A stretch of DNA of 35,265 bases, taken from Candidatus Bathyarchaeota archaeon (GTDB taxonomy: Archaea > Thermoproteota > Bathyarchaeia > Bathyarchaeales > Bathycorpusculaceae). The translations under genes were made by a program, and so were the position numbers. Where the stretch lies: assembly GCA_937873375.1 (NCBI GenBank), contig CALMWK010000157.1, forward strand, positions 1 to 35,265, in the 5' to 3' direction. The notes below the pieces were generated by a model. It saw nothing but the letters and a program-made list of their open reading frames with translations, searched no databases and was not told where the DNA came from. The stretch's first letter is position 1; every line of letters starts with the position of its first letter. Shown piece after piece: positions 1-35,265 of the stretch.

Positions 1-203
1 TCCACCATTTCTATGGCTTTTGCAGGGCAGTCTCGACTGCACAGACCGCAGCTAACACAGAGGGAAATGTCGAATATTTGTTTGCCTCTGAAGCCTTCAG
101 CAGGGATACATTTGACGAAGGGGTATTTTCCAGTAGCAGTTTTCTTGAAGAGGTGATTTAGCACTTCTTTGAATATTGGGGATATTAGGGGTTTTTTCGC
201 CAT
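1..203 (-). CDS. 4Fe-4S ferredoxin subunit of membrane hydrogenase (NuoI-like), partial
   Basis: This gene starts at the ATG at 203 and runs off the left edge, leaving about 67 residues. The visible part begins with a basic, partly hydrophobic stretch and then holds one complete four-cysteine cluster motif, C-x2-C-x2-C-x3-C followed by P, typical of a [4Fe-4S] ferredoxin domain. A second motif would be expected outside the window. It lies 6 bases downstream of the NuoH-like gene on the same strand, which is where the NuoI/HyfH-type subunit sits in complex I-like operons. Its likely role is carrying electrons from the donor towards the small subunit. The family call rests on one motif plus position; the exact subtype cannot be settled from a fragment. 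Confidence 0.8.
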   Translation of the reverse strand, partial: MAKKPLISPIFKEVLNHLFKKTATGKYPFVKCIPAEGFRGKQIFDISLCVSCGLCSRDCPAKAIEMV

Positions 204-209
204 TTACTG

Positions 210-1199
210 TCACACCAGCGGGTAAATCCAAACTGCTAAGCTTATGGTCAAGATGAGCGAAAGCACAGATAGCGGAAGTACAATTCTCCAGTTAGCCTTC
301 ACAACTTGGTCGATGCGTAATCGCGCAAATAGAACCGTTATGTACTCTGAGATAACTATGATAACTAACACTTTAAGCACGAACCAAAGGGTGCCCCAGA
401 ACTCAGGAAAACCAAAAAAGACCGGACCATTAGCGCCGCCCAAAAACAGCACCGTGATTAATGATGCACCGAAAACAATCTGCACATCACGTGCAAGCTT
501 AAGGAAGGCAAGTTTGCCGCCGCTGTACTCGGTTTCGTGGCCAGCTACAACTTCACTTTCCGCGTGAGGAACATCAAACGGGTCTTTCTCCAACTCCGCC
601 TGCATGGTGATTATGAAAAGCACAAACGCCCAAGGCGCCAAAACAGCGAAGGGCACCCACTGGCTAGAAACTATAGTGGCTAGTGTTAAGGACCCCGCCA
701 GAAACGCAGGCGCAAGCGCCAGCATCAACAAAGGAATATCATAACCCAGAAACTGCGTCAGAACTCTTGCTGCACCTATGGAGCTGTAGGGGTTCGCGGA
801 AGACCAACCTGCGAGAAAAAGCATAAAGTTCGCCACGGAAACCAACGCCATAACAAAGATAAGGTCGCCGCCGAAGCTCACGTTAGGAATTACGCTTGTG
901 CCGTCAATGGGTAAGAAGCACAACGCAAAGACAAGCACCGACAAAGCGAGAATGGGTGCAAAACGGAAAAAGTTCTTTTTTGACTCTGTTGGAGTAATTT
1001 CTTCTTTAGTAAGCAGTTTAATGAAGTCAGCGAGAGGCTGAAAGAGACCTCGGGGACCTGTGAAAGAGGGACCCATGCGGTTCTGCATGCGGGCTTCTAC
1101 TTTTCTTTCTATCCAGTCGCAGAACATTGTGAAGAATAGTAGGAAGGTGAAGCCTGGGAAGACGAGCACACGGAATATTAGCCATAGGTAGTCAATCAT
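210..1199 (-). CDS. NuoH/MbhM-like membrane subunit of group 4 [NiFe] hydrogenase
   Basis: This is a 329-residue, strongly hydrophobic protein with about eight predicted membrane spans. It carries the conserved cytoplasmic loops of the complex I subunit 1 family: ERKVEARMQNRMGP near residue 32, GPRGLFQPLADFIKLLTKE near 50, and the acidic loop EKDPFDVPHAESEVVAGHETEYSG near 205, with its PFD and E-x2-AG-x-E-TEYSG signature. In this family the subunit anchors the catalytic arm and forms the entry of the ion path. It starts at ATG 1199, 13 bases after the large-subunit stop. Nuo, Fpo and Mbh versions are all similar; the Ni-binding large subunit next door makes the hydrogenase version the best call. 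Confidence 0.92.
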   Translation of the reverse strand: MIDYLWLIFRVLVFPGFTFLLFFTMFCDWIERKVEARMQNRMGPSFTGPRGLFQPLADFIKLLTKEEITPTESKKNFFRFAPILALSVLVFALCFLPIDGTSVIPNVSFGGDLIFVMALVSVANFMLFLAGWSSANPYSSIGAARVLTQFLGYDIPLLMLALAPAFLAGSLTLATIVSSQWVPFAVLAPWAFVLFIITMQAELEKDPFDVPHAESEVVAGHETEYSGGKLAFLKLARDVQIVFGASLITVLFLGGANGPVFFGFPEFWGTLWFVLKVLVIIVISEYITVLFARLRIDQVVKANWRIVLPLSVLSLILTISLAVWIYPLV

Positions 1200-1212
1200 T
1201 GTTTTTCACCAG

Positions 1213-2790
1213 TTATCGGTCTGTACATGAGAAGCATGGGTCTAAACTTACAAAGTTCGGTGGAACATCAGCTATGCTTTCGCCGATTGCAGTTTTGAGA
1301 AACGCGGGTATGTTAGCGAAAGTTGGAGTGCGCACTTTAACGCGTTCGGGATATGCAGTGCCGTTGCTTTTGACGTAGTGTAAGAGTTCGCCTCTGGGGG
1401 CTTCTACTCGGTTGACGGCTTCGCCAGCAGGAACAACACGGGGTACCTTTACCCTGTACGCGCCTGTGGGCATGTTGTCTATGGCATACTCGATTATGTT
1501 GATACTTTCTTCAACTTCGTCCATGCGAACATTCATACGCGCCCAAGTATCTCCAGCAGTGTGAACTATTTCTTTGAAGGGAATCTCGCCGTAAGCCTCG
1601 TACGGCTCATCTTTGCGTACATCAATGTCTACGCCTGAGCCCCTAGCTACTGGACCAACCACGCATAATTTCAGGGCGTCTTGCCGTGCAAGTGTGCCAA
1701 CTTTCTGCATACGCATCCGAAGGGTAGGCTCATTTTCGTACATCTGCTTGTAGAAGGGAACTTTCTTTCGCAGGTCAGATAGGGTTGCCTTGATTTTTGG
1801 AATGTCGGTTTCTTTGAGGTCACGACGTACGCCGCCCACGGTTATAGCTGAAGATATAACGCGGTTGCCTGTAACTAATTCAGTAAGGTCCATGATGGGC
1901 TCGCGGTCACGCCAGAAGTACTGGAAAAGTGTCTCGTAGCCGATTTCTAAACCAGCATGCCCTAAAGTGAGCAGGTGGCTGTGCAGCCTGTTTAGTTCAA
2001 GGATAATAGTTCGGAGATATTTTGCTCGCGGCGGCACCTCTGTCTTTAATATTTTTTCTACTGCCTCAACAAAACAGGTGGCGTGGCAAGCGTTGCAAAT
2101 GCCGCAAATTCGTTCCACAAGGTAAACATTTTGAAGGTAAGTTTTTGATTCCGCTGCTTTTTCTATTCCTCGGTGAACATAGCCGATGCGCGGTTCAACG
2201 CTCTTCACGGTTTCGCCGTCAACCATCACAGCAAACTTTTCAGGCTCCAGCAAAGCAGGGTGATGTGGACCGATAACTATCTTGACCAGCCCCTTGTCAC
2301 CTGAAAACCTTGCATCGGTAGTAGAAGGCGGGTTAAGCTTAACTTCGCTGGCTTTGACGTCTTTCCTGAGAGGGAATATGCCTTCAGGCCAAGTGTCAGG
2401 CAAAACGACATGCCCCGAACGTGGGTTTCCCTCGAAAACTACACCTAGCAAATCGGAGACTTCCAGTTCGTGGAAGGCGGCTCCAGGCATCAGATCGGTT
2501 ATAGTTGCGATTTTGGGGTTCTCTTTGGGAACCTCGGATTGAATTGTAACAAACGCGTTGGATGTGCGGATGTGGTAGTAGACACCTATGGTTGCTCCAA
2601 GGTCTATTCCAGTTATAGCTATAACGCCGGTTTTTTCATCAGCAGCCAGCATGACCTTGAGGACTTCTCTGTGTGAATCAGGTATGGCTTGAACTGCTAC
2701 CGTTCCAAGTTTCCCTGGCTGAATTTGAAAACTTTTACCTTTAAGCTTGGTTTCAAGCACTTTTACGATATCTATATTACTGTTTGACAT
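1213..2790 (-). CDS. Group 4 [NiFe] hydrogenase large subunit, NuoC-NuoD fusion
   Basis: This 525-residue protein has an N-terminal NuoC-like domain (about residues 1-150) fused to a NuoD/hydrogenase large-subunit domain (about 165-525). Both Ni-Fe cysteine pairs are present: RICGIC at residues 227-232 and DPCFSC at 517-522. It is therefore expected to be a catalytic hydrogenase subunit rather than a quinone- or methanophenazine-linked NuoD/FpoD, which lack these cysteines. The protein ends only three residues after the last cysteine, so there is no C-terminal extension for a maturation protease to remove. Its first bases overlap the end of the NuoB-like gene by 14 bases, implying coupled translation. 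The likely reaction is proton reduction to H2 (or the reverse) coupled to ion transport. The electron donor is not shown by the sequence. Confidence 0.93.
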   Translation of the reverse strand: MSNSNIDIVKVLETKLKGKSFQIQPGKLGTVAVQAIPDSHREVLKVMLAADEKTGVIAITGIDLGATIGVYYHIRTSNAFVTIQSEVPKENPKIATITDLMPGAAFHELEVSDLLGVVFEGNPRSGHVVLPDTWPEGIFPLRKDVKASEVKLNPPSTTDARFSGDKGLVKIVIGPHHPALLEPEKFAVMVDGETVKSVEPRIGYVHRGIEKAAESKTYLQNVYLVERICGICNACHATCFVEAVEKILKTEVPPRAKYLRTIILELNRLHSHLLTLGHAGLEIGYETLFQYFWRDREPIMDLTELVTGNRVISSAITVGGVRRDLKETDIPKIKATLSDLRKKVPFYKQMYENEPTLRMRMQKVGTLARQDALKLCVVGPVARGSGVDIDVRKDEPYEAYGEIPFKEIVHTAGDTWARMNVRMDEVEESINIIEYAIDNMPTGAYRVKVPRVVPAGEAVNRVEAPRGELLHYVKSNGTAYPERVKVRTPTFANIPAFLKTAIGESIADVPPNFVSLDPCFSCTDR

Positions 2791-3241
2791 CTTTTTTCTC
2801 CTCTTTCTTTGCAGGTTTGGGAGGTTGTAGAGAATTCAGAAGCTTCACGACGCCGTCAATTATGGCTTCGGGTCGTGGTGGACACCCAGGTATGTAAGCG
2901 TTAACGGGGATAACTTTGTCTACACCGCCAACGACGTTGTAGTTTCCAGCGAAAACTCCGCCTGAACATGCACATGCACCAATCGCCACTACAAATTTTG
3001 GTTGAGGCATCTGCTCGTAGATGCGTTTTAGCCGTTCTGCGCATTGTTGCGTGACGCAACCTGTAGTTAACAAGACATCGGCGTGTCGTGGTGATGGTTC
3101 AAGTTTGATGCCGAAGCGTTCCACGTCGTATTTTGGTGTTAATAAGGCAACGATTTCGATGTCGCAGCCGTTGCAGGCGCCTGAGTTAAAGTGGAGAACC
3201 CATGGGGACTTGACTCTTGCCCATGTTGCTATGTTGGTCAT
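2777..3241 (-). CDS. [NiFe] hydrogenase small subunit, NuoB/MbhJ-like
   Basis: This is a 154-residue protein of the NuoB/hydrogenase small-subunit family. The ligands of the proximal [4Fe-4S] cluster are visible: CNGC at 23-26, a cysteine in GACACSGG (residue 90 by family alignment) and PGCPPRPE at residue 120. In group 4 enzymes this subunit carries the single cluster that passes electrons to the Ni-Fe site. It starts at ATG 3241 and overlaps the NuoA-like gene by 4 bases; its end overlaps the large subunit by 14 bases. The last 20 residues are rich in lysine and acidic residues and look like a soluble tail. The family is certain; the hydrogenase reading depends on the adjacent large subunit. 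Confidence 0.93.
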   Translation of the reverse strand: MTNIATWARVKSPWVLHFNSGACNGCDIEIVALLTPKYDVERFGIKLEPSPRHADVLLTTGCVTQQCAERLKRIYEQMPQPKFVVAIGACACSGGVFAGNYNVVGGVDKVIPVNAYIPGCPPRPEAIIDGVVKLLNSLQPPKPAKKEEKKDVKQ

Positions 3242-3570
3242 TCTTCTTTGCCTCCTTCGAATAGAATGAGACTGGATACAAGCATCATAAACAGGTATAG
3301 CATTAGTAAGGGTGTGTTCATTACTTGTCCTGTGAAAGAAGCATACGCTATGAGTAAAACGGCGCTGTCTATAATTACGAAGTATATGAGGTACTTGTAG
3401 AGCGAAACATTAAGTTTCATTTTTGGATAAACCACTTTTTCTCCGCAGGCATAAACTGAACGTTCGCCTTCGGTTTGATTAGTTTTAGGTGCTGCACGGC
3501 GACCTAATAGGTAGACTACTGATGATGCAGCTACTATCAGTAGGAAGGCTATAGCTGACTCAACAAGCAA
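3238..3570 (-). CDS. NuoA-like membrane subunit
   Basis: This is a protein of about 110 residues with three predicted membrane spans. Between the first and second it has YACGEKVVYP followed by LNVSLYKYLIYFVIIDSA, matching the NuoA layout (YECG..., then F-x-FD-x-E). The aspartate of the FD-x-E motif is kept, but the position usually holding glutamate is alanine (DSA). No ATG is available. A perfect GGAGGT at 3578-3583 points to the TTG at 3570 (spacing 7) or at 3573 (spacing 4); the open frame reaches a further TTG at 3585, but that would bury the ribosome site inside the gene. It is the first gene of the hydrogenase operon. Classical Ech and Mbh enzymes do not carry an obvious NuoA, so its presence makes the complex more complex I-like. 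Confidence 0.82.
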   Translation of the reverse strand: MLVESAIAFLLIVAASSVVYLLGRRAAPKTNQTEGERSVYACGEKVVYPKMKLNVSLYKYLIYFVIIDSAVLLIAYASFTGQVMNTPLLMLYLFMMLVSSLILFEGGKEE

Positions 3571-3577
3571 CAAATTT

Positions 3578-3583
3578 ACCTCC
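3578..3583 (-). promoter_or_regulatory. Ribosome binding site of the NuoA-like gene
   Basis: GGAGGT read on the minus strand. It lies 4 bases before the TTG at 3573 and 7 before the TTG at 3570, and so decides against the longer open frame starting at 3585. Confidence 0.7.
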
Positions 3584-3667
3584 AATGGAAGACTGATTCG
3601 TTAACAAGACTGTCACTTTTCCAAGTGAAATTTTCAATTGTTTATAGAATTTAGACGCAACACGAAC

Positions 3668-3675
3668 ATATTTAA
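3668..3675 (-). promoter_or_regulatory. TATA box for the hydrogenase operon
   Basis: TTTAAATA on the minus strand is a good archaeal TATA box. A transcription start about 26 bases downstream would fall near 3645, giving a leader of roughly 70 bases before the TTG start. The interval 3586-3938 (353 bases, AT-rich) holds this promoter. I see no convincing gene in it; an 81-codon open frame on the minus strand there has no family resemblance. Confidence 0.5.
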
Positions 3676-3938
3676 AGCTAACGCCAAAATTTCCAGTCAA
3701 ATGTCCAACAATTTTGATAATTATTGCTAACACGTTCAAACAATATTTGTTGTCGAAACGGCCTTTTTGAAGCCAAATTGGCGTTGCTTTAATGATTTCG
3801 CTCATGATGGTCCGAGCTTAACTCTTTTAGAGTGACCGTTGACACATTTAAAGTTTAGCCATGTAATCTAACGTAACATAAGGTATTTCAGGGAAAAGTA
3901 TGAACAATTAAAAGGTAGTTTACGTAGAAAACGGCGGT

Positions 3939-4445
3939 TTACTCCGTTTCTGCCTCGGACCCGTGCCATCTGCGCTCAAGGTACAGTATCAAACTGAATA
4001 AGCCTCGACTGAAAATCACGAGGATAAGCAGCAAGAATTCTTCGTATGTTCGCACAACCACGGTTTTTATGATTTCGGCGCCTATGAAGAACTCTAAGCT
4101 CAGAGTCAGGTATCCTGAAAGGAAGCGGGAAACGCAGGATGGTTGGTAGGGGCTTTTTAGTTTGCATTGTAAAAAGCGGTATGCCACTAACGCGGCGCCG
4201 AATGCTACTACTGCGCCTCCGAGAATGTAAAGAATGTCGGTGGCTATGGTGAGTAGGACAAAAATTACTTCGTAAACAACGCCCCCTGAGGTGTAGGCAA
4301 CGTCTCCGGGTAGGAAAAGTTTGCCGAAGTCAGGGTAGCTGACACTGAAAATGGTTCCGAGAACTGCTACGACTGCAAGCGCAACAATTAACGCTACTGA
4401 TAGAGAATCGCGCCCTTTTTTTGTCGGTATTGTGCATTCTGCCAT
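3939..4445 (-). CDS. DUF1622 family membrane protein
   Basis: Starting at the ATG at 4445 this is a 168-residue membrane protein with about four spans. The C-terminal part (LSLEFFIGAEIIKTVV, then EEFLLLILVIFSRGLFSLIL) matches the DUF1622 pattern of two helices around a short conserved segment. The function of the family is unknown. The open frame continues upstream to a TTG at 4538, adding a hydrophobic 31-residue stretch. I prefer 4445 because a TATA-like TTATTTAAG centred near 4473 would place transcription start at the ATG itself, giving a leaderless message. The gene stands alone, divergent from uS10. Confidence 0.75.
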   Translation of the reverse strand: MAECTIPTKKGRDSLSVALIVALAVVAVLGTIFSVSYPDFGKLFLPGDVAYTSGGVVYEVIFVLLTIATDILYILGGAVVAFGAALVAYRFLQCKLKSPYQPSCVSRFLSGYLTLSLEFFIGAEIIKTVVVRTYEEFLLLILVIFSRGLFSLILYLERRWHGSEAETE

Positions 4446-4468
4446 AGATGCCGCAACCAAGAGTATTA

Positions 4469-4477
4469 GCTTAAATA
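4469..4477 (-). promoter_or_regulatory. TATA box, leaderless promoter of the DUF1622 gene
   Basis: TTATTTAAG on the minus strand, centred about 28 bases before the ATG at 4445. Standard archaeal TATA spacing would put the first transcribed base at or next to the start codon. Confidence 0.45.
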
Positions 4478-4626
4478 ACGGCGTAATAGCTAATATTATT
4501 TGCCCTCCGCACCTTAAAGCAAGTGGGGAAGCAATCAATAGCAGAGACAGAAAACAAGCAGTTTGAAGACAAGTAAAGTTAAGAACCGTCGTCGATAAGT
4601 TTTTATGTACGGTTTAAATCTCTAAG

Positions 4627-4983
4627 GTGTCTAACAGGAGTAAAAGGCGCAAAAAATTAGGATCGATGGGCGAAATGGTTAGAAAAGCACGAATCAGGTT
4701 AACAAGTACCGATTACGGAAAACTCGAAGAAGTATGTGGAGAACTAAATAGCATCGCCCAGAAAACAGGCGTCAAAATCAACGGACCAGTTCCACTGCCT
4801 ACCAAACGTTTGCGTGTACCAGTTTTGAAGGCACCATCAGGCGAAGGCACAGCCACATGGGACAAGTGGGAAATGCGCATCCACAAACGCTTAATTGACA
4901 TCGACTCTGAGGAGCGCGTTATGAGACGCATTATGCGTATTCGCGTGCCCGAAGAAGTCCATGTGACAATCGAACTCATCTAA
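4627..4983 (+). CDS. rps10: Small ribosomal subunit protein uS10
   Basis: The C-terminal 102 residues form a full archaeal uS10: [18 protein letters not shown] at the start, then [20 protein letters not shown] in the extended loop that contacts the 30S head, and the closing [15 protein letters not shown]. As drawn from the GTG at 4627 there is a 16-residue, very basic extension (SNRSKRRKK...). The usual family length of 102 residues would correspond to the ATG at 4675, and a further ATG lies at 4666. A TATA-like GTTTTTAT at 4599-4606 favours transcription starting near 4628, while the TTTAAA at 4613-4618 would favour a later start. The gene is not next to elongation factor 1A, its common archaeal neighbour. 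Identity is firm, the start is not. Confidence 0.95.
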
Positions 4984-4987
4984 ACCT

Positions 4988-5013
4988 TCAATTTTTAATC
5001 AGTTTCTTATTTC
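4988..5013 (+). terminator. U-rich transcript end after uS10
   Basis: Just after the uS10 stop the plus strand carries a T-rich run (CAATTTTTAATC, then TTTCTTATTTC). Archaeal termination at U-tracts, aided by aCPSF1/FttA, fits this. The opposite gene (5103-6005) converges on the same interval. Confidence 0.4.
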
Positions 5014-5102
5014 GCAGCCACGTTTTTGAGTGGATTACAATAACTTTCTAGATTTATGCCCAAAACGTTTTATCATAAAATTGGGTTGTTTGGAAGTTGC
5101 TT

Positions 5103-6005
5103 TTAAAGATAAGGCATAGCTAAAAGCCAAGACGGCACAGCTATAGCCACGGCAGCTGCAAAGCCTAATGCCCAAACTTTTTTGTTCCAACTGTAAATCT
5201 TGAACCCGTCCAAAATTCCAAAAGGTATGAGGTTAAAGACAGCTATGATGCCGTTTATGAATGCAACTATTGCAAACAAGCTAACATAAGCAAGCGAAAC
5301 CCCTGGAACTGACGCCGCACCTAAAAACGCGGCGCCTAAACCCATGTTGATAATTGGTCCAGCAATGGAAATCTTTGCAATTTCGTCTATTCGCGCAGGA
5401 CCCGAAATCATCACCGCGCCTGGAGAAATTAGCTTAAGAGGGGAAACAATTGAGATTAGAGTGATAATTGCGCCCCATGTTGTTAGGCGGAATTCAGCCC
5501 ATAAGCCTCTTTTTTGGGCAGTGATTTTGTGAGCCATTTCATGTATCAAAAATGAAGCTGTCAGAAGAAGAGCAAAAATAGACACTACTGTCCATGTCCA
5601 GCCCAGCCACGCAAAGAAGTTGCTGTAAAATGCTATAGAGAAGCCTATGCCTACTACGAGTAACGCTGCTATGGATAAATGCTGAGCCTCTTTGGGGCTA
5701 ACGTAAACTTTCCCTTGAACACGACGAGGCTGCCCAAAACTAACCGAGTACTCATACGAGCTTGCATGAGGAGTGAAAACTTCAGCAACTGCTTCCCGCT
5801 TTTGCGCCTGCGCCAGCTCTATCTGGGGGCATGCGTGCGTCTCAGGCAAACGGTGTGCACTACAATACTGTCCTCCACAGTACGGACACCGAAAAGGCAT
5901 AAGCACTTCTTGACCGCATTTTTGGCAGTTCATGCTTAACGTGCACACTCTTTCCTTGCATAGAGCACAATAACGGTTTAAAGATTTCTCTTCAGAAAAC
6001 GCCAA
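5103..6005 (-). CDS. AN1 zinc finger-site-2 protease (M50) fusion, membrane metalloprotease
   Basis: This is a 300-residue protein in two parts. Residues 27-59 match the AN1 zinc finger spacing exactly: C27-x2-C30-x9-C40-x2-C43-x4-C48-x2-H51-x5-H57-x-C59, preceded by another C-x2-C at 13-16. From residue 110 on it is a multi-span membrane protease of the site-2 family, with HEMAH at 155-159 as the zinc site and LIPFGILDG near 259-267 holding the third ligand (D266). It would cleave membrane-embedded substrates; the zinc finger probably recruits a partner or substrate, which is inference. The start is a TTG at 6005, since the next ATG would delete part of the finger. It is divergent from mre11. 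Catalytic residues are intact, so it should be active. Confidence 0.9.
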   Translation of the reverse strand: MAFSEEKSLNRYCALCKERVCTLSMNCQKCGQEVLMPFRCPYCGGQYCSAHRLPETHACPQIELAQAQKREAVAEVFTPHASSYEYSVSFGQPRRVQGKVYVSPKEAQHLSIAALLVVGIGFSIAFYSNFFAWLGWTWTVVSIFALLLTASFLIHEMAHKITAQKRGLWAEFRLTTWGAIITLISIVSPLKLISPGAVMISGPARIDEIAKISIAGPIINMGLGAAFLGAASVPGVSLAYVSLFAIVAFINGIIAVFNLIPFGILDGFKIYSWNKKVWALGFAAAVAIAVPSWLLAMPYL

Positions 6006-6076
6006 AAATTTGTTGACAGATACTCGTAGTAAACGCTTAAAACCACCAAACCCGAAATTAGAAGCATACAGCTAAC

Positions 6077-7306
6077 TTGAACTGGGAGAGCATCAACCGT
6101 TTGAAGGCTTTCAGCTTCGTCCACGCCGCAGACCTACACTTAGGCTACGCACAGTACGGCTTAGAGGTCAGAAGGCAAGACTTCGACAACGCCTTCAAGG
6201 AGATAGTGGACAAAACCATCGAGTTGAAAGCCGACTTCATGATTATCGCGGGCGACCTGTTCCATCAGGCAAGACCCTCAAACGTCACCTTGGAGAACAC
6301 CATTAAAACCTTCAAGCGCCTAAAAGACGCAGGCATCCCAGTTTTGACGGTGGATGGCAGCCACGATTCAGCGCCAAACTCTATTACAAGCACGATTCTG
6401 TACCCGTTGGACAGTGCAGGTTTGATTTATCATTTGCCGAGGCATGAAGGCGCGTGCTGGCGCAAACCAGACTGCTGCTACGTCTACGGCGTACCCAACT
6501 TTCGGAGCAGGCGCAAAACCGAAGAGGTATTGCCCCAGTTTTTGCAGCAGAACCCACCGACGCCTGACGCTTCAGTTAGTAATATTTTTGTGTTGCATGC
6601 TGCTGTGGATTTGCCAAGCGTTAAGCCGCCATATATTGAGGCAGAAGTACCACCTGAGCTGATTCCTGATGGCTTTGGTTACTACGCTGCTGGTCATGTT
6701 CACCAACGGTTTTTGGCAAAGTTCAAAACAGGCATTCTGGCGTACAGCGGATGCACGGAAACCGTCAGCTACGACGAAACAAAAAACAAGAAAAGCTTCT
6801 ATCATGTCCGCGTGAACGAGAAAGGCGAGTTTTCACCCGAAATCATAGAGTTGCAGTCACCCCGCAAATTCGTAGTTTTGGAGCAGGAATTCTCTGGCAT
6901 GAACGCGCACAAAATCACCGACATGGCTGTGCAAATGGTGAAAGACGCTGACGAGGAAGGCGTCATAATTATTCCCGTATTGAAGGGTGTGTTGCCTGCG
7001 GAAGCCAGCCGCACCGAACTGGACATTGCGCATATCCGAAGTGCCGCACCGAAAGCTCTGCTTGTTCACCCGATTGTGTTGTTGAAGGAGAGTGCGGTTT
7101 CCGATGAAATCGTCCGTTCGATTTTTGAAAGTGAGTTTAAGGATTTGAAGACAAAAGCTTTTGAGTATTTTATGCAGATTTTCAGCGACCGATACAGCCG
7201 CGAAGAAGCAGAAAAAATCGCCCGCCACGCCATCAGCCTGATTGAGCCGCTGACGCGCAAGCAAGAGGAGAAGGTGAGGCAGACGCTGGAGGAACTTTTG
7301 AAGTGA
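6077..7306 (+). CDS. mre11: DNA double-strand break repair nuclease Mre11
   Basis: This 409-residue protein is a Mre11 calcineurin-like nuclease. The metal-binding motifs appear in order: D19-x-H21 (HAADLHLG), GD60 (IIAGDLF), GSHD at 94-97, H174, and GHVH with H207 and H209. The third motif is usually GNHD; here serine replaces the bridging asparagine. The C-terminal 150 residues fit the capping and Rad50-binding region. The first codon is TTG at 6077. A second TTG at 6101, behind GGGAG, would start the protein at LKAFSFVHAADLHLG, closer to family length. It overlaps rad50 by 4 bases, so the two are translated together. HerA and NurA, frequent archaeal partners, are not in the window. Confidence 0.95.
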   Translation: MNWESINRLKAFSFVHAADLHLGYAQYGLEVRRQDFDNAFKEIVDKTIELKADFMIIAGDLFHQARPSNVTLENTIKTFKRLKDAGIPVLTVDGSHDSAPNSITSTILYPLDSAGLIYHLPRHEGACWRKPDCCYVYGVPNFRSRRKTEEVLPQFLQQNPPTPDASVSNIFVLHAAVDLPSVKPPYIEAEVPPELIPDGFGYYAAGHVHQRFLAKFKTGILAYSGCTETVSYDETKNKKSFYHVRVNEKGEFSPEIIELQSPRKFVVLEQEFSGMNAHKITDMAVQMVKDADEEGVIIIPVLKGVLPAEASRTELDIAHIRSAAPKALLVHPIVLLKESAVSDEIVRSIFESEFKDLKTKAFEYFMQIFSDRYSREEAEKIARHAISLIEPLTRKQEEKVRQTLEELLK

Positions 7307-9402
7307 AAATCGAAGTTGTCCAGCTGGAAAACGTCCGCTCCCACGTCAAATCCACCGTGCCCTTCACCCGCGGCTTCAACTGTCTGGTCGGCGGTTTGGG
7401 CTGCGGCAAATCCAGTGTGCTTTATAGTATTGATTTTGCGTTTTTCGGCGACCCTATCGGCAGAAGCTTTGAGTATCTGCTTCGGGAAGGCGCGGACGCG
7501 GCGAAAGTCACCGTCCAATTCACCCAAAACGGGAACACCTACAAGATAACACGGGGCATAAAACGGCGCGGCAAAGGCATAAGCCAAGACCTTGAAGAAC
7601 TCAAGCTGTTCCAAGATGAAACCCTCATAGCCAGCATGAACACCAGCGCCATCGCGGAGCAGTTCAAAGCCATCACAGGTTTGGACAGGGACTTGTGGCG
7701 TGAAATTGTGTGGGTCAGGCAGGAGCACCTCAAAGAACTCATAGACGCCGCGCCCCGAGACAGGCAAAAACGCCTCGACGAATTGTTCGGTTTGTCTGAT
7801 TATGAGGCAGCGTGGAGCAGCATCGCAGAGTACCAACGCGAGTACGAAACAGAAAAACGCCTCTTGGAAAAAGACCCTGACGTGACGGGCAGGGAAAAGC
7901 TTGCTGCTGAGTACAACCGCGTAACTGAAGAGTACACTCTAATAGAAATTGAGTTGCAGAATGCGGTGGAGAAGCTTGCGGTTACAAAACGGTACTTAGA
8001 AGAGGCAGATGCCAAGCTCAAGAAGCTGGAAGAGAAAAAACTCCTAGTTGAAGAACTGCGAAGAAAAGAAGCCAGACTGCAAGCCAACATAGCCAACATG
8101 CAAGACACCGCAACAGCGCTGGCGCAGAGGGCGGAGGGCAAAAAAACCATACTGGAGAACCTTCGGCAACGCCTGAGCTCCATGGATTCTCAGATAAAAG
8201 CGTGCAAAAGCAAACTTGAAGAGGCAGGGGTACCTGCGGACCAGCCAGTAGAAGCGTTACGACCATACTTGCTGGGTCTGGATGATAAAATCAGCAGTTT
8301 GAAGGCGGAGCAGGAAGCCACTTCACGCAACATGCAAGCAGACCAAAAACGCGTCTCGCAACTTTCCACGGAGACGGAGAATCAGTGCCCCCTGTGCCTG
8401 CAACCCCTCAACAACGAATACAAGACGGGTATGCTACAGAGAATTCAAACCGAAAACGTGCAGAGACAAGCGGCAATTAGGCAGTTGCAGAGGGAAATTG
8501 AAGGACTCCAGCGGACAAAGCACTTGGCAAGTGAAGCGTGCTCGAACCTGCAAATGTTCACTTCTAGAGTTGAAGACCTCAAAACGCGCATAGTTGATGA
8601 AGAGAAAAGCCTTGTGGAACTGCAGGCGGAGCTGGGTGAAAAGAAAAATGCGGATGCGGAGTTGCGAGGGCAGCTTGAGGCGTTGCGGTTTGAGATTAGC
8701 AGGTTTGACATGGCGGATTTGGAAGCGGCACGCAAACAAAGAGAGCAAACCTTCAGGCAGTACTACTCCGTAGAATCGGACTTGCGCACTAAGGAAAACC
8801 GCAAAAAAGACTTACTCAGACGGTTAGATGAAACGAAAGAGCATATTGACCATGCCATGCAGAAGCTGGAGCGCATGGAAAAAATCGTCAAAACCGTCCA
8901 AGTCATCGGCGCCATCCGAGACGCCTACCGCAGCATTCAGCCCAAACTCAGAAGCGAATTCGTCAAAGTCCTACGCAACTTTGTGCAGCAAGTTCTCGAC
9001 AGCTTAGTCGGCGGAGAAGCTCCGTTGTTGAACGTGGTTATTGATGATACGTACACGCCTTATGTGAAGAGTGAAAGCGGCACCGACAGGGAAGTCTCAA
9101 ACCTCTCAGGCGGAGAACGCACGTTGCTTGCGTTTGCGTACAGGTTGGGTTTGGGGCAGTTGATTATGCAGAGTCGTACGGGTCACGGGCTGGGTATGCT
9201 GCTGCTGGATGAGCCCACGGAAAATTTGGGCACCGAAGATGGCAGCATTAACCGCTTAGCCGAAGCCATATCGCGGTTCAGGGCGATTGAGCAGATTATT
9301 GCGGTTACGCACAGCGAAGCGTTCGCGGAAAAAGCCGAGCACGTGATTATTTTGGAGAAGGAAGCGGGAATAAGCAAGGCTTCAATCGCAAAAGGCGAAT
9401 AG
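7303..9402 (+). CDS. rad50: DNA double-strand break repair ATPase Rad50
   Basis: This 699-residue SMC-like ATPase has all the expected elements: Walker A GGLGCGKSS at residues 30-38, the basic VRQEHLKELIDAAPRDRQKRLDEL region of the N-lobe, two long coiled-coil arms, a zinc hook CPLC at 362-365, the signature LSGGER from residue 601, and Walker B LLLDEPTENLG with D636 and E637. It clamps DNA and controls Mre11. Known archaeal Rad50 proteins are commonly near 850-900 residues, so the arms here look short. Start is the GTG at 7303, overlapping the mre11 stop. The many long open frames on the opposite strand are shadows of its GC-rich codons. Confidence 0.95.
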   Translation: MKIEVVQLENVRSHVKSTVPFTRGFNCLVGGLGCGKSSVLYSIDFAFFGDPIGRSFEYLLREGADAAKVTVQFTQNGNTYKITRGIKRRGKGISQDLEELKLFQDETLIASMNTSAIAEQFKAITGLDRDLWREIVWVRQEHLKELIDAAPRDRQKRLDELFGLSDYEAAWSSIAEYQREYETEKRLLEKDPDVTGREKLAAEYNRVTEEYTLIEIELQNAVEKLAVTKRYLEEADAKLKKLEEKKLLVEELRRKEARLQANIANMQDTATALAQRAEGKKTILENLRQRLSSMDSQIKACKSKLEEAGVPADQPVEALRPYLLGLDDKISSLKAEQEATSRNMQADQKRVSQLSTETENQCPLCLQPLNNEYKTGMLQRIQTENVQRQAAIRQLQREIEGLQRTKHLASEACSNLQMFTSRVEDLKTRIVDEEKSLVELQAELGEKKNADAELRGQLEALRFEISRFDMADLEAARKQREQTFRQYYSVESDLRTKENRKKDLLRRLDETKEHIDHAMQKLERMEKIVKTVQVIGAIRDAYRSIQPKLRSEFVKVLRNFVQQVLDSLVGGEAPLLNVVIDDTYTPYVKSESGTDREVSNLSGGERTLLAFAYRLGLGQLIMQSRTGHGLGMLLLDEPTENLGTEDGSINRLAEAISRFRAIEQIIAVTHSEAFAEKAEHVIILEKEAGISKASIAKGE

Positions 9403-9456
9403 AAAAGGGATAACCTAAAAACTCTCAGCTCAATGATATGTTAGGCGTGACAGCAT

Positions 9457-9852
9457 TTGGATCAAATCATTGAGGGTTGGTCAACAGCAGAAGTCCTCTT
9501 AGTTCATAACCTAAGATTGAGAGAAGGGCAATGGCTAATTGACGTAACTTATTCCAACAGGAAAAAGACTGAGACAAAAGTCATAGGAGCAAAACTTGGT
9601 TGGGAAAAAATTTCACAACTGATACCTGAAGCGATCTTCAAAGCGCCAACTCAACAGTACATAAAAGATTCACGGCTAGTCTCATTTGTTAGGCTTAACG
9701 TCAAAACAAAAAGGGTAGATCGATCTAAAGGCGGGTACGTTTCTGAAGTCAATCCATCTTCAATAGGTCCAAATGGAGTAATTCTGGTCAATATTGAGAC
9801 TGGAAACGAAATTGCCATAGACATAAAACAAGCGCGAATACGGAACTTGTGA
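9457..9852 (+). CDS. Uncharacterised 131-residue protein downstream of rad50
   Basis: I do not recognise this protein. It is soluble, mixed in charge, and looks beta-rich, with a lysine/arginine-rich middle (VNGKT-free; VKTKRVDRSKGG) and a regular end (GVILVNIETGNEIAIDIKQARI). The only in-frame start is a TTG at 9457, without a clear ribosome site. It lies 54 bases after rad50 on the same strand and could be read through from it, but its AT-richer base use differs from mre11-rad50, hinting at a separate history. No membrane span, signal peptide or metal motif is visible. Real coding is likely from the sustained open frame and protein-like composition, but a role in DNA repair would be a guess from position alone. 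Confidence 0.55.
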   Translation: MDQIIEGWSTAEVLLVHNLRLREGQWLIDVTYSNRKKTETKVIGAKLGWEKISQLIPEAIFKAPTQQYIKDSRLVSFVRLNVKTKRVDRSKGGYVSEVNPSSIGPNGVILVNIETGNEIAIDIKQARIRNL

Positions 9853-9942
9853 GGCAGCATAGAAAAGAAAACAGGAGCAAGCAAGGCGCCATAGCAAAAG
9901 AACACGTCTAAAACAGAATAGGTCGAATCCTTGCCTACGGGT

Positions 9943-10674
9943 TTAATGGGTTTTTAGGACCCAGAGAGCCATATTCCAGTATTGCCCCGCTGAGTTGTAT
10001 TCAGCTGTGAAGCCGTCCAAGATGCCTTGAGTTTCTGCTGCCAGAGCAGGTTTTTCTTTGATTATTTCGTTGAGGGCAACGTAGACGGGTCTAACGTAGA
10101 GTTCCCAGTCCTCTTTTGAGGAAACAAAATGCCCCAACACTTGAAAACCTAATTCGTGCAGCAATTTTTGCATCTCAGGCAACGTAATAAAACTGTCTTC
10201 ACCAACGCCTAAGGCTTTTATGACATGCGCGGGAACAGGTTTCTTCAGCCAAACAGGTTCCGCCACAATAAGAACGCCGTCTTTTTTCATCAGCGTTTTG
10301 AAACAGTGCAAGGCTTTGCGTCTATCTCCGTAAATGGAAACGTCAAGCCCCAGAAAAGCCACAACGTCATATTTCTTGTTGAAAGTGTAGCCTTTGAGGT
10401 CTTGGCAGAAATACTGAGCTTTGCCTTGCAGGTTCAATAATTTAGCGCGCGAATTCGCATAATCGACGTAGCTTTTGAAGAGGTCAAAGCCTTCAACGTG
10501 AACGCCAAATACGCTTGCCCACAAAAGGGAAGGAAAGCCTTTGCCGCTACCAAGGTCCAGAAGGGTCTTTTCGGGTTCCAGCCCAGCAAGCTTGCCTGCC
10601 GAAAGCAAAGTGTTTAACGATAGGGGGTTGAATATGTCGGAGTACTTGAAAATTTTTTCATAGGATAACTGCAT
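9943..10674 (-). CDS. SAM-dependent class I methyltransferase
   Basis: This is a Rossmann-fold methyltransferase of 243 residues from the ATG at 10674. Motif I (LLDLGSGKGFPSLLWA) forms the SAM pocket, followed by the acidic end of strand 2 (VEGFDLFKSYVDYA), then YDVVAFLGLDVSIYG in the motif IV position and LIVAEPVW later. The N-terminus (YSDIFNPLS) resembles small-molecule methyltransferases that act on lipids or quinone-like substrates, but the substrate cannot be read from sequence. The open frame extends six codons further to a TTG at 10692; the ATG is the simpler start. No operon partner is evident: the upstream interval is over 300 bases. Confidence 0.85.
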   Translation of the reverse strand: MQLSYEKIFKYSDIFNPLSLNTLLSAGKLAGLEPEKTLLDLGSGKGFPSLLWASVFGVHVEGFDLFKSYVDYANSRAKLLNLQGKAQYFCQDLKGYTFNKKYDVVAFLGLDVSIYGDRRKALHCFKTLMKKDGVLIVAEPVWLKKPVPAHVIKALGVGEDSFITLPEMQKLLHELGFQVLGHFVSSKEDWELYVRPVYVALNEIIKEKPALAAETQGILDGFTAEYNSAGQYWNMALWVLKTH

Positions 10675-10849
10675 AAGCGCACGTCCAGTCAAGGTGAAAT
10701 AGAACTATTTTCTCTGCAGAGCTATATCTGCTTTACACATCAGCGACGCCAACCCACAAGCCAAACCCAGCCTTTCCGCGCCGTTTCCAGCCGCAGACTA
10801 ACCCAAATCCAAGCCCTAAACCAAAAACAGGGCTCAAAACAAGCAGTTC

Positions 10850-10869
10850 AAAAGGGGAGGGGGTAGGTC
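10850..10869. repeat. G-rich intergenic motif, copy 1
   Basis: The plus strand carries four A, GGGGAGGGGG and TAGGTC here. The 18-base core is identical to the copy at 27794-27811, with related forms at 14417-14440 and 27887-27900. On the minus strand it reads as a C-rich tract ending in TTTT, and it lies just after the stop of a 30-codon open frame at 10868-10960, so it could mark a transcript end. Confidence 0.5.
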
Positions 10870-10960
10870 AAAAGAGAGGAGGACTACTGTTCTTTAGGGT
10901 GCCGTAGTTTTCTTCACTTTTGTAGCGGTAGCGAGCAGTTTTCATGTTCCAATCCTTCAT
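10868..10960 (-). CDS. Possible 30-residue small protein
   Basis: This ATG-started frame encodes a basic, tyrosine-rich peptide beginning MKDWNMKTARYRYKSEENYG. A TATA-like run (CTATTTTTTAACC on the minus strand, centred near 10992) would put transcription start about 6 bases before the ATG, as in leaderless archaeal genes, and the G/C-rich motif with a T run follows immediately after the stop. It sits 60 bases downstream of the eL22-like gene. I know no family for it. The rest of the 10693-11020 interval shows no other gene. It may equally be a chance frame inside a non-coding transcript. Confidence 0.25.
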   Translation of the reverse strand: MKDWNMKTARYRYKSEENYGTLKNSSPPLF

Positions 10961-11020
10961 TGGAAATAAACAAAAGGTTTAGGTGGTTAAAAAATAGAGG
11001 CTGACAAAAGTTGAGGAGGA

Positions 11021-11299
11021 TTAGTCTTCCTCGTAGATTTTTCTTTCGCTGATTGCCAGTGTGTCCTCTTCGCCGCCTATGACGCGATAAGTTTCTTTGA
11101 GTTCTTGGTGGTGCAGGAATTTCTTCAGCAGTACACGCACGTACTTCTTGTTTACGCCTTCAGCAGTGGTTTTCAGGGTCATTTTGCCGCCATCGTTAGT
11201 TACGTCTCCAGCTGTTTTCTCCTTGAGGAAAGCTACAAGCTGCGAGACAGCATTTGCTTCACCTTTGATTTTTGACGCATCAACTTTTATTTCTACCAT
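11021..11299 (-). CDS. Large ribosomal subunit protein eL22-like
   Basis: This 92-residue protein resembles the core of eukaryotic eL22 along its whole length: a first strand (VEIKVDAS), a helix ending in LVAFLKEKT, a glycine turn and strand (GGKMTLKTTAEG), then the diagnostic KKYVRVLLKKFLHHQELKE, comparable to KRYLKYLTKKYLKKNNLRD in human eL22, and a last strand pair (TYRVIGGEEDTLAISERK) with an acidic tail. eL22 would bind 23S rRNA at the back of the large subunit near the exit tunnel side. It starts at ATG 11299 behind GAGGTGA (6-base spacing). It is 46 bases downstream of an ABC ATPase gene on the same strand. The match was made by eye, so a distant relative with another RNA role is possible. 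Confidence 0.72.
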   Translation of the reverse strand: MVEIKVDASKIKGEANAVSQLVAFLKEKTAGDVTNDGGKMTLKTTAEGVNKKYVRVLLKKFLHHQELKETYRVIGGEEDTLAISERKIYEED

Positions 11300-11344
11300 A
11301 AATTTTCACCTCACGTTCCAGTACAAACTGTAACTTTGAATAGG

Positions 11345-12457
11345 CTACCTTGAGCCGACGGATATTTCCTCCTTCAAACTACTGCCTTCAGGATACGCAA
11401 ACACATGCGTATTCGCAACAGGAAAAACCACCGCTACCTTTTCGCCTATGCTAAACCAGCCCCCAGACATGGAAGACTTTATGGCGACGATTAACGCGTC
11501 GTTTTCCAGCCTAATTTCATAACGCATATTGGGTCCTTCAAAGGTGATTCTTTCCACTGTACCTTGCACAGTGTTTGAAGCTTTCTTGACACTTTTCTCC
11601 ACAGTTAAAGTTTCAGGTCGAACACATAAAACTGCCTGTTTACCCTCCGCAACAGCACCATTGGAAGCCTGAATTTTCAGGCCTTCGCGGATTTCAACAA
11701 CTGAATTCCCGTTGTTTTTGCTGGAAACGTAGCCCTCTATGAAGTTGGATTCGCCTATGAAGTGAGCCACAAATATGCTTTCAGGCTTCATGTAAAGCTC
11801 CTGTGGCGTGCCTACTTGAAGGATTCTACCCCTTTTCATGACGGCTATGCGGTCGCTTATCGCCATGGCTTCCGACTGGTCATGCGTCACATGTATACCT
11901 GTCAAGTTGAGGTCTTTGGCCATTTTGCGGATTTCGTAGCGGATTTCATTGCGCACTTTCGCGTCTAACTGCCCAAGCGCTTCATCTAAAAGCAACAGCT
12001 TAGCTCCTGCAGCTAAGGCCCGGGCTACAGCTATGCGCTGCATCATACCGCCGCTTAACTCGTTGGGGTAAGCATCCAAACGCTCATGAAGCTTAACCAT
12101 CTCCAGAACTTCGTGACCTATTGTTGTTGCTTCTGCCATGTCAAAGCCTTTGACTTTTGGACCATAAGTCACGTTATCCCAAGCAGTCATGTGAGGAAAA
12201 AGTGCAAACGTTTGGAAAACAAAGCCGATGTCGCGGTCTTCAGGCGGCACATCATTAACGAGTCTGTTGCCGATGTAGATTTCGCCGCTGTCAGGGTCAA
12301 TTAAACCTGCGATGAGTCGGAGCAGGGTGGTTTTGCCGCAGCCGCTTGGACCAAGCAGGGAAAAGTACTCTTGGTCGCGGATTGTCAGGTTTATGTTGTC
12401 GAGTGCGACGATGTTGCCGAATTTTTTGGAGACGTTTACGATGCGGACTTCGGGCAT
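11345..12457 (-). CDS. ABC importer ATP-binding protein
   Basis: This 370-residue ATPase has Walker A GPSGCGKTT at 36-44, a Q-loop (FVFQTFALFPHM), signature LSGGMMQ at 134-140, Walker B LLLLDEALGQLDA with D158 and E159, and an H-loop (HVTHDQSEAM). The last 130 residues form a regulatory TOBE-like domain, as in MalK-type ATPases for molybdate, tungstate, ferric iron or polyamines. The signature with MM instead of QQ and the DEALGQLDA variant of DEPLSALD are slightly unusual. It starts at ATG 12457, 42 bases after the permease stop, so the two form an operon. The substrate is not determined by the sequence. Confidence 0.92.
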   Translation of the reverse strand: MPEVRIVNVSKKFGNIVALDNINLTIRDQEYFSLLGPSGCGKTTLLRLIAGLIDPDSGEIYIGNRLVNDVPPEDRDIGFVFQTFALFPHMTAWDNVTYGPKVKGFDMAEATTIGHEVLEMVKLHERLDAYPNELSGGMMQRIAVARALAAGAKLLLLDEALGQLDAKVRNEIRYEIRKMAKDLNLTGIHVTHDQSEAMAISDRIAVMKRGRILQVGTPQELYMKPESIFVAHFIGESNFIEGYVSSKNNGNSVVEIREGLKIQASNGAVAEGKQAVLCVRPETLTVEKSVKKASNTVQGTVERITFEGPNMRYEIRLENDALIVAIKSSMSGGWFSIGEKVAVVFPVANTHVFAYPEGSSLKEEISVGSR

Positions 12458-12499
12458 GACTCTACTCTTCCTGAACGTTTTGCATATTAGATTAACATA

Positions 12500-14188
12500 C
12501 TAATACTTTTCTTCTCTGCCTACAACGAGGCGTAGGGCTAACAGGATTATGAAGCTTAGCAGGATAAGGAAGCCTGCGGCTAGTGCAATGTCCAATCTTG
12601 ATGCTGGAACTGCTTGTTTTATCCAGTTGACGAGGAGCACGGGTGCAGTTTGTAAATTGGAAGTTACAGCTAGGGTGGCGCCTGTTTCGCTAACGCTTCT
12701 GGTGAAGACCATGATGGCGCCTGAAAGCATGGAGTACTTTGTCAAGGGGAAGACTATTGTTCTAAAGACACCAAGGGGCTTGGCACCCAGTGTTCTGGCG
12801 GCTTCCTCCATGTCGGGGCTTATGCGTTCCAGTGCGGCAGACATTGACCTGACGAAATACGGATAGGTAATAGCTAAGTGAGCAAATATAAGCAACATTA
12901 TGTCAGGTAAGGCGAAGCTTGCCTTCCAGAATATTCCCAACGAAACACCCAAAGCTATGGAGGGCACAACTAAGGGCACGTTAACTAAGAGGTCAAACAC
13001 GGAGGACATAAATTTGCCCATTTTTTTGCGGGCAATAATTATGGCTGTGGGCAGACCGATTATGATGTTTATTATGGTGACTGTTGCGCCTAAACCGTAG
13101 CTGAGCAGTAAGCTTTGCCAGTAGCCTCCCCAGATGTCTGAACCTGTGATTGCATTGCTGAAGCTTGGTGTGAAAATTGCTTGGAACGCGGGCAGCGCAA
13201 CAAACAACGATGGCGAGAGAATTAACACGAAGAAGACAATGAGGGTGATGGTGTTGCGGGATTTCTCGGCTTTTTTGTAGCTAAGTTTTCTTTCAGTAAC
13301 TGGTCTGACCCGTTTCAGGGGCAGTCGCAGTTTGGGTCCTATAAGGCGGATTGCCACGAAAATCAAAAGTGAAATAGTTATGAGTATGAAACTTGCAAAA
13401 ACTATGGCGCCATTGTAAAGGGCAGGATTAGCAACGGCGAACTCTGTTTTCATGTTTTGGATAAACACAGGCCCGTTTTCAAACACGCCCGCAACCACTA
13501 TGGTGGCTCCTGTCTCTGAAATGGAACGGGCAAAAGCCAAGATAAAAGCGGAAATCATAGCTGGCCTCAAAACGGGGAAAGTTACGGTTCGCATGGCGGT
13601 GAATGGCGCCGCGCCAAGGGTTCGGGAGGCGCGTTCAAACTCCACCTTGTAGTCGAGAAGGGCACCGACTAAGGTGCGGACCACTACTGGAAATGAGAAT
13701 GTGAAGTGAAGCAGCATCACAAGCAGCCAGCCAGTTGAGACTAGGGAGCTTCCGAAAAGCGCAGATACGCCCCCTGAGTCACTCCAGAAAAGGAGCAGCG
13801 AGTAACCCAGCGCAGTAGTAGGTATGATAAAAGGAATGTCGGCTAATGTGTCGATGGCGCTTAGCCACCGGGATTTTCCGCGGGCGATAAGCCAAGCCAT
13901 CGGTATGCCCGCAATTAGGTCAAGCGCAGCAACAATGAGGGCAATTATGAAGGAGTTTTGGATGGCGCCCAAAGCGCGGTCTACCAGAGGCGGCTGGTCT
14001 AGGATGAACTGGATGTTGTCCCATTTAATCACGATGCCGATAATGGGCGGTAAGAGGATGAGGGCAAAAAAGATTATTACGGCTGATGCGTAAACGGCGA
14101 ATTTGATGGCTGTTCGCGAGGACAGTTTGTCTAGTGTTTCCCGGATTTTTTCAGTCAATGCCTTCAGCCTAAGACCTGACCCGCTCAC
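12500..14188 (-). CDS. ABC importer permease, two fused transmembrane domains
   Basis: This 562-residue membrane protein consists of two BPD_transp_1 (MetI-like) domains in one chain. Each half has its ATPase-contact (EAA) loop: GAAPFTAMRTVTFPVLRP in the first half and GAKPLGVFRTIVFPLTKY in the second, each followed by an SETGAT segment. Fused permeases of this kind serve ferric iron, thiamine and some oxyanion importers; the SETGAT motif recalls the REFGAT/AEFGAT segment of molybdate-type permeases, but that does not fix the substrate. The start is a GTG at 14188 behind GGTAGAAGAA. The frame stays open for 30 more codons upstream without any start codon. No periplasmic binding protein gene is present on either side. 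Confidence 0.9.
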   Translation of the reverse strand: MSGSGLRLKALTEKIRETLDKLSSRTAIKFAVYASAVIIFFALILLPPIIGIVIKWDNIQFILDQPPLVDRALGAIQNSFIIALIVAALDLIAGIPMAWLIARGKSRWLSAIDTLADIPFIIPTTALGYSLLLFWSDSGGVSALFGSSLVSTGWLLVMLLHFTFSFPVVVRTLVGALLDYKVEFERASRTLGAAPFTAMRTVTFPVLRPAMISAFILAFARSISETGATIVVAGVFENGPVFIQNMKTEFAVANPALYNGAIVFASFILITISLLIFVAIRLIGPKLRLPLKRVRPVTERKLSYKKAEKSRNTITLIVFFVLILSPSLFVALPAFQAIFTPSFSNAITGSDIWGGYWQSLLLSYGLGATVTIINIIIGLPTAIIIARKKMGKFMSSVFDLLVNVPLVVPSIALGVSLGIFWKASFALPDIMLLIFAHLAITYPYFVRSMSAALERISPDMEEAARTLGAKPLGVFRTIVFPLTKYSMLSGAIMVFTRSVSETGATLAVTSNLQTAPVLLVNWIKQAVPASRLDIALAAGFLILLSFIILLALRLVVGREEKY

Positions 14189-14416
14189 TTCTTCTACCTT
14201 AAAGTTTCGGGTCTGTTGTTCTTCTATTTCTTCGTTGATAAGTCTTACGCATTGGAAGGTGTCAGTTTGCCCGTCGAGTCAACCTCATTGCCTTGTGAGC
14301 TCATGACTCTAGAGTTCATCATCCAAGACCAAAAAGAACGCAGCTTCAGCTTAAGAACTTTTGCGCTATGAAATTTTGTAATACAGCCAACTTAACCAGT
14401 ACGAAAAAGGAAACAA

Positions 14417-14440
14417 AAAAGGGCGGGGGAAGGGGTAGGT
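14417..14440. repeat. G-rich intergenic motif, copy 2
   Basis: A run of A followed by GGGCGGGGGAAGGGGTAGGT, a divergent form of the motif at 10850 and 27794. The hairpin repeat follows directly on its right side. Confidence 0.4.
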
Positions 14441-14475
14441 GAAACGATAGGGAGCCTATCAGAGTTCAGAACGCG
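14440..14475 (-). repeat. Non-coding hairpin repeat, copy 1
   Basis: On the minus strand this reads CTGAACTCTGATAGG, CTC, CCTATCG: a perfect 6-base-pair stem (GATAGG/CCTATC, 14446-14460) with a 3-base loop. About 25 of 32 bases match a second copy at 27972-28000, and the second stem is kept through a G-T pair. A TATA-like CCTTTATATG about 30 bases before it on the minus strand could start a short RNA that would end in the C-rich tract with a T run at 14411-14440. Function unknown. Confidence 0.4.
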
Positions 14476-14660
14476 GCAAAATTCCTTCTACATATAAAGG
14501 GGCTATAAACTGCTTTGAGCATAACATCAAAGGCATCAAAATTCTCAATTACACAGGCTTGCTGCTGGTGAAGTTCATACCTAAACCCGAATTTTAGACT
14601 CAAAATAAAGAAACGCTTAACTGTCCAAACGTATTAGAGTAGCTTCTAGAGAGGAGCGAT

Positions 14661-15056
14661 TTGCCGTCCCTGGGAATATTCCGCAAACCCAAAAAGGAAG
14701 ATGAACAAAAAATGGAAGAAAAACCAGAAGCAACGCCTTCAGAACCATCTGAAAACAAAGAAGCAAACGGTAAAACCTACTTGAAAGCTATGCCGTTGCG
14801 TGACTTGTCCGATTTGGAAACAATAAAAGAAGAAGTGAACAACGGGAACATCCTTATTCTCCGCATCACCCCCTTGGCAAACAAGAGCATCGAAGACGTA
14901 AAACAAGCCGTGAACGACCTGTACGCATTCGCTGAATCCATAAGCGGAGACATCGCACGACTAGGCGAAGAACGCATAGTCCTTTGCCCACCAAAAATAA
15001 GAATCTGGCGAGAAAAAACGCCAGTTAAAAACGAACCTGTGCCTACAGCAGCCTAA
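14661..15056 (+). CDS. sepF: Archaeal SepF cell division protein
   Basis: This 131-residue protein has a SepF core (about residues 38-120: YLKAMPLRDLSDLETIKEEV, then GNILILRITPL, and the dimer helix SIEDVKQAVNDLYAFAESI). The first ten residues (PSLGIFRKPK) could form the short membrane-binding helix, followed by an acidic linker. Archaeal SepF tethers FtsZ to the membrane at the division site. The start is a TTG at 14661 behind GAGAGGAG at good spacing. FtsZ is not in the window. The last 14 bases overlap the end of the aCPSF1 gene on the other strand. Confidence 0.88.
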   Translation: MPSLGIFRKPKKEDEQKMEEKPEATPSEPSENKEANGKTYLKAMPLRDLSDLETIKEEVNNGNILILRITPLANKSIEDVKQAVNDLYAFAESISGDIARLGEERIVLCPPKIRIWREKTPVKNEPVPTAA

Positions 15057-16971
15057 AAGTTTCCATCACTGATGGAACTATAGTGTTTATGCCTGCTTTG
15101 TTGCCTATGAAATTTGCCAGATTATAGATTTTTGACTTTTCACCGTGAACTAAGAAGATCCTTTCAGGCTTAGGGTTAAGGTTAGTCAAGTAGTTGACTA
15201 GCTGTCTTCGGTCGCTGTGACCAGAGAAGCCCTCAATCGAATCCACATGCAAATTACATTGAACTACTGCCATTTTGCCTTCGTTGTCCATCATGGTGAC
15301 TTCGTTGATGCCTTTCTGCACTCTGCGTCCCATCGTGCCTTCAATCTGGTAGCTCACGAAGATAATTGTGTTTTTATCGTCTCCCGCCCAGTTTTTGAAG
15401 TACTCAATCACTGGTCCACCTTCAAGCATACCTGAAGTCGCCAAGACAATGCAGGGTTCACCTTCGATTATGCCTTGCCGAATGCTCGGATGCTCCACAA
15501 TGGTGAAGTAGTCTGATTGGAACGGGTTAACCTCTTCATGCAGTATGCTGTGGCGTACTTCTCTGCCCAAATATTCAGGGTAAGCTGTGTGAATGGCAGT
15601 TGCTTCTGAAATCATACCTTCAATGAAAACTGGTGCTTCCTTCATTAAGCCACGTTTCATGTAACCGTCGATGATTAGCATAATTTCCTGAGCTCGTCCA
15701 ACCGCTGGCACTGGAATAAGGACTTTGCCTTTGCGCTCCAAAGTTTCGTTTATCACACGGGTTATGCGCTCTTCTGCTTCGCCTCTGGAAGGCATCATGT
15801 CGTCAGGTCCACCATAAGTGCTCTCCGTAATGACGGTTTCCACTCGGGGGAACTCGTTTGCCGCAGCTTCCAACAGCATAGTGCGCGCGAACTTGTAGTC
15901 ACCAGTGTAAACAATGTTGTGCAAGCCTTCGCCTATGTGCAAATGAGCCATGGAAGAACCTAAAATGTGTCCTGAATTGTGCAGGGTTAAACGGATGTCA
16001 GGTGCAATATCGGTTACAACACCATACCGCAGTGGAATCGTGTGCAAAACGCATTCGCGCACATCTTTTTGGTCGTAGTAAGGTGTTACACCCTGCTTGC
16101 CAGCCACATCCAAGTAGTCCAACTGCAACATAGTCATAAGGTTGCTGGTTGGTGCAGAACAGTAAACTGGACCATCATAACCGTATTTGTAAAGAAACGG
16201 CGTTAAGCCGCAGTGGTCAAGATGAGCATGCGTGATAACCACGGCATCCAAGGAGTCAATTTGAAATTCGGGTGAATCAAACCGTGGAAAAGACTCAAAC
16301 GCTCTCTGCGAACCAGGGTTAATGCCGCAATCCAGCAGAACACTGCTTTCGCGAGTTTTTAACAAGAAAGCGGAACGCCCAACTTCCTGGGCACTACCAA
16401 GCACGGTTAAGCGAATGTCGCCTACGTCGAAAGTTTTAGGTCGGAAGATGCGTTCGCCTATGGTTCGCAGTATGCGTTCACGTTCTTTGCTTTCTGAATG
16501 AAGGTAATGCCGCATGTTGGTGACAATTTTGGATTTTAATGGGGGACTGCGCAGAACGTGGGGTCGCCATTTGGTTTTCTTTATGATTTCCTGCAGGACT
16601 ATGCCGTTTCTACCGATAACTAAGCCGGGTTTTTTGGTTTCAATTATGATTTCGCCAAGACTTGGGTCAAAGTTTATGTCGGTTACTTCGGCTTCTTTTG
16701 GGATAATTTCTCTTGTAATTTTTTCAGCTTCAATTTCGGGCATGCGCACAGAAGGATCAGGACGGATGACAATACGTTTGCGTATGACTCCGACGATTTC
16801 GGCTATGACGCTGCTCTGTTCAACAAGAACTTCGGGCTTTTTAGTGTAAATGCTAAGCATGGGTCCTTCATATTCAATGCGGGTGACCTCAGCTTCTTGA
16901 GGAACATGCTGCAAAATATACTGGGTTATTTCGACTTTATCTTTGTCCTGATGCTGTTGTGTACGCGCCAC
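15043..16971 (-). CDS. aCPSF1/FttA, KH-beta-CASP ribonuclease and transcription termination factor
   Basis: This 642-residue protein has two N-terminal KH-type domains (about 1-75 and 76-145, the second with the loop VIGRNG at 118-123), then a metallo-beta-lactamase domain with HAHLDH at 248-253, a beta-CASP insertion, and a C-terminal part with GFSGHSDRRQL and a final FLVHGEKSK. This is the universal archaeal CPSF73 relative that cleaves RNA after U-rich stretches to end transcription. Start is a GTG at 16971, five bases after psmB, an arrangement seen in other archaea. Its 3' end overlaps sepF convergently. All zinc ligands that I can identify are present. Confidence 0.96.
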   Translation of the reverse strand: MARTQQHQDKDKVEITQYILQHVPQEAEVTRIEYEGPMLSIYTKKPEVLVEQSSVIAEIVGVIRKRIVIRPDPSVRMPEIEAEKITREIIPKEAEVTDINFDPSLGEIIIETKKPGLVIGRNGIVLQEIIKKTKWRPHVLRSPPLKSKIVTNMRHYLHSESKERERILRTIGERIFRPKTFDVGDIRLTVLGSAQEVGRSAFLLKTRESSVLLDCGINPGSQRAFESFPRFDSPEFQIDSLDAVVITHAHLDHCGLTPFLYKYGYDGPVYCSAPTSNLMTMLQLDYLDVAGKQGVTPYYDQKDVRECVLHTIPLRYGVVTDIAPDIRLTLHNSGHILGSSMAHLHIGEGLHNIVYTGDYKFARTMLLEAAANEFPRVETVITESTYGGPDDMMPSRGEAEERITRVINETLERKGKVLIPVPAVGRAQEIMLIIDGYMKRGLMKEAPVFIEGMISEATAIHTAYPEYLGREVRHSILHEEVNPFQSDYFTIVEHPSIRQGIIEGEPCIVLATSGMLEGGPVIEYFKNWAGDDKNTIIFVSYQIEGTMGRRVQKGINEVTMMDNEGKMAVVQCNLHVDSIEGFSGHSDRRQLVNYLTNLNPKPERIFLVHGEKSKIYNLANFIGNKAGINTIVPSVMETFRLL

Positions 16972-16976
16972 AGGTT

Positions 16977-17612
16977 TTAACTTCCCTTTGCCAAAAGCTC
17001 CTTTTTCTCTGCGTCTGCGAGTTCGCGGTAGCCTTTGTTATCTATTACTATAATGTTGTAGTTGTTGCCGCTTGCGACATCACGTTTCATGGATGCGTTA
17101 ACGGCTCTTGCGATGATTGGCAGTGCTTCTTGCACGGTCATGCCTTCGCGGAATTTGTCTTCTAAAACTCCGATTGCTATGGGTGAACCTGAACCTGTTG
17201 AAGTCAGTTTCTCTTCGGTTAGGCTTCCGTATGGGTCTAGGTTAAAGACGTGTGGTCCTGTGTCGTCTACGCCGCCAACAAGGACTTGAGCCATTAAACC
17301 TCTTGCGCTGAACAGGAGATTTGAGGTCATTCGTGCTGCGGAGCTGACCGGCATGGGTCGGTTAAGGTTAATGCGGTAAAGATGCGCGTTGGCGGTGATT
17401 ATGTCGATGACTTTTTGGGCGTCAGCCACTGAGCCAGCGATGGTCATGCCGATGTGTTCGTCTATTTTGTAGACTTTTTTGCCTTGTTTGTGGGCAATGA
17501 AGAAACCCATGGTTACTCGTGTGTCTGAAGCTAAGATTACGCCGTCTTTGCAGACGACACCAATTGTAGTTGTCCCCTTTACGACTAGTTGATTAATTGT
17601 GTTATGAGCCAT
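16977..17612 (-). CDS. psmB: 20S proteasome beta subunit
   Basis: This 211-residue Ntn hydrolase has a 13-residue propeptide ending in glycine, then TTTIGVVCKDGVILASDTRVTMG, so Thr14 becomes the catalytic N-terminal nucleophile after self-cleavage. Later conserved segments include IAGSVADAQK and GSGSPIAIGVLE. It forms the inner rings of the archaeal 20S proteasome; the alpha subunit is not in the window. It starts at ATG 17612 behind GGGAGA and is co-oriented with aCPSF1 only 5 bases downstream. A TATA-like TATTAATA near 17705 on the minus strand may be its promoter, with a leader of about 70 bases. Confidence 0.96.
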   Translation of the reverse strand: MAHNTINQLVVKGTTTIGVVCKDGVILASDTRVTMGFFIAHKQGKKVYKIDEHIGMTIAGSVADAQKVIDIITANAHLYRINLNRPMPVSSAARMTSNLLFSARGLMAQVLVGGVDDTGPHVFNLDPYGSLTEEKLTSTGSGSPIAIGVLEDKFREGMTVQEALPIIARAVNASMKRDVASGNNYNIIVIDNKGYRELADAEKKELLAKGS

Positions 17613-17937
17613 AGTGTTTGTCTCCCTAAAACTCTAATTCGGAATCCGCAAGGAATTCCATCGGTAGGAAGCAGGCATTGATGATAACAATGTGCGAACT
17701 TTATTAATATTACGGTAAAGAAAACTGAACAAAACACCAACGATTTAGAGTATTTCGCTGTTGTGCTCGACAAAGAATACAGCCTTCTTTAGGTAAATTG
17801 AAGCTTTATGTACATGGGTTTGGCTTCTACGCGGTTTTTAATCCGGGTTGTTTTCGCAAGTTTTAAACCTTAGCATCATAAGCTATACTACGAGTAAGAG
17901 AGTGTGTGACCCAAGTTTGCCTTCACCATACCACTAC

Positions 17938-18975
17938 ATGCAGCTTCCCCGCGAAGTCATCGTTGGAAAAGGAACCCTACAGCGCGTTCCCGAAGCTGTA
18001 AAAAGGCTCAACATCAAAGGACCCGCCTTGATAATTGCAGGGCAGAAAAGCTGCGAAGTCGCGGGAAAAACCGTTCGGGACCTTCTCGCAAAAACAGGCA
18101 TGGATGTCGACACCCTCTTGGTAGAAACCTCCACGATAAGAGATGTTTTGACGGTTGAGGAGAGAATTCTAGAGTGGAAGCCTCAGGTGCTCTTCGGCGT
18201 GGGCGGCGGAACCAAAATTGATGTCGCAAAACTCAGCAGCGCCCATCAAGAACTGCCCTTCGTCAGCGTGCCCACCACGGTTAGCCACGACGGCATCGCC
18301 AGCCCACTTGCGTCAATCAAAGGCTTTGGCAAACCGTATAGTGTCATGTCACAGGCGCCTTTAGCCATAATTGCGGACACGAATGCCATATCTCAGGCGC
18401 CATGGCGTTCAGTGGTGAGCGGATGCGGAGACGTTATCGCAAAATTTACCGCCGTAAAAGACTGGAAACTGGCGCATGCTGAAAGAGGCGAATATTATGG
18501 TGAATACGCAGCTAGCCTCGCTTTGATGAGTGTTAAACTGGTAGCGCTAAACGCAGAAAAAATCAAGCAGGAAAACGAAGAAGGCTTGCGAGTGCTTCTG
18601 GAAGCGTTGATAAGCTGTGGAGTAGCCATGAGCATAGCTGGAAGCAGCCGACCATGCAGCGGCTCAGAGCACCTTTTCAGCCATGCACTGGACATGATTA
18701 ATCCTTCACAGGGCATGCACGGGGAACAATGCGGCTTGGGCTCTATAATAATAGCATACCTCTACGGTGCAAACTGGAAACGCATAAGAGACACCCTCAA
18801 AAGGTTAGGTGCGCCAACCACAGCAAGCGAACTAGGCGTCACAAACCAAGACATTGTCAAAGCTTTAGAACTCGCGGTCACCATACGCCCCGACAGGTAC
18901 ACTATTCTCCAGAAGCTAAACATGGACCATGCGGCATGCGAGAAAGCGGCAAAAGCCACAGGAATAATCAATTAA
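17938..18975 (+). CDS. egsA: sn-Glycerol-1-phosphate dehydrogenase
   Basis: This enzyme makes sn-glycerol-1-phosphate from dihydroxyacetone phosphate, the first committed step of archaeal lipid backbone synthesis. Family segments are clear: LPREVIVGKGTL at the start, the NAD-binding GVGGGTKIDVAKL, VPTTVSHDGIASPLAS around the active site, and the metal-binding helix regions SEHLFSHALDM and GMHGEQCGLGS (Zn histidines). From the ATG at 17938 it has 345 residues, the usual length. The open frame goes back to a TTG at 17848 and also contains a GTG at 17902, but the extra residues match nothing. TATA-like sequences at 17861-17868 and near 17886 lie upstream of the shorter starts. Confidence 0.95.
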   Translation: MQLPREVIVGKGTLQRVPEAVKRLNIKGPALIIAGQKSCEVAGKTVRDLLAKTGMDVDTLLVETSTIRDVLTVEERILEWKPQVLFGVGGGTKIDVAKLSSAHQELPFVSVPTTVSHDGIASPLASIKGFGKPYSVMSQAPLAIIADTNAISQAPWRSVVSGCGDVIAKFTAVKDWKLAHAERGEYYGEYAASLALMSVKLVALNAEKIKQENEEGLRVLLEALISCGVAMSIAGSSRPCSGSEHLFSHALDMINPSQGMHGEQCGLGSIIIAYLYGANWKRIRDTLKRLGAPTTASELGVTNQDIVKALELAVTIRPDRYTILQKLNMDHAACEKAAKATGIIN

Positions 18976-18978
18976 GCC

Positions 18979-19031
18979 AAAACTAAAAAAATAAAAGAAT
19001 CAAAGAGAAGAAAAACTGTTTTTCACAGTTT
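18979..19031 (-). terminator. Hairpin plus U-rich terminator of the FKBP gene
   Basis: On the minus strand, AAACTG and CAGTTT form a 6-base-pair stem (19013-19031) overlapping the FKBP stop codon, followed by about 35 bases that are mostly T. It looks like an intrinsic terminator and also offers the U-tract used by aCPSF1. The G1PDH gene ends just on the other side, so it may separate the convergent transcripts. Confidence 0.55.
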
Positions 19032-19767
19032 AGCTTTTAGTTTCTGTTTCCTCTGCCACAGGTTTTACTTCAGCAGGCTTTGGAGGCGCCTTGAAGACTT
19101 CAACGAACTTTGTTTCCTCCAAGTCAGGGAAGAACTTTTGCATGTCTAAGGCTATGCCTCTTTTTGCGATTTGGACGCCCTCAATATAGAAGGTTTCCTC
19201 AGGCATGTCAATTGCTAAGGCTTTGTCTTGTATTGCGAATTTGAATTGGCTCTCTTCAGTAATTGGAAGTCTTCGGTGGATGAGTGCAGCGATTTTTTCG
19301 TCGTTGGTTTCAAGTTTCTTTTCCACAGTTACGTCGTAAGTGAGAGTTTTTCCTGCTAGTGGCGGATTAAAGTCTAACAGTACGCGTCCAGCGCCTATGC
19401 TTCGGATAGTCGCGTTCTTTCCGCCGTATTCGATGCGTAGTCCAATTGCAGGGTTGATGCCTTTTGCGGCTAACTGCTTTATTGTTACACGCTTAACTTT
19501 CTCAGGGTCACGCTGACCAAAAGCGTTTTCAGGCAAAATCTCCACTTGCGCGGCCTTAGTTGGCTCCATAGTGGAGAAACTGTCGTCTAAAGCTTTGAGA
19601 ACCCAGCCTTCACCTACGACTATAAGTCGTGGCTCGTATATGTCGCCCTCTTTCTGGAGGTGTTCTTTCTGGGCTATTTCTTGAATTGTTGTGTCGAAAA
19701 CTTCGTTTGTTTCCTTCACCTTCGCGGTGTAGTTGATTAGTATGAAGTCTCCTTTTTGTAAAGCCAT
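19030..19767 (-). CDS. FKBP-type peptidyl-prolyl cis-trans isomerase, long archaeal type
   Basis: This 245-residue protein has an FKBP fold split by an insert-in-flap domain, as in SlyD-type isomerases: KGDFILINYTAKVKETNEVFDTT at the start, the catalytic-fold closing segment FNPPLAGKTLTYDVTV, and the insert between (ENAFGQRDPEKVKRV). After residue 150 there is an additional domain found in long archaeal FKBPs, and then a Pro/Glu-rich tail. It should be a cytosolic folding helper for proline-limited steps. Start is ATG 19767 behind GAGTGA; a TTTTAAAC box near 19806 would give a leader of about 13 bases. It is monocistronic and carries its own terminator. Confidence 0.93.
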   Translation of the reverse strand: MALQKGDFILINYTAKVKETNEVFDTTIQEIAQKEHLQKEGDIYEPRLIVVGEGWVLKALDDSFSTMEPTKAAQVEILPENAFGQRDPEKVKRVTIKQLAAKGINPAIGLRIEYGGKNATIRSIGAGRVLLDFNPPLAGKTLTYDVTVEKKLETNDEKIAALIHRRLPITEESQFKFAIQDKALAIDMPEETFYIEGVQIAKRGIALDMQKFFPDLEETKFVEVFKAPPKPAEVKPVAEETETKS

Positions 19768-19895
19768 AACAGTTCACTCTTTACTTGCGTTTCGAAACTA
19801 AGTTTAAAAGGCGAATAAATACATTTGCCTCGTTACGGAAGGTTACAGCGTTCAAAATGCTCACAGTAGCCTGTTTTTCACGGATTAACGTCTCA

Positions 19896-21989
19896 CTAAA
19901 CGTGTAAGCGTAACGGAATTTTCACGGTGAACTGGGTACCTTTTCCAACTGTACTCTCAAAAGTTACGTTGCCCCCTAAGGCGTCGGTCAGTTTTTTAAC
20001 CACAGCCAATCCGAAGCCTTGACCTTTGGATTTGGTTGTGAATAAAGGCGTGAAAATTTTGTTTTTTGCTTTTTCAGGTATGCCTTCGCCAGTGTCTTGA
20101 ATGTGTATGAAAGCGTTCAATCTATCGTGTGTTGCGGTGATGGTCAGTTTTCCATCTTTAGGCATCGCCTGCAGCGCGTTCGTAAGCAGATTCACCAATA
20201 TGCGCCTCAAATATGAGGAGTCTGTGTTAAGTTTCGGAAAGCCCTGTTTAATCGACACAATCACTCGTATGTACGAAGGAACAGCCACAGACGCCAGTAT
20301 CTCCTTGAAGGTCCTCTCAAGGTCTACTTCCTCAGGGCAAGGCGCCAAAATTTTAGCGTAATCTTGCAGGTCCGAGACAATCTTGTTTATGTAAGTCAAC
20401 TGCTCTCCGATGATAGTAATGCTTTCCAACAAGTTCTCTTTAACATCACATTTAAGTAAGGATTCTACTTCGTTTTTTGCCAAGTAAAGTTCGCCGCTTA
20501 TCGACTGCAAAGGATTACGAATATCATGCCCAATCATGCCAGCCATCTCACCAATGGTTGCCAACCGTTCAGCATTCTTCAGTTTTTCAGTTCGGCTTTT
20601 AACGAGGTCTTCTAGGTGCTGAGTGTACTCTGCAAGCTTATTTTCCAGTTCCTTGCGTTGCGTTATGTCTTTGGTGAAAACGGAGATGCCAGTTTTGGTG
20701 GGGTAAACATAGTTTTCAACCATCACCTTACGCCTACCCATCAGGAGTTCATCCACGAAAATCTGCGGCTTCTTTGTCTTTAAGACGTTAAGGTAAACGT
20801 TAGCTAACTCTTGTGTACTCTTGTGTTGTTCGAAGATTTCGAAAAAATGCTTTCCCAAAGCTACCTTGGCGGGGAGGCCTGTTATTTTTTCGCATGCTTT
20901 GTTCCAGTAAGTATATTTCAAATCCGCGTCTAACGCCACAAAACTGTCTGTGATGCTGTCTGCAAGCTCTCTATATCGCGCCTCACTGTGCTTGATGGCT
21001 TCCTCGTTGCGTTTTCTTCTTGTTATGTTGTGGGCAAAAACAAAAAAATCCGCGCCACCAGCTTTCTCCATGTAATTAGCGCTTACTTCTAGATCAACTG
21101 CTTGACCGTCTTTGCAGCGATGCCGCGTTTCAAAACGGTCGTGAGTGTTCTGGCCTATTTTCTTCATATGCTGTTGGATTTCTTCGGGAGTTTCGTTTAA
21201 CTCGACATCTTGAAGGCTCATCTGTAACAGTTCATTTTGATTGTAACCTATTATGTCACAGTAGGCACCGTTCACGTCGAGAAAACGACCCGTAGAATCC
21301 ACAATGAAAAAGGCGTCAATTGACGTTTGAATGATGTTTCGGTACCGTTCCTCACTTTTTCTACGCTGCCCAGCGTCTTCAATGAAGAACCATTCAGTGC
21401 CTCTTTTAACCAGCGTACCGCCGTGAAGGTGCCCGATGTCAATAATGTTGCTGGCGGAGCATTTTTCCAGAGGATACGTGCACAAAGCGATTATGCGATG
21501 CGAAGCGATGACGCCGTGTACGAATTTTTCGTATTCAGTAAAGTTCTTCCAGAGTAGCTTCCAAAGCAACTTTTCAACCACAGGCACGTTGCCTGTTATT
21601 CGCAACCCGTCAAAACCTCGATTGCAAGCAACCTGGTCTTTTTCAATCAGAGTGTGCGAGATTTTTTCCGCATCAAGCTTGCCGTGGGAAAGATACCAAG
21701 TGGTATAAGGGAGAAATTCAACTTGCTCATTTTTTATGTACTGGTCTAATTCGGGAACCGCCTGCTTAAGTGCGTTTTTCGCGTCTGCTACATTAAGAGT
21801 GGGAGAGGTAATCCACAGGCAGAACTCGTTGTTGCGCAATCCAGCCGTAAAGTAGGGAACCAGAATGTCAAGTAAGTCTTGTTTGCACTCATAGAGTTGA
21901 CACAAGTGGGTACCCCAAGGAACGGCTCCAACGAGATCTATCCCGAACCTGCGGAGTGAACTGGGAGCCCATTGATTCAGTTGAATCAC
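19896..21989 (-). CDS. MEDS-PAS-PAS sensor histidine kinase, soluble
   Basis: This 697-residue protein has no membrane span. Residues about 15-195 form a MEDS domain, the sensory domain named after methanogens/methylotrophs and DcmR (HLCQLYECKQDLLDILVPYF, TWYLSHGKLD, NRGFDGLRITGN, ALCTYPLEKC). Two PAS domains follow (about 215-330 and 335-445), then a coiled coil, the dimer/phosphoacceptor helix GEMAGMIGHDIRNPLQS with His488, and an HATPase domain with DTGEGIPEKAKNKIF and GQGFGLAVVKKL. The start is a GTG at 21989; GGAGG directly abuts it, which is unusually close. No response regulator is adjacent, so it is an orphan kinase. The ligand is unknown. Confidence 0.93.
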   Translation of the reverse strand: MIQLNQWAPSSLRRFGIDLVGAVPWGTHLCQLYECKQDLLDILVPYFTAGLRNNEFCLWITSPTLNVADAKNALKQAVPELDQYIKNEQVEFLPYTTWYLSHGKLDAEKISHTLIEKDQVACNRGFDGLRITGNVPVVEKLLWKLLWKNFTEYEKFVHGVIASHRIIALCTYPLEKCSASNIIDIGHLHGGTLVKRGTEWFFIEDAGQRRKSEERYRNIIQTSIDAFFIVDSTGRFLDVNGAYCDIIGYNQNELLQMSLQDVELNETPEEIQQHMKKIGQNTHDRFETRHRCKDGQAVDLEVSANYMEKAGGADFFVFAHNITRRKRNEEAIKHSEARYRELADSITDSFVALDADLKYTYWNKACEKITGLPAKVALGKHFFEIFEQHKSTQELANVYLNVLKTKKPQIFVDELLMGRRKVMVENYVYPTKTGISVFTKDITQRKELENKLAEYTQHLEDLVKSRTEKLKNAERLATIGEMAGMIGHDIRNPLQSISGELYLAKNEVESLLKCDVKENLLESITIIGEQLTYINKIVSDLQDYAKILAPCPEEVDLERTFKEILASVAVPSYIRVIVSIKQGFPKLNTDSSYLRRILVNLLTNALQAMPKDGKLTITATHDRLNAFIHIQDTGEGIPEKAKNKIFTPLFTTKSKGQGFGLAVVKKLTDALGGNVTFESTVGKGTQFTVKIPLRLHV

Positions 21990-22108
21990 CCTCCCTGACG
22001 GTAGTAAGTAGGTTTTGTTTTACATAAAAGAATTGCCTATACTTGCCGCACAAGATTCGCTTTTAGAAAACAAAGTATTCGTTTTTCACGAGAAAAGCAC
22101 GCGAAAGA

Positions 22109-22115
22109 GTTATAC
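22109..22115 (+). promoter_or_regulatory. TATA box, leaderless promoter of the MscS gene
   Basis: GTTATAC centred about 25 bases before the GTG at 22137, so transcription is predicted to start at the start codon. Confidence 0.4.
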
Positions 22116-22136
22116 ACGGGTTGTAGCAAAAAACAG

Positions 22137-22931
22137 GTGAAACGGGGACTCGTTGTGAGCGCGACTGAGCAGGGCTTATTTGGAAGCGGGGAGTTTTCCA
22201 CAATAATTATCCTAATAGTGGTTGCAGTCGTAGCTGTAATAATCGAAAGAATCATCACAAGGTACCTTTCTCGCGCTGCTAAACGGCTAAAACTGGAACC
22301 CCATGTCACCAACAATCTGGCACTCACTTTCAGAATTTTCATCCTCTTAGGCGCAGTAGCCGTCGCAGCTAGGGTTGGGGGTTTGCCGGCAGAATGGATT
22401 CTTTCAATCTCCGCCATAGGAGGAGCCGCAGTAGGTTTTGCGTCGCAGAAAACACTCGGCAACTTCATCGCGGGCTTGTTTCTGCTTGCAGCTAAACCTT
22501 TCAGGGCTGGCGATTATGTGCGCATCGGAACCATTGAGGGTATTGTTCAGGAAATTACCTTAAATTACACAAAAATTCTCACCATGGGCAACAGCACAGT
22601 TTCAGTGAGTAACCTGCAGATTCTGGACAGAGACATTACAAACTTTGCTTTTGAAGCAGGAAAAGAAGAAGTTTACTCTTATACATTTGAGATTGGCTTT
22701 GACCATCGGGTTTCAACTGAGAAAATTGGAAAAATCTTTGAAGCAACCTTAGAGAAGTACACGCATGTTTTACCTAAAAAACCCACTTACATGCTAGTTA
22801 GATCAAGCGGCATAGAGAGGGTTTACATGGTTTTCCTTTACGTGGAGAATCCCGCGGACGTCTTCACTTTGAGGCCACGGATTTCAGAAGAAGTTTTCCA
22901 GCTTTGGGACCAAGAAAGAGCCAAAACGTAG
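22137..22931 (+). CDS. MscS-family mechanosensitive ion channel
   Basis: This is a 264-residue small-conductance channel with about three membrane helices: residues 20-40, 62-80 and the pore helix around ISAIGGAAVGFASQKTLGNFIAGLFLL. The beta domain follows with the hallmark KPFRAGDYVRIGTIEGIVQEITLNYTKI and the C-terminal alpha/beta domain. Gly- and Ala-rich packing in the pore helix is kept. It would release solutes when turgor rises. The start is the GTG at 22137, supported by a TATA box at leaderless spacing; another GTG at 22155 is possible. The gene is divergent from the histidine kinase, with 147 bases between their starts. Confidence 0.93.
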   Translation: MKRGLVVSATEQGLFGSGEFSTIIILIVVAVVAVIIERIITRYLSRAAKRLKLEPHVTNNLALTFRIFILLGAVAVAARVGGLPAEWILSISAIGGAAVGFASQKTLGNFIAGLFLLAAKPFRAGDYVRIGTIEGIVQEITLNYTKILTMGNSTVSVSNLQILDRDITNFAFEAGKEEVYSYTFEIGFDHRVSTEKIGKIFEATLEKYTHVLPKKPTYMLVRSSGIERVYMVFLYVENPADVFTLRPRISEEVFQLWDQERAKT

Positions 22932-22977
22932 CGTTTATATTAATATGCATTAAATTTTGAATTGAGGACAAAGCATC

Positions 22978-23322
22978 ATGACAAAAAACAAGAAAGGAGA
23001 CAGCATTAAACTTGCAGCTCAAGCAGCCAGCCTAACGGGATTAATTGAGTACCAAGAAGGCTCAGTTGTAAGCAGAACATTAATTGACAAAAACGTCGGA
23101 ACCGTAACGCTGTTTGCTTTCGACGCAGACCAAGGATTAAGTGAGCACACTGCACCGTTTGACGCTATGGTTTACATTTTTGACGGCGAAGCAGAAGTTA
23201 CAATTTCAGGCAAAGCGGTTCGATTGAAGGCGGGGATGCTTACAGTTATGCCTGCTGGGGAACCACATGCTGTGAAGGCGTTGACGCGGTTTAAGATGAT
23301 GCTGATAATGGTCCGCGCCTGA
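22978..23322 (+). CDS. Small cupin-domain protein
   Basis: This 114-residue single-domain cupin has the two conserved barrel motifs: LSEHTAPFDAMVYIFDGEAEVTI and LKAGMLTVMPAGEPHAV. In the first motif only one histidine (SEH) is clear, so the usual H-x-H pair is incomplete, while the second keeps its histidine (EPH). Such proteins often bind a metal or sense small ligands; no reaction can be assigned. Start is ATG 22978 behind GAGGAC, with a TATA-like TTTATATT at about 22935. It lies directly before the dtxR-feoAB operon but is separated from it by a dedicated promoter and operator. Confidence 0.88.
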   Translation: MTKNKKGDSIKLAAQAASLTGLIEYQEGSVVSRTLIDKNVGTVTLFAFDADQGLSEHTAPFDAMVYIFDGEAEVTISGKAVRLKAGMLTVMPAGEPHAVKALTRFKMMLIMVRA

Positions 23323-23366
23323 TTAGTGTTCTTTTTTAATGCATAAAGCTTATTAGGCGCTTACCC

Positions 23367-23409
23367 CTCGTAAGTTACGAGAGCTCGTAAAATGTACGAG
23401 AACTCGTAA
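23367..23409. promoter_or_regulatory. Tandem inverted-repeat operator upstream of dtxR-feoAB
   Basis: Five half-sites alternate in orientation: CTCGTAA (23367), TTACGAG (23375), CTCGTAA (23384), TACGAG (23395) and CTCGTAA (23403), with spacers of 1, 2, 4 and 2 bases. A TATA-like AAGCTTATTA near 23346-23355 would start transcription around 23376, inside the array. Binding by the DtxR-type protein encoded next would block the promoter, as expected for iron-dependent autoregulation. The binder is inferred from position. Confidence 0.75.
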
Positions 23410-23430
23410 ATTCACGTTTAGAAGGTGCTC

Positions 23431-24102
23431 ATGTTGGAAACAGCATTATCTTATGAAGCTGAAGAATACATCGAAGTAATCTATCGCCTGCAAAAAAGAT
23501 ACGGAGTGGCAAAAACTAGCGAACTTGCAAAAAAATTACGGGTAGTCCCAGGTTCAATCACAAACACCATAGAGCACTTAGAAAGCCACGGGTTGGTAAT
23601 CCACGAACCCTACCGAGGTGTCAAATTAACCCGTGAAGGCGAAAAAATTGCCTTAGGAATTATTCGCAGACATCGACTCGCCGAAAGACTCCTCACAGAC
23701 ATCCTGAAAGCTGAATGGAGTACCGTGCATGAAGATGCCTGCAAACTTGAACATGCCATGACAAAAAACGTGGTCTCTCTCTTAGAGAAAAGACTGGGAA
23801 ATCCGAAGTGCTGTCCCCACGGGAACCCAATCCCCGCGGAAAATGGCACGTTCAAAGAAGAAAAATGCATTATGCTAACGGAAATTGAGTTGAATGAGAA
23901 CTGCACAGTGGCGCGAATAACGGATGAGAAACATGAAAACCTTGCGATTCTCGCGGAAGCGGGCATCAAACCCGAAACGCATATTTGTGTAATAGAAAAA
24001 AGCCCCACCAAAGTTGTTGTGAGCGTCAACGGGAAAGTAGTTTCTCTTGACCGGGAACTTGCCGAAAATGTGCGGGTTAAAAACAAACAGGAGGCTCAAT
24101 GA
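23431..24102 (+). CDS. DtxR/MntR-family metal-dependent repressor
   Basis: This protein of 223 residues has an N-terminal winged helix (ALSYEAEEYIEVIYRLQ, then KTSELAKKLRVVPGSITNTIEHLESHGLV), a metal-binding dimerisation domain (RRHRLAERLLTDIL, HEDACKLEHAM, CCPHGNPIP) and a C-terminal SH3-like domain related to FeoA. The Glu, His and Cys positions used for Fe(II) or Mn(II) binding in the family are present. It starts at ATG 23431; a GTG at 23425 is an alternative. A five-half-site operator lies directly upstream. Its stop overlaps the feoA start (ATGA), so regulator and transporter are one operon. It is most likely an iron sensor. Confidence 0.93.
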   Translation: MLETALSYEAEEYIEVIYRLQKRYGVAKTSELAKKLRVVPGSITNTIEHLESHGLVIHEPYRGVKLTREGEKIALGIIRRHRLAERLLTDILKAEWSTVHEDACKLEHAMTKNVVSLLEKRLGNPKCCPHGNPIPAENGTFKEEKCIMLTEIELNENCTVARITDEKHENLAILAEAGIKPETHICVIEKSPTKVVVSVNGKVVSLDRELAENVRVKNKQEAQ

Positions 24103-24410
24103 TGTTTGGCATTAAGCGTAATCATGAAAAAATCAAGCCACTCTTAGACTGCAGTGTTAAAGAAGTAAGCCTCGCAGACATGCAGGAAGGCGAAAAAGGA
24201 ATCATAACCCACACCATCGGTGGTCTTGGTGCGATGCATAGATTAGCAGAGATGGGACTAACTCCGGGCTGTGAAGTGAAACTTCTCAGAAAAGGTTCGT
24301 TCCATGGTCCAGTGGAAATTGAGGTTCGCTGTGCATGTCTCGCGTTAGGTTACGGCTTAGCTCTAAAAGTGTTTGTGCAACCAGTGAAGGCAAACGCTAA
24401 TGAAAACTAA
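24099..24410 (+). CDS. feoA: Ferrous iron transport protein FeoA
   Basis: This 103-residue protein has an SH3-like FeoA domain (SLADMQEGEKGIITHTIGG, HRLAEMGLTPGCEVKLLRKG, then GPVEIEVRCACLALGYGLAL). FeoA helps FeoB function at the cytoplasmic face. The start at 24099 overlaps the dtxR stop by 4 bases and follows GGAGG at normal distance; the ATG immediately after it at 24102 is equally possible. Two cysteines near the end (CAC) replace the usual pattern RVRG-like segment and are a little unusual. It ends inside the first bases of feoB. Confidence 0.93.
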   Translation: MMFGIKRNHEKIKPLLDCSVKEVSLADMQEGEKGIITHTIGGLGAMHRLAEMGLTPGCEVKLLRKGSFHGPVEIEVRCACLALGYGLALKVFVQPVKANANEN

Positions 24411-26451
24411 TCCTGCTAAAACCCCCTGTGCTTGCGGGAACCAGAGCGCTACTACCCCACCAACTCAAAAGGGATTCAAACGGGCAGATGAATTAACCAT
24501 AGCTTTGGCTGGAAACGCAAACGTTGGAAAAAGCGTCATCTTCAACCAGCTCACAGGCTTAAACCAAGTCACAGGCAACTGGCCAGGCAAAACCGTAGAA
24601 CGCGCCGAAGGCACCCTGTATTTTGAAGGCAAAAACATACGCGTCGTCGACTTGCCCGGCACGTATTCGCTTTCCGCGTATTCCATGGAAGAGATTGTTT
24701 CACGGGACTATTTAGCCATCGAAAAACCCGACATTATAGTTAACGTAGTGGATGCGTCAGCGCTTGAGCGGAACCTGTACTTGACGCTGCAGCTTCTGGA
24801 GCTGGAAGTTCCTCTGGTAATCGCTTTGAATCAGATTGATTTTGCAGCGAAAAAAGGATTGAAAATCGACACCGAAAAACTCTCCAAGGCGCTGGGCGTT
24901 GAAGTTGCGCCTACAGTAGCGGTTGCGGGCACGGGCATAACCGAGCTGCTTTCCACAGTTGTGACTGAAGCGTCTAAAGAAAAGAAGAGTAGAACGGTCC
25001 AACTTGTTTACGGTAAAGAAATTGAAGAGCGGATTAACGCAGTCCAAAGTTTGGTTGTCTCCAAGTTGCCTCAACTCTGCGCCACTTACCCCGCACGGTG
25101 GATAGCCATAAAACTGCTGGAAAAAGATTCGGATATAGCTGAAAAAGCAAGCGCCATCCCTGACGGAAAGGCAGTGTTGAAGCGTGTTGAAGAGTTAATT
25201 TCTGAGTTGGAGAAAGTGCACGGCGAAAACTCACCTGTAGTGGTGGCTTCTGAGCGGTACACGTTAGCCAGCAAACTCGCCAAAGACGCCGTCGTTATTG
25301 AGGCAAAGCCGAAAATCAGCATAGAACAAACGCTAGCAACAATTACCACCCACAAAGTGTTGGGATATTTGATTTTGGCAGGTGTTGTCGCCGCCACGTT
25401 TGCAGTTATTTTTGCAGGGGGCAGCTACCTTTCAGCTTTGCTAGACCAAGGACTCATGTGGTTGTCTGCGGGCTTTAAGGGTCTGCTTACGCCAGTTTTG
25501 CCTACCGTTGCCGTGGACCTGCTTGTAAACGGGGTGCTGGGCGGGGTCGCCGCGGGCATAACCATCGCGTTACCCTACATTGTACCATTCTACGTGATTT
25601 TGGCTCTACTCGAAGACAGCGGTTACCTACCACGGGCAGCTTTTCTCATGGACAACGTCATGCACAAAATCGGTTTACACGGAAAAGCTTTCATCCCGAT
25701 GATACTGGGCTACGGCTGTACTGTTCCCGCATGCATCGGCTGCAGAATCATGGAAACCCAACGAGAGAGATTTCTGAGCGCGTTTGTGGTTGTGCTTATT
25801 CCATGTGCTGCCCGAACAGTGGTAATTCTCGGGTTAGTTGGACGATATGTAGGGTTGACTGCTGCTTTAGCGTTGTATGCTTTCGATTTGGTCCTTGTTT
25901 TCGCGTTGGGCAGAATTGCGTTCAAAGTATTACCGGGCGAGCCTGTCGGCTTAATCATGGAAATGCCCAGTTACAAGAAACCTTCCCTCAAAACTTTAGC
26001 CATCAAAACGTGGAGTCGCACCAAGGACTTCGTGTATGTGGCGTTCCCGATAATCATCGTGGGAAGTATAATCATTGAGGCGTTTGCATTGTCAGGTTTT
26101 ATGCCTTACTTTGTGGATGCAGCCAGCCCGCTTATGACTTGGTGGCTGGGACTTCCCGCAATAGCAGCTATTCCCTTGTTATTTGGGATTCTGCGCAAGG
26201 AGCTAACGCTCATCTTGTTAGCCACAACCTTAGCGTCAATTGGCTTGGGCTTGGAGTCGCTCAGTGCAGTGCAGATGATTGTCTTCGCGTTGATAGTCAT
26301 GATATATATCCCGTGTCTTGCCGCCATAGCTGCGCTCAAGAGGGAGTTTGGGTGGAAAAAAGCAATCTACATAGCGGTGATTGACATCGGTCTTGCTTTG
26401 CTTATTGGTGGACTGGCATTCAGGATTCTAAGCATTTTCCTGCCTGCGTAG
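24400..26451 (+). CDS. feoB: Ferrous iron transporter FeoB
   Basis: This 683-residue protein combines a cytoplasmic G domain with the Fe(II) permease. The G domain holds G1 GNANVGKS at residues 38-45, the G3 motif DLPGTYSL, and NQID as G4; a helical linker follows. The membrane half has the two Gate regions, the first around [21 protein letters not shown] followed by [16 protein letters not shown], and the second around [17 protein letters not shown]. Conserved cysteines are present in the first gate. Two extra cysteines lie at residues 10 and 12, before the G domain. It overlaps feoA by 11 bases. With dtxR and feoA it forms a complete Fe(II) uptake operon. Confidence 0.96.
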
Positions 26452-26463
26452 TAGAGAGTGCAG

Positions 26464-27084
26464 TTACAGCGCCTTGCCCCATTCATTCAAAAAAACAGTT
26501 TCTTTGAGTGGGCGTCTAGGCGGCGGATTTGGTTTTTCTGCAGGATAACCAATTGTGATTATTGCTTGAGGCTCAACATCGTCTGGAATCTTTAGCGCTT
26601 TCCGCACCGCAGACTTGCAGAAGATTGGCGCACAGTACCAACACGAACCCAACTGCTTCGCATGCACGGTTAGAAGCAGGTTTTGTATGGCGGCGCTTAG
26701 GCTTTGCACGGCTAAGTCATGTTCGCACCGCTGCCGCTCTTCATTGGGAAACTGTTTCACGCCGTTCATAGTTAAGCAGGCTACTACGAGTACGGGCGCA
26801 TTTGCGAACCGCTCAACTGAGGCGTCTGCGGATGCCCTGCGGCTTGCGGGGGAGTCGCCGTCTTTTTTGAGGTCAGCCAGCCACGCCTGAGCCATCGCCA
26901 CGGCTAAACTGCGCTTCGCCAACGGGTCCGCTAAAACTATGAATCTTGATGGTTGTGCGTTGTGCGCTGAAGGCGCCCACCTTGCGGCTTCGAGGATTTC
27001 TCGGAGAACTTTGTGTGGAACGGGTTGTTGCAGGTATTTTCTGGTGCTGCGCCGTTCCCTGATTGCGTCTGACAAATGGGACAT
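26464..27084 (-). CDS. Nitroreductase-family FMN protein
   Basis: This 206-residue protein is of the nitroreductase/FMN fold: IRERRSTRKYLQQPVP at the start binds the FMN phosphate, followed by ILEAARWAPSAHNAQPSRFIVL, then the helical core with SAAIQNLLLTVHAKQLGSCWY and IITIGYPAEKPNPPPRR near the end. Members reduce nitro groups, quinones, flavins or act in cofactor chemistry; the substrate is not predictable. The start is ATG 27082-27084, with only a weak ribosome site. It converges with feoB, with 12 bases between the stops, and lies 66 bases after a small zinc-ribbon gene on its own strand. Confidence 0.92.
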   Translation of the reverse strand: MSHLSDAIRERRSTRKYLQQPVPHKVLREILEAARWAPSAHNAQPSRFIVLADPLAKRSLAVAMAQAWLADLKKDGDSPASRRASADASVERFANAPVLVVACLTMNGVKQFPNEERQRCEHDLAVQSLSAAIQNLLLTVHAKQLGSCWYCAPIFCKSAVRKALKIPDDVEPQAIITIGYPAEKPNPPPRRPLKETVFLNEWGKAL

Positions 27085-27150
27085 TTGAGGTCAAGTATTC
27101 ATTTGGGGGCTTGTTCTTTTAATGGTTCGCCCTCTTCCAAAAAAGAGGTT

Positions 27151-27291
27151 TTAATCGTCGATTATTTCTATCATGGGCTTGCCGCAGCACTCAGGAGCCT
27201 TCTCCACGTTACGTTTAACGTCACCCGTACAGGAAAGCTCGTAATCCGTCCGTATTTTTTTGCCGCATTTGGTGCACTCAAAAACAGGCAA
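27151..27291 (-). CDS. 46-residue zinc-ribbon protein
   Basis: This small gene starts with TTG at 27291, 6 bases after GAGGTG. It encodes PVFECTKCGKKIRTDYE, then a single cysteine (LSCTG), and ends with PECCGKPMIEIIDD. The C-x2-C near the start and the CC-GKPM near the end are laid out like the metal site of desulforedoxin and related small zinc or iron ribbons. It lies 23 bases after the stop of the TRAM gene and is probably co-transcribed with it. The function is unknown; nucleic-acid or redox roles are both possible. Composition, ribosome site and cysteine spacing make it a real gene. Confidence 0.8.
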   Translation of the reverse strand: MPVFECTKCGKKIRTDYELSCTGDVKRNVEKAPECCGKPMIEIIDD

Positions 27292-27314
27292 TTTGGCACC
27301 TCACCTACTAAGGG

Positions 27315-27557
27315 CTAGGTGACTGGTTGGGCGTCTGCACACACGGAGTCTAACTTTATAATTTTCACTTTCACGTGGTCTTTGGGCTTTGCGCCTCTAA
27401 CGAAAATGGAGTACCCTTTGACTTTGGCTATTCCTTCCCCGTTAGGACTCATATCAACTATGTCAACTTCGTATTCTTCTCCAAGCTCAACTGGACACTC
27501 AAATCCTCGACCACGTTTATTCTTGGCGTTTCTTGGAGCTCTCTTTTTTGGACTAAT
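27315..27557 (-). CDS. TRAM-domain RNA-binding protein, start codon unusual
   Basis: The C-terminal 55 residues are a complete TRAM domain: ELGEEYEVDIVDMSPNGEG, then IAKVKGYSIFVRGAKPKDHV, then KVKIIKLDSVCADAQPV. Single TRAM proteins of archaea bind RNA and act as RNA chaperones. Upstream, the frame holds a basic tail (PKKRAPRNAKNKRGRG) typical of these proteins, but no ATG, GTG or TTG occurs before the internal Met in the domain. A TGA closes the frame two codons above an ATT at 27555-27557. A ribosome site GAGGAAG lies about 10 bases before that ATT, and an out-of-frame ATG sits between. I mark the ATT as the provisional start. It precedes the zinc-ribbon gene. Confidence 0.78.
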   Translation of the reverse strand: MSPKKRAPRNAKNKRGRGFECPVELGEEYEVDIVDMSPNGEGIAKVKGYSIFVRGAKPKDHVKVKIIKLDSVCADAQPVT

Positions 27558-27765
27558 CGGTCATCTTCCTCGCTTTCACATTAAACTATTATCTACATAC
27601 GCCACTCAAAGTGCTTAAACATTACGCATCCAAACCAACACTTCTGCTACAGTAATCAACACAAAACAAAGACGAGGGCGTTTCTGCCGCACTCACGACG
27701 CGTGTGTGCTCTCTTCACTCATGTTTGGAGACCTCTGCAGATTAGTATAAGGTTAGCCGTCATAT

Positions 27766-27783
27766 TTGGATCCTAATATCCAA
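27766..27783. repeat. Imperfect palindrome in intergenic DNA
   Basis: TTGGAT, a 6-base centre and ATCCAA, with further pairing of flanking ATAT on both sides after one bulged T. It could be a protein-binding site or a hairpin; no gene start is close enough to decide. Confidence 0.35.
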
Positions 27784-27793
27784 TATATGCAGA

Positions 27794-27811
27794 AAAAGGG
27801 GAGGGGGTAGG
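27794..27811. repeat. G-rich intergenic motif, copy 3
   Basis: Identical over 18 bases to 10850-10867: four A, GGGGAGGGGG and TAGG. Confidence 0.5.
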
Positions 27812-27886
27812 CTGGGCAAGAGGGGCTAAGACTCATAGTAAAAATTAGTCAAGTATTAGTCTACGCGTTAGTTGACTCTATTTATA

Positions 27887-27900
27887 GAGGGGGGTAGGTC
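27887..27900. repeat. G-rich intergenic motif, copy 4
   Basis: A shorter form, GAGGGGGGTAGGTC, placed directly after a TATA-like TATTTATA at 27879-27886. It lies about 75 bases before the second hairpin repeat. Confidence 0.4.
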
Positions 27901-27971
27901 ATGGCAGAGAAGGAGTGAATATTCAGCCCAATAGCATGTTGGAACTCTGAAAAACAGATGGGATAGAGAAA

Positions 27972-28000
27972 GCGTAGGGTACCTATCAGAGGTCAAAACC
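27972..28000 (-). repeat. Non-coding hairpin repeat, copy 2
   Basis: On the minus strand this reads TTGACCTCTGATAGG, TAC, CCTACG. The stem TAGG/CCTA (27975-27985) is extended by a G-T pair, so base changes relative to copy 1 at 14440-14475 keep the pairing and change the loop. No open reading frame explains it. Confidence 0.4.
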
Positions 28001-28095
28001 ACTTTCAGCAATCAACAGCAACCAGCCACAACAAACAGCAATTAACGGTAACCAAAGTGCAAAACAAAGACGACAAAAACAAACTTTAACTGGCT

Positions 28096-28127
28096 AAAGA
28101 TAAAAAAAATTAAAAAAAGGATAAAAC
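28096..28127 (-). terminator. U-rich terminator of the SSB gene
   Basis: Read on the minus strand, this stretch just after the SSB stop is TTTTATCC followed by T7, AA, T8 and ATCTTT. It is a strong U-tract terminator of the kind used by archaeal RNA polymerase and aCPSF1. Confidence 0.6.
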
Positions 28128-28137
28128 GTGTGGGGAA

Positions 28138-28701
28138 TTAATATCTACGGTCTCTTCCGCCGCCGTAGCCGCCGCCACCACGTCGGTCTCTTCCGCCGCC
28201 GTAGCCGCCGCTGCCGCCGCCACCGTAGCCACCGCCACCGCGTCTGCCGCCGTAGCCACCGCCACCACCGAATCCGCCGCCGCCTCTTCGGAATGGACGT
28301 CTTTCCTGCTCGTAGGTCTTGCTGGAAACGTTGTTCTCGGTGTTCACTTCGCCTTCTAGTGGGGTCGCTGCTGGTTCAAGTTTACCGTATTTGCCTATGT
28401 TCAGGCGCATGTTGCCCTTGAACAGTGTCACGTAGCCGTTTTCAACGCGGAGAGTATCTCCGTCATTTACTTTCTCAATGTTGTCGTCCCATAGGGTCAG
28501 GTAGACTACGCCTGTTTCGTCGCCGACTAATGCGTCGCAGACTTTGTGGGCTGATCCGTCTCTACCCATGGGTATTTCTCTAATTTCGCTTTTGGAGACA
28601 ACTTTTGCGGTGACGTTAACTGCTCTGGATTGGGGCGTTAACTCGCCGACTTTGGCTTCTACTGGTTGCTTTTTGTTTTCGAAAAATCCTTCGACTGCCA
28701 A
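28138..28701 (-). CDS. Single OB-fold ssDNA-binding protein (RPA/SSB-like) with Gly/Arg tail
   Basis: This 187-residue protein has one OB fold (about residues 12-112: VGELTPQSRAVNVTAKVVSK, DALVGDETGVVYLTLWDDN, GDTLRVENGYVTLFKGNMRL), as in the small archaeal SSB proteins, a short acidic spacer, and a tail from about 138 made almost only of Gly, Tyr, Arg and Asp. The end of the tail is a duplicated 12-residue unit, GGGGYGGGRDRR, matched at DNA level by a 36-base tandem repeat. The tail may bind nucleic acid or self-associate. The start is a TTG at 28701 behind AGGTTGA. It covers ssDNA in replication and repair, and has a strong T-rich terminator. Confidence 0.88.
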   Translation of the reverse strand: MAVEGFFENKKQPVEAKVGELTPQSRAVNVTAKVVSKSEIREIPMGRDGSAHKVCDALVGDETGVVYLTLWDDNIEKVNDGDTLRVENGYVTLFKGNMRLNIGKYGKLEPAATPLEGEVNTENNVSSKTYEQERRPFRRGGGGFGGGGGYGGRRGGGGYGGGGSGGYGGGRDRRGGGGYGGGRDRRY

Positions 28702-28778
28702 TCTAATTCAACCTTTATGCATTTAGTTATGCACAAGTAGAATATCAGCGGTTCTTAAGGTTTGCGGTTAATATTTGA

Positions 28779-28812
28779 GCCGACTGTATCGGCTTGAGAG
28801 CTACAATAGTCG
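28779..28812. promoter_or_regulatory. Inverted repeats upstream of the cyclotransferase promoter
   Basis: GCCGA-CTGTA-TCGGC at 28779-28793, with an overlapping pair CCGACT/AGTCGG ending at 28812. They lie between the divergent SSB and glutamine cyclotransferase genes and about 25 bases upstream of the TATA box of the latter, where an activator or repressor could bind. Confidence 0.3.
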
Positions 28813-28838
28813 GAAAACATCCTGATTAAGGGTGTAGC

Positions 28839-28847
28839 CTATAAATG
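28839..28847 (+). promoter_or_regulatory. TATA box, leaderless promoter of the cyclotransferase gene
   Basis: CTATAAATG centred 27 bases before the ATG at 28870, which predicts transcription starting at the start codon. Confidence 0.55.
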
Positions 28848-28869
28848 AGAAACTAATACATGACACTTT

Positions 28870-29679
28870 ATGAAGCAGTGGCACATAGTCGGCGCATTAG
28901 TCATCATTGCAGCACTCCTGCTCACGACGACAGCCTTAACTTTGTTTGGCACAAATGACCAACCATCTCCACCAGCCACCACGCCACAACACTACACATA
29001 TACCGTCGTCCACACGTACCCACATAACGAAAACGCCTTCACCGAAGGCTTAGTTTACGCAAACGGCTTCTTTTATGAAAGCACTGGATTAGAAAGCATC
29101 TCTACACTACGGAAAGTAGACTTAGAAACTGGCAACACGCTTCAGATGATTACTTTGCCTCGTGAGTTTTTCGGCGAAGGCATAACCATAGTCAACGACA
29201 CCATTGTACAGTTGACGTGGCTTTCACAGCATGGATTTGTTTATGACAGGGAAACGCTAAGTTTGCAACGGAATTTCACTTATACCACGGAAGGCTGGGG
29301 CATAACCTTCAATGGCACCTGCTTAATCATGAGCGATGGCACAGACAACCTCTACTTCCTTAACCCCGTAACCTACCAGAACATTGGGCACATCAAGGTG
29401 CACGACGGCAACGTTTCCGTGGTTAACCTGAACGAGCTTGAATACGTGAACGGTGACGTTTACGCAAACATTTGGCATCAACAGAAAATCGCGGTAATTG
29501 ACCCAGAAACGGGACAAGTTAAAGCTTGGATAGACCTCACTGGACTGGAAAACTCAACGGCACTGAACAGCGAAAGCGTGCTTAACGGCATTGCCTACGA
29601 CGCAGAAAACAATAAGCTCTTTGTGACGGGAAAGAATTGGCCACACCTTTACGAAATCAAACTGGTCCCAGTCACTTAG
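28870..29679 (+). CDS. Glutaminyl-peptide cyclotransferase (plant/bacterial type), membrane-anchored
   Basis: This 269-residue protein has an N-terminal membrane anchor or signal (about residues 7-28) and a beta-propeller of the glutamine cyclotransferase family: VVHTYPHNENAFTEGLVY, FYESTGL, GEGITIVNDTIVQLTW, LNELEYVNGDVYANIWHQQ, and the closing VLNGIAYDAENNKLFVTGKNWPHLYEI. The enzyme converts N-terminal Gln of peptides to pyroglutamate and would act outside the cell. Asn-x-Thr/Ser sites are frequent, fitting a surface-exposed archaeal protein. It starts at ATG 28870 with a leaderless promoter. It converges on the VWA gene with only 5 bases between the stops. Confidence 0.92.
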   Translation: MKQWHIVGALVIIAALLLTTTALTLFGTNDQPSPPATTPQHYTYTVVHTYPHNENAFTEGLVYANGFFYESTGLESISTLRKVDLETGNTLQMITLPREFFGEGITIVNDTIVQLTWLSQHGFVYDRETLSLQRNFTYTTEGWGITFNGTCLIMSDGTDNLYFLNPVTYQNIGHIKVHDGNVSVVNLNELEYVNGDVYANIWHQQKIAVIDPETGQVKAWIDLTGLENSTALNSESVLNGIAYDAENNKLFVTGKNWPHLYEIKLVPVT

Positions 29680-29684
29680 AGTTT

Positions 29685-31403
29685 TTAGGTTTCCAGCGCC
29701 TTTTGTGAAGCATTTATGTATACATTAGCGAACTTGCTCGTCAAGTCCTTCTGCGTATAAACGGAGGTGCTCAGTCTAAAGAAGTTGCTCATTCGGTTTG
29801 TTTCTACGCCTATCCCGATAACTATGACGCCCTTTTTTAGGAGTTCATCAACGCTTTCCTTCAACGCAATAGGCATGTTCACGTAGCCATAAGGCCAACC
29901 GTCAGAAATCACAATCAAAACCCGTTGCTCCTCAAACCGTTTCGCCAGCATCTTGCCCGCTATTTGCACCGCATCGGGGATGTAGGTTAAGCCTTCAAAT
30001 CTGAGTCCACCTATTCTGGCGCGTACCTTCTGCGAGTAAGACTCTGACGCATCCTTAAGAACGTATAAGCGGTCGCTGAAGGCGAAAAAAGTCCATGAAC
30101 TAGAATCCGTCATCAACTCCTTCGCAGCCTCCGCCACCGCGATAGCTAAAGCTCTTCCATATTCGCCGCGTACCTGCATACTACTACTCACATCAAAAAG
30201 TATTGACCACGCAAAACTCTGCTTAAGATACTCATCCAAACTGAAGACATCGGTGGCGGGCTTGTTGCTTGCCATAGCCTGAATAACTTCAGACAAATCC
30301 AATATGCCCATCTCTTGCCGAGTGTTTTCATCATAAAGGTCTAACGCTTCACGCAAAGCATCAAGTAACCTTCGGCTGGCGCCCTGCACGGAAAGTCTTG
30401 CCCTAAGGTACTGCGTATAATCGTCTTCAGGAAAAGAAACTGACTTGAGCCTAGTCCAACCGATAAGGGGCGTGATTTTAGAGAGCATTTTTTCTTGGCG
30501 CTCTTTTTGCTGCTGGTCAGAATTAAACGCCTGCAACGCTTCAGCCTCCTGCTCAGGTCGCCAACACTGCTCTATGTTGTCCACTGCAGGAACAGAACCA
30601 CCCAAAGCTTCCAGAGACTGCACGAATAAACCTTCAACATCAGAAGCCAGTGACCTGTCTACTTCAGTGTAGATACTGCAACTACCTATCTTCTCTGTAT
30701 GAGGAAGCGACGGCGTCTCCATGAAAGGCCCAAAAGGTTCAAGCGTGTGCCGTATGCTTTCGACTTTCTGAGCTAACAGTTCTACGAAGTTTATTTGTTC
30801 ACCTGCCAGCGAACCCAAGAAGGTCTCCCTAAGTGCGGTCAACTCCTGAAACACCGTGTTTACTCCCTGTTCTTCTTCGGGGGTGAGTGAACCTTTGAAT
30901 TCGCCTATGTTGATTTTTGAGAGAATTGCAGTCATTACTTTGGTTGCGGGAGCAAAAATTCTGTTTGTGGGCTTAATTTTTTGGTAGGCTAATGCGTTTG
31001 CGTATGCTATGTCTATGAACCTGTCTGGGTACCAAGCTTGCAGGTAGGCGTTAACGTAGGTATCTCGGAAGAGAGATTTTGCGAACGCATCAACAAATGA
31101 ATCTGACGCTTTGGGGGCGATTTGGTCGTTGGGCAATGGCACCAGCGTGTGCGTGGTTAAATGCATAACTGAGGCTCTAAAAAGGCGCCCCACTTTGGAT
31201 TTTCCTGTTTTGTCTGAAGAAAACTTGTGCCCAAGATATTGGATTTGCTTGTTTTCTAAGAATTGAACTTTGGGCAGTTTAATGGTGAACCCTTGGCTGT
31301 CCTGCTCTAGTGTGGGCTGGTCCCCAGTGGGGTTTAGCAGGATTTTCACTTTTTCTTTGTCTTTCTGAAAAGAAAGTGTTCGAGCATAATCCAGAAATCC
31401 CAT
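29685..31403 (-). CDS. VWA-domain protein paired with a MoxR-type ATPase
   Basis: This 572-residue protein ends with a von Willebrand A domain (about residues 390-570) with an intact metal-ion site: DVSSSMQVRG, the mid-domain Thr, and VISDGWP. The first 390 residues are mostly helical and match no family that I can name; this layout resembles NorD, CbbO and CoxE-type proteins that work with AAA+ partners to insert metals or remodel enzymes. It lies 21 bases after the ATPase stop on the same strand, so the two form an operon. No client enzyme gene is nearby. No signal peptide or membrane span is seen, so it acts in the cytosol. Start is ATG 31403. Confidence 0.85.
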   Translation of the reverse strand: MGFLDYARTLSFQKDKEKVKILLNPTGDQPTLEQDSQGFTIKLPKVQFLENKQIQYLGHKFSSDKTGKSKVGRLFRASVMHLTTHTLVPLPNDQIAPKASDSFVDAFAKSLFRDTYVNAYLQAWYPDRFIDIAYANALAYQKIKPTNRIFAPATKVMTAILSKINIGEFKGSLTPEEEQGVNTVFQELTALRETFLGSLAGEQINFVELLAQKVESIRHTLEPFGPFMETPSLPHTEKIGSCSIYTEVDRSLASDVEGLFVQSLEALGGSVPAVDNIEQCWRPEQEAEALQAFNSDQQQKERQEKMLSKITPLIGWTRLKSVSFPEDDYTQYLRARLSVQGASRRLLDALREALDLYDENTRQEMGILDLSEVIQAMASNKPATDVFSLDEYLKQSFAWSILFDVSSSMQVRGEYGRALAIAVAEAAKELMTDSSSWTFFAFSDRLYVLKDASESYSQKVRARIGGLRFEGLTYIPDAVQIAGKMLAKRFEEQRVLIVISDGWPYGYVNMPIALKESVDELLKKGVIVIGIGVETNRMSNFFRLSTSVYTQKDLTSKFANVYINASQKALET

Positions 31404-31424
31404 CGCGCGCCCTTCAATTGGCTC

Positions 31425-32450
31425 CTACTGGGGCTTATTGAACACTGCTTCGAGGATTCGGCGTACATCAGCTTGAACTTCAGGGTTGTCACTTGTCAAA
31501 CCGATTAGGGTTTCTTCGGCAGCTTCCATAGGTGTGTTTCCGTCATGCACCAGCGTGGCCCAGTTAATCAAATCTCCAAGAGATGGACCGTAAGGCAAGT
31601 CGCCTGCTTTGTATTGCCTTCGCAGTTCCGCACCAGCCTGTATGATTTGGTAGGCAGTGTCTTGGTCAAGTTTGGTTCGTTTCTGAAGCATCTCCACTTC
31701 GTTTGGCGATATAGTTTCGCCGACGCTGAGGAAGTCAAAGTTAATCCAGACAGCCATACGTCGTCTCATGGCAGCGTTCAAAGGTTTTGTGCCTGAAAAT
31801 TCAGCCGTCGCAGGGTTCATGCTAATAATCATGTAACCATACTTGTGGCGTTCAATGACTTCGCTGTCTTTTTCGTTAAGCACAAGGTGACCTCGAGTGT
31901 CCAGCACAGGGTTTAATCGGGTGGCTACGTCCTGCTTCATCATGTTGGCTTCGTCAAGGTACATTATGCCGCCTTTTCTTAGCCACTGCGTCAACAAACC
32001 GTCAACCCAGTTTTCTTTGCCTAAACCAATGAAACGCCCAATGAGGTCGAAGGATGATGTGGATAAACCGCAGTTGACTTCCCAAATAGGCAAACCCGTA
32101 AGCTCAGCAACCAAATACACAATGTGGGTTTTGCCGGTACCTGAAGGCCCAATTAAGCTGCACTGCTTAAAGTAATTAAGCGCCCGCACAATCCGCTCCA
32201 CATAGTGCTGCCCATGGTCAAGGTACTCAGGAGTATTTTTAGGAATCATATCATCTAAATGCGCAAAACTAAAGTTCGGATGAAGATCATACTTCTGAAT
32301 ATCATACTTGTTATACAACGGCGACGTAGACATGGGTCGCTCTTTATCAACAGAAACCGTCACCTTACAACGGTCCTGCTTAACAGACGTAACTTCCTGA
32401 ATTCTGCTAACTGAAGCTTGCTCTTTTAGACCTTGATGTCCATAAACCAC
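31425..32450 (-). CDS. MoxR-family AAA+ ATPase (CbbQ/NorQ-like)
   Basis: This 341-residue AAA+ protein has Walker A GPSGTGKTHIVYLVAEL, Walker B GGIMYLDEANMM, a sensor 1 segment (YMIISMNPATAEFSG) and an arginine-rich MRRRMAVWINFDFL, all features of the MoxR/CbbQ branch. These ATPases form hexamers that remodel client enzymes together with a VWA partner, encoded here directly downstream. The start is a GTG at 32450; an internal ATG at 32333 would give a 302-residue protein beginning MSTSPLYNKYDIQKYD, and the 39 residues before it match nothing. The client is unknown. Confidence 0.9.
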   Translation of the reverse strand: MVYGHQGLKEQASVSRIQEVTSVKQDRCKVTVSVDKERPMSTSPLYNKYDIQKYDLHPNFSFAHLDDMIPKNTPEYLDHGQHYVERIVRALNYFKQCSLIGPSGTGKTHIVYLVAELTGLPIWEVNCGLSTSSFDLIGRFIGLGKENWVDGLLTQWLRKGGIMYLDEANMMKQDVATRLNPVLDTRGHLVLNEKDSEVIERHKYGYMIISMNPATAEFSGTKPLNAAMRRRMAVWINFDFLSVGETISPNEVEMLQKRTKLDQDTAYQIIQAGAELRRQYKAGDLPYGPSLGDLINWATLVHDGNTPMEAAEETLIGLTSDNPEVQADVRRILEAVFNKPQ

Positions 32451-32637
32451 GTTATGCCGCCTCTGAATACTATGTGGTTTCGGACTCTAACAAATAAGTA
32501 TTATGTAGCACGACTCCTTATACAACCTCAGCAACTCACTGAGAGAGTCGTCCTTGTCCAACATCAGCAGTGTTCCCAAAAAAGAGCTATAAACATTATG
32601 AATTACAACAACACACTCAATTTCTCCTGTTCGGGTA

Positions 32638-32748
32638 GTGGAACAATGTGTTTCTCAGGAAACGGAACTCGTTTACGCTATAGTAGGCTTAGCAATCTTT
32701 AGTGCAGTAGTCGCTATACCAACCGTATTGTTTAGAAAACGGAAATAA
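32638..32748 (+). CDS. Possible 36-residue single-span membrane protein
   Basis: A GTG-started frame encodes a short polar start (EQCVSQETE), one clear membrane helix (LVYAIVGLAIFSAVVAIPTV) and a basic end (LFRKRK). A TATA-like CTATAAAC at 32587-32594 would start transcription about 20 bases before it. The layout resembles the membrane-anchor tails of archaeal surface proteins, so it could be a remnant of a larger gene. The ribosome site is weak. The rest of 32451-32882 contains an ACGACTC/GAGTCGT inverted repeat (32509-32549) and no other convincing gene. Confidence 0.35.
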   Translation: MEQCVSQETELVYAIVGLAIFSAVVAIPTVLFRKRK

Positions 32749-32882
32749 TCAAACTGGCGCTCACTTGGCGAGCATAACAGACCACCAAAAGCCAATCCCA
32801 ACCTTTGAAAACTCTGTGCGTAACTCCTGAGACATGCAAGTCCTTTTCTCAGCGAAACACGTTATTCACGAAGTGACCACCC

Positions 32883-33404
32883 TTGACGCAGGAAACCGTA
32901 GCCAAACCCGCAGCAGAAATGCCAATTCGCGAAGAAAAACATGAGCGAAAGCAAGTTCCAGTTCAGGAACTAGTTGAATCACTCAAAAGCGTAGCAGACG
33001 ACATAGGCCAAATAAGCGAACTCACAAGCGAAGAAAAACTCTTAGTCGCACAATTCTTTATTTCACTCATGAAGCTCATGCAACCATTGGCGCCAGCCAT
33101 GCAGGTTTCCGTGTCCGCGCTCCCAGCAGAAACAGGACTCATCGTTCAAGCACACATCGACCCCACAGGACACCTAGCCTTGATGCACAAGGATGGACAC
33201 ATGGAACTCAAAAACCTCGAAGAAGAAAAAAACCGCGAACTCATGATAGCAGTAGTAGAAGACGTAGTGCCAAAATTCAAAAGCCTAACAAGTGCACAAA
33301 AACGGAAAGTCGAAAACAGAATCAAATTCCTAACAACAGTAACCAAAGAACTACAAAAAATAGCCGAAGCCTTCTCCTCCGTAGTGTCACCAACAGAAAA
33401 ATAA
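32883..33404 (+). CDS. Uncharacterised helical protein upstream of cheY
   Basis: I do not recognise this 173-residue protein. The start is a TTG at 32883. The first 30 residues are charged and flexible; then comes a helical stretch (VPVQELVESLKSVADDIGQISELTSEEKLLVAQFFISLMKLM, in parts), a short beta segment (MQVSVSALPAETGLIVQAHIDPTGHLALMHKDGHMEL) and a final helical region. There is no membrane span or known motif. It lies 174 bases before cheY on the same strand; cheY has its own TATA box, but position suggests a link to the Che genes. Codon use matches the Che genes that follow. A role as a Che accessory protein is inference only. Confidence 0.7.
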   Translation: MTQETVAKPAAEMPIREEKHERKQVPVQELVESLKSVADDIGQISELTSEEKLLVAQFFISLMKLMQPLAPAMQVSVSALPAETGLIVQAHIDPTGHLALMHKDGHMELKNLEEEKNRELMIAVVEDVVPKFKSLTSAQKRKVENRIKFLTTVTKELQKIAEAFSSVVSPTEK

Positions 33405-33523
33405 CCGCCACACAACCACAAAACGCGACTCTCCAAGCATCGCTTAAGGCTCATTATTTAGAATATTCTGCTAATTTCCTTACTTTTCATGCTGTTATCA
33501 AATACTGTATATCAATACACAAT

Positions 33524-33533
33524 ACTTTAATAT
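33524..33533 (+). promoter_or_regulatory. TATA box of the cheY-cheD-cheC operon
   Basis: ACTTTAATAT centred 50 bases before the cheY ATG would put transcription start near 33555; GAGGAAA at about 33566 then serves as the ribosome site. Confidence 0.45.
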
Positions 33534-33578
33534 TCAGAACCCGACCATAAACCAACTCAACAAACGAGGAAAATAATT

Positions 33579-33947
33579 ATGGGAACAGTTATGGTAGTAG
33601 ACGACGCATCATTCATGAGAGCAGTGCTCAAAAAAATAATCTTACAATCAGGACACGAAGTAATAGCCGAAGCAACCAACGGGGAAGAAGCCATAAACCA
33701 ATTCCAAAACGTAAAACCCGACCTAGTCCTCATGGATATTGTTATGCCACCAACACCAAAAGCCAAAGACGGCATTGAAGCACTCAAACAAATAGTCACA
33801 GCAAACCCAACCGCAAAAGTCGTCATGTGCAGTTCCATGGGACAACAAGCACTAATAGCTGAAGCACTCAAATCAGGTGCCAAAGACTTCGTCGTCAAAC
33901 CATTCCAGTCTCAAAAAGTCATGGAAGTCCTGTCCAAGTACTGCTGA
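33579..33947 (+). CDS. cheY: Chemotaxis response regulator CheY
   Basis: This 122-residue single-domain receiver has the acidic pair D8-D9 (VVDDASFMRAVL), phosphoacceptor D53 (LVLMDIVMPP), the Ser/Thr position in VVMCSSMGQQ (Ser85 or Ser86) and Lys107 in VVKPF. Between the phosphoacceptor loop and the DGIEAL helix it carries about four extra residues (MPPTPKAKDG rather than MPEMDG), which changes the surface beside the phosphorylation site. CheY would carry the signal from CheA to the motility motor. It starts at ATG 33579 behind GAGGAAA. CheA, CheB, CheW and receptors are not in the window. Confidence 0.94.
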   Translation: MGTVMVVDDASFMRAVLKKIILQSGHEVIAEATNGEEAINQFQNVKPDLVLMDIVMPPTPKAKDGIEALKQIVTANPTAKVVMCSSMGQQALIAEALKSGAKDFVVKPFQSQKVMEVLSKYC

Positions 33948-33957
33948 GGCACCACAA

Positions 33958-34566
33958 TTGTTAACCACCCTCTTCGGGCTACAGCCAAACAAAGTAGCTT
34001 CAGCCATCACCAGCAGCCTTATCAAACTATCAATAAACGCAACCACTCAACTCGAAACAATAACAACCACAACCATAGAAACCACCAAACCAAAACTGGA
34101 AGAGGTTCGTGTGAACATGGCGGAAATGAGAGCAGAAAGCAAACCAGTCGAACTGGTAACGAGTGTCGGTTCGTGCGTGGCTATATGCCTGTACGATTCA
34201 GTCAACATGTGTGGGGGGTTGGCTCATATAATGCTTCCCAAATCCGCCATTGCTCCACAAGAACCTCTTCCAGGAAAATTCGCAGACACAGCAGTCCCCG
34301 CGTTAGCTAAGGCAGTAAGAAAGCTTGGTAGAAAAGAAGCTCGTCTAAGCGCTAAAATTGCAGGTGGCGCTAACATGTTCCCGAACATGAACGGTCTCAA
34401 CATAGGCTTGAAAAATATCGAGGGCGTCAAAGCCGCGTTAGCCGAACATAAAATCAGGCTTATTGCAGAAGATGTTGGAGATGCACATGGACGAAGAGTT
34501 ACTTTTGACGTCACGACTGGGATTGCGACCGTTAAACGTTTCAACGGAGATGAAACAAAATTATGA
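33958..34566 (+). CDS. cheD: Chemoreceptor glutamine deamidase CheD
   Basis: The last 150 residues are a CheD domain: VELVTSVGSCVAICLYD with the catalytic cysteine, GGLAHIMLPKS with the catalytic histidine, then KIAGGANMFPNM and GDAHGRRVTFDVTTG. CheD deamidates receptor glutamines and binds CheC. The start is uncertain. A TTG at 33958, behind TGAGGC at the cheY stop, gives 202 residues with a 35-residue helical segment and a Thr-rich linker before the domain. A GTG at 34111 behind GAAGAGG gives the bare domain but cuts its first strand. The stop overlaps the cheC start (ATGA). Confidence 0.9.
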   Translation: MLTTLFGLQPNKVASAITSSLIKLSINATTQLETITTTTIETTKPKLEEVRVNMAEMRAESKPVELVTSVGSCVAICLYDSVNMCGGLAHIMLPKSAIAPQEPLPGKFADTAVPALAKAVRKLGRKEARLSAKIAGGANMFPNMNGLNIGLKNIEGVKAALAEHKIRLIAEDVGDAHGRRVTFDVTTGIATVKRFNGDETKL

Positions 34567-35237
34567 GCGGGCAAATCGAAAATACCACTAACATAATCTG
34601 TGAAAAAAATGACTTAAGCGCCTACACGCATACACAAACTGACCAAGTTGACTTAAGCAGACTCTTAGAGCTTGGAAGCATAGGTGCATGGCATGCTGCC
34701 ACATCCCTCTCAGAGGTTCTCCAGCAACAAGTAGTAATAGACATACCCAAAATTCACACTATTCCACCTCATCTGTTGCCCCAGCACTATCAAAGGCACG
34801 AAGCACCAACCACTGCAGTCTACATGCAAATAGCCAACAACGAATGCGATATACTGTTAATCTTTGACTGTGAAGAAGCAAAAAAAATCGCTGCTATGAT
34901 GACGATGGTGCCTTCAGTAGATGAGCTTGATCCAGTCATGGAAGAATCAGCAATACAGGAACTCGCCAATATCCTAATCGGGTCATTTTTAGCCGCTATC
35001 TCAGATTTCACAGGCCTACAGCTAATCCCAACGACCCCCCAGAGGGTAGTAGATACTTTTGATGCCATAATTGATAACTTTGTGGTTAAGCATTCATTGA
35101 TTTCTGATGAAGTATTAATTTTTGATACGCATTTCAAACGCGCTGGTGAAAAAGCAAACTTGATACTCATGATGTTCCCAAGTCCGCAACTGCAGGAACA
35201 GCTTGTGCAGCAGTCGAAGAAGCAAATGGAACTTTAA
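34563..35237 (+). CDS. cheC: CheY-P phosphatase CheC
   Basis: This 224-residue protein is a CheC with its two pseudo-symmetric active-site helices. The second is complete (ESAIQELANILIG with E133 and N136). The first reads LELGSIGAWHAATSLS, where serine 39 replaces the usual asparagine of the E-x2-N pair, so only one site is likely to hydrolyse CheY phosphate. A polar 30-residue N-terminal extension precedes the domain. It starts at ATG 34563, overlapping cheD by 4 bases, the common pairing, since CheC and CheD bind each other. The bases after the stop (GGAGAAG) look like the ribosome site of a further gene beyond the window. Confidence 0.92.
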   Translation: MSGQIENTTNIICEKNDLSAYTHTQTDQVDLSRLLELGSIGAWHAATSLSEVLQQQVVIDIPKIHTIPPHLLPQHYQRHEAPTTAVYMQIANNECDILLIFDCEEAKKIAAMMTMVPSVDELDPVMEESAIQELANILIGSFLAAISDFTGLQLIPTTPQRVVDTFDAIIDNFVVKHSLISDEVLIFDTHFKRAGEKANLILMMFPSPQLQEQLVQQSKKQMEL

Positions 35238-35265
35238 AAGTTATAGACGATTGGAGAAGAAATAT

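Follow-up and report, generated by a model that had tools for sequence, protein, structure and literature searches.

The MDR1 repressor reportedly has several operators in its own promoter. Repression by MDR1, as cited in reviews, was reportedly described by Bell et al. in 1999. FetR-type archaeal DtxR regulons controlling feoAB are said to have been reported by Leyn and Rodionov (J Bacteriol). MDR1 of Archaeoglobus fulgidus is an archaeal metal-dependent DtxR homologue that blocks the recruitment of RNA polymerase, as described in parts of two reviews (PMC2995911, PMC4158304). The 19-bp DtxR/IdeR box, TTAGGTTAGSCTAACCTAA, consists of 5-bp half-sites, and a dimer spans either repeats 1 and 3 or repeats 2 and 4, according to one part of a further article (PMC8464063).

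The window, that is, the whole stretch of 35,265 nucleotides analysed here, is contig 157 of the 2.0-Mb, 96%-complete genome of an uncultured archaeon. It carries a 43-base array of repeats, which very probably serves the DtxR-family repressor, whose gene lies just downstream, as a tandem operator; an occupied transcription start would block RNA polymerase, giving autoregulated iron uptake. The operator reading was obtained by computation, from the structure of the sites, their conservation, the distance to the TATA box, the linkage to the genes, the uniqueness of the sites in the genome and the family of the repressor. A DtxR regulator linked to feoAB and a palindromic operator are reportedly shared with the FetR-type regulons, and the layout of the locus, with the palindrome at the TATA box and start upstream of dtxR and with feoAB in the operon, is that expected of an autoregulated MDR1/FetR-like operon. 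The predicted repressor would, like MDR1 as far as those parts of the reviews describe it, bind beside the TATA box or over the start and block the recruitment of RNA polymerase. The operators of the window have the same 5-N4-5 geometry as the DtxR/IdeR box in the part of the article concerned, but the letters are TACGA/TCGTA instead of TTAGG/CCTAA; in the box as described there a further dimer site overlaps the first at an offset of 5 bp, whereas the units in the window stand side by side without such overlap. The system is a known kind with uncommon operator letters, and among the open-access papers listed in the searches none could be identified that describes a TACGA-type DtxR operator or a Bathyarchaeota DtxR operator.

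The repressor and its operon

The features of the locus are given below.

22978-23322: small cupin gene whose end directly precedes the dtxR promoter
23343-23356, + strand: predicted archaeal BRE/TATA from the sequence, ATAAAG followed by CTTATTAG (the latter at 23349-23356)
23367-23373, + strand: extra leftmost half-site CTCGTAA, private to this genome and unconserved
23375-23390, + strand: operator O1, TTACGAG-AG-CTCGTAA, core 23376-23389, over the predicted transcription start
23394-23409, + strand: operator O2, GTACGAG-AA-CTCGTAA, exact core 23395-23408, 19 bp downstream of O1
just upstream of 23431, + strand: putative ribosome-binding site AGAAGGTG, from the sequence
23431-24102, + strand: dtxR-family metal-dependent repressor, 223 aa, with wHTH, metal/dimerisation domain and C-terminal FeoA/SH3-like domain
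24099-24410, + strand: feoA (PF04023)
24400-26451, + strand: feoB ferrous iron transporter (TIGR00437, 520.8 bits, cut-off 315.65; PF02421)

The repressor matched PF01325 (63.9 bits) and PF02742 (98 bits), both above cut-off, as well as PF04023, and its gene is followed by feoA and feoB with overlapping ends. Its AlphaFold2 model had a mean pLDDT of 91.3, and its matches in the PDB by sequence and by fold were IdeR, DtxR and MntR proteins, Thermoplasma IdeR among them. The protein is a member of the DtxR/IdeR/MntR family. IdeR of Thermoplasma acidophilum (4o5v/4o6j) was the top full-length fold match of the model (TM 0.77-0.81), with an identity of about 30% to the repressor of the window. Named relatives of the repressor were Candidatus Bathyarchaeota records, and in its own genome it was the sole match at E<=0.001.

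Six primary and ancillary metal ligands, His81, Glu85, His100, Cys104, Glu107 and His108, were invariant in the 30 aligned proteins. From the sequence alignment with IdeR, we take them to be its H79, E83, H98, C102, E105 and H106. With respect to the iron and manganese subtypes, Cys104 is present as in the iron-like proteins, while the best NCBIfam model was of the MntR type at 143.9, below its cut-off of 350. The position of IdeR Met10 was occupied by Glu in the proteins of the repressor's own dtxR clade (A-type) and by Asp in nearly all those of a sister DtxR clade found at the dtxR-feoB locus (B-type); L023 and L030 were left out of this protein alignment.

Three further observations were made on loci of this kind. 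L006, the nearest relative, likewise has the end of the cupin gene ahead of dtxR. In L023 (genome G026) a frameshift and an in-frame stop interrupt the dtxR orthologue, with the operator and feoAB kept. G003, a 95%-complete genome of the same genus, gave neither an operator nor a DtxR-family match at E<=0.001.

The array and its conserved unit

The segment at 23367-23409 reads CTCGTAA-g-TTACGAG-ag-CTCGTAA-aat-GTACGAG-aa-CTCGTAA, with half-sites at 23367-23373 (CTCGTAA, + strand), 23375-23381 (TTACGAG), 23384-23390 (CTCGTAA), 23394-23400 (GTACGAG) and 23403-23409 (CTCGTAA). The first-pass annotation had described five alternating half-sites here; the alternation was confirmed and four of them are exact, but the fourth in order, GTACGAG, has one mismatch to TTACGAG. 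Since the spacers between the five half-sites are 1, 2, 3 and 2 bp, each adjacent pair forms a palindrome of some kind, and the CTCGTAA-N1-TTACGAG form occurred once exactly in the window with 0 expected. The most repeated 7-mer within 43 bp, counting either strand, had four copies in the array, compared with at most three for any 7-mer when the window was simulated 200 times with an order-1 Markov model. The half-site repeats in this segment exceed chance.

Which of these palindromes is the operator was read from conservation. Upstream regions were taken for 31 orthologues, each in the orientation of its gene, with L030 left out of the column statistics as a near-copy of L029 (hence n=30). 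From the class, 78 A-type upstream regions were used, being 78 of 81 match rows without G103 (5' end missing), G153 and G158; L043, from a different collection, was also left out of this analysis. TTACGAG-N2-CTCGTAA was present with at most three mismatches in 31/31 orthologue upstream regions, 19 of them perfect, compared with 1.0% of dinucleotide shuffles. The shorter core TACGA-N4-TCGTA was exact in 68/78 A-type upstream regions and within one mismatch in 74/78 (0.6% of shuffles at the same tolerance). When the spacer between TACGA and TCGTA was varied from 0 to 12 in the 78 regions, N4 accounted for the 68 and every other spacer gave zero. The conserved unit is TACGA-N4-TCGTA, extended in the window to TTACGAG-N2-CTCGTAA. 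The DtxR-family gene, feoA and feoB behind it and the wide conservation of the core support the earlier assignment of a DtxR-type operator that spans the predicted dtxR-feoA-feoB start.

The core also extended beyond the class. Among 20 upstream regions fetched from elsewhere in the phylum, 14 had the exact core, that is, 14/16 without family f42 and 0/4 in f42. Within the class, the four regions with no core within one mismatch (L113, L114, L117 and L118 of the 78) belong to proteins whose helices look the same as those of the others. The missing cores in these four regions and outside the class count against the operator reading. The canonical DtxR/IdeR half-sites were not found in the A-type set, in which TTAGG-N4-CCTAA was exact in 0/78 and within one mismatch in 1/78.

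Promoter position and proposed mechanism

In 25/31 orthologous upstream regions a TATA-like hexamer begins 20-29 bp before the first operator; in the window it is GCTTAT, 27 bp before O1. Archaeal promoters have a usual spacing from the TATA box to the start, and with this spacing the position of the TATA box places the predicted start inside O1. The distance from operator to gene was more variable than that from TATA to operator, ranging from 26 to 69 bp with the frameshifted L023 left out.

These distances also bear on the idea that the array acts as RNA, in the form of a 5'-leader hairpin that a protein, the ribosome or iron would read. The leader could fold into a nested hairpin of -18.2 kcal/mol, a weak folding (z -1.87) that was equalled in 7 of 200 shuffles. 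However, the site keeps a roughly constant distance to the TATA box and not to the start codon, its 16 columns are fixed in their letters with no covariation, and the single unit of most relatives would give only a 6-bp stem with a 4-base loop. No Rfam match was found up to E=1 either, and we consider an RNA role extremely unlikely.

For the DNA operator, we infer that the repressor binds with its metal at the transcription start and blocks RNA polymerase there. One metal-loaded dimer would occupy each inverted repeat TACGA-N4-TCGTA, with O1 over the predicted start and O2 19 bp deeper in the leader. The metal is presumably Fe(II), to judge from the conserved ligand residues and from the neighbouring feoAB genes. 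Fe(II)-bound dimers just downstream of the TATA box would prevent either the recruitment of RNA polymerase or its initiation. Once iron drops, the repressor would be released and dtxR-feoA-feoB transcribed, which would lead to more iron import and more repressor, forming a negative feedback.

Tandem arrangement and the extra half-site

The first-pass annotation had gone further and proposed at least three overlapping CTCGTAA-n-TTACGAG palindromes among the five half-sites, bound cooperatively by several dimers for a steep iron response. In its favour, the alternating half-sites are indeed present, and tandem units 19 bp apart were found in 5/6 loci of the genus. Overlap demands, however, that half-sites be shared, and conservation gave instead two non-overlapping N2 palindromes and one unconserved half-site; the N1 unit was not conserved either. 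When the upstream regions were aligned on the first operator, CTCGTAA at -8 to -2 was seen in 1/30, the window itself, and the final AA of this half-site coincides with an A-rich flank conserved in 25/30. It may be a chance or private addition.

The everted arrangement TCGTA-Nx-TACGA, the form used in the first-pass annotation, was present in 15/78 upstream regions at most (N3 in 4, N5 in 5, N8 in 6), chiefly in those with two tandem N4 units. In our own reading of the spacings, the N5 form would arise where units spaced at 19 bp meet, the N8 form where the spacing is 22 bp, and the N3 form where it is 17 bp and also from the extra half-site of the window. The overlapping palindromes are a by-product of tandem copies, and the overlapping model as a whole is very unlikely to hold.

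Most lineages have one site. In lineages other than this genus, three loci had a second site at 17 bp, six at 22 bp and one at 24 bp, some of these sites being degenerate, while a second site at the 5-bp offset was absent from the 78 A-type upstream regions. A spacing that changes with lineage between 17, 19, 22 and 24 bp argues against one conserved dimer-dimer interface, and such spacings accord better with dimers added independently than with a single, fixed interface. Support for the extra half-site, and for any cooperativity, is confined to this genome, and a steep response of the tandem operator is a guess. The tandem elaborates a familiar design in a lineage-specific way.

Occurrence of the operator in the genomes

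In the whole 2.0-Mb genome there were just two exact core sites, O1 and O2, so that the array does not recur before unrelated genes in its own genome, a recurrence that the first-pass annotation had named as evidence against its reading. In 90 genomes of the family, TTACGAG-N2-CTCGTAA within one mismatch was found at 34 places, 27 of them at the dtxR-feo locus, including all 22 perfect ones. This 16-mer was present at the same tolerance in 24/28 genomes with a close orthologue compared with 6/62 without one. Of the four orthologue genomes lacking it, G001, G007 and G063 have a site with two mismatches, and in G103 the 5' end of the gene is missing.

The scans gave no sign of further targets. 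In the genome of the window, sites with up to three mismatches numbered 44 on the forward strand against 54 for a reversed-pattern control, and in the 90 genomes the 7 one-mismatch places away from the locus were fewer than the 12 matches of the control.

The motif CTCGTAA-n(1-5)-TTACGAG, suggested earlier as a means of defining the regulon, was rejected in its N1 form, which occurred within one mismatch at 8 places in the 90 genomes, 2 of them at dtxR, and one of these two, in G022, is due to an overlapping N2 site.

A second element was seen in some loci. In family f1 (for example L011, L016 and L022), TTTATAAGnTTCG-N6-TTCG-N6/7-CGAAA lies just upstream of the TATA box; it is absent from the genus of the window. 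In the 90 genomes, 9 of its 15 exact places were at the dtxR locus, and it is perhaps the site of another regulator.

A sister clade with other operator letters

The B-type set comprised 18 fetched loci, part of the B-type proteins found in the same family, in which feoB follows dtxR in the same orientation. These DtxR proteins are more distant, at 27-33% over the aligned part. Exact TTAGG-N4-CCTAA was present within 200 bp in 18/18 B-type upstream regions, twice in 17 and once in one, while TACGA-N4-TCGTA within two mismatches was found in 0/18. In L086-L102 and L105 of this clade, two TTTAGG-N4-CCTAAA operators flank the TATA box; one adjoins the BRE, the other lies near the start.

This distribution bears on whether the palindromes might be the site of a repressor other than the linked DtxR protein. 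The further conserved element TTCG-N6-TTCG...CGAAA in 17/78 upstream regions suggests an extra regulator of this promoter. The palindromic site, however, goes with the A-type dtxR in different families and classes, and it is absent where the TTAGG-N4-CCTAA sister clade takes over, and the geometry of its half-sites is that of DtxR. We regard another repressor as highly unlikely.

The recognition helices of the clades differ as well, with a TNT-type helix in the A proteins and a TEM-type helix in the B proteins. At the positions of IdeR Pro39 and Gln43, Gly and Asn were found in 31/31 A rows and in 14/14 further rows with a TACGA core, Ala and Glu in 18/18 B rows, and Gly and Lys in the f42 rows. 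The recognition helix of L181, a TACGA row, reads INT and not TNT. Four proteins with the TNT helix (L188-L191) and one f49 protein (Ser and Asn) lacked the exact core, and these count against a simple code between helix and operator. In a quick tree with many weak forks (L192 left out as a duplicate of L175), the TTAGG rows formed one clade with a support of 99 and the number of TACGA origins was not resolved; with the TTAGG rows as one clade, A against B is essentially one contrast and not many independent events. It is possible, though somewhat short of an even chance, that two DtxR clades at the same feo locus read orthogonal operators of identical geometry, with a few residues of the recognition helix setting the switch.

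If such a switch is true, DtxR specificity would be a direct-readout code; for IdeR, indirect readout was argued in the part of the article concerned (PMC8464063). With two natural operator specificities that share one geometry, a helix swap could show whether DtxR proteins read bases or DNA shape. For the organism, the analysis provides a computationally well-supported operator for an iron regulator of many uncultured archaea, with a regulon of one operon in this genome.
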